Assembly: GCF_003352045.1 (NCBI RefSeq)
Contig: NZ_CP025815.1
Span: forward strand, 3,162,001-3,226,000
Direction: 5' to 3'
DNA: 64,000 nucleotides
Origin: Sulfitobacter sp. JL08
Lineage (GTDB): Bacteria > Pseudomonadota > Alphaproteobacteria > Rhodobacterales > Rhodobacteraceae
Position 1 is the stretch's first letter, and the number at the start of each line of letters is the position of its first letter. A program made the translations under genes and the position numbers. Below, one piece after another: positions 1-64,000 of the stretch. The notes under the pieces were generated by a model. It saw only the letters and a list, made by a program, of their open reading frames with translations, had not been told where the DNA came from and did not search any database.

Positions 1-262
1 CCCAGCCAAGCAGCGGATTGCTGGCCACCAGCGCCGTTACAAAGTTCCATGCGGCCAGCGACACCATCGCGCTGACCAGCGCGGCCAACAGTCCCCAGAA
101 CCAGCGCGCCAAACGCGATGGTTTGCGCGTCGCCAGCCGTGCCGCAGCCTGCATCGCGCGCCCGTCCGGGGTTGGCACCCCCAGATCAGGCACTGGCGGT
201 GCATCCGCAACATCCGTTACCGGTTTGTCATCAAGTTCGATCAAGACCGGACCCTGTGCCAT
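1..262 (-). CDS. YcjF/TIGR01620-like membrane protein, N-terminal part
   Basis: Only the first ~87 codons are present; the gene runs off the left edge. It starts at an ATG (262) one base after the stop of the upstream GNAT gene, so it is translated in the same unit. The visible protein has a polar N-terminal arm with several Pro and Asp residues, an Arg/Lys-rich stretch (about residues 40-52), then a hydrophobic helix (WFWGLLAALVSAMVSLAAW) typical of a first membrane span. YcjF-type proteins usually sit beside YcjX, and the YcjX gene lies two genes upstream, so the assignment rests on context plus topology. The biochemical role of this family is not established. Confidence 0.7.
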   Translation of the reverse strand, partial: MAQGPVLIELDDKPVTDVADAPPVPDLGVPTPDGRAMQAAARLATRKPSRLARWFWGLLAALVSAMVSLAAWNFVTALVASNPLLGW

Positions 263-263
263 G

Positions 264-710
264 TCAGCCTGCCTCTCTTTGCCATTCAAACCGGATGTCG
301 GGCAGCCCCGCATCGTTCCCGGACCCGTCCGTGCGCTGCGTTTCGCAAAACCCCAGCGCGCGGTAAAACGCCTGCGCGTTCATGTTGGCCTGATAGACCC
401 ACAACCGCAACGCAGGTTCAACCGCCTGTGCGGCCTGAACAAACGCACGCCCCAAGCCCTGTCGCTGCACCGACGGATCAAGGTACAACCCGTGAATGTC
501 GGCCCCGTTGCGCGACAGGAAACCGGCAATGGCCCCGTTGCGACGTGCGACCTGAACCCAGCCCGCATCAATCATGTCTGCCGCAAAGCGGATTTCCTGC
601 GCACGGCTGTGCACGCGGGGAAGCCACGGCGCATCATCCGTCGCCCGTGACAGGATCGCGCCAACAGCACCTGCATCCAGCGGCCGCGCCGCATCCAGAG
701 ACACCGTCAC
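264..710 (-). CDS. GNAT-family N-acetyltransferase
   Basis: A 148-residue protein of usual length for a single GNAT domain, which transfers an acetyl group from acetyl-CoA to an amine. The acetyl-CoA loop is visible as RQGLGRAF (about residues 83-90), and the family's C-terminal NMNAQAFYRALGF motif follows at about 109-121. The start codon overlaps the stop of the upstream YcjX gene by 4 nt (ATGA), and the YcjF-like gene begins one base downstream. It is therefore inserted between ycjX and ycjF and co-transcribed with them. The substrate cannot be told from sequence. Confidence 0.85.
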   Translation of the reverse strand: MTVSLDAARPLDAGAVGAILSRATDDAPWLPRVHSRAQEIRFAADMIDAGWVQVARRNGAIAGFLSRNGADIHGLYLDPSVQRQGLGRAFVQAAQAVEPALRLWVYQANMNAQAFYRALGFCETQRTDGSGNDAGLPDIRFEWQREAG

Positions 711-2152
711 AGCATATCCCCGATCAGAAACTCTGCCGCCCTGTCCAACCGGATATGGGGCGGACCATCGCCTAGTTTAAGGGTCAGCGGCGCGGGTGCA
801 AAGGACATCACCTGATAATCTTCATCCAGCCATTTTTGCGCGCCGTCACGCGCCGGCCCCAGAAGATGCGCTGGATCTTGCGGCAATGCACCGGGATAAA
901 ACGCGGCCTGCTTTCCAGTCTCAAGCAAGGTACCGCGCACCAGATTGAGGTCTTTGCCATTGTGCTGGCGGGTTTCCTCGACCGTGGCGCGCAGCGACGC
1001 GATGGACATCGCCGCTGTTTGCGCTCCGGCAAAACGCGCACGATCCCGCGCCTCGCGGGTCAGCGCCTCCATGATTGCGGTCAGGCTTTGGTGTTGCGTG
1101 TGGTGCAGATGATCCGCCTTGGTGGCCGCAAACAGGATTTTTTCCACCCGTTTGCCCAACAGCAGCCGTGTCAGGAACGCATTGCGTCCGGGGCGAAAGG
1201 CGGACAGCAAATCCGCCATCGCGTGGCGCATATCCTCGACCGCCTGCGGGCCTTTGTGGATCGCGCCCAACGCATCCACCAGAACGACCTGCCGGTCGAT
1301 CCGCGCAAAGTGATCGCGAAAAAACGGCTTTACCACTTGCGATTTGTAAGCTTCGTAGCGGCGTTCCATTTCACGGATCAGCGATTTTCGCGGCATCGCG
1401 CCACAATCCGGCAGCGGCGCAAATGTCAGCACCGGCGATCCTTCCAGATCACCGGGCAACAGGAACCGCCCCGGCGTGCAATCATAAAACCCGTCGCCCC
1501 GCGCGGCCTGCAGATAGGCGGTAAAGCTGGCAGCCAGCGCTTTGGCCTGCATTTCGTCCAGAGGTGCAGTACCATCAACGGTCGACATCTGCGCGATGTA
1601 CTCTGCGGCTTGTGGCCGGTTCCTGATCCGATCCAGTACATCGCGGGACCATTCGCTATAGGATTTGTCCAGCAGCGCCAGATCCAGCAGCCATTCACCG
1701 GGATAATCGACGATATCAATGTGCACCGTGCGTGGCCCCTGCAACCCCGACAACAGCCCCTTTGGGCGGACCCGCAGAGACAGGCGCAATTCGCTGACCG
1801 CGCGGGTGCTGTCGGGCCAGTGGGGCGTTTTTGCCGTGAGCGCCCCGATATGCGTTTCATAATCAAAGCGGGGCACCGTATCGTCCGGTTGTGGTTGCAG
1901 ATAGGCAGCGCTGATGCGGCCTTCGGCTGCAGCGATAAGGCCGTGCATCCGCCCGCGATCCATCAGGTTGGCCACCAGCGATGTGATGAACACCGTCTTG
2001 CCCGACCGGGCAAGACCGGTCACGCCCAGCCTGATGACAGGTTCGAAAAACGTTTCGGAAACCGTATCCTGCACGTTTTCGACGCCGCGCCAGATACCGC
2101 CCGCAATCGTTGAAATGACCAAATTACTGCCCCTGTTTCTGCGTTGTCGCAA
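707..2152 (-). CDS. YcjX-family P-loop NTPase (DUF463)
   Basis: About 481 residues. A Walker A loop, GLARSGKT, is seen at about residues 46-53 just after the segment IWRGVENVQDTVSETF, and an IDIVDYPGEW stretch resembles a G3/Walker B region. This matches the YcjX family of GTPase-like proteins, which in Enterobacteria belong to the phage-shock-associated ycjXF unit. No signal peptide is visible. The start is uncertain: an upstream ATG is at 2152, and a TTG at 2122 (LVISTIAGGIW) would give the N-terminus I expect for the family. It leads an operon with the GNAT and YcjF-like genes and is divergent from truA, 69 bp away. Confidence 0.88.
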   Translation of the reverse strand: MRQRRNRGSNLVISTIAGGIWRGVENVQDTVSETFFEPVIRLGVTGLARSGKTVFITSLVANLMDRGRMHGLIAAAEGRISAAYLQPQPDDTVPRFDYETHIGALTAKTPHWPDSTRAVSELRLSLRVRPKGLLSGLQGPRTVHIDIVDYPGEWLLDLALLDKSYSEWSRDVLDRIRNRPQAAEYIAQMSTVDGTAPLDEMQAKALAASFTAYLQAARGDGFYDCTPGRFLLPGDLEGSPVLTFAPLPDCGAMPRKSLIREMERRYEAYKSQVVKPFFRDHFARIDRQVVLVDALGAIHKGPQAVEDMRHAMADLLSAFRPGRNAFLTRLLLGKRVEKILFAATKADHLHHTQHQSLTAIMEALTREARDRARFAGAQTAAMSIASLRATVEETRQHNGKDLNLVRGTLLETGKQAAFYPGALPQDPAHLLGPARDGAQKWLDEDYQVMSFAPAPLTLKLGDGPPHIRLDRAAEFLIGDML

Positions 2153-2221
2153 GATAGGGTGTGCCAGGCGCGGTTACCAGTGGGGATTGCCCGGCACGTC
2201 CCGTCAGTTTAAGGCACAGAT

Positions 2222-3013
2222 ATGCCCCGCTATGCACTGAAAGTTGAATATCACGGCAAGCCTTTTGCAGGATGGCAAAGGCAAAAGGACCAGCCGTCTG
2301 TGCAGGGCGCGATCGAGGCCGCGCTGGCCAAACTGGAACCGCGTGATCATGCAATCGCTGCCGCCGGACGCACCGATGCAGGTGTACATGGTCTGGGCCA
2401 GGTGGCGCATTGCGATCTGGAGCGGGACTGGGACCCGTTCCGCCTGTCCGAAGCGTTGAACTACCATCTGAAACCCGCGCCCGTTGCCATTCTGGACTGC
2501 GCCATCGTGCCCGATGACTGGCACGCCCGGTTTTCCGCACGCGAACGGCGCTATCTGTTCCGCATCCTGATGCGTCGCGCGCCCAGCGCCCATTTCAACG
2601 GTCTGGTCTGGCAGGTCGCGCATGAACTGGACGTTGAAGCAATGCAAAACGCTGCCGGCTTTCTAGTTGGAAACCATGACTTTACAACCTTTCGCTCAAC
2701 CATATGTCAGGCCGACAGTCCGGTGAAGACGCTGGATCGCCTGGATATCCGGCAGGTCACCACGATGGCAGGACGCGAGGTGCATTTCGATGTGCGGGCG
2801 CGATCCTTTCTGCACAATCAGGTGCGCAGTTTTGTCGGAACACTGGAACGCGTCGGGGCAGGATCGTGGCAGCCCGAAGATGTCAAATCAGCGCTTGATG
2901 CTCGCGCGCGCGGCGCCTGTGGGCCGGTGTGCCCGCCGCATGGGTTGTATCTGCATTCGGTCCAATACGACGTGAATCCTTTTGCGCAGGGCACTGATAT
3001 AACAGCGTTTTAA
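2222..3013 (+). CDS. truA: tRNA pseudouridine(38-40) synthase TruA
   Basis: TruA isomerises uridines 38-40 in the anticodon arm of tRNAs. The 263-residue length is normal. The catalytic aspartate is in the signature GRTDAGVH (about residues 49-56, Asp52), following the typical N-terminus [20 protein letters not shown] central RRYLFRI block and the C-terminal FLHNQVR motif are also present. It is monocistronic and converges on the DUF3726 gene: the two stop codons overlap by 4 nt, leaving no room for a separate terminator. Confidence 0.97.
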
Positions 3014-3444
3014 TCGTTGTCCGTAAGGCCCGCACCGGCACCTGCGGCGCGCGATTCTTCCGAACTGGGCACATAGGTGCGTTTCGCCAGTACATTCAGG
3101 CGGGCCCAGACCTGACCAGACACATCCTGCGCGCCTGATGCCGGTTCGGTATTGCAGTCCGGCAATACCCCGCGTGCCGCCGCCATGGCGTCGTAAAGTG
3201 CAGGCAACAACCCGGAGGGCGCGACTGCATCCTGTCCGCATTGACGCGCATCCAGTGCCGAAACGGCATCTTGCAACGGTACAAAGGACGCCCCTTCCAG
3301 CACATCAACAACATCACTCAGCGCATTGTTTTTCAATATGAACGGAACAGCCACCCACAAGTCTTCGGCGATACCCAGTGGCACACCCGCCCCGCGCGCA
3401 GCCTTGAGAACAAGCCCCTGTATTTCATTGACCGAGCGTTTCAT
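3010..3444 (-). CDS. DUF3726-like protein of unknown function
   Basis: A soluble-looking protein of about 144 residues starting [20 protein letters not shown]. The N-terminus resembles the DUF3726 family seen in Rhodobacterales; I know of no assigned function. The start chosen (ATG at 3444) overlaps the stop of the upstream 550-residue gene by 4 nt (ATGA). An ATG further upstream at 3471 would add nine residues. It is the last gene of a compact minus-strand run that includes a dipeptidase homologue, so a role connected with those genes is possible but unproven. Confidence 0.72.
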
Positions 3445-5093
3445 ACCAGTCCGAAATGCGGCAGGAACCAATCATCGGCGCGGGACAGTTCATCAAACAG
3501 CGGCGCGCCTTGCGCCAGATTGATCCGTGTCCAGCGATCCGATTTCGGATCGAATTTTGCCGCCCCGAAAAAGGACAGTTTGCAGCGCAGCATATCAATC
3601 GGGCGGCACTGCGCACCAATCAGGTTGTCGCGGATTTCCGCATAGGGGTGGCGCTCCAGTGTCTGAACCCGTCGCAGCGCAGACCGGTGTTGCGGATGCG
3701 CCCGAAGAAAGCCGGCGACATCGCCAGTCGCGCCTTCAAGATCGGCCCACAACGCCTTGACCTGCCTTGCAATATCCAGCGGGCTTTCCAGATCGGCACC
3801 GTCTTCGGCAAACCGGTTGCCAAGGCGCGGCTCCAGCTTTTCTTCCGACACGTACCAGAATTGCGCGCAATTTTCGCGCTGCGTGTAATCCGGCGTCAAC
3901 GCCCAATCCCAGCGGGTTTTCAGGATATCGCGCAGTTGATCCAGCCCCATTTGCGGGTCCAGTTGCGGGGTAAAGGGCGTGGCCATGCAATCGGCTAGCC
4001 CATCGACAAGATCGCCAAACGGTTCCAGTACAAAGGCAACAATCAGTTCCTGCATCTCGACGGACCAGCGCGCACTGTCCTTGATCAGCGCATCAATCGG
4101 AAAGGCGGCAGTCATCGCATCCGGTGTCAGGCTGGCGGTGACCTGTGGCCATTCGCGGCGCAAAACATCAATTGCTGCTTGCGCCTGCGGATCGGGCACC
4201 TGCCATTCGGCCAGATGCTGAGCCACGCGCGGGGCCAGACTGTAAAGATGTTCTATCTGCTCTATACTCAGGAATTCAACGCTGCGCACGCGGGCCAGTG
4301 CGGTTTCACGCACCTGCATCCACGCATCCAGCAACAAGGGATGGGATACCAGAAACGGCGCCATGCCCAGCCCGGTGGAATTGCCGATGCCCAGATGCCG
4401 TTTCAACCCGACATCCAGTTGCGCACCGCCCATATGTTCGACCAGATCATGGGTAAAGCCACGGATCAGCCAGACGGTCAGCATTTCGGCCATGAACGGG
4501 CCGCCCAATCCGGGGCGATCCGCGATCCGGGCGCGGTCCGCGATCCCGAATTTGCCATTGCCGTAAACGGCTGTCGTCCGCATCAGATAGCCGATGTCGC
4601 GGATCATCGTCTGATCCGGCTGCTGCCCCGCGCGCAGCGCGTCGACAACATGGGCAAACAGGCGCACGGACTTGTTCGCGCGGGACAGAACCAGATCACG
4701 CTCTTCAAAGCGCGCGGCCTCCTGCTGGGGGGCGGCGCGGCAGATGCGGGCAACCTCGTCCGCGGATGGCACACCGTCATAAAGAACATAAGACGTATCC
4801 CACGCCGTTGCGATAACACGATCTGTCCGCTGATCGGGTGGCAGATAGGTCGATACCGCAACCAGCGAATAGGTGTACCCACCCAGATCAACCGAATAAA
4901 CCGCATGGCCGAACCCGTCCGCGTCAATCGACCAGACAGGGCGGGTGACGCGCGCACCTTCGTCGCGCAACTGCCGCATCAGGGTGCGCAGGAATGACAG
5001 GCGCGTCGGAAAAGATGCGCCCATGCGCTCAAGCCGCATCACCTGATCCGGCGCGCGCAGCGGGACACCGGGATCAGCAGGAAAATCCTTCAC
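3441..5093 (-). CDS. Conserved protein of unknown function, 550 residues
   Basis: I do not recognise an enzyme family. It begins with a GTG codon whose bases overlap the stop of the M19-like gene (GTGA), and its own stop overlaps the start of the DUF3726 gene, so the three genes are translationally coupled. There is no signal peptide or obvious membrane span. The sequence has several Trp/Arg/Asp-rich stretches and a glycine-rich segment (GIGNSTGLGMAPFL, about residues 233-246) that could line an active site. Composition matches its neighbours, so it looks like native chromosome. A role in processing whatever the adjacent dipeptidase homologue acts on is a guess from context only. Confidence 0.8.
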   Translation of the reverse strand: MKDFPADPGVPLRAPDQVMRLERMGASFPTRLSFLRTLMRQLRDEGARVTRPVWSIDADGFGHAVYSVDLGGYTYSLVAVSTYLPPDQRTDRVIATAWDTSYVLYDGVPSADEVARICRAAPQQEAARFEERDLVLSRANKSVRLFAHVVDALRAGQQPDQTMIRDIGYLMRTTAVYGNGKFGIADRARIADRPGLGGPFMAEMLTVWLIRGFTHDLVEHMGGAQLDVGLKRHLGIGNSTGLGMAPFLVSHPLLLDAWMQVRETALARVRSVEFLSIEQIEHLYSLAPRVAQHLAEWQVPDPQAQAAIDVLRREWPQVTASLTPDAMTAAFPIDALIKDSARWSVEMQELIVAFVLEPFGDLVDGLADCMATPFTPQLDPQMGLDQLRDILKTRWDWALTPDYTQRENCAQFWYVSEEKLEPRLGNRFAEDGADLESPLDIARQVKALWADLEGATGDVAGFLRAHPQHRSALRRVQTLERHPYAEIRDNLIGAQCRPIDMLRCKLSFFGAAKFDPKSDRWTRINLAQGAPLFDELSRADDWFLPHFGLV

Positions 5094-6109
5094 TCTAACG
5101 CTCCGAATGATGTTTCATAAAACCGCAACCAGTTGCCGCCCATGATACCGTCAACTTCGTCTGCGGCAAAACCGGCAGACGCCAGACCCTGACGGATGTT
5201 CCCGAAATCGCGGTTGTCGTTGAACCAGTCAGGCATGGGCGGAAACCCTGCATTGCTGGCTGAGCCTTCGCCGTAATCCATCACCTTTGACCAGCGCCCG
5301 ACGCGCATCCACTCGACGATTCTGTCGGGCTGGTCCTGACACAGGTCCGTTCCAATCCCCAGGTTTTCCGCACCGTACCGATCCGCCGCTTCGGCGATCA
5401 TGCTGCAAAAACTATCCAGTGTGCAGGCCGGTCCGCCCGCCAGATGGTGCGGATAGACGGAGAACCCCAACATGCCCCCTGCCCCTGTCAGCGCCTTTAA
5501 CACCTTATCGGATTTGTTGCGCAGGGCCGCGTGCCACCAGTGCGGATTGGCATGAGTGATCGCGATCGGGCGCGTGGAATGGTCAATCGCCTCAAGCGTC
5601 GAACGTTCGGCAGAATGCGACATATCCACAACCAGCCCGACGCGGTTCATTTCAGTCACGGCCTGTTTGCCAAACCGGGTCAGGCCGGTGTCTTCGTCTT
5701 CGTAACAACCCGTCGCCAGAAGCGATTGATTGTTATAGGTCAACTGCATGAAGCGCACGCCCAACTGGTGGCAAATCTCGATCAGGCCGATATCGTCCTC
5801 GATCGGGCTGGGGTTCTGAAATCCGAAAAAGATCGCCGTGCGACCGGTTTGTTGGGCAAGGGCCACATCGGCGGCCGTGGTGCCTTTGAAAATCAGATCG
5901 GAATGGGTTTCAAACCAGCGGTTCCACTGTTCCAGGTTCAGAACCATTTCGCGGAACGTTTCGTGATAGGCGATTGTCACGTGCACCGCATCAACCCCGC
6001 CGACGCGCATCTGTTTAAAGATCGCGGGCGAAAAGTTGGCGTATTGCAGATTATCTATCAGTGGGGCTGGCATGACCGGAACATTGACCAGAAAATCAAA
6101 GGGACGCAA
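5090..6109 (-). CDS. Membrane dipeptidase (peptidase M19) homologue with altered metal ligands
   Basis: About 339 residues with the M19 fold order. The region GLTRFGKQAVTEMNRVGLVVDMSHS carries one His ligand, ITHANPHWW a second, and GIGTDLCQD the late Asp. However, the N-terminal His-x-Asp ligand pair usual in M19 is replaced by LIDNLQYAN, and the bridging Glu position reads FFGFQNPSPIED, so Gln appears where Glu is expected. This is either a non-metal or single-metal subfamily or one with a different substrate. The start is a TTG at 6109; an ATG at 6073 (MPAPLIDN) is an alternative. It lies 12 nt after the phospholipase-like gene and overlaps the 550-residue gene. Confidence 0.85.
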   Translation of the reverse strand: MRPFDFLVNVPVMPAPLIDNLQYANFSPAIFKQMRVGGVDAVHVTIAYHETFREMVLNLEQWNRWFETHSDLIFKGTTAADVALAQQTGRTAIFFGFQNPSPIEDDIGLIEICHQLGVRFMQLTYNNQSLLATGCYEDEDTGLTRFGKQAVTEMNRVGLVVDMSHSAERSTLEAIDHSTRPIAITHANPHWWHAALRNKSDKVLKALTGAGGMLGFSVYPHHLAGGPACTLDSFCSMIAEAADRYGAENLGIGTDLCQDQPDRIVEWMRVGRWSKVMDYGEGSASNAGFPPMPDWFNDNRDFGNIRQGLASAGFAADEVDGIMGGNWLRFYETSFGALE

Positions 6110-6121
6110 ACGGAAATTACA

Positions 6122-6700
6122 TCAGTCAAACGCCCCGGTCAGAACCGAGCATTGCGGATAGCCGTACCCCCACCGCCATGGCAGGCCGGAACAGGGTGCG
6201 CCACCGAAACGCACCGCCAGATACATCGCACCTGCGATGGTGTTATAGGCCGAGCGCACCTGACCCTCTTCCACATCGTAAAGCGCGATCAGGTCGTCCA
6301 TGCGCGTATCGGCGGTTTCGATCACACAACCGCGCAGGGCCTGATCCGCACGTAACCGCGCGCTGAAACTTGCGGCCGCATCCTGCGCTTCGCCGGCATT
6401 GTGATAGGCGCGATCATGGGTCACACAGCATCCCTGCCAAGGTGGTTCATTGTCGTGGGTGTCCTGAAAATCGGGAAAGGTTTCGGCCACCAGATCCCAC
6501 ACCCGTGACAGGCCACCACTGCACCCGTCGGTCGCGAACAGGGCCAATTCAGTGTCGCTCCGGGCGATTACGGATTGCAACGCTTTGTGCGCCGGCAATT
6601 CCAGACTGCGTGACAGCCCGCCTTCATCTTCTGTCTGTGCGGCAGCGACACCCGCAAGCAGACAGGCCGCCAGCGCCAGATACGGCTTAAGGCTGATCAT
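6122..6700 (-). CDS. Secreted phospholipase A2-like protein
   Basis: About 192 residues. A Sec signal peptide is clear (MISLKPYLALAACLLAGVAAAQ), so it acts in the periplasm or outside. The mature part has DGCSGG (about 58-63) followed by GCCVTHDRAYH (about 90-100), which matches the CCxxHDxxY active-site signature of phospholipase A2, with the His-Asp pair at about 95-96. Six or so cysteines could form disulfides. The start at 6700 is chosen because it gives the signal peptide; it overlaps the end of the GDPD gene by 14 nt. Pairing with a glycerophosphodiester phosphodiesterase supports a role in phospholipid breakdown. The enzymatic assignment is from motif only. Confidence 0.7.
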   Translation of the reverse strand: MISLKPYLALAACLLAGVAAAQTEDEGGLSRSLELPAHKALQSVIARSDTELALFATDGCSGGLSRVWDLVAETFPDFQDTHDNEPPWQGCCVTHDRAYHNAGEAQDAAASFSARLRADQALRGCVIETADTRMDDLIALYDVEEGQVRSAYNTIAGAMYLAVRFGGAPCSGLPWRWGYGYPQCSVLTGAFD

Positions 6701-8528
6701 CGCGATAGGCCTTTGTGTTGAACTCAAGCCCCAGCGCCTCGGAAAGCCACAAGAGCAGCCGTTCGGGCGTGCTGAGCCCGGCGCGGAACGCCAACACCTG
6801 ATGGACAAGCGCCGGTTCATCCGTGATCAGCCCGTTCACACCTTTGGAAATCATCTTGGACATGTCCAGCGGATCATTGACCGTCCAGACATAGATATCC
6901 TTGCCCGCAGATTGCGTGGCCCGGATCAGACTGGACGATGCAAAACCCTGACTTATGGCGATGAAATCACCATCCAGTTTTGCCGTATTGCCGACAGAGC
7001 TGGCCGCCAGAACGCCGGTGCGCCATGTTGGCCGCAATTCCTGCATTTTCTGGATCGCGGGATACTTCAGCGACATGATGGCAATCTGGTCCTGCATTTC
7101 CATGTCTTCGACGACGCGGGCCACCCGTTCTTCCAGAGCGATATCGTGGCCGTAGTATTTCAGTTCGATCAGAACCTTTGACTTGCCCTTGGCCAGTTCC
7201 AGAACATCGCGCAAAAGCGGTGTACGCTGATCGTCATAAGCGGGATCAAACCAGCTTCCGATATCTATTTCCTCAAGATCTTCCAGCGTCGAATCCCAGA
7301 TCTTGAGGTTGACGCCCGCCAGCTTCATCAGGTCGCTGTCATGGACCACGACAATCTCGCCGTCTGCCGTTTCCTGCACGTCAATCTCGATCCAGTCTGC
7401 CCGATCCTCGATCCCTTTCTGGACCGAGGCGAGCGTGTTTTCCGGACGGCTGCCTGCCGCACCACGGTGGGCAATGATTTCAATGCTGTCCGTTGTCGTG
7501 ACCCTGTCCAGAAGAAACGCGCCGGAGATCAGCCCAAGCGGCACCAGCACGATGATTGCAAGTACTGCCTTTTTGATCGCGGATGTTTTTTGCGTGTCAG
7601 GCACCGGCAGGGATGCACCGCCGCCCACTTTGTCAAAATGCCGGTTCAGAAGCTTGGCCAGCGCGCCAACTGACACACCCGCCACAACAAGACGCATCAG
7701 CATCCAAAGACCCGCCAGCACAAGGATCAGAACCAGCGCCGTGCGCAATCCCGCGCCGAGACGGATCGGGATCACCCCAATCGCAAGGCCGAAAATCAGC
7801 GCAAGCACACCCATTGCGATGGCCCGCAGCAAGACCCAGATCGCAATCTGGCCAATCAGTTTGGTCCTATCACCGGCCATGCTGCGCGCGCTGATGCCAA
7901 ACGCACCGCGCGGTGACGTTTCACCGAAGACGACAAAATGAAGCGACAAAGCCCAGACTGAAAGCTGCGACAGCAGCAACCAGCCCATAATCAGCAGCAG
8001 GGGTATAATCACTGCCGCTGCCTTGTAAAATTCCGGCGGGCGGGCCGACAGATAATAATTGATATCAAATTCGGACAGGAACACGCCAACAGCCAACAGG
8101 CACGCCAGCAAGAACGGAACCGCGATAAATGTAACCCGCAACACCAGCAAAACAGAGAACAGGATCAGCGATTTGCTTTTTCTGAGGATCGCGGCCAGAC
8201 CCGTGCGGACCGGTTGTGCGACGCCTGCGTTTTCCGCGCGCAAAAACGCCGTCATCACAGCAAGGCTGAGCACCTCGTTCAGAAGCAGGATACTGACCAG
8301 CCCGATGCACACCACGAAACCTGTAGGGGTCAGCAAAAACCGTGCGATATCCTGATCCGTCAGCGCGCTTTGATCCGAAAGAGACACGCCCAGATTGATC
8401 ATGACACCCAACAAGGGCACGATTACCGCATAGGCGGCCAGCCGCAGTGCGATGTAGACGGGAACGATAAGATGACGGCGATGCCATGCCGAAGAATAGC
8501 AATCCTTGACCAGATTAAAGTGGGTCAC
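6687..8528 (-). CDS. Membrane-anchored glycerophosphodiester phosphodiesterase
   Basis: 613 residues in two parts. Residues about 20-295 hold six or more hydrophobic helices of the type found in GDPD membrane domains, followed by another span at about 320-340. The catalytic GDPD TIM barrel follows, with HRGAAGSRPENT (His354), EIDVQETADGEIVVVHD (Glu381, Asp383, His396) and a C-terminal WTVND motif. It hydrolyses glycerophosphodiesters to glycerol-3-phosphate and an alcohol; the catalytic part probably faces the periplasm. The gene overlaps the secreted PLA2-like gene by 14 nt, suggesting sequential deacylation and head-group release. Confidence 0.93.
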   Translation of the reverse strand: MTHFNLVKDCYSSAWHRRHLIVPVYIALRLAAYAVIVPLLGVMINLGVSLSDQSALTDQDIARFLLTPTGFVVCIGLVSILLLNEVLSLAVMTAFLRAENAGVAQPVRTGLAAILRKSKSLILFSVLLVLRVTFIAVPFLLACLLAVGVFLSEFDINYYLSARPPEFYKAAAVIIPLLLIMGWLLLSQLSVWALSLHFVVFGETSPRGAFGISARSMAGDRTKLIGQIAIWVLLRAIAMGVLALIFGLAIGVIPIRLGAGLRTALVLILVLAGLWMLMRLVVAGVSVGALAKLLNRHFDKVGGGASLPVPDTQKTSAIKKAVLAIIVLVPLGLISGAFLLDRVTTTDSIEIIAHRGAAGSRPENTLASVQKGIEDRADWIEIDVQETADGEIVVVHDSDLMKLAGVNLKIWDSTLEDLEEIDIGSWFDPAYDDQRTPLLRDVLELAKGKSKVLIELKYYGHDIALEERVARVVEDMEMQDQIAIMSLKYPAIQKMQELRPTWRTGVLAASSVGNTAKLDGDFIAISQGFASSSLIRATQSAGKDIYVWTVNDPLDMSKMISKGVNGLITDEPALVHQVLAFRAGLSTPERLLLWLSEALGLEFNTKAYRDDQP

Positions 8529-8593
8529 GTATGTCTCCTGTCTGCATCATACCGTATGCCCCACGCCCTGATACCTGGTGAAGTCATTCCAGC

Positions 8594-9829
8594 CTAGACG
8601 TTTTCCTGTGTAAAGCGGCGCAGTTCCGCACGCGCGACTTGTCGCCGATGCACCGCGTCCGGCCCATCAGCCAACCGCAAGGTACGCACATGGGTCCAGG
8701 CCTGCGCCAGCGGCGTGTCTTGCGAAATCCCTTGCGCACCATGCATCTGCACCGCTTCGTCGATCACCTTCAGCGCGACTCGCGGGGCCACCACCTTGAT
8801 CTGCGAAATCCACGGGGCGGCGGCACGTTTGTCACCGCGATCCATGTACCACGCAGCCTTGAGGCACAGCAGGCGGGCCATTTCGATTTCCATGCGGCAT
8901 TCGGCAATAATGTCGTAATTGGCACCCAGCTGGGCCAGATTTTTACCGAATGCCTCGCGGGCAAGGGCACGGCGGCACATTTGTTCCAGCGCGGCCTCGG
9001 CCTGACCGATGGCGCGCATGCAGTGATGGATACGCCCCGGCCCCAGTCGGCCTTGCGCAATCTCGAACCCGCGCCCTTCGCCCAGCAGCAGGTTTTGTGC
9101 GGGCACACGCACATCCTTGAACCGGAAATGCATGTGGCCGTGGGGGGCATCATCGTGGCCGTACACCTCCATCGGGCGCAGTTTTTCGATACCGTCGCTG
9201 TCTGCATCAACCACGATCATCGATTGCCGCTGATGCTTGGGCTGTTCGTTTCCGGCGGTTTTCACCATGACGATGTAAACCTTGCAGCGCGGATCGCCCG
9301 CGCCTGTCGCCCACCACTTTTCACCATTCAGAACATATTCGTCCCCGTCGCGTACGCAGGACATGGCGATATTGGTCGCATCCGAACTGGCCACATCCGG
9401 TTCCGTCATCAGATAGGCAGACCGGATCTGCCCCTCTAGCAGCGGCGCAAGCCACTGATCCTTCATCTCTTGCGTGCCGTAGCGTTCGAACACTTCCATG
9501 TTGCCGGTGTCGGGCGCCGAACAGTTGAACACTTCGGCGCCAAGCGGGGTTTTCCCCATTTCCTCGGCGAAATAGGCATATTCCACGGTGGTCAGGCCAA
9601 TGCCCTTTTCGCTGTCGGTCAGCCAGAAATTCCACAGCCCCGCGACCTTGGCATCGGCCTTTAACCCTTCAAGTATCTGCGCCTGACGGGTGGTATAGGT
9701 CCACCGATCACCCTTGTTGATCTCGGCGTGGTACTCCTGCTCAAGCGGGATCACCTTGTCGCGGATCATGTCTGTGACCTGGCCCAGAAGGTCGCGCATT
9801 TCGGGGCGCATCGAAAAATTCATATCCAT
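8594..9829 (-). CDS. Acyl-CoA dehydrogenase of the ACAD10/11 type
   Basis: 411 residues, the full length of a soluble FAD acyl-CoA dehydrogenase. Typical blocks are YLMTEPDVASSDATNI (substrate/FAD loop), LNGEKWWATGAGDPRC and the C-terminal VQMHGAQGISQDTPLA helix. The style (GIGLTTVEYAYFAEEMGKTPLG near the N-terminus, DGPDAVHRRQVAR at the end) is that of the ACAD10/11 group. Start is at 9829, with a second ATG two codons later. A phosphotransferase gene is divergent across only 58 bp. In ACAD10/11 of animals these two activities are fused, so I infer a joint role in 4-hydroxyacyl-CoA metabolism rather than plain beta-oxidation. Confidence 0.9.
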   Translation of the reverse strand: MDMNFSMRPEMRDLLGQVTDMIRDKVIPLEQEYHAEINKGDRWTYTTRQAQILEGLKADAKVAGLWNFWLTDSEKGIGLTTVEYAYFAEEMGKTPLGAEVFNCSAPDTGNMEVFERYGTQEMKDQWLAPLLEGQIRSAYLMTEPDVASSDATNIAMSCVRDGDEYVLNGEKWWATGAGDPRCKVYIVMVKTAGNEQPKHQRQSMIVVDADSDGIEKLRPMEVYGHDDAPHGHMHFRFKDVRVPAQNLLLGEGRGFEIAQGRLGPGRIHHCMRAIGQAEAALEQMCRRALAREAFGKNLAQLGANYDIIAECRMEIEMARLLCLKAAWYMDRGDKRAAAPWISQIKVVAPRVALKVIDEAVQMHGAQGISQDTPLAQAWTHVRTLRLADGPDAVHRRQVARAELRRFTQENV

Positions 9830-9887
9830 AAACCGGGCTTTCCTTCTGTAGTGCTGCGACTGTCTTTACCTTTGACCCAAATAATGG

Positions 9888-10949
9888 ATGACTGAAAGGC
9901 ACATTGTCCATCACCGGAAACCGACTGGCCCCATGCATAATTTCGATCACGCCGCGCTGGAAACCTATCTTGCCACCCATGTCGCCGGATTTAGGACGCT
10001 GGACAGCATCGACAAATTTTCAGACGGACAATCCAATCCGACATACCGACTGCGATCGGGGGGGCAACAGTTTGTGCTGCGGGCCAAACCGCCGGGCCAG
10101 CTGATGAAATCGGCGCATCAGGTGGATCGGGAATACCGCGTCATGCAGGCGCTGGCACGGACGGATGTACCCGTGCCGAAAATGTTGCATCTGTCCGGCG
10201 AAGACACACCGCTTGGCACGATGTTTTTCGTGATGGAGCATATCGACGGGCGGGTGTTCTGGGATCCTGCCCTGCCAGAATTGACCAAACCGGACCGCAG
10301 CGCAGTTTATGACCAGATGAACGCGGTTCTGGCCGCGTTGCATTCGGTTGATCCGGTTGCCGTCGGATTGCAGGATTTTGGCAGGCCCGGAAATTATTTC
10401 GCACGCCAGATCGGGCGCTGGTCATCCCAGTACAAGGCCGCCGAAACCACCCCCCTGCCCGATGCCGACTGGCTGATCGCCTGGCTGGAGGACAATCTGG
10501 TCGCTGACGATGGCGCCGCATCTATAGTGCACGGTGATTACCGCATTGATAACATAATGTTTTCACGGAACGGCACGAATGTGATTGCCCTGCTGGACTG
10601 GGAGTTGAGCACATTGGGCCATCCGCTGGCCGATCTGGCCTATCAGTGCATGCACTGGCGACTGCCCCACACAGGGCATTTTCGCGGGCTGGGCGGCGTG
10701 GATCGCGCCGCCACCGGTCTGCCCGAAGAAGCGGATTATGTGGCGCAATACTGTGAACGGCGCAATATTGCCCGCCCTGACAACTGGAAATTCTATGTGG
10801 TTTTTTCGTATTTCCGCCTGCTGGCAATCCTGCAAGGCGTGCTGCGCCGCGCGCTGGATGGCAATGCGTCCAACCCGAAAGACACGGATCAGACGCGCAA
10901 TGTGATCAAGGTGATGGCCCGGGACGCGCGACACCTTGCCAGCAGTTGA
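9888..10949 (+). CDS. APH-family phosphotransferase (ACAD10/11 kinase-domain type)
   Basis: About 353 residues of the aminoglycoside-phosphotransferase fold. The catalytic loop HGDYRIDNIMF (His215, Asp217, Asn222) and the metal-binding LLDWELSTLGHPLADLAY (Asp237) are intact, so it should be an active kinase. In ACAD10/11 and in the Pseudomonas levulinate pathway (LvaA), this kinase type phosphorylates a 4-hydroxyacyl-CoA before a dehydrogenase-fold partner removes the phosphate. The acyl-CoA dehydrogenase gene lies divergently next door. The start is uncertain: ATG at 9888 or at 9933 (MHNFDHAALETYL); neither has a strong ribosome site. Confidence 0.88.
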   Translation: MTERHIVHHRKPTGPMHNFDHAALETYLATHVAGFRTLDSIDKFSDGQSNPTYRLRSGGQQFVLRAKPPGQLMKSAHQVDREYRVMQALARTDVPVPKMLHLSGEDTPLGTMFFVMEHIDGRVFWDPALPELTKPDRSAVYDQMNAVLAALHSVDPVAVGLQDFGRPGNYFARQIGRWSSQYKAAETTPLPDADWLIAWLEDNLVADDGAASIVHGDYRIDNIMFSRNGTNVIALLDWELSTLGHPLADLAYQCMHWRLPHTGHFRGLGGVDRAATGLPEEADYVAQYCERRNIARPDNWKFYVVFSYFRLLAILQGVLRRALDGNASNPKDTDQTRNVIKVMARDARHLASS

Positions 10950-10955
10950 CGCGCT

Positions 10956-11945
10956 TTACAGCGCCACCTGCGTCGCCAGCCCCTGTTCATGGGCCAAACG
11001 CGCAGCCACGGACGCCACGGCCAGATCCTGAAGCCCGACGCCTGTACCGTCGAACAATGTGATTTCGTCATCGCTGCTGCGACCCGCGTGATCACCGTTG
11101 ATAACAGCGCCGATAGGGGTGATGTCGCTTTCATTGATCATGCCGGCACCAAAGGCGTGTTGCGCCTCGCCCAGCGAAATCGATTGTGCAATTTCGTCAG
11201 TGAACACTGTTGCTGCCGCAACCAGATCGGCATCAACCTCTTGTTTGCCAACGGTATCGGTTCCCATGCAGGCGATATGTGTGCCGGGTTTGATCCAGTC
11301 TTTTTTCATCAACGGCTCGAACGCCGAGGTGATGGTGATGATCACATCGGCCTGTGCGCCCAGATCTTCGCGACTGACGGATTGGAATTCCAGCCCAAGT
11401 TCGACTGCGACCTTTTCAAGGTTCGGCAACATTTCGGGATGGAAATTCCACGCCACGACCTTTTCGAAATCGCGCTGTTCTGCGGCGGCGCGCAATTGAA
11501 AGGTGGATTGATGCCCTGCCCCGACCATGCCCAGAACCTTGCTGTCCTTGCGCGCCAGATGCGCAATGGAAACCGATGACGATGCAGCCGTGCGCACCGC
11601 GGTCAGGTAATTGCCACCCACAAGCGCGCGCAATTGCCCCGTATCGGGATCGAACAGGAAAATCGTCGATTGGTGGTTGGTCAGGCCCTTGGCCGCATTG
11701 CCCGGCCAGTAGCCGCCCGATTTCACGCCCAGCGCCATACCCGCCTTGTCAAAGCCCGATTTGAAGCCGTAAAGCGCGTCAGCATAGCCGATCGCCTCGC
11801 GGATGACCGGAAAGTTGTAGGCATCACCGCGCGCCATTGCGCCAAAAACGTCTTCAACGGCACGGAACGCATCGTCGCGGCCGATAACATTGGCGCAAAC
11901 GTCTTCGGATACGATCAGCAGACCGTCGGATGTGGGGCTGTTCAT
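10956..11945 (-). CDS. bhcD: Iminosuccinate reductase BhcD
   Basis: 329 residues of the ornithine cyclodeaminase/mu-crystallin family, with the NAD(P)-binding segment VLGMVGAGHQSTFQLRAA. In the beta-hydroxyaspartate cycle BhcD reduces iminosuccinate to L-aspartate, regenerating the amino donor for BhcA. The call rests on family plus position as the last gene of an intact bhcABCD cluster, in the order known from Paracoccus denitrificans. A GGAG ribosome site precedes the ATG at 11945. It converges with the phosphotransferase gene, leaving 6 bp between the stops. 66 bp separate it from bhcC. Confidence 0.95.
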   Translation of the reverse strand: MNSPTSDGLLIVSEDVCANVIGRDDAFRAVEDVFGAMARGDAYNFPVIREAIGYADALYGFKSGFDKAGMALGVKSGGYWPGNAAKGLTNHQSTIFLFDPDTGQLRALVGGNYLTAVRTAASSSVSIAHLARKDSKVLGMVGAGHQSTFQLRAAAEQRDFEKVVAWNFHPEMLPNLEKVAVELGLEFQSVSREDLGAQADVIITITSAFEPLMKKDWIKPGTHIACMGTDTVGKQEVDADLVAAATVFTDEIAQSISLGEAQHAFGAGMINESDITPIGAVINGDHAGRSSDDEITLFDGTGVGLQDLAVASVAARLAHEQGLATQVAL

Positions 11946-12011
11946 GGGGGAATTCTCCGTGGATATTCAAAGGGTCGGCTGCGCGGCCCAAAGCAGCGCA
12001 GCCACGATGCG

Positions 12012-13178
12012 TCAGTAGGCTTTGCCGCGGGCCGACACCGGCCAGAGGGTTTCAACCTTGCCGTTGCGCACACCGACATACCAGTCGTGGACATTGCAGG
12101 TCGGGTCGCAATGGCCCGGCACCAGTTTCAGCTTGTCATTGACCTTCAACACACCATCAGGGTCGGCGACTACACCATGTTCATCGGAACATTTCACGTA
12201 TTCCACATCGTCGCGGCCATAGATGGTGGGCAGACCGCTGTCGACCGATTGCGCCTTCAGTCCCGCATCGACGATCGCCTTGTCCGCCTTGGCGTGGGAC
12301 ATGACGGATGTCAGGATAAACAGCGCGTTTTCCCATTCGTTTTCGTCGATCCGTTTGCCGTCCTTGTCCAGAATGCGGCCATAATCCGCATCCATGAACG
12401 CATAAGATCCGCACTGTAATTCGTTGAAAACACCACCGGAATTACTCTCGAAGTAATACGAGCCCGTCCCGCCGCCACCGACGATATCACAGTCCAGACC
12501 TGCTGCTTTCAGCAGATCGACGCTTTCGCGCACCTGATCAATTGCGATCTGGGTCTTGCCGCGGCGGTCTTCGTAGGAATCCATATGCTGCATCGCGCCC
12601 TGATAGGCTTGAATGCCCGCAAACTTCAGGCCATCCGCTGCATCAATCGCCTGTGCCAGTTCGACAACAGGTTGCCCGTACTGAACGCCACAGCGCCCCG
12701 CGCCCACATCGATTTCAACCAGACATTCGATCTCGGTTCCGTGCTTGAGGGCGGCTGCGGACAGATCGGCCACATTGTCGATATCATCGACACAGCAGAT
12801 CGTGCGCGCGCCCAGTTTCGGCAGGCGGGCCAGACGATCGATCTTTTCAGGCTGGCGCACCTGATTTGATACCAGCACATCCTTGATCCCGCCGCGCGCG
12901 AACACTTCTGCCTCGGATACTTTCTGACAGCAGACACCGCACGACCCGCCCAGACTTTCCTGAAGCAGGGCGACATCCACCGACTTGTGCATTTTTCCGT
13001 GCACGCGATGCCGCATTCCGTGAGATTTAGCGTAATCGCCCATTTTCTTGATGTTGCGTTCCAGCGCGTCCAGATCCAGCACAAGGCAGGGGGTCTGGAT
13101 GTCGGCCTCGTCCATGCCGATGGTCGCGGGGATGTCGTATCCAACTTCAAGATCGTCAAAGTTCACTTGCTTGTTCAT
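12012..13178 (-). CDS. bhcC: beta-Hydroxyaspartate aldolase BhcC
   Basis: 388 residues of the D-threonine-aldolase-like PLP family (alanine-racemase-type fold). The N-terminal TPCLVLDLDALERNI strand and the PLP-lysine segment HRVHGKMHKS (Lys62) are present. C-terminal residues HCDPTCNVHDWYVG provide the His/Cys metal ligands usual in this family. BhcC condenses glycine and glyoxylate to (2R,3S)-beta-hydroxyaspartate. A strong Shine-Dalgarno (TAAGGAGGAC) precedes the ATG at 13178, 12 nt after bhcB. Operon order bhcA-B-C-D supports the call over a generic D-threonine aldolase. Confidence 0.96.
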   Translation of the reverse strand: MNKQVNFDDLEVGYDIPATIGMDEADIQTPCLVLDLDALERNIKKMGDYAKSHGMRHRVHGKMHKSVDVALLQESLGGSCGVCCQKVSEAEVFARGGIKDVLVSNQVRQPEKIDRLARLPKLGARTICCVDDIDNVADLSAAALKHGTEIECLVEIDVGAGRCGVQYGQPVVELAQAIDAADGLKFAGIQAYQGAMQHMDSYEDRRGKTQIAIDQVRESVDLLKAAGLDCDIVGGGGTGSYYFESNSGGVFNELQCGSYAFMDADYGRILDKDGKRIDENEWENALFILTSVMSHAKADKAIVDAGLKAQSVDSGLPTIYGRDDVEYVKCSDEHGVVADPDGVLKVNDKLKLVPGHCDPTCNVHDWYVGVRNGKVETLWPVSARGKAY

Positions 13179-13190
13179 GTCTTGTCCTCC

Positions 13191-14153
13191 TTAGCCCTTG
13201 ATCCAGGGCAGTTTATCCAGATCGACGTTGCCGCCGGTTATGATCACGCCAACCTTTTTGCCGGCAAACACTTCGGGGTTTTTCAGAATCACGGCCAACG
13301 GAACGGCGCAGCTTGGCTCCATGACGATTTTCATCCGTTCCCATGTCAGCTTCATAGCGGCGATAATCTCGTCCTCGCTTGCGGTCAGAACATCGGTCAC
13401 GAAATTGGACACATAGTGCCACGTGTTTTCCTTTAACGGCACCTTCAGCCCGTCCGCGACCGTTACAGGCGCATCATCTGCAATGATGTGCCCCGCTTTG
13501 AAACTGCGATAGGCATCATCGGCCTGTTCCGGTTCTGCCGCGAAAATTTCGACATGCGGCGCTATATTGGACAATGTCAGGCACGTGCCCGAAATCATGC
13601 CGCCGCCGCCGATGGGGGCGACAATGGCGTCCAGATCCTCGACCTCTTGCATCAGCTCCAGCGAACAGGTCGCCTGCCCCGTAATCACGCGCGGGTCATT
13701 GTAGGGATGCACGAATTCGCCACCGGTTTCCGCCTGAACGCGGGCAAACACCTCTTCCCGGCTGGATGTGGATGGTTCGCATTCGGTGATTTTGCCGCCA
13801 TATCCGCGCACAGCCGCTTTTTTCGCATCCGGAGCGGTGCGCGGCATGACCACATTGCACGGTATTCCACGCTGTCCTGCCGCATAGGAAAGGGACAGCG
13901 CATGATTGCCCGAGGAATGGGTACACACGCCCTTTGACGCCTGCGCGTCGCTTAACCCGAAAACTGCATTGCAGGCACCCCGCACCTTGAACGCACCGGC
14001 CTTTTGGAAATTCTCGCATTTAAAGTACAGCCGCGCGCCGGTACGCTCGTTCAGATATGTCGATGTCAGAACAGGGGTGCGGTGAATATAGGGGCGTATG
14101 CGTTCATGCGCCCCTTTCACGTCCTCGATGGTCAGGTCTGGTGTATCAAGCAT
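13191..14153 (-). CDS. bhcB: beta-Hydroxyaspartate dehydratase BhcB
   Basis: 320 residues of the threonine/serine dehydratase family (PLP fold type II). The PLP-lysine lies in FQKAGAFKVRGA (Lys56), SSGNHALSLSYAAG forms the substrate/phosphate loop, and a GGGGMISG loop holds the PLP phosphate. BhcB converts beta-hydroxyaspartate to iminosuccinate with loss of water. It starts 3 nt after the bhcA stop and is followed at once by bhcC. Alone it would be annotated as a threonine ammonia-lyase; the operon decides the call. Confidence 0.95.
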   Translation of the reverse strand: MLDTPDLTIEDVKGAHERIRPYIHRTPVLTSTYLNERTGARLYFKCENFQKAGAFKVRGACNAVFGLSDAQASKGVCTHSSGNHALSLSYAAGQRGIPCNVVMPRTAPDAKKAAVRGYGGKITECEPSTSSREEVFARVQAETGGEFVHPYNDPRVITGQATCSLELMQEVEDLDAIVAPIGGGGMISGTCLTLSNIAPHVEIFAAEPEQADDAYRSFKAGHIIADDAPVTVADGLKVPLKENTWHYVSNFVTDVLTASEDEIIAAMKLTWERMKIVMEPSCAVPLAVILKNPEVFAGKKVGVIITGGNVDLDKLPWIKG

Positions 14154-14156
14154 GGG

Positions 14157-15347
14157 TCAAGCCGCCGATTTAAGCGCGCTGTCGCGCGAGTGTCTGAAAT
14201 AATTCTGTGCTGCGGTCACGCCCGTGCCCAGAGTGATCGGATAATCCAGATCGGCCATCGCCATTTCGATAGTGGCCAGACCGGACAGTACCATGACATC
14301 GGTCAGCATACCCAGATGACCAATGCGAAACGCCTTGCCGTTCATTTCGCCCAGCCCGATGCCAAAGGACACGCCGTAAGCCCTGAACGCATGCTCAACC
14401 AGCGCGTGGCTGTCAAACCCGTCCGGCACATAGATCGCGCTGACCGTATCGGAGTAAAGATCGGGCGATTGCGCAACCAGGTCCAGACCCCAGGCGGCGA
14501 CAGCGCGGCGCACCCCTTCGGCAAGACGGTGATGACGCGCATAGACGTTATCAAGCCCTTCCTCGAACAGCATGTTCAGGCTTTCGCCCATGCCATAGAT
14601 CAATTGCAGCGGCGGGGTATAGGGAAAGCCCCCCGTTGAATTGGCCTTCATCATGTCGCGGAAATCAAAGAACGTGCGTGGCAGATCGGCCGTTTCCATA
14701 TGCGCCAGCGCCTTGGGGCTGACGGCCAGAATTGCCATGCCCGTGGCCAGCATAAAGCCCTTTTGCGAGCCGGCGATCGCTATATCCACGCCCCAATCAT
14801 CCATTTCAAACGGCATCGACGCCAAAGAACTGACACAGTCCACGAACAACATCGCCGGGTGATCGGCTGCATTCATCGCACGCCGCACCGCTGCGATATC
14901 CGACACAACGCCCGTTGCCGTTTCGTTATGCGTGACCAGTACCGCCTTGATCTTGCGATCTGTGTCCGCCTGCAAAGCAGCCTGAAACCTGTCGGCAGGT
15001 GCGCCCCCACCCCATTCGCATTCGATGATCTGAACGTTGAGACCGTGGCGCTGACACAGATCGATCCACCGGTGCGAAAACATGCCGTATCGCGCGATAA
15101 GAACCGTATCGCCTTTGGACAATGTATTGGTAACAGCCGCTTCCCATCCCCCCGTTCCGCTTGAAGGAAAGGTAATGATCTGACCCGCGGTCGTGCCGAA
15201 AACGGCCTTGGTTTTTTCCAGCACCGGCGCGAATGTCTTGACGAAGTCGGGCGAACGGTGATCCTGCGACTGCACCTGCATCGCACGGCGCAGACGATCC
15301 GGAATATTGGTTGGTCCGGGAATGAACACAGGGTTCTGATCTGACAT
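14157..15347 (-). CDS. bhcA: Aspartate-glyoxylate aminotransferase BhcA
   Basis: 396 residues of class V aminotransferases, similar to serine-glyoxylate aminotransferases. The N-terminus FIPGPTNIPDRLRRAM and the PLP-lysine in IAGSQKGFML (Lys196) are typical. BhcA transfers the amino group from aspartate to glyoxylate, giving oxaloacetate and glycine, the first step of the cycle. A GAGGAG-type ribosome site precedes the ATG. It is the first gene of bhcABCD and is divergent from bhcR across an AT-rich regulatory region. Confidence 0.96.
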   Translation of the reverse strand: MSDQNPVFIPGPTNIPDRLRRAMQVQSQDHRSPDFVKTFAPVLEKTKAVFGTTAGQIITFPSSGTGGWEAAVTNTLSKGDTVLIARYGMFSHRWIDLCQRHGLNVQIIECEWGGGAPADRFQAALQADTDRKIKAVLVTHNETATGVVSDIAAVRRAMNAADHPAMLFVDCVSSLASMPFEMDDWGVDIAIAGSQKGFMLATGMAILAVSPKALAHMETADLPRTFFDFRDMMKANSTGGFPYTPPLQLIYGMGESLNMLFEEGLDNVYARHHRLAEGVRRAVAAWGLDLVAQSPDLYSDTVSAIYVPDGFDSHALVEHAFRAYGVSFGIGLGEMNGKAFRIGHLGMLTDVMVLSGLATIEMAMADLDYPITLGTGVTAAQNYFRHSRDSALKSAA

Positions 15348-15418
15348 CTTACCAACTCCTCGTTTCGGTCAGAACAAGATACCCGATCCTGTCTTTTTCA
15401 CAATTTTCTCAAAAACAT

Positions 15419-15522
15419 TTTTCATTTTGAAAATTTTTACTTATTGCGATGTTTTTATTGCCTTTTTATATTTTCATTTTTGTCAAAATATCTTTATTGA
15501 AAATATTTTTCAAAAATGAAAA
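15419..15522. promoter_or_regulatory. bhcA/bhcR intergenic operator region with TTTTCA/TGAAAA inverted repeats
   Basis: The 211 bp between bhcA and bhcR are sharply AT-rich compared with the genes. I see TTTTCA-TTT-TGAAAA (15419-15433), TTGAAAA-TAT-TTTTCAA (15497-15513) and TTTTCA-N4-TGAAAA (15507-15522). There is also a 12-bp inverted pair, TTTTCATTTTTG (15471-15482) with CAAAAATGAAAA (15511-15522). IclR-type regulators often bind short palindromes of this kind, so these are plausible BhcR operators controlling both directions. Binding is inferred. Confidence 0.6.
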
Positions 15523-15558
15523 CATGACTCAACCGTGATTTCAGCAAGGATTCGCACC

Positions 15559-16383
15559 ATGTCAGAACCTGTCAGAAAACAACGGGGGCGGCCCAAATCA
15601 CAATTTACCGCAAGCTCTGCTTCGACCTTGCAGTCACTGGATCGTGCATTGGGTATTCTGGATGCCCTGTCGCGCCAGAATGCCGCGTCGCTGACTGATG
15701 TTGCCATGCGTCTGGGCATTCCTACCGCCACCACGCACCGCATTCTGACCACATTGCAAAAGCGCCGGTTTGCCGAATTTGACGAAGACACCCAAACCTG
15801 GATGGTCGGCATCGAAGCCTACCGTGTCGGCACGTCTTTTCTGAAGCGCACTAACTTGCTGGACATCAGCCGCCCTGTAATGCGCGCGCTGATGCAGTCG
15901 ACAGGAGAAACTGCCAATCTGGCTGTGCCTGACGGATCCGAGGTTGTCTTTATCGGGCAGGTTGAATCGCAAAACCCGGTGCGTGCATTCTTTGATCACG
16001 GGACACGCACGTCCATGCACGCATCCGGCACCGGCAAGGCGATCCTGGCGGCATTGGACGAGTCAAAGGTGGTGAAACTGATGCAATCCGCCGGACTTGA
16101 GGAATTCACGGCGCGCACACTGGTAACGCCGACCTTGCTGCTGGATGATCTTTCCAGAACACGCGCCCGCGGCTGGTCATTTGACCGCGAGGAAAGGTTT
16201 GAAGGCATGTCCTGCATCGGCGCCGCAATCTGTGATGCAACGGGCGAACCAATTGCCGGAGTTTCGATTTCGGGACCCAGCAACCGGTTTGGTGATCGTC
16301 AGGTTGACGGTTTTGGCGCACAGGTGGCACGCGCGGCGGCTGAAATCAGCGCCAGCATCGGCGGCGCACCGGTCCGCGATTAG
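15559..16383 (+). CDS. bhcR: IclR-family regulator BhcR
   Basis: About 274 residues: an N-terminal winged helix (LDRALGILDALSRQ ... TDVAMRLGIPTATTHRILTTLQKRRF) and a C-terminal IclR effector domain (GQVESQNPVRAFFDHGTRTSMHASGTGKAILAAL is the typical loop). In P. denitrificans BhcR senses glyoxylate and controls bhcABCD. I chose the ATG at 15559 (MSEPVRKQRGRPKS), which gives the usual basic N-terminus; an ATG at 15535 would add eight residues. Divergence from the cluster it controls fits the known arrangement. Confidence 0.93.
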   Translation: MSEPVRKQRGRPKSQFTASSASTLQSLDRALGILDALSRQNAASLTDVAMRLGIPTATTHRILTTLQKRRFAEFDEDTQTWMVGIEAYRVGTSFLKRTNLLDISRPVMRALMQSTGETANLAVPDGSEVVFIGQVESQNPVRAFFDHGTRTSMHASGTGKAILAALDESKVVKLMQSAGLEEFTARTLVTPTLLLDDLSRTRARGWSFDREERFEGMSCIGAAICDATGEPIAGVSISGPSNRFGDRQVDGFGAQVARAAAEISASIGGAPVRD

Positions 16384-16591
16384 ACGAACGGTTTGCGCAA
16401 TCTTCACACCGGCATCCTGCGCCGATGCAAAAGATCCGTATTTGAAGCAAAAAGAACAGTATCCGTTGTCCAATGTCCGGCTGACTGAATTTCGTTAGTC
16501 GGCCCTGCGTGAAAGCGCCGTGTGACGGATTGCCCCTATACAACGCGCGCCATTCCCATTAGGGCAAGGCGCTTGGGCGATCCTGCGTGGA

Positions 16592-18721
16592 GTGTCCCTG
16601 CCCTTTTTTGCCAAACCTGTGGAACCCCAAGTGATCCAGACCCTTTCCGATGCGCTGCAAGAGCGTGGATATGAAACCCTCACCCCGGTTCAGGAGGCTG
16701 TGACAGCGCCTGATCTGGAAGGCGCGGATATGCTGGTTTCGGCACAAACGGGGTCGGGCAAAACAGTTGGCTTTGGCCTGGCGATTGCGCCAACGCTTTT
16801 GGGGCCGGACGGACGTTTTGAAGGCGCCGCCGCGCCGCTTGCGCTGGTGATTGCGCCGACCCGCGAACTGGCCCTTCAGGTCAAACGCGAGTTGAGCTGG
16901 CTTTATGCGAAGGCCGGTGTTGTCATGGCGTCCTGCGTCGGGGGCATGGATATGCGCGACGAACGGCGCGCGCTGGAGCGCGGCGCACATATCGTTGTCG
17001 CGACACCGGGTCGTTTGCGCGACCATATCATGCGCGGATCGCTGGACATGGGCAATATCCGGGCGGTGGTTCTGGATGAAGCCGATGAAATGCTGGATCT
17101 TGGGTTTCGCGAGGATCTGGAATTTATCCTTGGCGAAGCACCGCAAGACCGCCGCACTCTGATGTTTTCGGCGACAGTGCCGAAATCCATCGCGACACTG
17201 GCCAAGACCTATCAGAAAGATGCGGTGCGGGTTCAGACGGTTGCCGAGCAGACCCAACACAGCGACATTGAATATCTGGCCATGAACGTCGCCCTGCGCG
17301 ATGTGGAAAACGCCATTATCAACGTCTTGCGGTATTACGAGGCACCGAATGCGTTGGTGTTCTGCAATACACGGGCAATGGTGAACCGGTTGACCACGCG
17401 GTTTTCCAATCGCGGGTTTTCCGTTGTGGCCCTGTCGGGCGAGTTGACGCAGAACGAACGGACACATGCGCTTCAGGCGATGCGGGACGGACGCGCGCGG
17501 GTGTGTATCGCCACGGATGTGGCTGCGCGCGGCATTGACCTGCCCAATCTGGAACTGGTGATCCACGCCGAATTGCCGACCAGCTTTGAAACGCTGCTGC
17601 ACCGTTCCGGCCGCACCGGGCGCGCAGGACGCAAGGGGGTCAGTGCGCTGATCGTGCCGGCAAAATCGCGCAACAAGGCGCAGCGGCTGATGAAAATGGC
17701 CAAGATCAACGCCGAATGGGTATCGGCCCCATCTGCCGAAGCCGTGCAGGCGCGGGATGCAGAACGGCTTTTGCAGGATCCCGTCTGGGACATGCCGGTT
17801 GAAGAGGGCGAAGCCGCGTTTGTCGGTGAACTGGTCGGACGCTACAACGCCGAACAGATCGCCGCCGCCTATATCAGATTGTTTCAGGCACGCCAGTCTG
17901 CGCCGGAAGAACTGGCCGATCCCGGCGGGGCCCCTGATCCGCGCCCAAGTGAAGCATTTGGCCCCTCTGTCTGGTTTTCCGTTTCCGGCGGGCGCGATCA
18001 GAATGCAGAGCCGCGCCGCCTGCTGCCAATTCTGTGCAATGCGGGTGGCATCACCAAGGACGATATCGGGGCGATCCGAATTCGTCAGTCCGAAAGCTTT
18101 GTTGAGATCAAGGCGGCCCGCGCCGACGATTTTGCGCGAAAAGCCGGTGAGAAAGTGGAAGGCGGGGCGACATTAACGCGACTGGCGCAAGCCCCCGATT
18201 TCAGTGCAGGCCCGGCCCGAAGCAGCGGCGCGCCCAAACGGCGCGAGCCCCGCCCGGCACGCGAGGCAACGGATAAAATGCCGGCACGTCCGCGCCCTGA
18301 ACGATCACGCCCCGAAGGCGCTGTGAGTGAACGCAAACCGCGCCAGAAACCGGATCGCCCACAGCCGGCGAAACCGGTAAAAGACCGCAAAGTGGGGAAC
18401 GAACCTTCGGAAAAGCGCGCACCCGCGGCCAAGCCCGCGCACAAAAAGGCCAAGGCCGAGGCGCCAAGACCTGCTGCGCCAGCCACCGCACCCGCTACGG
18501 CCACGCCCAAACCCAAGCGCCCCAAATTTGATGCAAGCGATCCCTCAAAACGGATTGAACGCCCCGGCAGCAAACCGGGCAAGGGCAAACCCGGCGCAAG
18601 GCCCGGCAAGCCCGCGGGCAAACAGGGCGGAAAGCCATTCGGCAAACCAGCCGGAAAACCTTCGGGTAAACCCGGTGGGAAGCCCAGCGGTTACAAGGGC
18701 GGACCACCGCGCCGGAAATAA
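16592..18721 (+). CDS. DEAD-box ATP-dependent RNA helicase with basic C-terminal tail
   Basis: 709 residues starting at a GTG (16592). All helicase motifs are visible: AQTGSGKT (51-58), PTRELA, TPGR, DEAD (162-165), SAT (193-195), ATDVAARGID and HRSGRTGRAGRKG. A DbpA-type RNA-binding domain follows (about 430-515: VSGGRDQNAEPRRLLPILCNAGGI ...). The last ~190 residues are low-complexity Lys/Arg/Pro/Ala, ending in GKP repeats, which probably bind rRNA nonspecifically. The likely role is ribosome assembly or cold adaptation. The 3' end overlaps the convergent sugar transferase gene by 31 nt. The 208 bp upstream hold no gene I can support. Confidence 0.95.
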   Translation: MSLPFFAKPVEPQVIQTLSDALQERGYETLTPVQEAVTAPDLEGADMLVSAQTGSGKTVGFGLAIAPTLLGPDGRFEGAAAPLALVIAPTRELALQVKRELSWLYAKAGVVMASCVGGMDMRDERRALERGAHIVVATPGRLRDHIMRGSLDMGNIRAVVLDEADEMLDLGFREDLEFILGEAPQDRRTLMFSATVPKSIATLAKTYQKDAVRVQTVAEQTQHSDIEYLAMNVALRDVENAIINVLRYYEAPNALVFCNTRAMVNRLTTRFSNRGFSVVALSGELTQNERTHALQAMRDGRARVCIATDVAARGIDLPNLELVIHAELPTSFETLLHRSGRTGRAGRKGVSALIVPAKSRNKAQRLMKMAKINAEWVSAPSAEAVQARDAERLLQDPVWDMPVEEGEAAFVGELVGRYNAEQIAAAYIRLFQARQSAPEELADPGGAPDPRPSEAFGPSVWFSVSGGRDQNAEPRRLLPILCNAGGITKDDIGAIRIRQSESFVEIKAARADDFARKAGEKVEGGATLTRLAQAPDFSAGPARSSGAPKRREPRPAREATDKMPARPRPERSRPEGAVSERKPRQKPDRPQPAKPVKDRKVGNEPSEKRAPAAKPAHKKAKAEAPRPAAPATAPATATPKPKRPKFDASDPSKRIERPGSKPGKGKPGARPGKPAGKQGGKPFGKPAGKPSGKPGGKPSGYKGGPPRRK

Positions 18722-19356
18722 GGCCGCCCGTGGAATTTGACCCCAAACAGCACCGCACCTGTGGCCAGGATCAGGTACAGATCGAACAACAAAGAACGGT
18801 TGCGCTGATAAATCAGGTCAATCGCTGCCTTTCGCGGCACGCACCGCGCATTGTAAACGGCGTGAGTTTGTTCTGCGGTCGTGCAGCGGGCCAGATGGCG
18901 CGCCTCGGCATCCTTGTAAAGCAGGCTGGCCAGACCGGTTATGCCGGGTTTCGCACTAAGAACCTTGGCGTAAAGATCGGGGTTGTTGCGCACGTAACAG
19001 GGCAGCGGCGGGCGCGGCCCGACCAGACGGATATCGCCCCGCAACACATTCAAGGCTTGTGGTAATTCATCAAGCCGCGTCTGACGAAGCAGCCGCCCAA
19101 GCGGCGTTATGCGCGCAAATTTGTCACCACCGGTGACACCGGCATCCGAAGTGCAGGCGCGCATGGTCCGGAACTTGATCAGGGAAAAATGCTGATCCTG
19201 CGATTTCATCCGCCGTGACAGGTAAAACACCGGCCGCCCCTGCGTCACAAGCAACAGAAAACTGATGAGAGGCACGGCGATGATCAGAAACGGTGCGAGC
19301 AGCGCCAGTATCGTCAGATCGAACAGCCGCTCACGCCACGACATCACAGGCTCCAC
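18691..19356 (-). CDS. Bacterial sugar transferase (initiating glycosyl-phosphate transferase type)
   Basis: 221 residues with one N-terminal hydrophobic helix (about 12-37) followed by the WbaP/PglC-like catalytic block FSLIKFRTM, TPLGRLLRQTRLDELPQALNVLRGD and LVGPRPPLP. Such enzymes transfer a sugar-phosphate to undecaprenyl phosphate to start exopolysaccharide or O-antigen units at the inner membrane. There are no other polysaccharide genes nearby, so its product is unknown. Start at 19356 or the Met four codons later. A second hydrophobic stretch near residues 190-205 is unusual for the short PglC type. Confidence 0.88.
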   Translation of the reverse strand: MEPVMSWRERLFDLTILALLAPFLIIAVPLISFLLLVTQGRPVFYLSRRMKSQDQHFSLIKFRTMRACTSDAGVTGGDKFARITPLGRLLRQTRLDELPQALNVLRGDIRLVGPRPPLPCYVRNNPDLYAKVLSAKPGITGLASLLYKDAEARHLARCTTAEQTHAVYNARCVPRKAAIDLIYQRNRSLLFDLYLILATGAVLFGVKFHGRPYFRRGGPPL

Positions 19357-19388
19357 GATGCTGACACATGTTCGGCCTTAGTGTCGGG

Positions 19389-19422
19389 GAACCCCCCGAG
19401 CACAGTCGTTTCCCGGGGGTTC
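19389..19422. other. GC-rich hairpin upstream of the sugar transferase gene
   Basis: GAACCCCC (19389-19396) and GGGGGTTC (19415-19422) form an 8-bp stem around an 18-nt loop in the 151-bp gap between the sugar transferase and the C45 gene. No T-run follows on the minus strand, so a classical terminator is doubtful. It could end the upstream operon or act in the sugar transferase leader. Confidence 0.35.
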
Positions 19423-19507
19423 GTGCTATTGTTCTGTGAGACATTGCGCGCTTTGCCATTGATCACGGCAATCGGTGCCGCAGGTCAATCTTAGACGGCA
19501 CCGGCAA

Positions 19508-20521
19508 TCAAACTCTCAAGACGCCACCGGAAAGTGCAAACAATTCGATCGATGCCGCGCCCGGTATCTGCACCCGGCGACCGCCTTCCTGAAAATCATC
19601 CATCGACATGGGCCAGATCGTGCCGGGCCAGCGGATTTCCATTTCAAGCTTACGTGGACGATAGACGGCAGTGTAAAGCGTGCCAAATCCGGCCGAAAAC
19701 GCGGTGGAATACAAGGGCGGCTTTAAAAAGGCGTCGATGAATTTATCCTGCGGATCGCGGTGCAAGGTCAGCCGTTGCAACAAGTATCTTTCGCGTTCCA
19801 CAGTCGAGGTGAAACGCGCGTGGCTGATCCATTCCACTGTTTCCTGGTGGTTGGTGGCGACCGCGGCATGGGTGATCATGGCGGGTCTGTCCGGCCCCAT
19901 CATGGCCGTCAGATAGTTCCGCTTTGCATCAAGAACCGTCACATTATAGCTCATGTGGGTTGGTATCCGCGCCAGTGCCGCACCCGCATCCTGCGCGGTT
20001 TCGCAGGTTTGCAGCACGTAACGCAGGATCAGCGGTACGCCAAACCCGTCACCGACAACCCGCCGCCCGCCAAACGTTAGCGAAACGGCAAGGCCCGCGT
20101 CGTTCATGCCATCCACCAAACCCCACAAGCCGTCGCTGGTGCCGATCACCCGCCGTCCCTGCCATCGCGTTTTAAGCAACAGGCTGTCAAAGGCATTCGG
20201 ATTGTAATCGTAGTTGCGGACAAGAACTGGTTCTTTCCCCGGCCAGATCGCCTGCGAGCATCCTGCAAGATAGGGCGGCGGGCGATAAAAACTAAGGAAC
20301 CGTGCAGCGTGGTCACTGCCGCCCGCCAGTTCACAGAGGTTTTCATATAATGGCACGATTTCCGGCATGTGCGTTGCCAGAGCGGCCCGGCTTTGGGCGT
20401 AGGTTGGTCGCACGCCTTCGCCTTCTTTCAACCACCAACGCTTGTAGTCGGGCCAGTATTCAGCAAAAAGCCCGGCCCATTTCGGGCCGGGTTGATCTTC
20501 TGATATGGCACGCCACAGCAT
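19508..20521 (-). CDS. C45-family Ntn acyltransferase/hydrolase
   Basis: 337 residues resembling acyl-CoA:6-aminopenicillanate acyltransferase (peptidase C45) proteins, which self-cleave before a cysteine that becomes the N-terminal nucleophile. The candidate is Cys88 in LAGCSQAIW, followed by the typical VLVRNYDYNP strand and GLWGLVDGMNDAGLAVSLTFGG. No signal peptide, so cytosolic. It starts 18 nt after the ATP-grasp stop and is the last gene of a four-gene minus-strand operon (nitrilase, decarboxylase, ATP-grasp, this gene). The amide it makes or breaks is unknown. Confidence 0.82.
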   Translation of the reverse strand: MLWRAISEDQPGPKWAGLFAEYWPDYKRWWLKEGEGVRPTYAQSRAALATHMPEIVPLYENLCELAGGSDHAARFLSFYRPPPYLAGCSQAIWPGKEPVLVRNYDYNPNAFDSLLLKTRWQGRRVIGTSDGLWGLVDGMNDAGLAVSLTFGGRRVVGDGFGVPLILRYVLQTCETAQDAGAALARIPTHMSYNVTVLDAKRNYLTAMMGPDRPAMITHAAVATNHQETVEWISHARFTSTVERERYLLQRLTLHRDPQDKFIDAFLKPPLYSTAFSAGFGTLYTAVYRPRKLEMEIRWPGTIWPMSMDDFQEGGRRVQIPGAASIELFALSGGVLRV

Positions 20522-20539
20522 TGATTGATGGTTCCCGGG

Positions 20540-22000
20540 CTACATGATCTTGAACGCAGGATCTGCCAATGCCGGCCCCGCTTCGGCCACCGGCAGCGGC
20601 CGACCCGCAACGGTTTGTTTGATCCCGTGTATCCACTTCTTGGCGCGTTCATTCAATTGGAAACCTTTGGTCATCGACCGGCCACGGGTGACCAGAATGC
20701 CGATATCGGCCCCTTCATAGCGGTAATCACCCGGTTGCAGGATACGCAGGAAAAACGCTTCGTTTTCGGATTCGACGGCGCGGCGGTGGTAATCGAAACG
20801 GTCAAACACGACACGCCCGTCTTCCAGCATCTTGTAGATACCGGTTTCGGGGGATTGCGTGCAGATATCCACGCTGTCATCCGTGTGCTTGATCACCATC
20901 TGGCTCCAGCTGTCAATCATGTCGGCATTGGCCCAGCGCGAGTTCAGTTCATCCACATCCAGCTGGAATTTCTTTTTCGAGAATTCAAGCAGGTGGAACA
21001 GGAACAACGGGGCGTCCGCATGGGCAAAAGCAGCGTGGTTTGTCATTGATGACGCGCCGGTGATACGCGGGTTCAGTTCACCCAGCCACAAGTCACCGGT
21101 TTTTTTGTCGATCAGGAAATCCAGTTCGAAATAGCCACGATAGCCTTCCTTGCGCAGTTGTTCGCCGAATTTGAATGTCAGTTCGCGCGCTTTCTGGCGG
21201 ACCTTGGGGGGAAAGGCGGTGGGCAGGATTTCATTGCCGCACCATCCGCCACGGTAAGGGGTCAGTTCATTGAACCCGACAAGTTCGGTCATCAGCGGGC
21301 CGACAATGGTGCCTTCCTTGGTGGCGCAGGCCTCAATCGCGGAACCGCGGCAATCAATACGCTTCATGATCTTGATCTCGCCCTCGCCGACGATCTCGTG
21401 CTCGTGGCGCAAGAAATCGGCTTCGGACTTGATGAAAAACGTCGTGTGGCCGCTATCCCCGAAGGCAGATTGCAGCACCAGGTCATGCCCGATTCCGGCC
21501 TTTTCACAGGTCTTTTTCAGATCCGCATAGCTTTTCACTTCGGCCAGAACATTGGGCACGGATGGCACACCCGCCTTGTTGCCGATGCGGACAGTTTCGA
21601 TCTTGTTGTCCATCGAGGTGCGCAGCTTGGCCTTGGGAAACCAGACGTCCGCGCCCAGTTCCTTGGACAGGCGTTCCGTTTCCTCATCAAACATCAGAAA
21701 CACGAACTTTGGCTTGCCGCCGCGGCGCTTGATGAAATCGATCACCTCTTTGTGCTGCAAAAGGTAATTGTTGATGTCTTCGATCGACTGGAATTCGGCA
21801 TGTGGCTGTTCGGACGGGCAAAACACGTTGGGATGCTTGCCGCCGTAGCAGTCGATGTAGCAGATGTATTTGAAATGGCGCACCCATTCATCCAGCCCCA
21901 GCAGGTTGAAGTTCGTGGCCGAAATGAAATAGATCGGATCTTCGTTGCGGTGAAAGAACCGGCGGATTTCCGAGATGTTTTTAAGCACGGTCGCGGGCAT
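20540..22000 (-). CDS. ATP-grasp ligase (carboxylate-amine ligase type)
   Basis: About 486 residues. The ATG at 22000 follows AAAGGAAACC, a good ribosome site; the open frame continues upstream but that part overlaps the decarboxylase. The middle has ATP-grasp features: DNKIETVRIGNKAGVPSVP, a lysine-containing LVLQSAFGDSGHTTFFI loop, IKIMKRIDCRGSAIEACAT and the metal-binding YFELDFLIDKKTGDLWLGELNPRITGASS (Glu-Leu-Asn-Pro-Arg). It resembles biotin carboxylase or CarB-like ligases without a carrier or second domain. It starts 13 nt after the decarboxylase stop. I infer that it joins an acid to an amine; substrates are unknown. Confidence 0.82.
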   Translation of the reverse strand: MPATVLKNISEIRRFFHRNEDPIYFISATNFNLLGLDEWVRHFKYICYIDCYGGKHPNVFCPSEQPHAEFQSIEDINNYLLQHKEVIDFIKRRGGKPKFVFLMFDEETERLSKELGADVWFPKAKLRTSMDNKIETVRIGNKAGVPSVPNVLAEVKSYADLKKTCEKAGIGHDLVLQSAFGDSGHTTFFIKSEADFLRHEHEIVGEGEIKIMKRIDCRGSAIEACATKEGTIVGPLMTELVGFNELTPYRGGWCGNEILPTAFPPKVRQKARELTFKFGEQLRKEGYRGYFELDFLIDKKTGDLWLGELNPRITGASSMTNHAAFAHADAPLFLFHLLEFSKKKFQLDVDELNSRWANADMIDSWSQMVIKHTDDSVDICTQSPETGIYKMLEDGRVVFDRFDYHRRAVESENEAFFLRILQPGDYRYEGADIGILVTRGRSMTKGFQLNERAKKWIHGIKQTVAGRPLPVAEAGPALADPAFKIM

Positions 22001-22013
22001 ATGGTTTCCTTTT

Positions 22014-24752
22014 CTATTCGGCTGCGGTGGAAAGTTTTTTGTTCGATTTCCGGGCCAGCGCATCGGGTGTGAAAACGCGCAACCCCAGATCGGCGCGGTA
22101 GCCGTGGATTTCATTCACATCCAGCGCCCGCATAAAGGCGAGGATTTCTTTCGAGACGACCTGCCCCGGAACAAGAATGGGAAAACCCGGCGGATACGGA
22201 ATGATGAAGCTGGCCGAGACCACTTCCTCTCCGGCATCCAGCGCGTCCTGCAAACTGCCTTGCAGTTCCAGATAATCACAGTTCTTCTCGTCATAGCTGA
22301 GGTAATAAGCGGTGCGAATATCGCCTTCGGTTGTGACGCCATCGGCGCGGAATGCATCGTGGAAGCGGCTGAAATCGGGTAAGGGGGGCAGGTCTTCCAT
22401 CAGGTTCCGGACGCGCCGTTCAAACGACAGTTTTTCCATCCGGCTGGCATCGTCCAGCAAATCATCCAGACCTTTGGCAATTTCGACCAGAACCTCGATC
22501 AGATAGGCGACAGAGGACCGCGTCGTGCCGATATTCGTCATGAACAGAACCGTATTGCGCGAGGTCTTGTTGATCTGGATACCGTATTTATCCATCAGAA
22601 TATCGGTCTTGAACGTGTCACCATCCCAACCCGTTCCTCCGACAGACAGGGTAACGCGGGTGGCATCCAGCACGAATTCGTCTTTTTCCCAACAATCCCA
22701 AAGGTCGGTCCAGCCTTGTTCGGTATCATAATAGCTGGTCACGCCGCTTTCGCGGTGGGCTTCGGGGATCATGTCGCCTGCGGTCAGAACCTTGAAATAT
22801 TTCTGCAGCAAAGGATGATCCGAGATCGCACGGCGCATGGACATGGCCGCCTCGACCTGCCGCTGAACAAATTCAAAGCCTTCCAGTTCAACCTGCCTGC
22901 GCCCCACATCCAGTGATGCTATGATCTGGTAATTCGGCGACGTCGATGTGTGCGTCATGTATGCTTCGTGAAAGGATTGTTCGACCTCGCCTTTGAAATC
23001 CTGATCATTGACGTGGATCATCGACCCTTGCCGCAAAGACGTCAGCGTTTTGTGGGTGGATTGCGTTGCATATACCCGCACTCGCGCATAGGGCGGCGGG
23101 ATCAGGCGCGTCTTCAGAAGTGTTTCTTCATCCGCGTCCTTCAGCTTTTTCTGCTGTTTTTCATAGGCTTCTGCATAGTCGTTGCTGCGCAGCTTTGCGC
23201 GCAACGTATTGGCTGCGTTCATCGCGGTGCGCTGGCGGTAGGTCGGGCTAAAGCGCGCAAAAGCAAACCACGCTTCGTCCCACAGAAAAATCAAATCGGG
23301 CTTGATGGCCAGACATTCTTCCATGACGCGTTCAACATTGTAGACGATGCCGTCAAAGGTGCAGTTCGTCAGAAGCAGCATACGGACCTTATCAAGCTTT
23401 CCGGCCGCTTTCAGTTTCAGCAACTGATGCTTGATTTCGTGCAGGGGCACCGCGCCATACATGGAAAATTCGTCCAGCGGATAGCTGTCCAGATAGCAGA
23501 CCTGCGCCCCTGCCAGCACCATGCCGTAATGGTGGGATTTGTGGCAGTCACGGTCCACCAGAACGATATCACCGGGGCGAACCAGGGCCTGCACGACGAT
23601 CTTATTGCAGGTTGATGTGCCGTTGGTGGCAAAAAATGTCTGCTTTGAACCGAACGCGCGCGCCGCCAGTTCCTGCGCTTCCTTGATCGGACCATGCGGT
23701 TCCAGCAATGAATCAAGCCCGCCCGATGTGGCCGATGTTTCGGCCATGAAGATATTGGGCCCGTAAAATGCGCCCATATCCTGTATCCAGTGCGAGCGGG
23801 TGATCGATTTGCCGCGGCTGATCGGCAATGCGTGAAACACACCTGTCGGCTGGCGCGAATATTCGACCAAAGCGTTGAAAAACGGCGTTTTATTTCGCGC
23901 CTGAACACCGCGTAGGATGTTCAGATGCAGCTCCATGAAATCTTCCTGATTATAGAAAACGCGGCGGCATATCCCCAGATCAAGTCCCGCGATATCTTCG
24001 ACAGACCGTTCAGTGACCAGATAGGCATCAAGTTCGGGGCGCACCCGCGCAATAAGCCGGCACAGTTCCGGCCCGATATCTTCCGGTGCCATCGCCTCGA
24101 TCTGTTCCTGACCGCCCGCATTGTTCAGGTATTTTGTCAAAATCGGCTGGTCGACCTTGGATTGCAGGACCAATCCGGGGCGCACCACAATGGCCTGAAT
24201 ATTGTAGTTGAACAGAACCGCGATCAACGCGTCTTCGAGCGACGGCACCACTACGGCCTCGTAGATAAACGGATCTTCGGAGCGGCGCATGCGGTTCACG
24301 TTGCTTTTCAGCCAGCGTTCCTGATGTTCGTTGACCTGATCGACAATCAGGACCTCGAAATAGGGCTTGCTCATCGCGCGCGCTTCGGGGGACAGCATCG
24401 CCTCGTCGTCGTGCTCTTCGCTGTCGATCGAATCCCGTTCCAGCGGGATATGCCGGCGTCTGTAAGCCCCTGTCGTCAGGGCGCGTGTGACACGATTGAC
24501 CGCAAAAGACAGATCATCAAAGCTGCCATGCTCAAACTGACGGCGCATATGGTCAAACGCTGCCATCCCCGGAAAGGCCCAGTAGGGTTCTATCACCGCC
24601 AGAGAGACGAACAATTCTTCAATCGCGGCCTTGCACTTGTTGGCCTGTCTTTCAGAAGGCTTGCGCGCAAGGCTGGATGTGGCTTCGCGCAGGGCGCTCC
24701 ACCGATCCGAACGCAACTGGATCGCCGAATGATAGTCGTTCACAGAATGCAT
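22014..24752 (-). CDS. Orn/Lys/Arg decarboxylase, long form
   Basis: 912 residues, longer than the usual ~720-755 because of ~130 extra N-terminal residues. After the extension comes a wing domain (YFEVLIVDQVNEHQERWL), then the PLP fold type I core with FFATNGTSTCNKIV, VDRDCHKSHHYG, DEAW (492-495) and the PLP-lysine in QSTHKTLTSLRQGS (Lys568). It decarboxylates a basic amino acid (Arg, Lys or Orn) to a polyamine-type amine; which one cannot be told. It lies 72 bp after the nitrilase and 13 nt before the ATP-grasp gene, so the amine probably feeds those enzymes. Confidence 0.9.
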   Translation of the reverse strand: MHSVNDYHSAIQLRSDRWSALREATSSLARKPSERQANKCKAAIEELFVSLAVIEPYWAFPGMAAFDHMRRQFEHGSFDDLSFAVNRVTRALTTGAYRRRHIPLERDSIDSEEHDDEAMLSPEARAMSKPYFEVLIVDQVNEHQERWLKSNVNRMRRSEDPFIYEAVVVPSLEDALIAVLFNYNIQAIVVRPGLVLQSKVDQPILTKYLNNAGGQEQIEAMAPEDIGPELCRLIARVRPELDAYLVTERSVEDIAGLDLGICRRVFYNQEDFMELHLNILRGVQARNKTPFFNALVEYSRQPTGVFHALPISRGKSITRSHWIQDMGAFYGPNIFMAETSATSGGLDSLLEPHGPIKEAQELAARAFGSKQTFFATNGTSTCNKIVVQALVRPGDIVLVDRDCHKSHHYGMVLAGAQVCYLDSYPLDEFSMYGAVPLHEIKHQLLKLKAAGKLDKVRMLLLTNCTFDGIVYNVERVMEECLAIKPDLIFLWDEAWFAFARFSPTYRQRTAMNAANTLRAKLRSNDYAEAYEKQQKKLKDADEETLLKTRLIPPPYARVRVYATQSTHKTLTSLRQGSMIHVNDQDFKGEVEQSFHEAYMTHTSTSPNYQIIASLDVGRRQVELEGFEFVQRQVEAAMSMRRAISDHPLLQKYFKVLTAGDMIPEAHRESGVTSYYDTEQGWTDLWDCWEKDEFVLDATRVTLSVGGTGWDGDTFKTDILMDKYGIQINKTSRNTVLFMTNIGTTRSSVAYLIEVLVEIAKGLDDLLDDASRMEKLSFERRVRNLMEDLPPLPDFSRFHDAFRADGVTTEGDIRTAYYLSYDEKNCDYLELQGSLQDALDAGEEVVSASFIIPYPPGFPILVPGQVVSKEILAFMRALDVNEIHGYRADLGLRVFTPDALARKSNKKLSTAAE

Positions 24753-24824
24753 CGTTCATACTCCGTTTCCGGGGCAGGATACCGATGCAATCGGCCGGTT
24801 CAGGCGGCCGGAACAGAGCGATAT

Positions 24825-25805
24825 CTAGCCGCTGGATGTTTTTCCCAAGATCGGCGTTGCGCCGATATCGTGGACTGATGGTTGCGACTGGATGCCTGCC
24901 CCCGGTTCTGATGTCGGCACATCGACATGCAGCCCCGCACGCGATCCCTGTCGCGGAATTTCAAGCGGCCCCAAAGTATGGAGGAACGCATCGGTGCCGC
25001 TGGTGCGGTCATAGACAGGAAAGTCGCTGGACCGGTCGCGGAAACTTTTCAGAACCTGACCCAACCCTTTCATGCCGGTTTCGCGCTGGCGGCGCACCAT
25101 GCTCAGATCGACTTCGATCGGGAACATGTCTTCCTGCCCCGCTGACTGGTGCAGAACGGTCGACGACGGATCAATCACGCAGGATTTGCCGACGCCGCCC
25201 GCACCCAGACCGTTCACGTCAATCACATAACACTGGAACTGTGCCGCAGTCGCTCGCGCAATGGCCAGTTCCGCATCACGGTCGGTGGTGCCCGTCAGAA
25301 CGGGGTGCAACAACACCTCGGCGCCCATGCTGGTCAGCTGGCGTGTCGTTTCGGGGAACCAGATATCATAGCAGATCGACAGACCGAACCGCCCCACATC
25401 AGGCACATCGAACACGCAGAATTCAGTGCCCGCGGCGATCCCGGCCTCGTACGGGCGGAACGGGAACATTTTCGAATACCGGCGAATAATCTCGCCTTCG
25501 GGATTGATCACGACGGCGGTGTTGTAAATCTGGCCATCCGCAGCCTTCAGAAACATCGACCCCGGTATCAGCCAGACGCGGTGGCGCCGTGCCGCTTCGC
25601 AAAACCGGTCAAGCGTTTCGTTTTCCGGGGTCTGGGCAAAGCGATCCAGTGGACCGAAGGGCGCCAGTTCGCTGAACAGCACCATCTGCGTCCAGGGGAA
25701 TCGCGCCATCAGGATATCCAGGCGCTGGATCATACCGTCGACATTGGGCTGCAACGCGTTCACATACATCTGAACGCCCGCAATTGCGAAAGGGGTCATA
25801 CTCAT
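24825..25805 (-). CDS. Carbon-nitrogen hydrolase (nitrilase superfamily)
   Basis: About 326 residues. The catalytic triad is intact: Glu46 in FSELAPFGP, Lys112 in YSKMFPF and Cys145 in LSICYDIWFPE. The family hydrolyses amides, nitriles or N-carbamoyl compounds. The last ~50 residues (FPVYDRTSG onward) form an extra C-terminal tail. I place the start at the ATG at 25805 after GGAGA; another ATG is two codons later. It heads the operon with the decarboxylase, ATP-grasp and C45 genes. N-carbamoylputrescine amidase-type activity would fit a decarboxylase neighbour but is a guess. Confidence 0.88.
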   Translation of the reverse strand: MSMTPFAIAGVQMYVNALQPNVDGMIQRLDILMARFPWTQMVLFSELAPFGPLDRFAQTPENETLDRFCEAARRHRVWLIPGSMFLKAADGQIYNTAVVINPEGEIIRRYSKMFPFRPYEAGIAAGTEFCVFDVPDVGRFGLSICYDIWFPETTRQLTSMGAEVLLHPVLTGTTDRDAELAIARATAAQFQCYVIDVNGLGAGGVGKSCVIDPSSTVLHQSAGQEDMFPIEVDLSMVRRQRETGMKGLGQVLKSFRDRSSDFPVYDRTSGTDAFLHTLGPLEIPRQGSRAGLHVDVPTSEPGAGIQSQPSVHDIGATPILGKTSSG

Positions 25806-26118
25806 CGGTCTCCGTGCTGACGAAGCGGATTGCGGATCAACCCGGTGATTGGCTTCGTGTCCGGCACGTCTTACGCCCTTCCAACCGGAACGGAAACAGG
25901 CGAAATGCGCCAATTTTGCCCCCGGAAACCGGTTTGTTTGATGAACCGAGTGTTCAGTATCTGTTTTTCTCCCATTTGGGCCGTGTATAGCGCTTGTCGT
26001 TGCAACCGCCGGCCCGGATACTCACGATATGAGCGTTTATTTTATTAATCAACAGGCTTGCGCGATTTGGGTTTTCCCGTGCTTTTCACCGGGCAGACCT
26101 GTCGATGTGATCCGAAAC
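25806..26118. other. Gene-poor gap upstream of the nitrilase operon
   Basis: About 310 bp between the nitrilase start and the gabT terminator. I see no supportable gene. It must contain the promoter for the four-gene minus-strand operon, but no clear -35/-10 pair stands out. Confidence 0.5.
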
Positions 26119-26150
26119 GAAAAAGGCGCACAATGATGCGCGCCTTTCAG
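26119..26150 (-). terminator. Rho-independent terminator of gabT
   Basis: On the minus strand an AAAGGCGC / GCGCCTTT stem (plus-strand 26122-26129 and 26140-26147) with a 10-nt loop is followed directly by TTTTTCG. It lies 21 bp beyond the gabT stop and is the clearest intrinsic terminator in the window. Confidence 0.85.
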
Positions 26151-26170
26151 TCACACAAGGTCTTAACGCG

Positions 26171-27559
26171 TCAGGCGGCCATTTGTTCCGCAACAGCTGC
26201 GCTCAGGGCGTCTTCGAAGATTGCAAGGCCTTCCTCGATCAGTTCATCAGACGCCGTCAGCGGCACCATGATACGCAGCGCGTTGCCGTGCATGCCACAT
26301 CCCAGCAGGATCAAGCCGCGTTTCAGCGCATGGGCGCAGATCGATTTGGCAAGGGCTGCATCAGGTTTGGCACTTTCGAAATCGGTAACGAATTCAACAG
26401 CAACCATCGCGCCCAGCCCGCGAATATCCCACATGCGGTAGGGTGCGGACCGTGCGCCAATCTCGGCGAAACGGGCGCGAAAATGTTCACCCATCTTGGT
26501 CGAGCGTTCCAGCAAACCTTCTTCGTCGATTGCCTGAATGGCAGCCAGTGCGGCGGCACACGCGACAGGGTTGCCACCATATGTGCCCCCCAGACCGCCC
26601 GGTTCCAGCGCATCCATGATGTCGGCGCGCCCGATCACACCGGCCAGAGGATAGCCCCCTGCCATGCTTTTGGCGACTGTGATCAGGTCAGGCACCACAC
26701 CGGAATGTTCGATGGCAAACCATGTGCCTGTCCGGCCAAATCCGGCCTGAACCTCGTCCGCGATCAACAGGATGCCGTGCTCGTCACAGATTTCACGCAA
26801 TGCCTGCATCATTTCGAACGGAACGGGAATGTAACCGCCTTCGCCCAGAACAGGTTCCAGAATGATCGCGGCCACGCGGCTGGGCTGGGCGTCTGTCAGG
26901 AACAGGTTTTTCAGCCCGATCAGCGCATCCTCGACCGTGATACCATCCCGCACGGACGGGAACGGTGCGCGGAACACATCGGCGGGGAACGGGCCAACGT
27001 CTTTCTTGTAGGGCGAAACCTTGCCCGTCATCCCAAGGGTCAGCAACGTACGACCATGATAAGAACCAGTGAACGCGATGATACCGGGGCGGCCAGTGGC
27101 AGCGCGCGCGATTTTAACTGCGTTTTCAACGGCTTCTGCACCGGTTGTCACCAAAAGCGTTTTCTTCGGATGGCTGCCCGGGGCCAGTTCGTTCAGCTTT
27201 TCTGCCAGCGCCACATAGGGCTCATAAGGCACAACCTGAAAACTTGTGTGGGTATAGTGATCTTCCTGCGCCTTGGCAGCGGCCACCACATTGGGGTGGC
27301 GATGGCCTGTATTCAAAACGCCGATGCCACCCGCGAAATCAATGTAGCGGTTGCCTTCAACGTCCCACAATTCCGCATTCTCGGCGTATTTCGCATAGAT
27401 CGGCGCCGCTGATGCAACACCGCGCGGCACCGCCGCATCACGACGCGCGACAAGGGATGCATTGGTTTGCGCCGACGGCGTCAGATCGGAAACAGCTACG
27501 ATTTTCGGTTTGTTCTTTACGGCGGATTTTGCAGTTTGTTTTTTAGCAGCACGGGCCAT
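26171..27559 (-). CDS. gabT: 4-Aminobutyrate aminotransferase (class III)
   Basis: About 462 residues. It moves the amino group of GABA (or related omega-amines) to 2-oxoglutarate, giving succinate semialdehyde. Class III hallmarks are [56 protein letters not shown] and the PLP-lysine in [16 protein letters not shown]. The ATG at 27559 has AAGGGA nine bases upstream. Oddly, ~30 Lys/Ala-rich residues precede the usual N-terminus ([17 protein letters not shown]). A XRE-cupin regulator is divergent, and a terminator follows the gene. The adjacent decarboxylase operon may supply omega-amines. Confidence 0.94.
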
Positions 27560-27590
27560 TGCAGGGTTCCCTTTCAAAAGAAATGTTCCG

Positions 27591-27634
27591 TTACGTTTAA
27601 ATTTTCAATATTGCGTTTAATATTATTGTCAATA
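27591..27634. promoter_or_regulatory. Tandem direct repeats in the gabT/regulator promoter region
   Basis: TTACGTTTAA (27591-27600) and TTGCGTTTAA (27611-27620) lie exactly 20 bp apart, and each is followed by TCAATA (27605-27610 and 27629-27634). The spacing of two helical turns in an AT-rich stretch upstream of gabT suggests cooperative binding sites, most simply for the divergently encoded XRE-cupin protein. Binding is inferred. Confidence 0.5.
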
Positions 27635-27757
27635 CGGATTTGGCCAAGATACCGTTTGGCGGCAGAATCCGACTGGTTCAAGCGCTTTGGCGCTGACCGC
27701 CTTGGGCCTTTTATTTAGCACATGTTTGTGCCACCTGTCAGGTCAAAGGAGTTTGCG

Positions 27758-28321
27758 TTGGATATTGGACAGAAAATCAAGATGATCCGAAAGGCACGCG
27801 GTCTGTCGCAACGGGAACTGGCATCGCGCGCTGGCCTGACCAACGGAACGATTTCCCTGATCGAAAAGAACAAGTCCAGTCCTTCGGTCGCGTCTCTCAA
27901 GCGGCTATTGGATGCCGTGCCGATCAGCCTGTCCGAATTCTTTTCCGACTTCGAGGTCGAAGACCGGGCCAAGATTTTCTTTCGCGCGGATGAATTCACC
28001 GAGATTGCCCCCCAGGGCCATGCCAACGGGTCGGCCGTCCTGTCTTTGCGACAGGTCGGCGATGCATCCCAGCATACGCTGCAGTTTCTGCATGAAAACT
28101 ACCCACCGGGCGGTGATACCGGACCCGAGCTTTTGTCACATCCCGGCGAAGAGGCCGGTATCGTCATTTCCGGCGAAATCGAGATTACGGTAGCGGATCA
28201 GGTTTGCGTGCTAAAAGCCGGGGATGGTTACCTTTTCGATAGCCGCCTGCCCCACCGGTTTCGCAACATCGGCAAAACCCATTGCGAGATCATGAGCGCA
28301 AGTACGCCACCAACTTTCTAG
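27758..28321 (+). CDS. XRE-family regulator with cupin domain (PuuR-like)
   Basis: About 187 residues: an N-terminal lambda-repressor-type helix-turn-helix (IGQKIKMIRKARGLSQRELASRAGLTNGTISLIEKNKSSPS) and a C-terminal cupin (PPGGDTGPELLSHPGEEAGIVISGEIEITV). This is the PuuR/SutR layout, often controlling putrescine or GABA catabolism. I chose the TTG at 27758, which has AAAGGAG six bases upstream; an ATG at 27722 would add 12 residues but lacks a ribosome site. It is divergent from gabT and so is its likely regulator. Its stop overlaps the convergent barrel-protein gene by 4 nt. Confidence 0.9.
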   Translation: MDIGQKIKMIRKARGLSQRELASRAGLTNGTISLIEKNKSSPSVASLKRLLDAVPISLSEFFSDFEVEDRAKIFFRADEFTEIAPQGHANGSAVLSLRQVGDASQHTLQFLHENYPPGGDTGPELLSHPGEEAGIVISGEIEITVADQVCVLKAGDGYLFDSRLPHRFRNIGKTHCEIMSASTPPTF

Positions 28322-29091
28322 AACCGAAAGGCAGCACCGACAATCGGGCCCTGCTGCACGGTGTCATATGAAAAACCGCCGCTGCTGTAATCCACGCCCG
28401 ATGCCCGGTAGCCAACGATGATCGAAGTCACATCGCTGACCTCGTAACCGACGACCCCAAGTGCATCCCAGACCAGATCGGAAGACACGCCAAAGCCGCC
28501 CACCATGCCCCAGCCGGATACATAGAAGTTTTCCGAAAGATCCTTGCGGAATTGCAGGCCGATAACCGGATCTATCCAGTCATCACCGTCACTGGCGGAC
28601 GTGCCGGCCAGTGCACCGCCGTTAAAGCGGAAATCGTTTTCAACCGACCAGACCCGAATGCCCCCGATGACATCGACCGATGCGGTGGGTTCGTCAACAA
28701 TCTGATATCCGCCGTAAAAAGTGCCCCAGAATGTCGTAGCATCGACATCGATATCGGATGCAGCGATGCCGTTGGGTGTTCCGATATTTGTGCCAAGTTT
28801 CGAATAGACCAGATCAACGCCGAAACTGTAGGGGCCGTTGCGCGCCGTAAAAACGCCCATGAATGCCATATCAAGATTATCAAGAACGTCGCCAAAGCTG
28901 ATATCGACATCCTGTGCCGGAAAGCCGAACAACCCTATATCGCCGTCAAGCCCCGTGCCCCAGACATAGGGCGCTGCCGTAAAGGTCCAGTCGCTGCCCG
29001 ACATGGTCGAAACCCGGCCATCCTGCGCCAAAGCCGCACCCCAAGGTGCAGAAGAACCGACAAGTGCGACTGTGATGATCGAGCGTAGCAA
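28318..29091 (-). CDS. Outer-membrane beta-barrel protein
   Basis: 257 residues with a signal peptide (MLRSIITVALVGSSAPWGAALAQ). The rest is rich in alternating aromatic/Gly/Asp stretches (WTFTAAPYVWGTGLDGDIGL, FWGTFYGGYQIV, VGYRASGVDY) and ends in a terminal Phe (GAAFRF), the usual signal for outer-membrane insertion. Ligand and role are unknown. It is monocistronic and converges on the regulator gene. Confidence 0.85.
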   Translation of the reverse strand: MLRSIITVALVGSSAPWGAALAQDGRVSTMSGSDWTFTAAPYVWGTGLDGDIGLFGFPAQDVDISFGDVLDNLDMAFMGVFTARNGPYSFGVDLVYSKLGTNIGTPNGIAASDIDVDATTFWGTFYGGYQIVDEPTASVDVIGGIRVWSVENDFRFNGGALAGTSASDGDDWIDPVIGLQFRKDLSENFYVSGWGMVGGFGVSSDLVWDALGVVGYEVSDVTSIIVGYRASGVDYSSGGFSYDTVQQGPIVGAAFRF

Positions 29092-29281
29092 AACAAGCTC
29101 CAGAGTTTTACAATCAGGGCGCGCCGGAATCGCAATGGAAAACAGCGCAAGGTTTTTTAATTCTACAGCAATATTCGAACTTTTGCAAAATATTCCGGCG
29201 TTCCGCCACCATGATCAAAAACCGGCATTTCGGAAAAAGGCCGAAGAAAAATCGCGCTGAACAGATTGTTTTCACGTTCAC

Positions 29282-29815
29282 CTACGGCGCAACGTGAAAC
29301 CATATCCCTTCCACGTTGATCACCGCCGGTTTTTCACAGTGGAATACATAATAGGTGAAACCGGAATGCGGCAGGCGCGTCGCCGATGTGCGCCCCACGA
29401 GTTCTGACGCAGGTTTCAACGCTTCACGGCCCACACGCCCCGGTTCTTTCAGCCGTTGCGCCGGTGAAACCAGCATGTTCGTTTCCGGCTGCAATGATCC
29501 CAGACCATTGCGCGGGATGAACACAGGTTGCGCCTGCGGATGATGTAACAGGAAATCTTCGTCCAACTGGATTTTGTCGACCCACGTCACTTCAAGGTAT
29601 TCTCCCGAAAGGGTTTTGACGGGATCACGCTTGCGCAACGCTTCGATCGGCAGCTTGCCAAAAGACGTCATGATACGGCACTTGCCGAAAAAGCCGGGCA
29701 AGCTCCAGGTTTTGGCGATACGGGGTTTCGGCGTCGGTGCCCGCAGTTTTACATCTGACAGGACACTTTGCGTTACGGCCGACAAAATGGCGGCATCATT
29801 GTTCTGGTTACTCAT
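29282..29815 (-). CDS. Hint-domain (Hint_2-like) protein
   Basis: About 177 residues. The block GKCRIMTSFGKLPIEALRKRDPVKTLSGEYLEVTWVDKI followed by FIPRNGLG and MLVSPAQRL matches the Hint_2 proteins abundant in Roseobacter genomes. Classical members have Cys at block start and His in SPxHR; here Cys is present but the later motif reads SPAQRL, so autoprocessing is doubtful. Start at ATG 29815 is chosen because the upstream open stretch has unlikely composition. No RTX repeats or partner domain are fused to it. Role unknown. Confidence 0.75.
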   Translation of the reverse strand: MSNQNNDAAILSAVTQSVLSDVKLRAPTPKPRIAKTWSLPGFFGKCRIMTSFGKLPIEALRKRDPVKTLSGEYLEVTWVDKIQLDEDFLLHHPQAQPVFIPRNGLGSLQPETNMLVSPAQRLKEPGRVGREALKPASELVGRTSATRLPHSGFTYYVFHCEKPAVINVEGIWFHVAP

Positions 29816-30372
29816 TTTACACTCGTCACTTGAACTACAAACACTAAAACTGGGCCCACCCCAGTCACGCAGCCCGGAACACAACTGCCGGGGCCACACG
29901 CGGCAAGCCCCGGCAGGAACCAGACAGCGGCTGACAATCAGCATACACCAAATTGCCGTTTGCGGATACTCTTTACCAACTACACTTACGTTTTCGCTGA
30001 ACAACAAGGTGTTGGTATGACGGATTTCTTTTGATGCCGCGGCAAGTTTTGGTCAGAACAAGGGCAGTTGGATAACGCAAAAACCCTTCACATTGTAACA
30101 ACATGCGAAACAATCCAAGATAGTCAGTTTTTCTGTTTCAGGAAAAACAAGCAATTATCCGAAAATTGTTTCCAAATACGAGTCTGAGAAGCATGTTTCA
30201 GGACGCCGCCGATTGAGGCCGGTTGGCCTTATTTCGCAGGATTTCCGGAATCGAAACAAATCGTTTCACGCGGGATTTTCAAATCATGCGGGCAGCAAAC
30301 TCCCCCGGAACTCAGAGAATCAGCACAGCCACTGATCAATCCGTAGACTCGCGTCCGATATATTATATACTT
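29816..30372. other. Long intergenic gap between divergent genes
   Basis: About 560 bp between the Hint-domain gene and the FAD monooxygenase, visibly AT-rich. I find no convincing gene. It should hold promoters for both flanking genes; the only recognisable element is the shared motif at its right edge. Confidence 0.5.
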
Positions 30373-30386
30373 AAAATATCTAAGCC
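30373..30386. promoter_or_regulatory. AAAATATCTAAGCC motif upstream of the FAD monooxygenase
   Basis: This 14-bp sequence lies 17 bp before the monooxygenase start and is repeated exactly at 36812-36825, between the transporter and the hydrolase. Being both AT-rich and identical at two promoters of one catabolic unit, it is probably an operator or a shared promoter element. Confidence 0.5.
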
Positions 30387-30403
30387 CAAAACGGAGACGC
30401 ACG

Positions 30404-31651
30404 ATGACCGAACCCCTGAAAATTGCAATCGCGGGCGGTGGCATTGGCGGCCTTGCTCTTGCTCTGACCCTGCATCCGGCCGGGTTTTCACCAGTGGTGT
30501 TCGAACGTTCGAAATCCATCAACGAACTGGGCGTCGGCATTAACATTCTGCCCCACGCAATCCGGCAACTTGCCGATCTGGGGTTGCTGGACGCGCTGGA
30601 CAAAATCGGCATCCGGACGCGCGAACTGGTGTACAAGACCACCACGGGTCAGGACATTCTGCGCCAGCCGCGCGGTACATGGGCCGGATATGACGTACCG
30701 CAATTTTCGATCCATCGCGGCAAACTGCAAGCCTGCCTTGCCGATGCGGTAACGGAACGTCTGGGGCCAAACGCGATCCGGACCGGCCATAAACTGGTCG
30801 ATTTCACGCAGGATGATACCGGGGTCAGCGTCCGGTTTGAAACTGACACCGGCCCGGTGTCCGACAGGTTTGACGTTCTAGTCGGGGCCGATGGCATCCA
30901 TTCTAAGGTGCGCAAGGCGTGGCACGGCGAACAGGGGCCGCCCAGCTGGCAGGGCATCGTGATGTGGCGCGGGGCCACTTGGTCGGCGCCGTATCTTGAT
31001 GGGCAAACCATGATCATTGCAGGGGGAATGCGATCAAAGCTGGTGCTGTATCCGATCTATAATGATCCGGCACGCCCTGATGAAACGCTGATGAACTGGG
31101 TGATTTGCGCCAATGTCGCCACGGCTGACGATGCACTGCCGCATCCGGATGACTGGTCGCGCCGCGGCGATCTGGACGAAGTGATGCAGCATGTCACGGG
31201 CAAGATCGACATTCCCGAAATGGACATCCCCGCGCTGATCAAGGCAACGGAGGATATCTATGTCTATCCGATGTGCGATCGTGATCCGCTGGATCAATGG
31301 ACACACGGGCGTGTGACATTGCTGGGCGATGCGGCGCACCCGATGTATCCGGTTGGATCGAACGGGGCCAGTCAGGCAATACTGGATGCCGTGGCGCTGG
31401 CCGGATACCTGAAACAGAACGGGATTGCCGGGTTGGCGCCCTATGATGTCGAACGGCGCACCACCACCGCCGATATCGTGCGGGCCAACCGCAAGGGCGG
31501 GCCGGAACGGGTGATCGATCTGGTCGAGGATCGCGCGCCAAAAGGATTTCAGGCACTGGATCAGGTCGCCACACCGGACGAGTTGCGCGCCATCGTCGGC
31601 GAATACCAGACGATGGCGGGCTATCGGCCAGAACAGGTGAACCGCGCCTGA
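30404..31651 (+). CDS. FAD-dependent aromatic-ring monooxygenase
   Basis: 415 residues of the PHBH/PhzS-like class A flavin hydroxylases. The FAD dinucleotide motif AGGGIGGLALAL is at about 10-21, LVGADGIHSKVRKAW is the DG motif, and the second FAD motif is LLGDAAHPMYPVGSNGASQAILDA. Such enzymes hydroxylate aromatic or heteroaromatic acids with NAD(P)H. The NGASQ form resembles PhzS-type enzymes. It converges on a cupin gene (24 bp gap) at the end of an ABC-transporter operon, so it probably acts on the imported compound. The exact substrate is unknown. Confidence 0.9.
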   Translation: MTEPLKIAIAGGGIGGLALALTLHPAGFSPVVFERSKSINELGVGINILPHAIRQLADLGLLDALDKIGIRTRELVYKTTTGQDILRQPRGTWAGYDVPQFSIHRGKLQACLADAVTERLGPNAIRTGHKLVDFTQDDTGVSVRFETDTGPVSDRFDVLVGADGIHSKVRKAWHGEQGPPSWQGIVMWRGATWSAPYLDGQTMIIAGGMRSKLVLYPIYNDPARPDETLMNWVICANVATADDALPHPDDWSRRGDLDEVMQHVTGKIDIPEMDIPALIKATEDIYVYPMCDRDPLDQWTHGRVTLLGDAAHPMYPVGSNGASQAILDAVALAGYLKQNGIAGLAPYDVERRTTTADIVRANRKGGPERVIDLVEDRAPKGFQALDQVATPDELRAIVGEYQTMAGYRPEQVNRA

Positions 31652-31675
31652 CCACGCGGCGGGATCATTCGTTGA

Positions 31676-32116
31676 TCATTCGGGGGGCGGCAGAAAATCC
31701 ACATCATGCTCTGCGGAAATCCGAACGAGTTCGGCCGGATCGGTGACGTTGTTCAGATTCTGGAACAGTTCGAACAACTTGCCACAGGGCGCAACGCCAA
31801 ACATCGCCGTCGCCTCGGCCCCGGATCGGTTGAAGATGCCGTGGGGTTCGTTCATCGGCATCCGCACCAGATCACCGGCATTCGCAACCAGCTTTTCAGA
31901 ACCGAATTCGACCTCAAGCTGCCCGCTCAGAACGGAAATCCATTCGTCCTGCGTGGTGTGGATATGCGGCGGCACAAACGTGTCTGCCGGAAGGACCGCG
32001 TGCCAGACAAACGCATTGTCCGACAAAAGTTTGGGCGTGTAGGTGTGGCCAACCACATTCCACGGCTTGTCCTTGAAACTGTCCGAGGACAGCGTGACAC
32101 CATGTTCCAGTTTCAT
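31676..32116 (-). CDS. Cupin-domain protein
   Basis: About 146 residues with one cupin: motif 1 PPHIHTTQDEWISVLSGQLEVEF supplies His-x-His and Glu, motif 2 PMNEPHGIFNRSG a further His, so a metal site is intact. It could be a small dioxygenase or isomerase acting on the product of the neighbouring monooxygenase. The ATG at 32116 follows AAAGGGAGAATAAG. It is the last gene of the transporter operon, 25 nt after livF. Confidence 0.85.
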   Translation of the reverse strand: MKLEHGVTLSSDSFKDKPWNVVGHTYTPKLLSDNAFVWHAVLPADTFVPPHIHTTQDEWISVLSGQLEVEFGSEKLVANAGDLVRMPMNEPHGIFNRSGAEATAMFGVAPCGKLFELFQNLNNVTDPAELVRISAEHDVDFLPPPE

Positions 32117-32141
32117 CTTATTCTCCCTTTCTGATCTGCGT

Positions 32142-32840
32142 TTACAAGTGCAGGTACCCTTCGACTTCGCTACGGGCATCGGCAAATCTCGTATGATCGC
32201 CCGACCACACGATTTCGCCCTTTTCGATCACATAGTAATGATCGGAAATGCGCGACAACTCATCAAGGTTCTTGTCGATCAGCAGGATCGACAGACCTTG
32301 GGATTTCAGATGCGCCAGCATGTCCCAGATCTCGGCACGGATCAGCGGGGCCAGACCTTCGGTCGCCTCGTCCAGGATCAGCAATTCCGGGTTCGTCATC
32401 AGTGCCCGCCCGATGGCCAGCATCTGTTGTTCACCACCCGACAATTCGCGCCCCAGATTGCGTTTGCGTTCGGCCAGACGCGGAAACGCCTGATAGACTT
32501 TTTCTTCGTTCCAGCCCAGCAACCCGCGTGCCGTGGCGCGCAGATTTTCACTGACGCTGAGTGTTGGAAAAACCTGCCGCCCTTCGGGCACCAGCCCCAG
32601 ACCGGCGCGTGCAATATCAAAGGGCTGTGCGCCTGTCATGTCCTGTCCGGCAATCGCGATGTGCCCTGCAGTCGGTTTCAGTAGGCCCATGATACACCGC
32701 ACAGTCGTTGTCTTGCCCATGCCATTGCGCCCCATCAGGGTTGTGACCTGCCCTTTGGGCAAAGACATCGACACATCAAACAGAACCTTTGCCGCACCAT
32801 AGCCCGCGCAAAGGCCCGATATCTCGACAAAACCGGTCAT
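32142..32840 (-). CDS. livF: Branched-chain-type ABC transporter ATPase LivF
   Basis: 232 residues with Walker A GRNGMGKTT, signature LSGGEQQ, Walker B LLILDEATEGLAP and the H-loop region replaced by ILLIDKNLDEL, as is usual for LivF. It powers import with LivG at the membrane. Its ATG overlaps the livG stop by 4 nt. Confidence 0.94.
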   Translation of the reverse strand: MTGFVEISGLCAGYGAAKVLFDVSMSLPKGQVTTLMGRNGMGKTTTVRCIMGLLKPTAGHIAIAGQDMTGAQPFDIARAGLGLVPEGRQVFPTLSVSENLRATARGLLGWNEEKVYQAFPRLAERKRNLGRELSGGEQQMLAIGRALMTNPELLILDEATEGLAPLIRAEIWDMLAHLKSQGLSILLIDKNLDELSRISDHYYVIEKGEIVWSGDHTRFADARSEVEGYLHL

Positions 32841-33583
32841 GCCGCGCTGTCTCCCAGATAGGCCGCGCGTGCAGCAGGGTCTTGGCGCACCTCGTCCGGC
32901 GTGCCACGGGCAACCACCACGCCATCGACCAGCACCGACACCACATCGGCCAGCCGGAATATTGCATCCATATCGTGTTCGACCAGCAGCATCGGGATAT
33001 CGCGGCGCAATGCGTCCAGAATACCGATCAGCGTTTCGCTTTCGGCGCGCCCCAGCCCGGCCATCGGTTCATCCAGCAACAGAAATTTCGGCCGGCCAGC
33101 CAATGCGATCCCCAGTTCCAGCAACCGGCGTTCGCCATGCGACAGATCCTGTGCGGCCATATCGGCCCGGTCGGCCAGTCCGATATCCGAAATGGCCTGC
33201 ATCGCAGCATCGTTCAGCGCCTTTTCATCCCGCGCCGGTTTGAAGAACCGCAGGCTGGACCCCTGTTTGGCCTGCACCGCGAGAGCCACGTTTTCGAGCA
33301 CCGAAAACGACGGAATGATCGAGGTGATCTGGAATGTGCGGCTTAGCCCGGCCTGAACCCGTTGCCACACGGGCAGATGGGTCACATCATGGCCATCAAA
33401 GCGCACATGTCCGCTGTCGGGCGACAGAACGCCGGATATCTGGTGGATCAGGGTGGTTTTGCCCGCACCGTTCGGCCCGATCAGCGCGTGACACTCTCCC
33501 TCATCCACGCTGAGCGACACGTTGTTCGTGACATTCACCGATCCGAACGATTTGTTCAGATTTTCAATGATCAGCACGCTCAT
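32837..33583 (-). CDS. livG: Branched-chain-type ABC transporter ATPase LivG
   Basis: 248 residues with Walker A GPNGAGKTT, signature LSHGERR, Walker B LLLDEPMAGLG and H-loop LLVEHDMD. The signature reads LSHGE rather than LSGGE, as is common in LivG. It overlaps livM by 4 nt. Together with LivF it forms the ATPase pair of the importer. Confidence 0.94.
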   Translation of the reverse strand: MSVLIIENLNKSFGSVNVTNNVSLSVDEGECHALIGPNGAGKTTLIHQISGVLSPDSGHVRFDGHDVTHLPVWQRVQAGLSRTFQITSIIPSFSVLENVALAVQAKQGSSLRFFKPARDEKALNDAAMQAISDIGLADRADMAAQDLSHGERRLLELGIALAGRPKFLLLDEPMAGLGRAESETLIGILDALRRDIPMLLVEHDMDAIFRLADVVSVLVDGVVVARGTPDEVRQDPAARAAYLGDSAA

Positions 33584-34527
33584 GTTGCAGCGGCCTTTTT
33601 GCTGCGCACCTTAAGAAGGTCCGACAGACCGCCGCGCGCATACAGCACCATCAGCACCAATAGCGGGCCGAAAATCAGCTTCCATTCGTGGAACAGGCCG
33701 CCCAGGAATTCTTCGACCAGAACAAAAAAGAACGCGCCCAGAATGGCACCGTTACGGGTGCCCATGCCGCCAAGGACGACAACAACGATCAGTTCACCGG
33801 ATTTCTGCCATGTCGAAATGGCGGGGCTGATGAATTCGGTATGCTGCGCCATCAACAGACCAGACACACCGGCGATCATGCCGGCGATCACATAGGCGAT
33901 CAGGCGGTAGCGGAAGACCGAAAACCCCATAACTTCGGTACGTCCCGGGTTTTCCTTGGCCGCGCGCAAGACCCGGCCAAAGCGTGACCCCGCAATCCGG
34001 TGAACCAGCCACCAGGTGCCGATCAGCGCGCCCACGATAATGAAATACAACCCGCCACCGTTCTGGACGATATCGGTACCAAACAGCTCTGCCATGCTCC
34101 ACAAGGTCAGCCCGTCATCGCCGCCATAGGCCGCAAGGGACGTAAATGTAAAATACGCCATCTGCCCGAAGGCCAGAGTGATCATGATGAAATAAACGCC
34201 CGATGTGCGCAACGCGAGCGCGCCGGTGATCAGGGCGAACAGCCCGCTGACCAACAGCGTGATCAGCAACAGGATCAGGATATTATCAATCCCTTCTTCC
34301 AGTCCGATGCCAGTGACATAAGCCCCCAGCCCGATAAAGGCCGTGTGCCCGAAACTGACCATACCGCCCTGCCCGATCAACAGATCAAGCGACAGTGCCG
34401 CGATGGCCAGCAACATCGCCTTGATCAGAAGGGACAAAAGATAGCTGCCGCCAAACTGGTTCGCCAGAACCGGTGCCGCCAGCAAAATCGCAAAGATCAC
34501 AGCTGCAATCAGGACAGAGCGATCCAT
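33580..34527 (-). CDS. livM: Branched-chain-type ABC transporter permease LivM
   Basis: 315 residues, about eight to ten membrane spans, with the permease signature FGRVLRAAKENPGRTEVMGF (coupling helix that contacts the ATPases). LLIGQGGMVSFGHTAFIGLGAY is the family's conserved second block. It starts one base after livH. Confidence 0.94.
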   Translation of the reverse strand: MDRSVLIAAVIFAILLAAPVLANQFGGSYLLSLLIKAMLLAIAALSLDLLIGQGGMVSFGHTAFIGLGAYVTGIGLEEGIDNILILLLITLLVSGLFALITGALALRTSGVYFIMITLAFGQMAYFTFTSLAAYGGDDGLTLWSMAELFGTDIVQNGGGLYFIIVGALIGTWWLVHRIAGSRFGRVLRAAKENPGRTEVMGFSVFRYRLIAYVIAGMIAGVSGLLMAQHTEFISPAISTWQKSGELIVVVVLGGMGTRNGAILGAFFFVLVEEFLGGLFHEWKLIFGPLLVLMVLYARGGLSDLLKVRSKKAAAT

Positions 34528-34528
34528 T

Positions 34529-35455
34529 TCAGGCCGCCCCTTTCGTCGGAAAAAGACCTTCGGGGCGCACGATCAGGATGGCGGCCATCAGGATATAGAT
34601 CAGCATCGACGCCAGCGCCGGTCCGATCTGGTTGGCCATGGAACCGTCAAGAACCAGACTGAGCGTGCTGGTGGCAAGGCTGCGGCCCATCGTGTCGATC
34701 AACCCAACCAGCAGCGCCGCAATAAACGCGCCGCGAATGGATCCGATCCCGCCAATGATTATGACGACAAACGCCACGATCAGAATGTTGTCGCCCATAC
34801 CCGGTTCGATGGAAAAGATCGGTGCCGCAATCACGCCGGCAAACCCGGCCAGCATCGCGCCAAACCCGAACACCACCATAAACAAACGCTGGATGTTCAC
34901 GCCAAGCGCCGACACCATCGTGGGGTTGCTGGCCCCGGCGCGGATCAACATGCCCACGCGGGTGCGGGTGACAATTGCCCACAATGCGATCGCAACGGTC
35001 AGACCGGCGGCGATGGTCGCAAAACGATACACCGGATAGCGCAGGTTTTCGGTCAGTTGCACTGATCCTGACAGGAATTCGGGCGGCGGTATCGTCAGTG
35101 TCAGCGGGCCAAAGATAACCTTGGCCGCTTCGTTCAGAAACAGGATGATCCCGAACGTGGCCAGCACCTGATCCAGATGGTCGCGATCATATAAGTGTCG
35201 GAACACCAGCACTTCCAGCAACAGACCAAAGATCAGCGCGACAATCAGGGATAACACCAGCGCCAGAAAGAAATTTCCGGTCAGCCCGTAAAACGCGAAG
35301 GCCAGATAGGCCCCCACCATGTACTGCACTCCATGCGCCAGATTGATAAATCCCATCACCCCGAAAACCAGAGTAAGGCCCGCCGCGATTAGAAACAGCA
35401 ACACGCCGTATTGCAGCCCGTTCAGGCATTGAATCAGAAGAAGGGAAAAGGACAA
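34529..35455 (-). CDS. livH: Branched-chain-type ABC transporter permease LivH
   Basis: 308 residues, several membrane spans. FGVMGFINLAHGVQYMVGAYLAF is the family's N-terminal block and TRVGMLIRAGASNPTMVSALGVN the coupling helix. It lies 58 bp downstream of the binding-protein gene and one base upstream of livM. Confidence 0.94.
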   Translation of the reverse strand: MSFSLLLIQCLNGLQYGVLLFLIAAGLTLVFGVMGFINLAHGVQYMVGAYLAFAFYGLTGNFFLALVLSLIVALIFGLLLEVLVFRHLYDRDHLDQVLATFGIILFLNEAAKVIFGPLTLTIPPPEFLSGSVQLTENLRYPVYRFATIAAGLTVAIALWAIVTRTRVGMLIRAGASNPTMVSALGVNIQRLFMVVFGFGAMLAGFAGVIAAPIFSIEPGMGDNILIVAFVVIIIGGIGSIRGAFIAALLVGLIDTMGRSLATSTLSLVLDGSMANQIGPALASMLIYILMAAILIVRPEGLFPTKGAA

Positions 35456-35513
35456 GACACCATGCCTCTGTCAAGGATTGGCCCCCCGGACGATCCGGAG
35501 GGCCAATTCAGAG

Positions 35514-36692
35514 TTACATTGCGCAGTCTTGCTTGAAGCTGTCGGAATAGTCTTCGATCATGGTTTCCATGTAGGATGTATGGAATTTGCCATCAGCCCG
35601 TTCCACCACTTGCAGCATGTGGAAATCCTGCACCGGATAGTGGTTGTTGCTGAATGCGAAATCACCGCGCACCGACGTAAAGTCAGCCGCTTTCAACGCC
35701 TCGCGCACCGCGTCCTTGTTCGACATATCGCCGCCCACTTTGGATACGGCACTGTCAATCAGCATGGCCGTATCATAGGCCTGCATCGCATAACCACCGG
35801 GAACGTAATCGTATTTCGCCTCGAATGCGTCAACGAATGCCTTGTTGGCGGCGTTGTCCATATCAGGGGCCCAGTTGCCTGCCGCAAGAAATCCGACCGC
35901 ATCCTGCTGCTGTCCCGGCAAAGTGGTTTCATCGGTCGTGAACACCGACATGAAATCCATCTTGTCCTTGAGGCCCGCGCCGGCGAACTGTTTGACCAGT
36001 CGCACCCCCATGCCGCCCGGCATGAACGTAAACAGCGCGTCCGCGTCCGATGTGGAAATCTGCGCCAGTTCGGCCGAGAAATCCTGATGGCCAAGCGGCG
36101 TGAACACTTCGGTTACGACATTGCCCTTGAACGTGCTTTTGAACCCTTCGACGTTGTCGCGGCCAGCCTGATAGTTGGGCACCATGACAAAGACGTTTTC
36201 ATATCCCTTTGAATTGGCGATCATGCCCGCAACTTCGGCGTTCTGGTTGTTCTGATAGGACGTCACAAAGAAATACGGATTACAGTTCTTACCGGCGAAC
36301 GTGGACGGGCCCGCATTGGGGCTGATCAGAAATGTTTCGGATTCCACGACCGGCTTGAAGATCGCCTGAAGCATGTTGGAAAAAATCGTACCGACTACGA
36401 TATCAACTTCTTCACGTTCAATCAGGTTCTTGGCCTTCAACAGCGCGACATCAGGTTTCAGCTCGTCATCTTCGACAAACATCTCGACCGTCTGGCCGCC
36501 CAGCTTGCCGCCTTTTTCCTCAAGCGCGAGGGCAAAGCCATCCGCCGCCTGTTTGCCCAGCGCACCCGGAGGGCCGGACAGCGTGACAACCATGCCGATT
36601 TTAAGGTTTTCGGCAAAAGCGCCGCTGGCAAGGCCAACGCCAAGCGCTGCCGCTGTCAGTGTTGTTGTAATTCTGGTCATCTTTTGTGACAT
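35514..36692 (-). CDS. Periplasmic substrate-binding protein of the ABC importer
   Basis: 392 residues with a signal peptide (TTTLTAAALGVGLASGAFA) and a type I periplasmic binding fold (LKIGMVVTLSGPPGALGKQAADGFALALEEKGGKLGG, then LIEREEVDIVVGTIFSN). This subfamily is often linked to aromatic acids rather than branched-chain amino acids, which agrees with the nearby monooxygenase and hydrolase. It is the first gene of the livHMGF-cupin operon and is usually the most expressed. Ligand unknown. Confidence 0.92.
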   Translation of the reverse strand: MSQKMTRITTTLTAAALGVGLASGAFAENLKIGMVVTLSGPPGALGKQAADGFALALEEKGGKLGGQTVEMFVEDDELKPDVALLKAKNLIEREEVDIVVGTIFSNMLQAIFKPVVESETFLISPNAGPSTFAGKNCNPYFFVTSYQNNQNAEVAGMIANSKGYENVFVMVPNYQAGRDNVEGFKSTFKGNVVTEVFTPLGHQDFSAELAQISTSDADALFTFMPGGMGVRLVKQFAGAGLKDKMDFMSVFTTDETTLPGQQQDAVGFLAAGNWAPDMDNAANKAFVDAFEAKYDYVPGGYAMQAYDTAMLIDSAVSKVGGDMSNKDAVREALKAADFTSVRGDFAFSNNHYPVQDFHMLQVVERADGKFHTSYMETMIEDYSDSFKQDCAM

Positions 36693-36811
36693 TTTGGTTT
36701 ACTCCCCATTGGTTTATCCGTCTTCCGGATACGACATTCTGTTCTTTCAAACGAAAGGTCCACCCATCTTCGTCATAACTCGTCTTTTCAATCAAGTATT
36801 ATTTTGAGTAT

Positions 36812-36825
36812 AAAATATCTAAGCC
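36812..36825. promoter_or_regulatory. Second copy of the AAAATATCTAAGCC motif, in the divergent transporter/hydrolase promoter
   Basis: Identical over 14 bp to 30373-30386. Here it sits inside a larger inverted pair, TTTGAG (36803-36808) and CTCAAA (36825-36830). It is in the 167-bp region between the binding-protein and hydrolase genes and could control both. Confidence 0.5.
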
Positions 36826-36859
36826 TCAAACTTATTGCCAGCCAGCGGAAAGCCTTTAC

Positions 36860-37681
36860 ATGTTCAATATCACCGATTGGGACGATGCCTACGCGAACGC
36901 CGCCAACATTCCCGGAGGCGACAATTGGCCCGCCGCGTGGGTCGCGCCTGCGCAGAAATTCCGTGATCAGGCGCGCGGCCAACTGGACATAGCTTATGGT
37001 GCAGACCCGCGTGAAGCCTACGATCTGTTTCTGCCCGAAGATGCGCCAAAAGGGCTGGTCGTTTTCGTACATGGCGGGTTTTGGGTGCGGCTGGACAAAT
37101 CTTATTGGTCCAACCTTGCAGCGGGGCCTGTGGCTGCGGGGTGGGCTGTTGTAATGCCGTCTTATACCTTGTGCCCCGACACCAGCGTGACAGGCATCGT
37201 TGCCCAGATCGCAAGCGCGGTCGAACATGCGGCAGGCCAGGTGGCCGGGCCGGTGCGATTGACCGGCCATTCCGCAGGTGGGCACATTGTCACCCGCCTG
37301 ATGTGTGACGACAGCCCGCTGTCAAATGACGTTGCAGACCGGGTCCGGCATGTGGTTTCGATTTCGGGCCTGCACGATCTGCGCCCGCTTTTGCGCACGA
37401 AACTGAATGATGCGATCCGGTTAACACCAGACGAGGCCACCCGCCAAAGCCCTGCCCTGTGTACACCGCGCGGTGGTATCCCGCTGACCTGTTGGGTCGG
37501 ACAATCGGAACGGTCCGAATTCCTGCGCCAGAATGATCTGTTGCCCAATATCTGGAAGGGGCTGGGCGCCAGCACACAGGCGATTGCAGAACCCGACAGG
37601 CACCATTTCAATGTGATTGACGGTCTGGCCGATGTGAACAGCCCGCTGTGCAAGGCATTGCTGGGCGATTCAGGATTTTAG
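36860..37681 (+). CDS. Alpha/beta hydrolase, arylformamidase-like
   Basis: 273 residues. The oxyanion motif VFVHGGFW, nucleophile elbow GHSAGGH (Ser) and a late HHFNVIDGL (His) give a complete catalytic triad. The pattern resembles kynurenine formamidases and related carboxylesterases with HGGxW. It is divergent from the transporter operon and shares the 14-bp promoter motif, so it likely hydrolyses an amide or ester of the imported compound. Its last 12 bases overlap the convergent GNAT gene. Confidence 0.87.
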   Translation: MFNITDWDDAYANAANIPGGDNWPAAWVAPAQKFRDQARGQLDIAYGADPREAYDLFLPEDAPKGLVVFVHGGFWVRLDKSYWSNLAAGPVAAGWAVVMPSYTLCPDTSVTGIVAQIASAVEHAAGQVAGPVRLTGHSAGGHIVTRLMCDDSPLSNDVADRVRHVVSISGLHDLRPLLRTKLNDAIRLTPDEATRQSPALCTPRGGIPLTCWVGQSERSEFLRQNDLLPNIWKGLGASTQAIAEPDRHHFNVIDGLADVNSPLCKALLGDSGF

Positions 37682-38260
37682 CGACCGCATCCAGAATTGC
37701 AGCGGTTTGGCGGTCTGTTCAGGTTCGCCAATGTCTTTCCAGAAAAACTTTGCAATCACACCATCCAGTGGCGCATATCCCCTGCCCCGCCAGAACGTAT
37801 CCAGCGCCCGGTAATCGGGCGGACGCGCCGGATGATCGGCAGGGCGCATCACCGCACAGAACGCGACGTTTTCAAACCCCAGCGCGCGGGCATGTACCTC
37901 GCGCTGATCAAAGAACGCGTGACCGATACCCTGCCCGCGATAAGCCGGCAAAAGAACGGATTCCGCACAATAAAACACCGTTTCAAGGTCTATGCCGCTG
38001 TCCTGAAACGCATCGGCGAAATCGCTGGCATGGCTGACAAGCGGCCCGCCGGTTGATGCGCCGATCAGACGCGTTCCGTCAAATGCACCCACCAGAATGG
38101 AACGGGGATCGTCGCGGTAGACCTGCAGATAATTACGCTCATATTCGTGATCGCCATCGTAAAGATATGGCCAGTCACGAAACACCCTGATCCGCAAGGT
38201 TGCCACATCATCCAGCGCAGACCCGAGCGCCGGACCGGTCAGGGTGCGAACGTCAATCAA
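37670..38260 (-). CDS. GNAT-family acetyltransferase
   Basis: 196 residues. The acetyl-CoA loop is LLPAYRGQGIGHAFFDQRE, with the following strand ALGFENVAFCAV. The start overlaps the stop of the SnoaL-like gene by 4 nt, making it the last gene of the hisD/murA run. Length and a Trp-rich C-terminus (FWRGRGYAPLDG) fit acetyltransferases of unknown substrate. Confidence 0.85.
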   Translation of the reverse strand: MIDVRTLTGPALGSALDDVATLRIRVFRDWPYLYDGDHEYERNYLQVYRDDPRSILVGAFDGTRLIGASTGGPLVSHASDFADAFQDSGIDLETVFYCAESVLLPAYRGQGIGHAFFDQREVHARALGFENVAFCAVMRPADHPARPPDYRALDTFWRGRGYAPLDGVIAKFFWKDIGEPEQTAKPLQFWMRSLKS

Positions 38261-38649
38261 GACACCTGCCGGATCCAGTCGGCCAGATTGTAATAGGTCG
38301 TCACGCGGGTGATTTTACCGTCTGCCATATCAAAGAACGACCCGCCCGGCAGCTTGTAACGCTGACCCTTAGCCTCGGGCAGTCCACTATCGGTTTCAAG
38401 GTAAGTGCCGTTGACGGTAAATTCGGCTGCGCCACGGGTACCGCCATCGGCCTCGAACACAACGATATCGGTCAGTTCTTCTTTGTAACAGCGGTTCATA
38501 TGGGCGCAGAATTCCGCGAATGCGTCCTTGCCACGCCGGATCTGGCCCTCGTTTACGTGATGCGCCACATCGTCGGACACGCAGTCCAGCATGCTTTCAA
38601 CATCGCCCAGATTAAAGGCGGCGAAATACCGTTTGATAACGTCGCTCAT
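38257..38649 (-). CDS. SnoaL/NTF2-like small protein
   Basis: 130 residues with the NTF2-like fold pattern: a first helix (IKRYFAAFNLGDVESMLDCVSDDVAHHVNEGQ) and a sheet ending MADGKITRVTTYYNLADWIRQ. Such proteins are ketosteroid-isomerase-like enzymes or binding modules; no certain activity can be read. It overlaps both neighbours by 4 nt, so it is translationally coupled. Confidence 0.83.
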   Translation of the reverse strand: MSDVIKRYFAAFNLGDVESMLDCVSDDVAHHVNEGQIRRGKDAFAEFCAHMNRCYKEELTDIVVFEADGGTRGAAEFTVNGTYLETDSGLPEAKGQRYKLPGGSFFDMADGKITRVTTYYNLADWIRQVS

Positions 38650-39104
38650 GGTCCCTCCGTTGGTGGCCCCCAGCGGGCCTGCAGTTTTTCAATGATCTGA
38701 TCGCGGGCCTGCCGGTAACTGTCCAGCTTGGCTTCGCGTGTTTCGCCCAGACCGGTGGGGTCCAGAATGGGCCAGTATTCGACATCCAGATGGAACACGC
38801 GCGTAAGATCAAGCGCGCGGCGCTGTGATGCGGGCGACAGCGCCACCACCAGATCAAAGGACGAAAGATCATCACCCCATTGTTCCATTTCATCAAAAGA
38901 TCGCGACCGGTGGCGCGACAGTTCCACGTCGATTTCCTGACAGACCGCGATCGAAAAACCGTCAATTTCCAGATCATTCTTCACGCCGACAGATTGCACA
39001 TACGTCCCGGTCCCGTAGAACTTTTTCATGATCGCTTCGGCCATCGGAGACCGCACGGCATTGTGGTCGCAACAAAACAAAACGGATTGTGGCAGCGGAT
39101 CCAA
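38646..39104 (-). CDS. Low-molecular-weight protein tyrosine phosphatase-like
   Basis: 152 residues. The active-site loop is CCDHNAVRSPMAE, a C-x5-R(S) motif with nucleophile Cys12 and Arg18, close to the N-terminus. A DPTG segment later supplies the likely general-acid Asp. The loop differs from the classical CLGNICRS form, as in the arsenate-reductase-like group encoded next to hisD in Rhodobacterales. It starts at a TTG three bases after the UPF0262 stop. Confidence 0.87.
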   Translation of the reverse strand: MDPLPQSVLFCCDHNAVRSPMAEAIMKKFYGTGTYVQSVGVKNDLEIDGFSIAVCQEIDVELSRHRSRSFDEMEQWGDDLSSFDLVVALSPASQRRALDLTRVFHLDVEYWPILDPTGLGETREAKLDSYRQARDQIIEKLQARWGPPTEGP

Positions 39105-39107
39105 CGT

Positions 39108-39608
39108 TCAACCTCCGAAATGCAGGACGCAAATCAGGGTGAACAGGCGGCGCGCGGTATCTGTATCCACATCTGCCTTGCCTTCCAGACGTTCCTGCAA
39201 AACGCGACTGCCTTCGTTGTGGATGCCGCGCCGCGCCATATCGATGGTTTCGATCTGGCTGGGCGGCAGATTCTTGACCGCATCAAAATAGCTTTCGCAG
39301 ATCTGGAAGTAGTCTTTGACAACCTGCCGGAACGGTCCAAGCGACAGATGAAATTCAGCCGCCGGTTCGCGCGCTTCGGTCTGCACGTCAAACACCAGAC
39401 GTTTATCACGGATGGCCAGCCCCAGATGGTACGGGCCATCGGGCACCGGACGGTCCGTGCGCGCCGGAAGAGAAAAACTGTTGCTTTCCAGCAGGTCGAA
39501 CATGGCGACCTTGCGTTCCTGTTCAATCTCTGGCGTGGGGGGCGGCAGGCCGGAATCATCCAGCTCGATTTGCGAAATACGGGTCATATCAAGTACATTT
39601 TCAGTCAT
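39108..39608 (-). CDS. UPF0262 family protein
   Basis: 166 residues matching UPF0262 (ISQIELDD near the start, EFHLSLGPFRQVVKDYFQICESYFDAVK in the middle). The function is not established; the family is found in alphaproteobacteria next to hisD, as here. Its start overlaps the hisD stop by 8 nt. Confidence 0.92.
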   Translation of the reverse strand: MTENVLDMTRISQIELDDSGLPPPTPEIEQERKVAMFDLLESNSFSLPARTDRPVPDGPYHLGLAIRDKRLVFDVQTEAREPAAEFHLSLGPFRQVVKDYFQICESYFDAVKNLPPSQIETIDMARRGIHNEGSRVLQERLEGKADVDTDTARRLFTLICVLHFGG

Positions 39609-40902
39609 TCAAGTGATCCAAGCGCGCCCGCACAGACAAACCGTGCGCCTCAAGACTTTCTGAACGGGCCAGCCGCTCGGCTGAAGGCCCGATAGCACGC
39701 AAACTTTCCGGTGTCATCCGCGCGAGTGTTGTGCGCTTCAGGAAATCCATAACGGACAGACCCGATGAAAACCGTGCGGATCGGGCGGTGGGCAGCACAT
39801 GGTTCGGCCCGCCGACATAATCGCCGATAGCCTCGGGCGTCCACTGGCCCAGAAAAATCGCCCCCGCATGGGTGATGTCAGCGGCCAGCGCGTCGGGGTC
39901 AGCCACACATAATTCAAGATGTTCCGGCGCGATCCGGTTGGAAAGTGCTGCCGCCGTTGCCAGATCAGGTACGGCGATCACAGCCCCGAAATCCCGCCAG
40001 CTTGCCCCGGCGATCGCGCGCCGTTCCAGCGTTTCAAGCCGTTTCGCAACGGAATCTGCAACCGACTTACCGAACCCCGCATCCGTCGTGATCAGGATCG
40101 ACTGCGCACTTTCGTCGTGTTCGGCCTGCGACATCAGATCAAGCGCGATCCAGTCCGGATTGTTATCGCCATCCGCGATCACCAGAATTTCCGACGGTCC
40201 CGCGATCATATCAATGCCGACCTTGCCGAACACGCGCCGTTTGGCGGCCGCCACATAGGCATTTCCCGGCCCGGTGATCTTGTCCACGGGCGCAATCGTT
40301 TCAGTTCCGTAAGCCAGTGCGGCAATCGCCTGCGCCCCGCCAATGCGGTAGATTTCATCAACACCGGCAAGGCGTGCGGCCTGCAAAACCAGCGGATTGG
40401 TCTTGCCATCCGGTGTCGGCACCACAATGGCCAACCGTTCAACCCCCGCGACCTTTGCAGGGATAGCATTCATCAGCACCGAAGACGGGTATGAGGCAAT
40501 ACCACCGGGTACATAAAGTCCGGCGGCACTTACCGGTGTCCAGCGCCACCCAAGCTGTGCACCGGTTGGATCGGTCCAACTGGCATCTTCGGGCATCTGC
40601 CGCCGATGATAGGCATCGATACGTTCTGCCGCCAGTTCCAGCGCCGCGCGGTCTTGCGGCGCGACTTTGGCGCATTCGGCGTCCACCTCGCCCTTGGTAA
40701 AGGCAAGCGTGTCCGGCGAAAGCTGCAAACGATCAAATCTGGCTGTCAGTTCGATCAGCGCAGCATCCCCACGCGTGCGCACATCCGCGATGATGTCTGC
40801 AACCGTGGCATCAACGTCCGGGCTGTCCTCGCGCTTGGCGCCCAACAGGTCCGCAAAATGTGCCTCAAAATCGGGTTCGGAAAAGTTCAGAAAAACTGGC
40901 AT
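39601..40902 (-). CDS. hisD: Histidinol dehydrogenase
   Basis: HisD oxidises L-histidinol to L-histidine in two NAD-dependent steps. About 433 residues from the ATG at 40902 (MPVFLNFSEPDFEAHF). Family blocks are present: YVPGGIASYPSSVLMNAIPA, VDKITGPGNAYVAAAKR, DMIAGPSEILVIAD, LDLMSQAEHDESAQ (metal-binding Gln/His) and PEHLEL. The Ala/Gly-rich C-terminus is normal. The UPF0262 gene overlaps its end. Confidence 0.97.
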   Translation of the reverse strand: MPVFLNFSEPDFEAHFADLLGAKREDSPDVDATVADIIADVRTRGDAALIELTARFDRLQLSPDTLAFTKGEVDAECAKVAPQDRAALELAAERIDAYHRRQMPEDASWTDPTGAQLGWRWTPVSAAGLYVPGGIASYPSSVLMNAIPAKVAGVERLAIVVPTPDGKTNPLVLQAARLAGVDEIYRIGGAQAIAALAYGTETIAPVDKITGPGNAYVAAAKRRVFGKVGIDMIAGPSEILVIADGDNNPDWIALDLMSQAEHDESAQSILITTDAGFGKSVADSVAKRLETLERRAIAGASWRDFGAVIAVPDLATAAALSNRIAPEHLELCVADPDALAADITHAGAIFLGQWTPEAIGDYVGGPNHVLPTARSARFSSGLSVMDFLKRTTLARMTPESLRAIGPSAERLARSESLEAHGLSVRARLDHLND

Positions 40903-40965
40903 GATCGCTCCGCTGTTCAGGGGGGACATAGCGGGCCGCACTTGCAGGCTCAAGCCCGCAAGGCG

Positions 40966-41460
40966 CTATGCGTCAATCTTCAGCACATAATGCAGATCGT
41001 CCTGATACCGGTCAGCCAGGCGCACGGCCCGCGGCATACGCCCCGCCAGTACAAATCCCGCGCGTTCGTAAAACCGGATCGCATGCGGATTGTCACATGC
41101 GACGTAGAGTTCAAGCTGGACAATTCCGCGGGCTTTCGCCTGAATGATCGCCGCGTTCAGCAGTTGATGCGCCGCGCCGCTGCCTTGCCAGTCCGGACGC
41201 ACATAAACCGCATTTATCCATGCCCGGTGCGCCAGTGCCGTTCTGGTTTCAGGATCCAGTGACAAGACCGCCGCCAGATCCCGATCCGAATACGCACCTA
41301 GTACGCACCCCTGATCCAGCATCTTTGACACATCGGCATCTTTTTTCTGACGTTCCTCGGCGTATGTGGTCAAGAACGCCTCGGGCAATCGCTGCAAGGC
41401 TTCAAGCCTGATGTCCCGCCAGTCCGCCAGATCGTCCGCAGTCAGGCGTCGAATGATCAT
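40966..41460 (-). CDS. GNAT-family acetyltransferase
   Basis: 164 residues. VRPDWQGSGAAHQLLNAAI is the acetyl-CoA loop and NPHAIRFYERAGFVLAGRMPRAVR the C-terminal motif, similar to RimI-like members. The start overlaps the DUF2948 stop by 4 nt. Substrate unknown. Confidence 0.88.
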   Translation of the reverse strand: MIIRRLTADDLADWRDIRLEALQRLPEAFLTTYAEERQKKDADVSKMLDQGCVLGAYSDRDLAAVLSLDPETRTALAHRAWINAVYVRPDWQGSGAAHQLLNAAIIQAKARGIVQLELYVACDNPHAIRFYERAGFVLAGRMPRAVRLADRYQDDLHYVLKIDA

Positions 41461-41936
41461 AAAGGGTGATCCGGTACTTTCTTTGAGGGTGCCAGATAGG
41501 GCCGCGTCACATCGCGCAGCGATACATCCAAGGCTTCGACTTCAAGCCTGATCGCGCCGTCACCTGCCAAAGTCAAGCCCACGTACCCCGCCCCATCCGC
41601 ACCCGGTTCGAACGTCACGGACAAAAGCGACAGGATTGTATCCTTGTCTGACCGGTCAATGCCCTGCGACGCGACATTCAGCACCTGATCGATCACCAAA
41701 AGCGATTGGACACGTTCAACCTTCCGTTTACGCGCCTTGGCTGCATCGGCATCTTCCCAGCGAAATCGGTTCAGCAACACGGCAAACCGGCGATCCGCCG
41801 CACGCCAGGTCATTTCAGTGATCGGAAATACTGCATCCTGCGCCAGTGATGAAATCACCTTGAGATCTTCGGCGTCCAGCCCGCCAAGGTTCAGCGGCGC
41901 TTCGCGTCCGTCTTCGAATGTTGCGTCCTGTGTCAC
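41457..41936 (-). CDS. DUF2948 family protein
   Basis: 159 residues matching DUF2948 ([25 protein letters not shown] ... [12 protein letters not shown] ... [30 protein letters not shown]). Found almost only in alphaproteobacteria, often after murA as here; function unknown. It overlaps murA by 4 nt and the next GNAT gene by 4 nt. Confidence 0.9.
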
Positions 41937-43201
41937 TTGTCTTTGATCCGTTCTATTCTGGCGCCGACACCTTCGAGCTTGCGCACCACATGTTCATACC
42001 CGCGATCCAAATGATAGACCCGGCTGACAACGGTTTCACCCTGCGCCGCCAAACCCGCCAGAATAAGCGATACCGACGCCCGCAGATCAGTGGCCATCAC
42101 CGGCGCGCCTTTCAGTTGCTTGACACCGGTCACGCGGGCCGTGCCGCCGTGCACATCGATCCTGGCCCCCATCCGTATGAGCTCGGGCGCATGCATAAAG
42201 CGATTTTCAAAGATCTTTTCTTCCAGAACCGAAGTGCCGTCTGCCGTGCAAAGCAACGCCATCATCTGCGCCTGCAAATCTGTCGGGAACCCGGGGAATG
42301 GTTCGGTGACCACATCAACCGCCTTGATCACGTCGTCACGCCGGCGCACCACCAGCCCCGTTTGTGTTTCGCTCACGTCGATACCGGCCTGGTCCAGCTT
42401 TTCACAAAACGCAGCCAGCAGATCCATCCGGCCACCCAGCAGTTCCACCTCTCCGCCACAGATCGCTGGGGCCAGCATGTAGGTACCCAATTCAATCCGG
42501 TCGGTCACGACGGGATGGGTCGCGCCGTTCAAACGGTCCACGCCCTGAATTGTGATTGTCGATGTACCGTCCCCTTCGATCTGTGCCCCCATCTTGCGCA
42601 GACAGGTGGCAAGATCCACGATTTCAGGTTCACGGGCCGCGTTGTTGATCACGGTCGTTCCCTTGGCCAGCGTGGCCGCCATAAGCGCATTTTCGGTTGC
42701 GCCAACCGATACGATCGGGAAATTGATTGTGCCGCCACGCAATCCCTTCATGGCCTTGGCATGCACATAACCGTCTTTCAGATCCAGTTCTGCGCCCAAT
42801 GCTTCCAGTGCCTTCAGATGCAGATCAACCGGGCGCGCGCCGATGGCGCATCCGCCCGGCAAGGAAACGATGGCATGGCCGTCGCGCGCCAGCATCGGCC
42901 CCAGAACAAGGATCGACGCGCGCATTTTGCGTACGATATCATAGTGTGCCGTGTGGTTGTTGATATCGTGGCTCGACATTGCCAACACCTGACCATCCTG
43001 CAACTGAGTGACTTCAGCACCCAGTGACGCCAGCAATTCCGTCATGGTCTTAATATCGCTCAATCGCGGCGTGTTGGTCAGGGTCAGGGGCTCTTCACTC
43101 AGCAAGGTTGCCGGCATCAGAGTCAGACAGGCGTTTTTGGCACCCGCGATCGGAATTTTTCCTTTCAACGGGCCGTTGCCAGTCACTACAATTGAATCCA
43201 T
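41933..43201 (-). CDS. murA: UDP-N-acetylglucosamine 1-carboxyvinyltransferase
   Basis: MurA transfers enolpyruvate to UDP-GlcNAc, the first committed step of peptidoglycan synthesis. 422 residues, normal length. The substrate site [16 protein letters not shown] and the loop [16 protein letters not shown] with catalytic Cys118 (the fosfomycin target) are intact. The start lies five bases after a small-protein gene and the end overlaps the DUF2948 gene. Confidence 0.97.
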
Positions 43202-43206
43202 CTGCT

Positions 43207-43425
43207 CTATTCCTCGGGTTTTCCGGCCATGTCCTGCTGCGCCGGGCGTGTTATGTTTGCGCCGTTATCGGTTTTCTCTGTGTTTTGCACCGCATTTCTG
43301 GCCCGCATTTGTGCTTTGCGCTTCGCCAGATTTTCCTTGAGCGCCGACTTCAGCCTGTCTTCGCGCGATTGTTTTGGTGCCGGCCCCGGTTTTGCGTTGC
43401 GGTCAGAGGGTTTTTTGTTTGCCAT
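43207..43425 (-). CDS. Small basic hypothetical protein
   Basis: 72 residues, rich in Lys/Arg/Gln ([25 protein letters not shown]). It is likely a single helix. It is followed after five bases by murA on the same strand, so it is probably co-transcribed. Homologues of this type are common upstream of murA in the group; no function is known. Confidence 0.65.
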
Positions 43426-43535
43426 AGCCGATGTCTATAGCACCGCCCCGAAAGGGTCCAGATTGCGCTTGCGTGACCGGTGATTTGCGTCTAATCACCC
43501 GCCAAATCGTTCGGGCGCTGCCCCGAATGCAAGAT

Positions 43536-43610
43536 GCTGTGGTAGCTCAGTGGTAGAGCACACCCTTGGTAAGGGTGAGGTCGAGAGTTCAATCCTCTCT
43601 CACAGCACCA
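43536..43610 (+). tRNA. tRNA-Thr (GGU)
   Basis: 75 nt with CCA encoded. The acceptor pairs GCTGTGG with TCACAGC, the anticodon stem CACCC/GGGTG encloses TTGGTAA with anticodon GGT (43568-43570), and the T arm is AGAGTTCAATCCTCT. Its last 27 bases are repeated downstream as att sites, so it is the integration target for the following elements. Confidence 0.96.
43584..43610 (+). repeat. attL: 3' end of tRNA-Thr
   Basis: The 27-bp sequence (T-arm to CCA) at the end of the tRNA is found again, exactly, at 45894-45920, and as a 2-mismatch 23-bp copy at 51788-51810. This is the signature of site-specific integration into a tRNA gene, the attached copies restoring the tRNA end. Confidence 0.9.
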
Positions 43611-43701
43611 TCCTTTCTCATGTATTATCAGATATATAAAGGAAAACAGCTACTTAAAGGACGGAACTCCTACACGGGAGACCTACACAGTGGCCCTCAT
43701 C

Positions 43702-44184
43702 ATGCCTACACCAATCAAAGACAAAAAGAGTGGCATCTACTACCTTCGGGTGCGCGTTCCGGTGGACCTTGTGGCAAAATACGGACAAGCGGAGGTTTCA
43801 AAGTCGCTGCGAACACGAGAGCCGAGTGAGGCCAAAGAACGCTTTGCAGCGGAATACGCGGTTGTTCAGAAGCGCTGGGCGGCTTTAAGAGCCAAGCCCG
43901 AACCTCTGCCTCTGAAACGCATCGTGAGTCTGGCTGGTCGGGTCTATGACAATGTGATGGCATCCTTAGAGAACGAACCCGGAGAAACTGTGATTTGGCA
44001 ACAGGTCCAACGCTTGAATTCTCAGGCGGGAACTGATGATGCGAAGCTAAGGACCGTATTACAAGGCTCATTGAGGACCTTGAAAGCAACCTATCAAGTG
44101 ACCGCAAGGTTTTCCTGTGTTGCCATAAAGCCGTTGAGCCTTTCGCCAAGACGTTCGACCCGAAGTTCGCAAGGTTCGACATAG
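43702..44184 (+). pseudogene. Truncated tyrosine integrase of element A
   Basis: Starts at MPTPIKDKKSGIYYLRVRVPVDLVAKYGQAEVSKSLRTREPSEAK, the N-terminal DNA-binding arm of a phage-type tyrosine integrase (a GTG at 43690 is an alternative start). Integrase-like sequence stops near 44035. After that this frame is meaningless while another frame begins a helicase-like protein, so a deletion has removed the core and catalytic domain. It sits directly after the tRNA-Thr att site, as expected for an integrase. It cannot be functional. Confidence 0.75.
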
Positions 44185-44834
44185 GACACTGGGGGGCGAT
44201 TGATGGACGCAATGATTGGAAGGATTGCGATGTAGCCGTTCTGTTCGGTCTATCATTCCGCAATCCCATCTGGGCCAACAACACCTTTATGGCGTTCCGA
44301 GGAAGGCAAGAAGACGAATGGTTTAGAGAGCCTGAGTTTGAGGAGCACGCGGACGTGCGCGGGGAAATGCAAATTCGCCAAATCTCGGTATCTGTCATTC
44401 AGGCAATCAACCGAGTTCAGTGTCGAAAGGTAATCGACAGTGCCGGAAACTGTTCACCGACCGATGTATTTATCCTGTTGCCTGAGGGGGTAGCGGGAGA
44501 GGCCGTATTGCACGCAATCGAAATGGAGATGCCGCACATTCGCACGAAAGACTGGGGCTTTGTCCTTGATGAATCGCTCAAGCAGAAGTCAAAGATACGT
44601 AAAGGTTCAGCCCACGAAGCCCTGTTGGCATACATGCAAAACCAATCTCCCGGCGAATATGCAGTTGCGAAGATCAAGTCGGACTTGGACCTGAGCGACA
44701 GCCTTTGGAAAGAAAGCGTAGCCAAGGCGTTGCGGGTTGCAGATCACCCGCTGACAAAAGACTTAGCCACTATCAAGGTCAACTACATCGCTGGACGTGG
44801 TCGCGGCGCGAAGTCGCGCATGGTAAAGCTATGA
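44040..44834 (+). pseudogene. C-terminal remnant of a helicase-like protein
   Basis: An open frame without a start codon until 44289 reads as the end of a larger protein: VFLCCHKAVEPFAKTFDP, then HWGAIDGRNDWKDCDVAVLFGL, then VSVIQAINRVQCRKVID, resembling motifs IV-VI of superfamily 2 helicases on mobile elements, and a winged-helix-like tail. A protein of ~181 residues could still be made from the ATG at 44289. The joint with the integrase fragment near 44035 marks a deletion. The exact family is uncertain. Confidence 0.55.
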
Positions 44835-45538
44835 ACTTTGCGAGGCGCAAAAAACGCAAGGAAGACGTTAAGCAGCGGGCATCACAGCCCAATAGCATGT
44901 ATTCTCAATGTCGTGCTGTTGGTTGCCCCAATCCGGCACGTGCGGGAACTTCAGACGGCCTTGGAAGACTTTACTGTCGAAAACACCATGATCACTACCA
45001 ACGTCATGGGTCACTGTTCAAACCAAGCTACAAGGCAAGCGAGCTAAACCCGTTCCGAAAAGTCGCTCTCAAGTGGCTTGAAGAAAACCGAGAAGATGCT
45101 TGGGTTCAAAATGCGGTCGCAGCGGTTAAGCAGTTGTATCAAACCGCTGGACCTCACGTGGAAGCATTCAGGTTGCGAGGGTTGAAGCCAAGGCAGCGCG
45201 CTTGGGCGCATTGGGCCAGATTAAGGACATCTGGGGTCGACCCCGTAAAGGTGGTGTCGGTTTGGTTGGCCGTCGAGATGGTGATCAAGTCAGACACGCA
45301 ACCGGATTGGCGGCCAGAATACAAAAGGGTGCAAGCCGCAAAGGTCGTCCACAGGATGGCGTCAGGAAGCCACAATAAATGGACCCAAGATCGCCTCGAT
45401 GGGAGCGGTTCATGGACACAGGAAATACACGTCTATCCGCACTCGCGTGGAAGGGTCTTGAGACACATTGGCGAAGACCTTGAGAAAGCGTGCGCACTTC
45501 TGGCCGAAAACTGTCTTGATAAAATGTTCGTGCGATAG
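44831..45538 (+). CDS. Hypothetical island protein with a Cys/His-rich segment
   Basis: 235 residues starting MNFARRKKRKEDVKQ; the start overlaps the previous stop by 4 nt (ATGA). An early segment, CRAVGCPNPARAGTSDGLGRLYCRKHHDHYQRHGS, has the Cys/His spacing of a small zinc-binding module. The rest is Trp- and basic-residue-rich without a family I recognise. Composition is more AT-rich than chromosomal neighbours. Probably cargo or a replication accessory of element A. Confidence 0.6.
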   Translation: MNFARRKKRKEDVKQRASQPNSMYSQCRAVGCPNPARAGTSDGLGRLYCRKHHDHYQRHGSLFKPSYKASELNPFRKVALKWLEENREDAWVQNAVAAVKQLYQTAGPHVEAFRLRGLKPRQRAWAHWARLRTSGVDPVKVVSVWLAVEMVIKSDTQPDWRPEYKRVQAAKVVHRMASGSHNKWTQDRLDGSGSWTQEIHVYPHSRGRVLRHIGEDLEKACALLAENCLDKMFVR

Positions 45539-45893
45539 TGTTTCGGCTACGCAGCATTTCTGAAATCCCTACCTACAGTGTAGCGTTCTCGACCAATTTC
45601 GCGAACTCCCTGAAACGCGCCTCACGTCCTCCACTGGTGCTCTACGAAATTCCTTCAGGGCAGAATGCCGCAACGGCCCTACTCAGGTGCACCTGAATTG
45701 CTCTGTGCGCTGGCAAACTGCGCTTCTCACTTCTCGACCAAGGTAAGGATAACTGGGAGGCTTGATACAATCGCTACAATGGTGCCGATTTTACACGTAG
45801 CCTGTCAAAACTTCCCCCCACAAGACTCCTACACAAGGATTGCACTACGAGATTTTTTATCTATATTAATCAATATGATAAATTGAAACAACT
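45539..45893. other. Gene-poor end of element A
   Basis: About 355 bp between the last element A gene and the att repeat. Stops occur in all frames and nothing resembles a gene; the last ~80 bp are very AT-rich. Confidence 0.5.
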
Positions 45894-45920
45894 AGAGTTC
45901 AATCCTCTCTCACAGCACCA
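45894..45920 (+). repeat. att repeat between elements A and B
   Basis: An exact 27-bp copy of the tRNA-Thr 3' end (43584-43610), including CCA. It closes element A (43611-45920, ~2.3 kb) and opens element B. Confidence 0.9.
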
Positions 45921-46351
45921 CTAAAACATACTAAGTAATTGTTTTAAAATTATTTTCCTAATTTAGTGTGAGCTTTATCCACCCTACTGTCCACCCTTAA
46001 GGTTTTCATTGGAGCGGTTTAAGTCGCCCCAAACGCTGAGAAATGTAAGAAGCAAAACCTCCATCACTTTTGCGGTCCCATTCATCCAATTCTGCAACGA
46101 GACGGTGATATGTTTGCCAGTGCATGAGCGTCGTCGCAAGGTAGCTCAACGAATGACCTTGAAAGACGCTCAACTACGAAACACCCGCCGACCGTTTCAA
46201 TGCATGCGTTGCGTCGACCCGTTGAAACCGCCGGACAAAACAGACACTCACCGCGGATGCTCAAATGACCGCTCATCGCGTTGGCGTTCAAGACCGCCAA
46301 CGTTTTGAATAGGTAAGGTTATCCAAATAAGTGAAAGACTGGCGAAAGCCT
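45921..46351. other. Gene-poor start of element B
   Basis: About 430 bp. On the minus strand a short stretch (about 46020-46190) reads as plausible protein (TTLMHWQTYHRLVAELDEWD), but it has no good start and is preceded by stops, so it may be a gene remnant. No complete gene is supported. Confidence 0.45.
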
Positions 46352-48388
46352 TCACCAAGTCATACGAAAGCCCGCAGTAAGACCAACACCTTGATTGTTC
46401 CCTAAATTTCCACTGATTTCGGTCCGGTAGGACCCTTCCGCAAAAAGGGCCATATTTTCGTCCCAGACAATGGAACCTCCAACACCCAGCTCGGCCCAGG
46501 TCGACTCATTTTTCGCGCTTAGGTTGGCTCCAGAGACGTTCACCGAACTTGTCCCAGAAAAATCGTGCAGGATGTTACCTATAACGTAAACTCTCTTGCG
46601 GTCCTGATCGGGTCCAGCAGTAGAGCTGCCTGTGCCAGAAGATGCTCCGTCGTATTCATACTCATAAGCCAGTCCAATCCGCCCAAGCAGACTTTCAGTC
46701 GAACCCAGATTTACGGTGTCCCCTGCGGTGTCTGTAAAACGACCCCCGTCCAAGTGGCCCCACGTCAACTGAGCCTGCGGAATCAGAGCGTTTTGTGAAC
46801 CCATTTTGATCCGGTGCCCGCCCTCGATACTCAACGCATAGGCCGTGGAACTGTGTCCGTTTACAAGTGAACCGCTTGTTGAAGACGAGATTTCGCTATC
46901 GATCCAGTTGATCTGAGCTTGCGCGTCCAAGTAGCTTCCTTGATCAGCATACCATGTCGCAGTTGCGCCAATCCCGTATCCTTCAGCATAAATATTGCCA
47001 CTACCCAGACCGTTCGCAGCCGTGGAATCAAGCTTGCCAAACTGGCCGGTTAGACCAAATACCCAATGACCATTTCCACCCTCAATGCTTTGGGTATCAA
47101 CACCGATTTGAACGCCCCAAATATTGCCATCATACGTGTTACCACTGGTGCTTTGCTGGGGCGCGATATCAAATTTGCGGCCATGGATGCGAAGCCAGGC
47201 CCCTTCTGCAGGGGACGTTGAATTACTACTATTAGCTTTGCCCAACGATTGGCGTTGGCTTACCCGTTGGTCCAAAGTTGGGATCGAAGAAAACCTGAGA
47301 AGAGCGTCGGGTGCCGCCTCGTAAACTGCGCCTGTTCCATTGGCCCCAATATTTGACAAAAACCATTGACTGCCCTGCAAATCCAGATTGTACCGGAATG
47401 CGCCGACGGAATATGCTCCGCCCGATAGAGTAAAGTCACCCAGTGCGGTTGTGCCCGCAACGTCGATGACCAATATGTCATTGCCAGTTTCGACCCCAGT
47501 CGAGGCATTTGTCAGAGTGACCGCCGTTGCAGCGCCGGTCACGTTCCCTCCGATAACAAGTGTATCAGACGTATCTGTAGCAAAATCGACATCAACAAAC
47601 AGTTGGCCACCACCGGCGTAGTCTGCGCTTACCCCTGAAATATCGCCCGCAGTTCCATCGTTCATAGAAACAATGCCGCTGTTGCTCAGATTGCCGGTTA
47701 AAGAAAAGCCCCCCGCGGCATTCAAGGTTGCATCGTTAATCAGGATTAAACCGTTGCCGGCGACTGAACTAGTAGAAAGTGTTGGGCCAAAGCTTAATGT
47801 CCCTCCGTCAAGGATTATGTTTTCCCAGTTTAGAACAATCGCGCCACTTATGCCTGCAGACACCCCCTGAAATGTGATGGTGTCCACAGGCCCGTCGCCA
47901 CCATCGAACCGAGTAACTCCCGAGATGTCAGCGCCTGCAGCAACATTTATGCTGTCCGAGGCTGACCCCATAAATAATTGTCCGACAATAGAGCTTCCGA
48001 TATTCAGCCAAGCCGTATCGTCACCAGATCCACCTTCCAATCGTGCCTGCAAATTTCCATCAAGTACGAATGTATCGTCACCGCCATTAAGTGCTATTCT
48101 CGCCGTGTTTGTGCTACCTGCCGAAATGGTAACGGTGTCATCACCGCCGCGCGCCCTCAGCTGAGACGAGGTGTTACCAGTGCACACGATGGTGTCGGGA
48201 CCGTTGGTCGCTGCGGGAGAACAAGCTGCTTTCGCTGAAGACGGGCTAAACGATACTACGAAAAGCGATACCAACAGCCTTGCACCACAATCAACACTAT
48301 TGTCGCGCAAAGTTCTTACCTTGCCTCTGGAACGTGAAATAACGCGGTTAAACAGCCTATTGTACACGCGCATTTTATAACTAGACAT
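46352..48388 (-). CDS. Autotransporter outer-membrane protein
   Basis: 678 residues. An extended signal region (~53 residues, LLVSLFVVSFSPSSAKA) precedes a passenger with repeated Gly-Asp-rich beta-helix rungs (RGGDDTVTIS, NGGDDTFVLDG, GGSGDDTAWLNIG). From about residue 400 (GAWLRIHGRKFDI onward) comes a C-terminal autotransporter barrel, ending in a terminal Trp (GFRMTW) for outer-membrane insertion. It would display or release the passenger on the surface (type V secretion). It is the main cargo of element B and is less GC-rich than chromosomal genes. Confidence 0.87.
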   Translation of the reverse strand: MSSYKMRVYNRLFNRVISRSRGKVRTLRDNSVDCGARLLVSLFVVSFSPSSAKAACSPAATNGPDTIVCTGNTSSQLRARGGDDTVTISAGSTNTARIALNGGDDTFVLDGNLQARLEGGSGDDTAWLNIGSSIVGQLFMGSASDSINVAAGADISGVTRFDGGDGPVDTITFQGVSAGISGAIVLNWENIILDGGTLSFGPTLSTSSVAGNGLILINDATLNAAGGFSLTGNLSNSGIVSMNDGTAGDISGVSADYAGGGQLFVDVDFATDTSDTLVIGGNVTGAATAVTLTNASTGVETGNDILVIDVAGTTALGDFTLSGGAYSVGAFRYNLDLQGSQWFLSNIGANGTGAVYEAAPDALLRFSSIPTLDQRVSQRQSLGKANSSNSTSPAEGAWLRIHGRKFDIAPQQSTSGNTYDGNIWGVQIGVDTQSIEGGNGHWVFGLTGQFGKLDSTAANGLGSGNIYAEGYGIGATATWYADQGSYLDAQAQINWIDSEISSSTSGSLVNGHSSTAYALSIEGGHRIKMGSQNALIPQAQLTWGHLDGGRFTDTAGDTVNLGSTESLLGRIGLAYEYEYDGASSGTGSSTAGPDQDRKRVYVIGNILHDFSGTSSVNVSGANLSAKNESTWAELGVGGSIVWDENMALFAEGSYRTEISGNLGNNQGVGLTAGFRMTW

Positions 48389-48590
48389 TTGCTACCCTGC
48401 CTTACCGTACCATCAAGTTGCGACCACTAGGCAGTAAACCAAAACAACAGCGAGAATTAGTCGAAAATTTGGCTAATTATGGATCTGGTCGGCAAGAGAA
48501 CGGATTTATATGTGTCATGGCTTTTGTGAAGAGGCTATCGCGCAAAGTTTTGACATCGCGCTAAATGAAGTTCTCGCGGTTCTAAGTTAA

Positions 48591-49764
48591 GGAATCTCTG
48601 AAGAACTTCCCCATTTTGGCTTGATTTGGTATGGTTTCTGCGGATGAGAGAGGAGCCCGCCGATGCCCAAACAGCCTGCCATTCCCGGCCTTGGTGATGC
48701 GGTGAAGAAGAAGGTGACGCGCCGCGAGAAGTTCCTGTCGGAGATGGATGCGGTGGTGCCTTGGGGTCGTCTGTTGGCGCTGATCGAGCCGCACTATCCG
48801 AAGGTTGGGTCAAAGGGTGGTCGGCCACCGATGCCACTGGAGACGATGCTGCGAGTGTATTTCCTTCAGAGCTGGTACGCGCTGAGCGATCCGATGGCCG
48901 AAGAGAGCCTGTATGACAGCGAGGCCATGCGCCGGTTTGCCGGTATCGAGCTTGGCGATGACCGCATCCCCGACGAAACAACGATCCTGAACTTCCGGCA
49001 CCTGCTGGAGAAGCATCAGCTGACCGAGAAGCTGTTTGCCGAGGTGAATGCCTATCTTGCCGACAAGGGCGTCACGCTGCGCTCTGGCACGTTGGTGGAT
49101 GCGACGATCATCGATGCGCCGTCCTCGACCAAGAATGAAGCCAAGGCCCGCGATCCCGAGATGTCATCCACCAAGAAGGGTAATGACTGGTACTTCGGCA
49201 TGAAGGCCCATGTTGGCGTCGATGCAGACAGCGGCATCGTCCACAGCCTGGAGACCACCACTGCCAAGACCCACGATAGCCAGGTCTGGGACGAACTGCT
49301 GCACGGCAACGAAACATCCGTCTGGGCGGACAAGGGCTACGTGCATTCCGAACGAGAGGCGGCCTTCACCAAGGATGCAGGCCGGTTCTGGGGCGTGATG
49401 CGCAAGGCACCCAAAGGTGGCGAACTGGATCCGCTCGACGTGCAGATCAACCGGATCATCGCAAAGGTCCGGGCCAAGGTTGAGCACCCGTTCCGGATCC
49501 TGAAGCGCCAGTTCGGCCACGTGAAGACGCGCTACCGTGGGCTGGCCAAGAACCGGGCGCATCTGTTCACGCTCTTCGCCCTCGGCAACCTGTTCATGAC
49601 CCGGAGAAAGCTGGCAGCATGAGGCAGAGTCTGCCCAAAAACGCCGAAACCGCCACTCAGGCGGCCGAAACAGCGGGAAAATCGCTGGAAATGGGACGTC
49701 TGACGCCCCAAACTACCTTCAAGCCGGCACGGCGGCGAAGCCGAAGGCGTTGATCAGACGTTCC
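48591..49764 (+). mobile_element. IS5-family insertion sequence
   Basis: 1174 bp. The ends are imperfect 16-bp inverted repeats: GGAATCTCTGAAGAAC on the left and, on the reverse strand of the right end, GGAACGTCTGATCAAC. A 4-bp TTAA duplication flanks it (48587-48590 and 49765-49768), as expected for IS5 insertion. One transposase gene fills it. Conserved ends and duplication indicate a recent insertion into element B. Confidence 0.92.
48663..49622 (+). CDS. IS5-family transposase
   Basis: 319 residues with an intact DDE triad: Asp in LVDATIIDAPSS, Asp in VWADKGYVHSE and Glu in KVEHPFRILKRQFGHVKTRYRGLAKN (the Y-(2)-R-(3)-E-(6)-K pattern). The N-terminal GGRPPMPLETMLRVYFLQSWY and SLYDSEAMRRFAGIEL blocks are typical of the IS5 group. 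The frame is intact, so the element may be active. Confidence 0.95.
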   Translation: MPKQPAIPGLGDAVKKKVTRREKFLSEMDAVVPWGRLLALIEPHYPKVGSKGGRPPMPLETMLRVYFLQSWYALSDPMAEESLYDSEAMRRFAGIELGDDRIPDETTILNFRHLLEKHQLTEKLFAEVNAYLADKGVTLRSGTLVDATIIDAPSSTKNEAKARDPEMSSTKKGNDWYFGMKAHVGVDADSGIVHSLETTTAKTHDSQVWDELLHGNETSVWADKGYVHSEREAAFTKDAGRFWGVMRKAPKGGELDPLDVQINRIIAKVRAKVEHPFRILKRQFGHVKTRYRGLAKNRAHLFTLFALGNLFMTRRKLAA

Positions 49765-49858
49765 TTAATAATGAACAATCTGTTTCTCAGAACGCGACAG
49801 AAACGAACGGTTTTGGTGGTATCCTAGAGGTGTAGTTGGTTGAGTTTGAGGTTTAGTA

Positions 49859-50023
49859 ATGAGTAAACAAGAGATTGTTTCGCGGTTGGTCGTCTTGATC
49901 TGGCAGCGATTTCGCGGGGTCCCAATCGAAGAAGTTGAACGGGCACTTTTAACCGAAGGCTGGGCAATCAGCGCGGTGCGCGAAGCAACAAGTGTCTACC
50001 TTTCGACCCGTCAGTTCATCTGA
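49859..50023 (+). CDS. Small hypothetical protein (54 residues)
   Basis: A short open frame from an ATG with GAGG about eight bases upstream encodes MSKQEIVSRLVVLIWQRFRG followed by VPIEEVERALLTEGWAIS. It reads as a sensible small helical protein with non-random codon use, and the next gene lies on the opposite strand. No homologue is known to me. It lies just right of the insertion sequence in element B. Confidence 0.45.
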   Translation: MSKQEIVSRLVVLIWQRFRGVPIEEVERALLTEGWAISAVREATSVYLSTRQFI

Positions 50024-50150
50024 CTTTTAATCGATGTCTGCTGAGGCGCTAACCGCCGTCCTGATGGCGCACCACCGTCTGCGTCGTGTATGCAGCTGCC
50101 CAAATGAACGTTTCGCGCATGAGCGCTTCCAAAAATTCGAAATGTTCAAC

Positions 50151-50414
50151 CTAACCGCGCCGTAGCCGCCTATCCCTTGCCGCGCGTTTTCGGCAACCTT
50201 CGCAGCAGTATTGCGCATCCGCCCGACGCCAGTGCGGTAGGTCATCAAAGCAGTATCGGCACTGCCAGTCACCGCGCTGCATACGCCGCATAATCGCTAT
50301 TGCGCGGGATTTCCTGTTCCCCGTGTTTCCAGTCCAAAGGTAGGGCTGAAAATTGGCTATCAGTCTGCCATCATATCTTTCAAACCAAAGCGTATCCGGG
50401 TCTGGACCTGGCAT
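50151..50414 (-). CDS. Small zinc-finger-like protein
   Basis: 87 residues. The C-terminal half has WQCRYCFDDLPHWRRADAQYCCEGCRKRAARDRR, a Cys-x2-Cys ... Cys-x3-Cys arrangement followed by basic residues, suggesting a nucleic-acid-binding zinc module. Such small proteins are common on mobile elements of this group. It lies ~100 bp downstream of the integrase pseudogene on the same strand. Confidence 0.6.
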   Translation of the reverse strand: MPGPDPDTLWFERYDGRLIANFQPYLWTGNTGNRKSRAIAIMRRMQRGDWQCRYCFDDLPHWRRADAQYCCEGCRKRAARDRRLRRG

Positions 50415-50511
50415 GTCGATGAATCCTCATTGTTGGTTAATCGGCACCCAAAAGCGGGTTAATAGTCGCAATCAAAAAGATTTTGAGTTTTTACTTCCCT
50501 TCGAATTGAAC

Positions 50512-51651
50512 TCAAAGAGTTCCTGCTAGCCGTAGCGCCTTATCGAACCTCGGCGACAATGGGTCAGCGTTACCAACGTTACCTCCCATATGCCCAAGGC
50601 AGGTTTCAGCTACGTCATGCGGCGTGTTGGTGGTTTCGGCGACCCAGTCGCGGAATTACGACCGAAAGCCGTGTGGGCGTTCGGCCATGCCACGCCGTTC
50701 CATGAAACGCGACATTGTGGCGTCAGAAATCACGCCCTTGCGGACGCTTGGGAACAGGTACCCGTCGCGCTGAAAGGCAGCGGCTTGATTAATCACGCCC
50801 AGCGCCTCTTGCGACAACGGTACCCGAAAATCGCTGGTGGCGTCCTTGCGGCCTTTCATCATCTCTGCGGGGATAGTCCAGATGTCGCCTTCGATCTGGT
50901 CAAGACGCATGAACCGCAATGGCCGTGAACGTACAGCAGTCAGAATGAGAAGGCGCAATGCCAGATGGGTTACGGAACCGTCAGTCAGGTTTTGATAAAA
51001 TTCCGGCACGTCCCGCCAGTGCAAGGCAGGTACGTTCTGCGTCTTGTGGCGCTGTTTGCCTAAAAGCGCCTTGGCCTTGTCGGTTGCTTGTAAGTCAACG
51101 TCCAAGCCCAGCGCCGCCGCGTGGCGCATGCATATGCTCAGACGGTTCATGGCCTTTTGCGCGGTATGGGCTTTTTCATGCCAGATGGGGGCCAGTGTGT
51201 CGCGAATATCGCGCTGGTCGATCTGCGACACAGGCATCTTACCTAGCTTCGGTAGTACATGTAGCTCGAGCGGGCTAAACCAACGCCCAGCCTCACCGTC
51301 ACCCTTCAGTTCCGCTTTGCGGCTTTCGAAAGCATCAAGCGCGACGTCTCTTAGAATATACATGTTATTTTCGGCTTCGCGCTGCTGGCGCTCACGTTCT
51401 TTGATGGCGTCCTTGCCTTCGCGCAGAACCGCGTGCCACTTGTCAGCCTCGTCCCGCGCGGCTTTCAATGAAACATCGGGAAAGCCGCCAAGCCCCATCT
51501 CGTGCCGCCGCCCGAAAATCGTATAGCGCAGAAACCATTGAGAGCCACCGTCCCGCCGCATGTGGAACCAAAGCCCGCCACCGTCCGAGTATTTGCCAGG
51601 AGGTTTGGCCTTCAGTTCTGCGTTTGTAAGCTTGTGTTTTGGTCAAGCCAT
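50512..51651 (-). pseudogene. P4-type tyrosine integrase of element B, with two nonsense codons
   Basis: Reading from ATG 51651 gives MA-stop-PKHKLTNAELKAKPPGKYSDGGG then a P4-type integrase body. The first stop (TGA) is codon 3 (51643-51645). A second stop (TAA, 50656-50658) interrupts the catalytic HGFRS-stop-FRDWVAETTNTP. After LGHM the reading no longer matches the family and no catalytic Tyr follows. A fragment of ~301 residues could start at 51561 but would lack the active-site tyrosine. It is oriented away from the 51.8-kb att copy, as is usual. The element can no longer move by itself. Confidence 0.85.
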
Positions 51652-51787
51652 TTTCTATCCACCCTGCTATCCACCTCTATATATGGTATATAGTGGGGCA
51701 CAATGGAATAGGGTGAAACGGTTATATTATTGTATTTAGGCATATTTTGTAAAATCACATGTCCCATGGGATACCAAGATATAGTAA
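51652..51787. other. Gap between integrase pseudogene and right att copy
   Basis: About 136 AT-rich bases (long A/T runs) with no gene; it would be the integrase promoter and att arm region. Confidence 0.4.
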
Positions 51788-51810
51788 TTCAATGCCCTCT
51801 CACAGCACCA
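51788..51810 (+). repeat. Outer att repeat of element B
   Basis: The 23 bases matching the tRNA-Thr 3' end from TTC to CCA, with two mismatches against 43588-43610 (positions in the T-loop side). It closes element B (45921-51810, ~5.9 kb). The divergence suggests this is the oldest junction. Confidence 0.8.
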
Positions 51811-51879
51811 TTACTTTTTTAACACCTACTTAAAGATAGTTTTCCCATTCCAATGGTATCGACCTACCCGGTTGTCCAC

Positions 51880-52077
51880 CTACCAATCTTTGATTGGCCG
51901 GTAGCAACGTTCGCCGAATTCAGCGGCCAGACGTCGGGTGTGGTAAATCAGGTCACTGCCCAAACCTGACAAACTCGTGCGCGGCAAATACCGCTTCCAC
52001 ACCCCATCAAAGAACCAATCCTTTGGAATGCACGGGTGAATTGTTGCGAGCTTGCCGTCAAGTTGTTGGGTAAACAC
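51880..52077 (-). CDS. Possible small protein (65 residues)
   Basis: A short frame encodes MFTQQLDGKLATIHPCIP then KDWFFDGVWKRYLPRTSLSG and ends PIKDW. It reads like protein but has no recognised family or clear ribosome site. It is divergent from the kinase-like gene, 19 bp away. It may be a remnant of a larger gene. Confidence 0.3.
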   Translation of the reverse strand: MFTQQLDGKLATIHPCIPKDWFFDGVWKRYLPRTSLSGLGSDLIYHTRRLAAEFGERCYRPIKDW

Positions 52078-52096
52078 TACGCGTTAGCTGCATAAT

Positions 52097-53797
52097 GTGT
52101 CAGATAGGGAAGTGCAGGTCGAGCTAATCAAACCAAAGATTGCAGGTGATGGAATGGAAATAGTGGCGCAAAGCAGCTCTCGCCCCGAAATTGGACGTGG
52201 CCGATCCGGCATAGTCTATTTGCAGGACGATGAGAGTGGCGGCAAGCTTGCCTGCAAGGTCTTTGACTCTCGGGGACTTACTAAAGCCGTTCAATGGTTC
52301 ACATTGGGTGCTCCAAATCCGTATGTGTGGAATGTTGATGCTGCTGAATGTGCAAAAATCCGCCGTAACATTCTCAAACTGCTGGTTCCGGTCTGGATGG
52401 ATGGCGATGTCGATGTTGCCGATGCCAGTGCCGTCGTCTTGAATAAAGAAGAAATGACATTTGAATTGCAAACCAGACTGGTGCGTGGTTGGGCCGCTCA
52501 TTTGCATCATCCATTAAGCGACGAATTCGACGACGAAGCGGAAAACCTGTGGCGGCGTATGATGCCGGCGCTTCGTGCGCATCTCCAAGATGCGGGATTT
52601 GACGGCCTGTTATGGCAGGCAGGCGCTGGTAATCCGGTGGCACTGAACAATTTTCTGTATGAACCGAACGATGAAGAAGCGGAAACGACCAATACAGAAA
52701 GCAGCGACGGACGCTGGGTCTGGATTGATCTTGAGTCCGGTGTGCCGGCCATTTTTCCGATCTCGCCAAAAGTACTGCTTAATTATTCTCTCGCGCATTG
52801 GTGGCGGCTTGGACGTCCAATGTTTGATGACGTCGAAATCACCCGCCTCAAAGACTATCTCAAAGCAAACGCTAAGGAACTTAAGCTATCGCTTGGTGTG
52901 AAGAATTATGAGTCCGTGGTTTCAGATGCGGAGCGTCTGGGAAAACATCAGGTCAAATGGAAATCAATCGGGCGGCTGCAATCATCCATTCAATACCGAG
53001 TGGCACGTGGCGATATCGACCAATCTCAGGCTGACTACTATTCCAAGCACCGGCTGCGATGGCTGTTCAGAGAGTGGGTTCGAGGCCTGCTATCGTCCCT
53101 GAAAGCTTTGAAGGGTGGGTTTCTTTCGGTTTGGAAACGACTGAAACGTCTCGACTTGAAAAGCCTTGTTCACGTTTGCTGGAAATTTCTGATTTCGCAG
53201 AAGTACCGAGAAGCTTTTGTCCACGGTTATCTCGACCGAAGCATTAACCAATGGACCAAACGGGGTCAGTTAACGAACGAGCATGCGAACATCCTTCGTG
53301 AACAAATCGGATCACCTAACTCCAGCGTGTACATAACGGATTTCGGCATACATATCGCGATCAAACCGGCTGTAAAAGCAACTCAATACTGGGTGCTACC
53401 GGCCTTGTTTGCGTTCGGATTGTTAGGTGGGAAAACCGTCGCAATTCTGATCCTTACCGGCGGTGCCATCGGGCGTTCCGCCTATACTCTCGGGCGTATG
53501 CTGCAATCAGCCGCCAATGGACATGAAAAACCTTGGATTGCTCTGGGTGTTGGTCTGTTGCCAGTGGTCGGTAACTTGGCCTACCCGGCTCAGATGATCT
53601 ATTCGGCCGGAGATAAAGATCAGAAACTGGCACGATTCATGATGGATGATGGTTTCGCCCGGATTGGACGGCATTTCCCAATTTGGGGAGGTCAAGATAC
53701 ATGGACAGAACACGCACTCAATCGCATCCCCCGAAACTTGAACAGATACTTGAGAAAGATGGGAAAACGCAGGGCTTTCCATAGAAAACCGGGTTGA
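52097..53797 (+). CDS. Membrane-anchored protein-kinase-like protein
   Basis: 566 residues; the GTG at 52097 is the apparent start. The N-terminal ~220 residues carry kinase-like motifs: a glycine-rich loop GRGRSGIVY (33-41), a lysine in LACKVFD (Lys54), an Asn in NPVALNNFLYEP (Asn183/184) and Asp210 in VWIDLESG, standing for the metal-binding Asp. No HRD motif is visible, so it is nearest to lipopolysaccharide-kinase or ABC1-like folds. Two hydrophobic stretches near the C-terminus (ALFAFGLLGGKTVAILILTG and WIALGVGLLPVVGNLAYPA) anchor it. It sits alone between the last att copy and tRNA-Pro, with lower GC than the core chromosome. Confidence 0.68.
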   Translation: MSDREVQVELIKPKIAGDGMEIVAQSSSRPEIGRGRSGIVYLQDDESGGKLACKVFDSRGLTKAVQWFTLGAPNPYVWNVDAAECAKIRRNILKLLVPVWMDGDVDVADASAVVLNKEEMTFELQTRLVRGWAAHLHHPLSDEFDDEAENLWRRMMPALRAHLQDAGFDGLLWQAGAGNPVALNNFLYEPNDEEAETTNTESSDGRWVWIDLESGVPAIFPISPKVLLNYSLAHWWRLGRPMFDDVEITRLKDYLKANAKELKLSLGVKNYESVVSDAERLGKHQVKWKSIGRLQSSIQYRVARGDIDQSQADYYSKHRLRWLFREWVRGLLSSLKALKGGFLSVWKRLKRLDLKSLVHVCWKFLISQKYREAFVHGYLDRSINQWTKRGQLTNEHANILREQIGSPNSSVYITDFGIHIAIKPAVKATQYWVLPALFAFGLLGGKTVAILILTGGAIGRSAYTLGRMLQSAANGHEKPWIALGVGLLPVVGNLAYPAQMIYSAGDKDQKLARFMMDDGFARIGRHFPIWGGQDTWTEHALNRIPRNLNRYLRKMGKRRAFHRKPG

Positions 53798-53908
53798 ACG
53801 ACACACGCCGGAAGAATGATCGTCACGAAGTCACGGCCGGTTGAGCATTAAAATGAAGCGATCCGTGGCGAACCCGTGAAATCCGATATTTTGCGAGGGT
53901 TTTCTTAC

Positions 53909-53985
53909 TGGTCGGGACGGTAAGATTCGAACTTACGACCCCCTGTACCCAAAACAGGTGCGCTACCAGGCTGCGCCACGCCCCG
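53909..53985 (-). tRNA. tRNA-Pro (UGG)
   Basis: 77 nt with CCA. On the minus strand the acceptor begins CGGGGCG, the anticodon stem CCTGT/ACAGG encloses TTTGGGT with anticodon TGG, and the T arm GTAAGTTCGAATCTTAC is intact. The 3' end faces the island, but I find no second copy of it, so it is not shown to be an integration site. Confidence 0.95.
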
Positions 53986-54041
53986 AACCAGAGCCTCTCC
54001 TTAGACTGGCCTGCCGGATTTGAAAAGCCCCATTGATCGAA

Positions 54042-54506
54042 TTAACACGGCCACGCGGCGGGCCCGTCGGAAAAAGCCGGATGGCGCATTTCGCTGCCGA
54101 CGGAAATGCCCAGAGATTTTGACAGCCCGCCATTTATTTCCAGAACCGCCAACAGATTATCGCCGCCGGATTTGGGCTGCAAATCACCGGGTTGCGCGCG
54201 GTGATGTATGCTGCGCACGGTTCCCGTCTTGTCCAGAAAGATCATGTCCAGTTCAATCAGGGTGTTCTTCATCCAGAACGAAAGCGTTTGCGGTTCATCA
54301 TAGACAAACAACATGCCCGAAGACTGCGGCAGGTTTTCGCGAAACATCAGGCCGCGACCACGTTCTTCTGCGGTGTCGGCGATTTCAACAGTGAAACGGG
54401 CCTGCCCCCAGTCGCCGCGCAAGGTAACTGCGTTTTGCTGACATGCCGCAAATGCGGTGCCGCACAGCATCACCAGAAAAGCCGTAACAGAAAAAAGCCG
54501 GATCAC
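54042..54506 (-). CDS. DUF192 (UPF0127) secreted protein
   Basis: About 154 residues. I chose the GTG at 54506 because it overlaps the cold-shock gene's stop (GTGA) and gives a clean signal peptide (VIRLFSVTAFLVMLCGTAFA). The rest is one DUF192 domain: FTVEIADTAEERGRGLMFRENLPQSSGMLFVY, FWMKNTLIELDMIFLD and VLEINGG. The function is unknown; it is probably periplasmic. Confidence 0.87.
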   Translation of the reverse strand: MIRLFSVTAFLVMLCGTAFAACQQNAVTLRGDWGQARFTVEIADTAEERGRGLMFRENLPQSSGMLFVYDEPQTLSFWMKNTLIELDMIFLDKTGTVRSIHHRAQPGDLQPKSGGDNLLAVLEINGGLSKSLGISVGSEMRHPAFSDGPAAWPC

Positions 54507-55018
54507 GTTTCGCTTTTGCCCAGCGCCGCTTCCCATGCGAACACTTCTGCCGCCATGCGGCCGCGTTTGCCTGCTACAACGCGCAGGGCCAATGCCTCGC
54601 CCGGTTGCAGATCGGCCAGACCGGACCGGCGCAGGACTTCCATGTGAAGAAACACATCTTCGGGCTGGCCGAAAACATTGGCAAAGCCAAAACCCTTGCC
54701 TTTGTCGAACCATTTCACCCGTCCGGGGGCAAGCGGCGTGTTGCGCACCGCATCCAGATCAAGATCAACGAAATCCGCAAGAGTTACCTGATCATTGCCG
54801 ACAGGCGGTTCGATCGACAGAACTTCGACGGCCTGCACACCACGGTCAGTGTCCTGCACCATGATATCAACCTGTGCAGAATCGGCGACAGAGCTTTGGC
54901 CAAAATTACGCAACACGTTCACATGCAACAGAATATCCGGGCCGCCGGTTTCCGCGACGACAAAGCCAAACCCCTTAACCGGGTCAAACCACTTAACAAG
55001 GCCATGAACCTGGCGCAT
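54503..55018 (-). CDS. Tandem cold-shock-domain protein
   Basis: About 171 residues with two cold-shock domains: the first near the N-terminus (LVKWFDPVKGFGFVVAE ... DILLHVNVLRNFG) and the second in the C-terminal part (RVKWFDKGKGFGFANV ... DVFLHMEVLRRSG). Each has RNP1-like KGFGF and RNP2-like ILLHV/VFLHM, so it binds single-stranded nucleic acid. The start is uncertain: ATG 55018 or further upstream to 55069. The stop overlaps the DUF192 start. Confidence 0.9.
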   Translation of the reverse strand: MRQVHGLVKWFDPVKGFGFVVAETGGPDILLHVNVLRNFGQSSVADSAQVDIMVQDTDRGVQAVEVLSIEPPVGNDQVTLADFVDLDLDAVRNTPLAPGRVKWFDKGKGFGFANVFGQPEDVFLHMEVLRRSGLADLQPGEALALRVVAGKRGRMAAEVFAWEAALGKSET

Positions 55019-55165
55019 GTTCTGTTCACTGTCCGTCAAAACTTCAAACCTCAATCGCGTCCCGCGCATGTAACTTTCTGTTCACTCTTGCGACATATTG
55101 CCCTTTTGATTCAAGCTTAAAAAGCAACCTGTTTTCATACTGTTGCATTTCACGTCACGTGAAAT

Positions 55166-55771
55166 TCACGGATTTAGGCGGGAAACCGCCCAGTCTGACC
55201 CCTCATTTTCACGTCTCCAGACAAGACGGTCGTGCAACCGAAAAGCGCCATCCGCCCATAATTCAATCTCGGTGGGAACAATCCGGTAGCCGCCCCAAAA
55301 CGGCGGCCGTGGCGGGTTTGGACCCTTCGATGCCGTGATCTTAGCAACTTCTGCCAACAAAGTCGCCCGCGATTTTAAGGGCGACGACTGATCCGATGCC
55401 CACGCGCCCAACCGGCTTTGCAAAGACCGGGAGGCATAATAGGCATCAGCGGCAGGGCCGTTCTCTTTCGTGACCACTCCGCGCACCCGAACTTGGCGGC
55501 GCAGACTTTTCCAGTGCATGACGAATGCGGCTTTGCCGGCCTGGTCGATCTCTAGTGCCTTTTGGCTTGTGTAGTTGGTGTAAAAGACAAACGCGCGGTC
55601 TTCGATTTCCTTCAGCAGAACCATACGCACATTGGGCATACCATCGGCATCGACCGTCGACAGCGCGATCGCATTGGGATCGTTGGGTTCGCTGCTTTCC
55701 GCCTCGTCCAGCCAGCGCCGTGCAATTGCGATCGGGTCATCCCCGGCAAAAATTCCGCTTCGTTTTTCCAT
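55166..55771 (-). CDS. pdxH: Pyridoxamine 5'-phosphate oxidase
   Basis: PdxH oxidises pyridoxine or pyridoxamine phosphate to PLP using FMN. About 201 residues, normal length. FMN-binding blocks are [30 protein letters not shown] and [18 protein letters not shown], and the C-terminal [19 protein letters not shown] ... RLNP is diagnostic. The ATG at 55771 has AGGA upstream. Divergent from fabI. Confidence 0.96.
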
Positions 55772-55915
55772 CACGCTCGTCCTGCCTTCAAAATAATACG
55801 TTCACAAGGATTGCCCTGCTCCGGCAAACCGGCACACAGAGCGCGCTCTTGATGCAGTCTGTCCAATCGCCTAAAGGACATGATACCAGAAATGCCAAAG
55901 GGCAGAGAGGCTGAT

Positions 55916-56722
55916 ATGTCAAATAATCTGATGACCGGCAAGCGCGGTCTGATCATGGGCTTGGCCAACGACAAGTCAATCGCCTGGGGCATTGCAAAGG
56001 CCTGTGCGGATGCCGGTGCGGACCTGGCGTTTTCCTTTCAGGGCGACGCGTTGAAAAAGCGGGTTGAACCGTTGGCGGCGCAATTGGGCAGCAACATCGT
56101 TTTGCCCTGCGATGTCGGGGACGAGGCATCGATGGATGCGCTGTTCGCCGCGCTGAAAGACGTTTGGGGCAGCATTGATTTTCTGGTTCATGCCATTGGA
56201 TTTTCTGATAAAAACGAACTTCGCGGCCGCTACGTGGATACCAGCCGTTCGAATTTCCAGATGAGCATGGATATATCCGTCTACTCCTTTACCGCCGTCG
56301 TGCAACGCGCAGAAAAGATGATGAACGAAGGTGGATCGTGTCTGACGCTGACCTATTACGGCGCAGAAAAAGTGATGCCGCATTACAATGTGATGGGCGT
56401 GGCCAAGGCCGCGCTGGAAGCGTCGGTCCAGTATCTTGCCGAAGATCTTGGCAAGGACGGTATCCGCGTGAATGCAATTTCGGCCGGACCGATCAAGACA
56501 CTTGCGGCATCGGGTATCGGTGATTTCCGCTACATCATGAAGTGGAACGAATACAATTCACCGCTGCGGCGCAATGTAACCACCGAAGATGTCGGCAAGG
56601 CTGCGTTGTTTCTGCTCTCCGATCTCGGATCGGGCACAACGGGTGAAAACCTGCATGTCGATGCAGGATACCATGTCGTCGGCATGAAGGCCGTCGACGC
56701 GCCGGATATGTCAAAGGACTAG
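55916..56722 (+). CDS. fabI: Enoyl-ACP reductase FabI
   Basis: FabI reduces the trans-2 double bond in the last step of fatty acid elongation. About 268 residues from the ATG at 55916, with GAGAGG upstream. The NADH-binding site GLANDKSIAWGIAKA, the catalytic Tyr/Lys in YYGAEKVMPHYNVMGVAKAAL (Tyr-x6-Lys) and the triclosan-loop region ISAGPIKTLAASGI are all present. It belongs to the short-chain dehydrogenase fold. The LysE-type gene begins seven bases downstream. Confidence 0.97.
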   Translation: MSNNLMTGKRGLIMGLANDKSIAWGIAKACADAGADLAFSFQGDALKKRVEPLAAQLGSNIVLPCDVGDEASMDALFAALKDVWGSIDFLVHAIGFSDKNELRGRYVDTSRSNFQMSMDISVYSFTAVVQRAEKMMNEGGSCLTLTYYGAEKVMPHYNVMGVAKAALEASVQYLAEDLGKDGIRVNAISAGPIKTLAASGIGDFRYIMKWNEYNSPLRRNVTTEDVGKAALFLLSDLGSGTTGENLHVDAGYHVVGMKAVDAPDMSKD

Positions 56723-56729
56723 GGACAGG

Positions 56730-57332
56730 ATGACATTTGAAAGCCTGATCGCCTTCAACCTTGTGCTGATGGCGGCGATTGCCAGTCCCGGCGCGGCGCT
56801 GCTTTATTTTGTCAAAACAACGGTCGCAGCCGGTCGCCGCGCGGGATTGATGACCGGGCTGGGTTTGGGAACGGCTGCTGCCGGCTGGACTCTGGCGGCC
56901 CTGATCGGGCTGGAAAGTGTGTTCCGGTTGTTTCCATGGGCCTATTCCGCTCTGCGTATCGGCGGTGCCCTCTACCTGATCTGGATCGCGATCCAGACGT
57001 GGCGCCATGCCAGACATCCGCTTCCAGACACACCGATGCCGCACGGACGGGCCTTCCTGTCCGGACTGCTGGTCAATGCAGGAAACCCAAAATCCATGCT
57101 GTTTGCCGCTGCGGTGATTGTGGTGGTGTTCCCGCAGGGCCTGACCTCTCCGGAAATTGCGCTGATCGTGCTGAACCACTGGCTGCTAGAGCTTGCGTTT
57201 TACGCGGTTTTTGCATTTGCGCTTGGCTCAAACGCGGCGCGCACGCGCTATCTGCGGCTTAAACCTTTGCTGGATCGTATTGCCGCTACGTTGCTGGGGG
57301 CACTCGGGCTGAAACTATTAACGGACAGGTAA
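56730..57332 (+). CDS. LysE/RhtB-family amino-acid exporter
   Basis: 200 residues with five to six hydrophobic spans; the N-terminal [31 protein letters not shown] and the middle [15 protein letters not shown] are family signatures. Such proteins export amino acids or homoserine-type compounds. It lies between fabI and gpt with 7-nt and 4-nt gaps, and is probably co-transcribed. Substrate unknown. Confidence 0.88.
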
Positions 57333-57336
57333 CCAA

Positions 57337-57840
57337 ATGACAGACCGCCTCCCTCACGAAAAAGGCTTCCACATCAGCTGGGATCAAATTCACCGCGACA
57401 GCCGTGCACTGGCCTGGCGGCTGGATGGTCATGGACCGGATGACGGCGCATGGCGCGCGGTGGTGGCGATTACCCGGGGCGGCATGGCCCCCGCGATGAT
57501 CGTAAGCCGTGAATTGGATATTCGCACCGTCGATACAATCAGCATCAAATCCTACGACCATCAGGCTCAATCAGAAGCCAAGGTTCTGAAATCCCCCGAT
57601 GTCGAACTGATGGGAGATGGCACCGGAATTCTGATCATCGATGATCTGGTCGACAGCGGAAAAACTCTGGAAGTGGTGCGCGCGATGTTCCCAAAGGCGC
57701 ATTTTGCCACTGTCTATGCAAAACCAAAGGGCCGCCCGCAGGTCGATACCTTTATCACCGAGGTCAGTCAGGACACGTGGATCTTCTTTCCGTGGGATAT
57801 GGCGCTGCAATATGTTGAACCCTATCGCGGCACCGACTGA
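57337..57840 (+). CDS. gpt: Xanthine phosphoribosyltransferase
   Basis: Gpt salvages xanthine and guanine with PRPP. 167 residues, normal length. The PRPP-binding motif [17 protein letters not shown] is intact, and the N-terminal [22 protein letters not shown] and C-terminal [19 protein letters not shown] match XGPRT. Confidence 0.93.
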
Positions 57841-57890
57841 TCAGGCCTCCCCGCGCGAAAAAAGACAAAACCACCCCATGCCAGCCCCGG

Positions 57891-57943
57891 CTTTCATCTT
57901 TTCGAAAATACTTCCGCCGGAGGCCCGTCGCGCAAAGCGCGAC
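57891..57943. repeat. Roseobacter-type intergenic repeat plus hairpin
   Basis: The reverse strand reads CCGGCGGAAGTATTTT and continues CGAAAAGATGAAAG, the intergenic repeat common in Rhodobacterales. It is followed on the plus strand by a perfect hairpin GTCGCGC-AAA-GCGCGAC (57927-57943), which could act as gpt transcript terminator or protector. Confidence 0.6.
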
Positions 57944-57999
57944 ACAGCATGAAACCCTGACCGAAATCGCGCGTATTGCGCCGCAACTGGATTGAACCG

Positions 58000-59175
58000 A
58001 TGCCCCTGACCCGCACCGTAGCCACCTTCGCCCCACCCGTAATGGAGGCCCGCCGCTGGCTGGACGGGATCGCTTTTCCAGCCGACCGCCCGCTGATCAA
58101 CGTCAGTCAGGCCGCCCCGGTTGATCCACCCCCCGACAGTTTGCGTCAGGTCATGGCCGATGTTGCGCTGAACGACAACAGCACACATCTTTACGGTCCG
58201 GTTCTGGGGCTTGACGCATTGCGCACCGAACTGGCGCAGCAGACAGGTGAACATTATAACGGCAAGGTAACGCAGGAAAACGTCGGCATCACTTCAGGCT
58301 GCAATCAGGCGTTTGCCGCCGCAATCATGTCCCTGACCAGCGAAGGCGACGACGTGATCCTGCCCACGCCGTGGTACTTCAATCACAAGATGTGGCTGGA
58401 CATGACCGGCGTTGCGTCGGTGGCGCTGCCCTGTGGTGCGGCCATGCTGCCCGATCCGGAACAGGCCGCCGCGCTGATCACACCACGCACCCGCGCCATC
58501 GCCCTGGTCAGCCCCAATAACCCCAGCGGCGTGGAATATCCGGCGGATCTGCTGCGTGCATTTTTCGATGTTGCCCGTGCCAACGGCATCGCGCTGATCG
58601 TCGATGAAACCTATCGCGATTTTGACAGCCGCACAGGCGCACCGCACGATCTGTTCACCGATCCCGACTGGGACGACACGCTGATCCATCTGTATTCCTT
58701 TTCGAAAGCGTACCGCCTGACAGGCCACCGTGTCGGCGCGCTGATCACTTCGCCCGCGCGTCTGGCCGAGGTTGAAAAATTCCTCGATACGGTTGCGATC
58801 TGCCCGGCACAGATCGGCCAGCACGCCGCCCTGTGGGGAATGCGCAACCTGAAACAGTGGCTTGCCGGAGAGCGGTCGGAAATTCTGGACCGGCGCGCCG
58901 CCATTCAGGATGGATTTCCAGCGCTTGCGGCCAAGGGCTGGTCGTTGCTCGGGCTGGGGGCGTATTTCGCCTATCTGGAACATCCCTTTGATATGTCATC
59001 GGCAGATCTTGCGCGCAAACTGGTAGCCGATGCATCCGTTCTGGCGCTGCCGGGCACGATGTTCACCCCGCCAGAGGATGCCAGCGGACAGCGCCAATTG
59101 CGTGTCGCTTTCGCCAATCTGGACCGTGACGGCATCGGAACTCTGATTTCGCGGCTTTCAGACCTCAACTATTGA
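58000..59175 (+). CDS. PLP-dependent class I/II aminotransferase
   Basis: About 391 residues. GITSGCNQAF, PTPWYFNHKMWLD, LVSPNNPSGVEYP, IVDETYRDF and the PLP-lysine in YSFSKAYRLTGHRVG are all present. It belongs to the aspartate-aminotransferase superfamily; the substrate is unknown. The ATG at 58000 is preferred to 57976 because the first residues then match the family. Confidence 0.9.
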   Translation: MPLTRTVATFAPPVMEARRWLDGIAFPADRPLINVSQAAPVDPPPDSLRQVMADVALNDNSTHLYGPVLGLDALRTELAQQTGEHYNGKVTQENVGITSGCNQAFAAAIMSLTSEGDDVILPTPWYFNHKMWLDMTGVASVALPCGAAMLPDPEQAAALITPRTRAIALVSPNNPSGVEYPADLLRAFFDVARANGIALIVDETYRDFDSRTGAPHDLFTDPDWDDTLIHLYSFSKAYRLTGHRVGALITSPARLAEVEKFLDTVAICPAQIGQHAALWGMRNLKQWLAGERSEILDRRAAIQDGFPALAAKGWSLLGLGAYFAYLEHPFDMSSADLARKLVADASVLALPGTMFTPPEDASGQRQLRVAFANLDRDGIGTLISRLSDLNY

Positions 59176-59241
59176 TCCATCCGGCCTTGCCCCGCACTGG
59201 CGTGCATCGTAGACACGCTTGAAGTCAACCAAGGGGGCATC

Positions 59242-61083
59242 ATGGCCGCGCGCGCTAGTCTTTCGAAAACCTTTGTCTGGATCATTCTGGCGCTTCTTAT
59301 TCTGGGGCTTGCCGGCTTTGGCGCCACGAACCTGTCGGGCACGATCCGCACTGTCGGCCATGTCGGCGATAAATACATCGACGTAGAGGATTACGCGCGA
59401 AGCCTGCAACAGGAAATCCGCGCGATCGAAGCAGAGACAGGTCAGGCGCTGCCCTTTGATCAGGCGCTGGCGCTGGGGGTGGATCGGGCGGTGTTGTCGC
59501 GCCTTGTCACTGCCCGCGCGCTTGATAACGAAGCGGCGCAACTGGGTCTGTCCATTGGTGACGAAAACCTGCGCGAACAGATCGTCCAAATCCCAGCCTT
59601 TTCCGGCGTGGACGGTCAGTTTGACCGCGAAGGCTATCGCTTTTTGCTGGAACAGCGCGGCATGACAGAGGCACGGTTCGAGGAAAGCATTCGCGACGAA
59701 AGTGCGCGGACCTTGGTTCAGGCCGCAATCGTTACCGGCGTCAAGATGCCGGAAACCTTTATCGAAACGCTGATGACCTATGTCGGACAACGGCGCAGTT
59801 TCACATGGACGACACTGGACCGTAACAATCTGGAAACGCCGCTGGCCTCTGCCTCGGAAAGCCAGATCACGCAGCATTACGAACAGAACATCGACCGGTT
59901 CACGCTGCCGGAAACCAAACAGATTACCTACGCAATGCTGACGCCTGACATGATCCTTGATCAGGTCGAAGTTGACGAAGAGGCCCTGCGTCAACTTTAT
60001 GAAGAGCGTGCAAACGAATACGATCAGCCCGAACGCCGTCTGGTGGAACGTCTGGTGTTTGCCACCGATGCCGATGCCAGCGCGGCCATGGCGGCGTTGG
60101 AAGTGTCCGGCACAACATTCGAGGCACTGGTGGAAGAACGCGGTCTGGCCCTGGCCGATGTTGATCTGGGTGATGTTACAGGCCAGGACCTGGGCGCTGC
60201 CGGCGACACGGTTTTTGCCGCAGAGGTCGGGGATGTTGTCGGCCCGGCACCCTCGCCGCTTGGTCCGGCACTATTTCGCGTGAACGGCGTATTGCCCGCC
60301 GTCAATACCAGCTTTGAAGACGCACGGCCCGACCTTCAGGAAGAACTGGCCGCAGATCGCGCCCGCCGCGTGATCGAAGCCGAGGCGCAATCCATCGACG
60401 ATATGCTTGCCGGCGGCGCGACACTGGAAGAGGTGGCTGCCGAAACCGATATGGAACTGGGCCAGATCGACTGGTTCGATTCAATCGGCGAAGGCATCGC
60501 AGCCTATAATGATTTCAACGAAGCCGCGATTGCGCTGAGCGCCGACGATTTCCCGCAAATCACAGGCCTGGAAGATGGTGGCATGTTCGCCATGCGCCTT
60601 GATGCCGTTTTGCCGCCGCGCCCCGCACCCTTGGAAGATGTGCGGCGTGATGTGATCGCCGACTGGGAAAACAACCAGTTGCTGACCCAGTTGCGCGCAC
60701 AAGCCAAGGCGGTGTTACCTGAATTGGAACGCGGTGCAGGTTTTGGCGACGTGGCGCTGGACGCCGTTGTTGAAACCGATCTGATCCGCAGCGCATTTGT
60801 GCCCGGCACGCCACCGGATTTCATGACGCAGGTCTTTGACATGGAGATTGGCGACGTCGCGATTGTCGACAGTGAACAGGCTGTCCTGATCGTGCGCCTA
60901 GATGGCATCAACCCGCCCGATGATAGTGTCGAAATGAATGCATTGCGCGATGGCTTGGGGCAGCAGATGGATCAGGCGGTGGCACAGGATCTGTTCCAGG
61001 TCTTCGCCCGTGATGTGCAGTTGCGCGCCAACCCCACAATTGACCAAAGGGCGATCAATGCGGTCCACGCCAACTTTCAATAG
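59242..61083 (+). CDS. PpiD-like peptidyl-prolyl isomerase/chaperone
   Basis: 613 residues. A single N-terminal membrane anchor (FVWIILALLILGLAGFG) is followed by a SurA-N-like chaperone region (about 35-240), a parvulin-type domain (about 230-365, in the FTLPETKQITYAML ... FAAEVGDVVGPAPSPLGPALFRVN part) and a further helical part. This is the PpiD layout; it assists folding of exported proteins at the periplasmic face of the inner membrane. The trpE gene starts 10 bases downstream. Confidence 0.9.
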   Translation: MAARASLSKTFVWIILALLILGLAGFGATNLSGTIRTVGHVGDKYIDVEDYARSLQQEIRAIEAETGQALPFDQALALGVDRAVLSRLVTARALDNEAAQLGLSIGDENLREQIVQIPAFSGVDGQFDREGYRFLLEQRGMTEARFEESIRDESARTLVQAAIVTGVKMPETFIETLMTYVGQRRSFTWTTLDRNNLETPLASASESQITQHYEQNIDRFTLPETKQITYAMLTPDMILDQVEVDEEALRQLYEERANEYDQPERRLVERLVFATDADASAAMAALEVSGTTFEALVEERGLALADVDLGDVTGQDLGAAGDTVFAAEVGDVVGPAPSPLGPALFRVNGVLPAVNTSFEDARPDLQEELAADRARRVIEAEAQSIDDMLAGGATLEEVAAETDMELGQIDWFDSIGEGIAAYNDFNEAAIALSADDFPQITGLEDGGMFAMRLDAVLPPRPAPLEDVRRDVIADWENNQLLTQLRAQAKAVLPELERGAGFGDVALDAVVETDLIRSAFVPGTPPDFMTQVFDMEIGDVAIVDSEQAVLIVRLDGINPPDDSVEMNALRDGLGQQMDQAVAQDLFQVFARDVQLRANPTIDQRAINAVHANFQ

Positions 61084-61093
61084 GGCCGTCTGA

Positions 61094-62602
61094 ATGGCGC
61101 TGATCCCCAGTTTCGAAGCGTTCGAAGCCGCGTATGCATCCGGCCAGAACCAGATCGTCTACACGCGTCTGGCTGCCGATCTGGATACGCCGGTGTCTTT
61201 GATGCTCAAGCTGACGGGCGCCCAGAAAGACGCGTTCATGCTTGAATCCGTCACAGGGGGCGAAGTGCGGGGGCGCTATTCCATCATCGGAATGAAGCCC
61301 GATCTGGTGTGGCGCTGTCACGGCACAAAATCCGAACTGAACCGCACCGCACGCTTTGACAGCACAGCGTTCGAGGCCCAGCAGGGCAATCCGATGGACA
61401 ACCTGCGCGCGCTGATTGCCGAAAGCAGGATCGATCTGCCCGATGATCTGCCACAGGCGGCTTCGGGGCTGTTTGGCTATCTGGGCTATGACATGGTGCG
61501 TCTGGTCGAACACCTACCCCATATCAATCCCGACCCGATCGGCCTGCCCGATGCTGTGATGTTGCGCCCTTCGGTGGTGGCCGTTCTGGACGGTGTCAAA
61601 GGCGAAGTGACCGTTGTTTCGCCCGCATGGGTCAACGATGGGCAATCCGCTCGCGCCGCCTATGCGCAGGCCGCCGAACGCGTCATGGATGCCGTGCGCG
61701 ATCTGGAACGTGCCATGCCAACCGAAGCCCGCGATCTGGGTGAAGCCGCAGATGCCCCCGCGCCGGTTTCAAACTTTACCCAAGCCGCGTATATGCAGGC
61801 CGTTGAAAAGGCGAAAGACTACATTGCCGCCGGCGATATTTTTCAGGTTGTCCCGTCACAGCGCTGGACACAGGAATTTACCCTGCCGCCCTTTACGCTT
61901 TATCGCAGCCTGCGACGCACGAACCCGTCGCCGTTCATGTTCTATTTCAATTTTGGCGGCTTTCAGGTGATCGGGGCCAGCCCCGAAATCCTTGTCCGTG
62001 TCTTTGGCAAACAGGTTACAATCCGCCCCATCGCAGGCACCCGTCCGCGCGGTGCCACCCCCGAAGAAGACCGCGCGTTGGAAGCAGAACTGCTGGCTGA
62101 CAAAAAGGAACTGGCGGAACATTTGATGCTGTTGGATCTGGGCCGAAACGATACGGGGCGCGTTTCAAAAATCGGCACGGTGCGCCCGACAGAACAATTT
62201 ATCATCGAACGCTACAGTCACGTCATGCACATCGTGTCCAACGTGGTGGGTGAACTGGCCGATGGCTGTGATGCGCTGGACGCGTTTTTTGCCGGAATGC
62301 CCGCAGGAACGGTTTCGGGCGCACCCAAGGTGCGTGCGATGGAAATCATAGATGAGCTTGAGCCCGAAAAACGGGGCCTTTATGGCGGTGGCGTTGGCTA
62401 TTTCAGCGCCGGCGGCGACATGGATATGTGCATCGCTTTGCGCACCGCCGTTGTGCAGGACAAAAAGCTGTTTATTCAAGCCGGGGGCGGCGTGGTTTAC
62501 GACAGCGATCCCGAGGCCGAATATCAGGAGACAGTGCATAAATCGAACGCGATCCGGCGCGCGGCGGCAGATGCATCACGCTTTACCGGTGGAAACAGCT
62601 AG
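61094..62602 (+). CDS. trpE: Anthranilate synthase component I
   Basis: TrpE makes anthranilate from chorismate and ammonia in tryptophan synthesis. 502 residues, normal length. The feedback-Trp site LLESVTGGEVRGRYSIIG-like segment and catalytic blocks FQVVPSQRW, GASPEILVR, IAGTRPRG, LLDLGRNDTGRVS, HIVSNVVGEL and GTVSGAPKVRAMEIIDELEP are present. No leader peptide or attenuator is visible in the 10-bp gap after ppiD. Confidence 0.97.
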   Translation: MALIPSFEAFEAAYASGQNQIVYTRLAADLDTPVSLMLKLTGAQKDAFMLESVTGGEVRGRYSIIGMKPDLVWRCHGTKSELNRTARFDSTAFEAQQGNPMDNLRALIAESRIDLPDDLPQAASGLFGYLGYDMVRLVEHLPHINPDPIGLPDAVMLRPSVVAVLDGVKGEVTVVSPAWVNDGQSARAAYAQAAERVMDAVRDLERAMPTEARDLGEAADAPAPVSNFTQAAYMQAVEKAKDYIAAGDIFQVVPSQRWTQEFTLPPFTLYRSLRRTNPSPFMFYFNFGGFQVIGASPEILVRVFGKQVTIRPIAGTRPRGATPEEDRALEAELLADKKELAEHLMLLDLGRNDTGRVSKIGTVRPTEQFIIERYSHVMHIVSNVVGELADGCDALDAFFAGMPAGTVSGAPKVRAMEIIDELEPEKRGLYGGGVGYFSAGGDMDMCIALRTAVVQDKKLFIQAGGGVVYDSDPEAEYQETVHKSNAIRRAAADASRFTGGNS

Positions 62603-62641
62603 TTTTTCCACAGGCCCGCAACAATGCGTTGCATACTCCTC

Positions 62642-63490
62642 TCAACCCTGATCCTGACAAAACGCACGACACAGGATTTCCCATTGCCGCCTGGTGATCG
62701 CGGAGCGATCCGCGCACATCCAGTATGTCGCCTCGGTCTTCAGAACGGCATCCGTCAACCGCCGTACCGCGCCTCTCTTCAATGCGGCGTCACTCAGCGG
62801 CAGGGACGCCAGCAAAACACCTGCCCCGGCCATTGCCGCCGCCAGTGCGCCGGAATAACTGTCAAATCTCAGATGCGGAACGGGTGTTGCAGACGTGCCC
62901 GAATATCGCGCCCAGTCCTGCCATCCGGCACGCGGGCCGGACACACCCAGACGCGGAATATCCTGCCATTCCTGATGCCCTATTTGGGCAACCGGGCTCA
63001 GGGCCTCTTCAAACAGACGCACGGCATATCGCCCCGGCCAATCGCCCAGACCGTACCGGATTTCAACGCCTGACTCCTTTGGGCTGAAATCGGATTGCAA
63101 CACCATGCTGGCAAAAGAAACCTCCATACCGTCGGGAAGGGCACGCAAGCGCGGCGCCAGCCAAAGCTGGGTGACAGAAGCGCTTGCCGTGATGGTGATT
63201 TTGCCCTGCCGCGCGCCAAACAAATCCTGCGAACTGTCGCGCAGCGTGCGCAAGGCATCACTGACATAAGGCAGCCACGCTTCACCATCGACGCTCAGGC
63301 TCACGCCTCGGGCCGAGCGTACAAACAATCGCGTCCCCAGACGCCGTTCCAGGTGCCCGATACGCTGACTGATCGCCGCCTGAGTCAGTCCGGTTTCCGT
63401 TGCGGCCGCCGTAAAACTACCCAGCCGCGCCGCAACTTCGTAAGCGCGGATCCATTCTAGCGGCAAGTCCTGAAAGCCGGGTTTAGCCAT
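62642..63490 (-). CDS. LysR-family regulator
   Basis: About 282 residues. The N-terminal helix-turn-helix is AARLGSFTAAATETGLTQAAISQRIGHLERRLGTRLFVRSARG, and a periplasmic-binding-like effector domain follows. Its closest style is the GcvA-like subgroup (LPLEWIRAYEVAARLGSF). I chose the ATG at 63490. The divergent dioxygenase gene 103 bp away is the natural target. Confidence 0.92.
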   Translation of the reverse strand: MAKPGFQDLPLEWIRAYEVAARLGSFTAAATETGLTQAAISQRIGHLERRLGTRLFVRSARGVSLSVDGEAWLPYVSDALRTLRDSSQDLFGARQGKITITASASVTQLWLAPRLRALPDGMEVSFASMVLQSDFSPKESGVEIRYGLGDWPGRYAVRLFEEALSPVAQIGHQEWQDIPRLGVSGPRAGWQDWARYSGTSATPVPHLRFDSYSGALAAAMAGAGVLLASLPLSDAALKRGAVRRLTDAVLKTEATYWMCADRSAITRRQWEILCRAFCQDQG

Positions 63491-63593
63491 TAGCGTTTCG
63501 ATACCCCAGATCACATTTCCCTTAATTGTGTTTATGTCAAAACCTGTCAAATTCAAACAAATCAATCGACGCACTTGTTAAAGTGACGGCCCT

Positions 63594-64000
63594 ATGTGGA
63601 CCCATGGTATATCTTCCGACGGTCAGGTTCTGACCTTGACAGACGGCACACAAAGCGCCCGGTTTCATGCTGTGTGGCTGCGCGACAATGCATGGGACAG
63701 CGCGACACGTTCGCCCGGAAACGGGCAACGTCTGATCGCCCTGCGCGATATCCCGACTGACACAAAAATACGATCGGCAACGATGACCGAGAATACAGTG
63801 ACGGTTGAATTTTCTCCGGAAAACAAGGTGATCACGTATGATGTCCCTTGGTTGATGGAAAACCGCTATGATCGGCCGGCTAGTTCCGCGACCGGCTGGA
63901 TGCCGCCCGAGACCGTTCCTTGGAACAGCAACCTTGAAGCCGACCTTCCGCAAGCCGATTTCGAAACTGTCAAAACAAATCCCGACGCGTTGAAAAACTG
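63594..64000 (+). CDS. Gamma-butyrobetaine-hydroxylase-like dioxygenase, N-terminal part
   Basis: Only the first ~135 codons are visible. They match the N-terminal domain that precedes a TauD-like Fe(II)/2-oxoglutarate dioxygenase: RFHAVWLRDNAWDSATRSPG followed by NGQRLIALRDIP. In gamma-butyrobetaine hydroxylase this domain binds zinc through Cys; here the stretch has no Cys at all, so the zinc site is lost. The substrate could be another quaternary amine or amino acid. It is divergent from a LysR regulator. Confidence 0.8.
   Translation, partial: MWTHGISSDGQVLTLTDGTQSARFHAVWLRDNAWDSATRSPGNGQRLIALRDIPTDTKIRSATMTENTVTVEFSPENKVITYDVPWLMENRYDRPASSATGWMPPETVPWNSNLEADLPQADFETVKTNPDALKN

What the first reader, a model, noticed from the sequence alone, without database searches (positions are those of the whole stretch)
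19508..25805. Nitrilase - decarboxylase - ATP-grasp - C45 acyltransferase operon: candidate undescribed amine/amide pathway
Four same-strand genes (72, 13 and 18-nt gaps) combine an amidase-type nitrilase, a 912-residue basic-amino-acid decarboxylase with a ~130-residue N-terminal extension, an ATP-grasp ligase and an autoprocessing-type C45 enzyme. All catalytic residues I can check are intact. A simple logic is: make an amine, ligate it to a carboxylate, then hydrolyse or transfer the amide. GABA aminotransferase and a PuuR-like regulator lie just beyond. I know no described pathway with this gene set.
Basis: partly seen in the sequence, partly recalled or inferred. Interest (0 to 1): 0.78.

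Follow-up and report, generated by a model that had tools for sequence, protein, structure and literature searches.

The report
Undescribed bacterial omega-amino-acid amide operon
Four neighbouring genes that travel together through many marine, soil and salt-loving bacteria appear to form an unassigned pathway around glutamate, GABA and related amino acids, and one of them belongs to the same enzyme family as a tuberculosis-bacterium protein of unknown job.

Summary
The four genes, their order and the 72/13/18-nt gaps are real, and this is no chance neighbourhood: in 198 genomes of the host family, nitrilase (NIT) and ATP-grasp (GRASP) hits fall in the same 36, C45 in these plus one, the decarboxylase (DEC) in 31 of the 36. 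The set reaches Beta- and Gammaproteobacteria. The core is GRASP-C45, usually with NIT; DEC is exchangeable. Some loci without DEC carry an arginine-to-GABA gene set, a lysine 2-monooxygenase homologue or 5-aminovalerate-type genes; others give no hint. Some ectoine-degradation operons carry the whole set. 51 of 111 loci also have a TAXI-TRAP importer, by one tested copy of glutamate type.

Two labels look wrong. GRASP ('biotin carboxylase') lacks the catalytic Glu (0 of 138). DEC has Asn in 118 of 118 where lysine/arginine decarboxylases have Glu526, so 'basic-amino-acid decarboxylase' is doubtful. Its close solved relative is M. tuberculosis Rv2531c, activity unknown.

Best reading: an omega-amino-acid (GABA, 5-aminovalerate) amide module. 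DEC makes GABA from glutamate, GRASP makes an amide, C45 and NIT cleave amides. Substrates are inferred. No published assignment was found in the searches made (open-licence library).

The parts
24825..25805 (-). NIT: nitrilase-superfamily amidase, proposed omega-amino-amide hydrolase
   Evidence: PF00795 114 bits; E46/K112/C145 117 of 117; next to a lysine 2-monooxygenase homologue in L067
22014..24752 (-). DEC: PLP decarboxylase of the Rv2531c family, proposed to act on glutamate or another non-basic amino acid
   Evidence: 9n0o/9n0n 828 bits; K568, D492, N728 118 of 118 each, R732 117 of 118
20540..22000 (-). GRASP: ATP-grasp amide ligase (proposed), annotated 'biotin carboxylase' in public records
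   Evidence: NF005096 761 bits; AlphaFold2 model pLDDT 88.4, BC/PurK fold; biotin-carboxylase Glu absent in 138 of 138
19508..20521 (-). C45: autoprocessing Cys N-terminal-nucleophile amidohydrolase/acyltransferase, predicted cleavage before C88
   Evidence: NF040521 184 bits; model pLDDT 92.6, best fold match isopenicillin N acyltransferase; C88 134 of 134
26171..27577 (-). Class-III aminotransferase, GABA type, upstream (start codon uncertain)
   Evidence: TIGR00700 561 bits, cut-off 506.65; a homologue within 12 kb of GRASP in 31 of 111 loci
27722..28321 (+). XRE-cupin regulator, PuuR-like but below the PuuR cut-off
   Evidence: NF007408 153.8 bits, cut-off 211; a homologue within 12 kb of GRASP in 29 of 111 loci

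Best explanation
The operon is a module for amides of omega-amino acids (GABA, 5-aminovalerate, possibly 4-guanidinobutyrate). DEC supplies GABA by decarboxylating glutamate, which relatives import through a TAXI-TRAP system (inferred). GRASP uses ATP to join the omega-amino acid to a partner as an amide (ATP-grasp class supported; reaction and substrates inferred). C45 cuts itself before Cys88 and then cleaves or transfers that amide (fold and nucleophile supported; substrate inferred). NIT hydrolyses the simple amide of an omega-amino acid to the free acid and ammonia (inferred from its place beside a lysine 2-monooxygenase homologue). The neighbouring GABA aminotransferase drains the free omega-amino acid. 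Shown: gene co-inheritance, folds, intact catalytic residues, contexts. Inferred: every substrate.
For: Co-occurrence: GRASP 36, NIT 36 (same genomes), C45 37, DEC 31 of 198 family genomes. In 111 loci with enough flank: C45 111, NIT 107, DEC 100; order NIT-DEC-GRASP-C45 in 94 of the 128 loci tallied. Pairwise distances of the four proteins correlate at r 0.84-0.92 over 55 loci. On a GRASP tree of 51 chosen rows the lack of DEC needs at least 5 changes. Loci without DEC: racemase, D-amino-acid dehydrogenase, 5-guanidino-2-oxopentanoate decarboxylase, ALDH and an agmatinase-family ureohydrolase, read as arginine to GABA, in Shinella and Thiofilum, which sit apart in the tree; a lysine 2-monooxygenase homologue beside NIT in L067; GABA-type aminotransferase, ALDH and a CoA-transferase nearest to the succinate-glutarate type in L068/L069. 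The TAXI protein of L051 keeps most of the glutamate contacts described for VcGluP. A DctA/GltP-like symporter (L133 scanned, L084 by eye) and GltI-like binding proteins follow C45 in L133 and L084, all below model cut-offs. DEC Asn728/Arg732 replace the Glu526 region of lysine decarboxylase. DEC paralogues sit beside AspT antiporters, two of three also with AspD.
Against: No activity is known for any member. The own genome has a Pyridoxal_deC-family gene (the family includes glutamate decarboxylases, recalled), so it may not need DEC for GABA. Five of the eleven DEC-less loci (Aquitalea L136, L148, L164; L066, L094) showed no GABA or 5-aminovalerate gene nearby, and the GABA aminotransferase is near in only 31 of 111. 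For Thiofilum and Shinella only the locus was seen; a DEC elsewhere is not excluded, and 'Roseateles' XES5, which has the Shinella-type locus, carries a DEC homologue 0.55 Mb away near arginase and ornithine-cyclodeaminase genes, which favours a basic amino acid. The ureohydrolase scores as agmatinase. Ectoine operons and a urea transporter beside DEC in L185 do not follow from GABA. In Rv2531c the Arg is Ile. GRASP and C45 would be a futile cycle if nothing happens in between. The window's operon has no adjacent TAXI-TRAP. Glu526 as a contact rests on docking and an earlier proposal (PMC5607190).
Confidence: 0.35

Rival explanations
1. Puu-like amine catabolism: DEC makes a diamine or agmatine from Lys/Orn/Arg, GRASP acylates one amine (probably with glutamate), host transaminases or oxidases and an aldehyde dehydrogenase oxidise the free end, C45 removes the acyl group to leave an omega-amino acid, and GABA aminotransferase finishes.
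For: PuuR-like regulator and GABA-type aminotransferase recur (29 and 31 of 111 loci); a class-III aminotransferase of the PRK07483 type is near in 26 of 111; glutamate transport and glutamate dehydrogenase genes nearby; DEC belongs to the Orn/Lys/Arg superfamily; a DEC homologue lies near arginase and ornithine cyclodeaminase in XES5.
Against: The Glu526 position of lysine/arginine decarboxylases is Asn in 118 of 118. GRASP-C45 persists at loci where no diamine-forming gene was seen: Shinella, Thiofilum, L067. NIT has no role in it.
Confidence: 0.25
2. A biosynthetic unit: GRASP and C45 build a small conjugate (solute, signal or metallophore part) from GABA, 5-aminovalerate or agmatine, and the catabolic neighbours only supply building blocks.
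For: C45 has the fold of isopenicillin N acyltransferase, a biosynthetic acyltransferase; compact operon.
Against: Importers (TAXI-TRAP, ABC, symporter) and catabolic genes are recurrent partners. I noticed no recurrent exporter or carrier protein in the lists read, but did not search for one.
Confidence: 0.15
3. DEC is an oxidative decarboxylase that turns Lys or Arg into the one-carbon-shorter amide, and NIT hydrolyses it: a PLP counterpart of the DavB/DavA pair.
For: In L067 a lysine 2-monooxygenase homologue stands next to NIT where DEC is missing.
Against: Leaves GRASP-C45 unexplained; L185/L186 have DEC but no NIT at the locus; DEC lost the basic side-chain Glu.
Confidence: 0.08
4. GRASP is a true carboxylase that activates bicarbonate and carboxylates urea, guanidine or an amine; C45 and NIT hydrolyse the product.
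For: Closest folds are biotin carboxylase and PurK; NCBI name 'biotin carboxylase'; urea-transporter-type gene beside DEC in L185 and L186.
Against: Catalytic Glu position is Ala, Cys, Ile or Val, never Glu, in 138. A biotin-carrier-like ORF was seen only near L066, beside its own carboxylase gene (by eye); carriers were not searched for systematically.
Confidence: 0.06
5. Chance neighbourhood of four unrelated genes.
For: None of the calls.
Confidence: 0.01

Closest known systems
Rv2531c family of PLP decarboxylases (PDB 9n0n/9n0o/9n0p)
   Same: Full-length similarity to DEC, 828 bits, including the N-terminal extension and Asn at the Glu526 position.
   Different: Activity of Rv2531c is not known (PMC12910592, passages); the Arg four residues on is Ile there; its gene neighbourhood was not examined.
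NCBIfam NF005096 (PRK06524, 'biotin carboxylase')
   Same: GRASP scores 761 bits against a cut-off of 684.
   Different: The family name implies biotin carboxylation; the catalytic Glu is missing in all 138.
C45 acyltransferases/hydrolases: isopenicillin N acyltransferase (fold match); insect Tan (recalled as a family member)
   Same: Fold, invariant Cys nucleophile; Tan hydrolyses a beta-alanyl amide whose synthase is Ebony (PMC10194958, passages).
   Different: Partner ligase here is an ATP-grasp enzyme, not Ebony; substrate unknown.
Puu pathway of E. coli (PuuA, PuuB, PuuC, PuuD, PuuE, PuuR)
   Same: Ligate, modify, hydrolyse logic; PuuR-like regulator and GABA aminotransferase nearby.
   Different: GRASP and C45 belong to other enzyme families than PuuA and PuuD (families of the latter recalled); no PuuB/PuuC equivalent in the four-gene set.
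DavB/DavA lysine route
   Same: NIT adjoins a lysine 2-monooxygenase homologue in L067.
   Different: In the window a PLP enzyme stands there instead, with two extra enzymes.

Membership tests
Biotin carboxylase | Catalytic Glu296 (E. coli numbering and role recalled) in the NxRxQVE motif | tested here: not met
   Alignment to pyruvate carboxylase puts GRASP A316 there; A 130, C 5, I 2, V 1 of 138
Biotin carboxylase | ATP-grasp fold | tested here: met
   Foldseek and VIA-align matches, Z 21.9-23.6 for the 50 rows shown
Orn/Lys/Arg decarboxylase of basic amino acids | PLP Lys in SxHK and Asp of the DEAW motif | tested here: met
   K568 and D492, 118 of 118
Orn/Lys/Arg decarboxylase of basic amino acids | Side-chain-binding Glu (LdcI E526, proposed by docking and an earlier proposal, PMC5607190) | tested here: not met
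   Glu in the three lysine/arginine decarboxylases printed; N728 in 118 of 118
Orn/Lys/Arg decarboxylase of basic amino acids | Activity on Lys, Orn or Arg | not testable with these tools
   Needs an assay
C45 Cys N-terminal-nucleophile hydrolase/acyltransferase | Family profile, fold and internal Cys nucleophile | tested here: met
   NF040521 184 bits, cut-off 85; fold; C88 134 of 134
C45 Cys N-terminal-nucleophile hydrolase/acyltransferase | Autocleavage before the Cys | not testable with these tools
   Residue before C88 is mostly Gly (113 of 134), else Ala, Ser, Asn, His, Asp
Nitrilase superfamily | Glu-Lys-Cys catalytic set | tested here: met
   E46/K112/C145, 117 of 117
Deaminated-glutathione amidase / N-carbamoylputrescine amidase | Score above the curated cut-off | tested here: not met
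   70.5 bits against 355 and 62.1 against 410.25
5-aminovaleramidase DavA | Sequence match to a DavA | not tested
   No DavA model or sequence was compared
Puu pathway | PuuA- and PuuD-family enzymes in the operon | tested here: not met
   The operon's ligase and hydrolase are ATP-grasp and C45; PuuA/PuuD elsewhere in the genome were not searched

The most novel reading that the evidence does not exclude
A widespread, undescribed bacterial GABA/omega-amino-acid amide cycle: an ATP-grasp ligase makes, and a Tan-like C45 enzyme plus an amidase unmake, an amide of GABA or 5-aminovalerate. It is fed by a new class of glutamate decarboxylase built on the Orn/Lys/Arg fold, the family to which M. tuberculosis Rv2531c belongs.
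Probability: 0.28. Interest if true: 0.82.

Novelty: new variant of a known kind. Interest (0 to 1): 0.63.

Why it matters
If the reading holds, two of those names are wrong and a missing branch of glutamate/GABA/lysine/arginine/ectoine nitrogen metabolism can be tested with four purified proteins. It also gives a first guess (a non-basic substrate) for the DEC family that includes Rv2531c, whose activity a 2026 review describes as not clarified (PMC12910592, passages).

Tried and rejected
Biotin carboxylase reading of GRASP: rejected on the missing Glu. Defence system: no PADLOC match at E 0.001 for the four proteins. Assigning NIT to a named nitrilase branch failed. Assigning GRASP a substrate from fold matches failed: biotin carboxylase and PurK tie, all distant. 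C45 against solved sequences gave only weak hits; the fold search gave the match. The L067 monooxygenase had no NCBIfam hit at E 1e-20; the match to 3we0 came. Literature: searches returned no papers; one search returned 211 and 39, and the 25 listed of each were judged by titles and abstract starts, none on this gene set; one search returned 7 papers naming Rv2531c, one (PMC12910592) read in passages. The structure paper of Rv2531c is not held. Searches served single points. PMC12344293 was seen in passages.

17 of 128 loci were left out of the 111 because the contig gave less than 5.2 kb upstream or 1.5 kb downstream of GRASP; 'near' means within 12 kb on the same locus. Plasmid loci L079-L093 were not in those counts. 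E-value limits of the family searches differ: GRASP 1e-10, NIT 1e-40, C45 1e-30, DEC 1e-60. Residue counts leave out sequences with stops, ambiguous letters, short length or weak match and include near copies, plasmid loci and, for DEC, the AspT-linked paralogues. A motif search found Asn in 107 of 117 DEC and missed 10; the alignment covers all. The 51 tree rows were chosen by me from 137.

DEC is absent genome-wide at E 1e-60 in G316, G322, G326, G387 and G466; for the other DEC-less loci only the locus was seen. L077 holds only the last part of GRASP (residues 302-487) with C45 and was kept in the counts. The acyl-CoA dehydrogenase of L068 looked to me like glutaryl-CoA dehydrogenase by eye; NCBIfam did not decide it. 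The join of L155 with the L067-L070/L184 clade in the GRASP tree is marked as a possible long-branch artefact.
Full report
WHAT IS THERE. NIT is a CN_hydrolase, DEC matches the Orn/Lys/Arg decarboxylase major domain in two stretches, GRASP has no Pfam match at E 0.01 but scores 761 bits against NCBIfam NF005096 (cut-off 684, name 'biotin carboxylase'), and C45 scores 184 bits against NF040521 (cut-off 85). Upstream lie a GABA-type aminotransferase (TIGR00700, 561 bits, above its cut-off) and an XRE-cupin regulator nearest to PuuR (153.8 bits, below the 211 cut-off).

IS IT MORE THAN CHANCE? Yes, though no formal test was run. In 198 genomes drawn from the host family GRASP occurs in 36, NIT in the same 36, C45 in these 36 and one more, G350, and DEC in 31, all among the 36. 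GRASP is patchy: 8 of 289 class genomes and 11 of 398 phylum genomes with a profile at E 1e-60. Of 128 loci with GRASP, 111 had enough flank; C45 is near in 111, NIT in 107, DEC in 100. The order NIT-DEC-GRASP-C45 on one strand was read in 94 of the 128. Pairwise distances of the four proteins correlate with r 0.84-0.92 over 55 non-redundant loci, as expected of a set inherited and moved as a unit. Loci from different collections overlap in genomes, so these counts are not independent.

THE CORE AND THE EXCHANGEABLE PART. GRASP and C45 are not parted in the 111 loci. NIT is missing in four (L077, L107, L185, L186). DEC is missing in eleven (L066-L070, L077, L094, L104, L136, L148, L164), and a GRASP tree of 51 chosen rows needs at least five changes of the DEC label. 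In the family sample DEC is absent from the whole genome in five of the 36; for the other loci only the locus was seen.

What stands nearby where DEC is missing is partly informative. (a) On plasmids of Shinella and Sinorhizobium sp. RAC02, and in Thiofilum flexile, which sits elsewhere in the tree, the trio lies with an amino-acid permease, a ureohydrolase (agmatinase TIGR01230 212 bits, cut-off 174), 5-guanidino-2-oxopentanoate decarboxylase (737 bits, cut-off 500), ALDH, D-amino-acid dehydrogenase (473.5, cut-off 383), a racemase (nearest ornithine racemase, 393, below 480) and RidA; I read this as arginine to 4-guanidinobutyrate to GABA (NCBIfam scores are for the Shinella copies). (b) In L067 NIT adjoins a close homologue of a solved L-amino-acid oxidase/monooxygenase (3we0, 958 bits), which I recall as the lysine 2-monooxygenase type whose product, 5-aminovaleramide, is hydrolysed by a nitrilase-family amidase. 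(c) In L068/L069 the trio lies with a GABA-type aminotransferase, an ALDH (nearest alpha-ketoglutaric semialdehyde dehydrogenase, 529 bits, below 770), a PuuR-like regulator, a DctPQM importer, a CoA-transferase nearest to the succinate-glutarate type (533 bits, below 750) and, in L068, an acyl-CoA dehydrogenase: to my eye the pattern of 5-aminovalerate catabolism, with no member above its cut-off. (d) Against this, Aquitalea (three loci), L066 and L094 show no GABA or 5-aminovalerate gene nearby.

With DEC present, Billgrantia and two unnamed relatives carry the set between the ectoine genes DoeA (656.6, cut-off 613) and DoeB (494, cut-off 402.7) plus an Lrp-type regulator on one side, and an ALDH and aminotransferase on the other (pathway from passages of PMC5924519). 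In XES5 a DEC homologue stands apart from the trio, near arginase and ornithine-cyclodeaminase genes, which speaks for a basic amino acid.

THE GLUTAMATE LINK. A TAXI binding protein and fused TRAP permease stand within 12 kb of GRASP in 51 of 111 loci (19 + 31 + 1). One copy (L051) was compared: it is a close relative of solved TAXI proteins including 8s4j (400.8 bits; that this is VcGluP is recalled, and an offset of 28 reproduces the residues named in the paper). Of the contacts named in passages of PMC11574862, Y45, S75, Q93, H123, E125, Y200 and G203 are the same, while S40 is Gly, Y46 Phe and M201 Thr (read by eye). Passages of PMC12344293 call glutamate a common ligand of TAXI proteins. 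In Plasticicumulans and Cupriavidus a DctA/GltP-like symporter and a GltI-like binding protein follow C45, all below model cut-offs where scanned. A glutamate dehydrogenase gene follows DEC in L162, a dehydrogenase of the Glu/Leu/Phe/Val type lies beside the set in R. leguminosarum, and a glutamate-synthase-family gene recurs in 22 of 111. The window's operon has no TAXI gene, but a TAXI-TRAP-UspA group with a PRK07483-like aminotransferase lies about 0.32 Mb away.

THE ENZYMES. DEC is full-length similar to Rv2531c of M. tuberculosis, 828 bits, whose activity is not clarified (PMC12910592, passages). It keeps the PLP Lys and Asp (118 of 118), but at the position of LdcI Glu526, present in the three lysine/arginine decarboxylases printed and proposed as a substrate contact (PMC5607190, passages), it has Asn in 118 of 118, and an Arg four residues on in 117 of 118; in Rv2531c the Asn is kept and the Arg is Ile. 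Paralogues 48.8-50.1% identical on Ensifer, Rhizobium and Rhodobacter plasmids sit beside aspartate-alanine antiporters, two of the three also with aspartate 4-decarboxylase. Both facts favour a non-basic, perhaps acidic, substrate. GRASP has the biotin-carboxylase/PurK fold (model pLDDT 88.4), but the catalytic Glu of biotin carboxylases is Ala (or Cys, Ile, Val) in all 138, and the Lys aligned in pyruvate carboxylase's glycine-rich loop is Gln in 138 of 138 (residue roles recalled). C45 folds like isopenicillin N acyltransferase, NAAA and acid ceramidase (pLDDT 92.6) with an invariant Cys88. NIT keeps its three catalytic residues but passes no named NCBIfam branch.

HOW IT MOST LIKELY WORKS. 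I commit to an omega-amino-acid amide module: DEC makes GABA from glutamate; GRASP joins an omega-amino acid to a partner at the cost of ATP; C45, after self-cleavage, cleaves or transfers that amide; NIT frees omega-amino acids from their simple amides; the GABA-type aminotransferase removes them. Arguments: where DEC is missing, several loci hold routes that also end in GABA or 5-aminovalerate; transporters point to glutamate; DEC has lost the basic-substrate Glu; and insect Tan, which I recall as a C45-family enzyme, hydrolyses a beta-alanyl (omega-aminoacyl) amide (its reaction: PMC10194958, passages). Shown are the association, folds and residues; the substrates are inferred. The main weakness is that GRASP followed by C45 looks futile unless something happens to the conjugate, or it is stored, between the two steps. 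The own genome also has a Pyridoxal_deC gene.

RIVALS. A Puu-like route (acylate a diamine, oxidise, deacylate) explains PuuR, GABA aminotransferase, the class-III aminotransferase after C45 and the XES5 context, but not the loci without a diamine-forming gene nor NIT. Biosynthesis of a conjugate, an oxidative-decarboxylase version of DavB/DavA, and a carboxylase reading of GRASP are kept at lower odds; the last fails a tested defining residue.

VERDICT. No paper assigning the set was found, within an open-licence library only.

Noticed in passing
window 10956-16383: Complete beta-hydroxyaspartate cycle genes: BhcD, BhcC, BhcB, BhcA all above NCBIfam equivalog cut-offs, and BhcR one bit below (349 against 350).
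   Followed up: yes
L112 (WNWL01000005.1): A contig titled Oceanobacillus sp. HTM 045 carries a Rhodobacteraceae-type copy (GRASP 81%); a contig of the same length belongs to G292, placed in the host family, so the record title is probably wrong.
   Followed up: partly
L081/L085 (NZ_CP084753.1): Plasmid of 'Roseateles sp. XES5' (marked unverified) has the Shinella-type gene order; probably a mislabelled Shinella-like strain.
   Followed up: no
L082 (NZ_CP016290.1): In R. leguminosarum Vaf10 DEC-GRASP-C45 lies right beside nifHDKEN with a peptide ABC transporter, an amidase and a serine hydrolase; no NIT gene is annotated in the stretch.
   Followed up: partly
L185 13871-16042, L186 3483-5657: A urea transporter fused to a peptidase M23 domain (domains scanned in L185 only) precedes DEC-GRASP-C45, and a similar outer-membrane-like protein follows, in two genomes of one genus.
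   Followed up: partly
Family genomes, e.g. G294:C47, G354:C14, G417:C180, G474:C1:690471, G415:C14: A second, 42-47% identical C45 gene occurs away from the operon in several genomes; its partners were not examined.
   Followed up: no
Own genome C1:1241664-1242293 and C1:1216340-1217440: A second AAT/C45-family gene lies about 24 kb from the only Pyridoxal_deC hit of the genome.
   Followed up: no
L069 5719-6246, L068, L107, L135: A glyoxalase/VOC-type protein (by eye) recurs near the set in these loci, and a small protein without Pfam match (126 aa in L070) recurs in L068, L070, L107 and L135.
   Followed up: no
L066 and L094; L131 and L068: 5-oxoprolinase-type genes (PxpA in L094 by NCBIfam, homologue in L066; HyuA/HyuB-like in L131 and L068 by eye and BLAST) stand near the set.
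   Followed up: no
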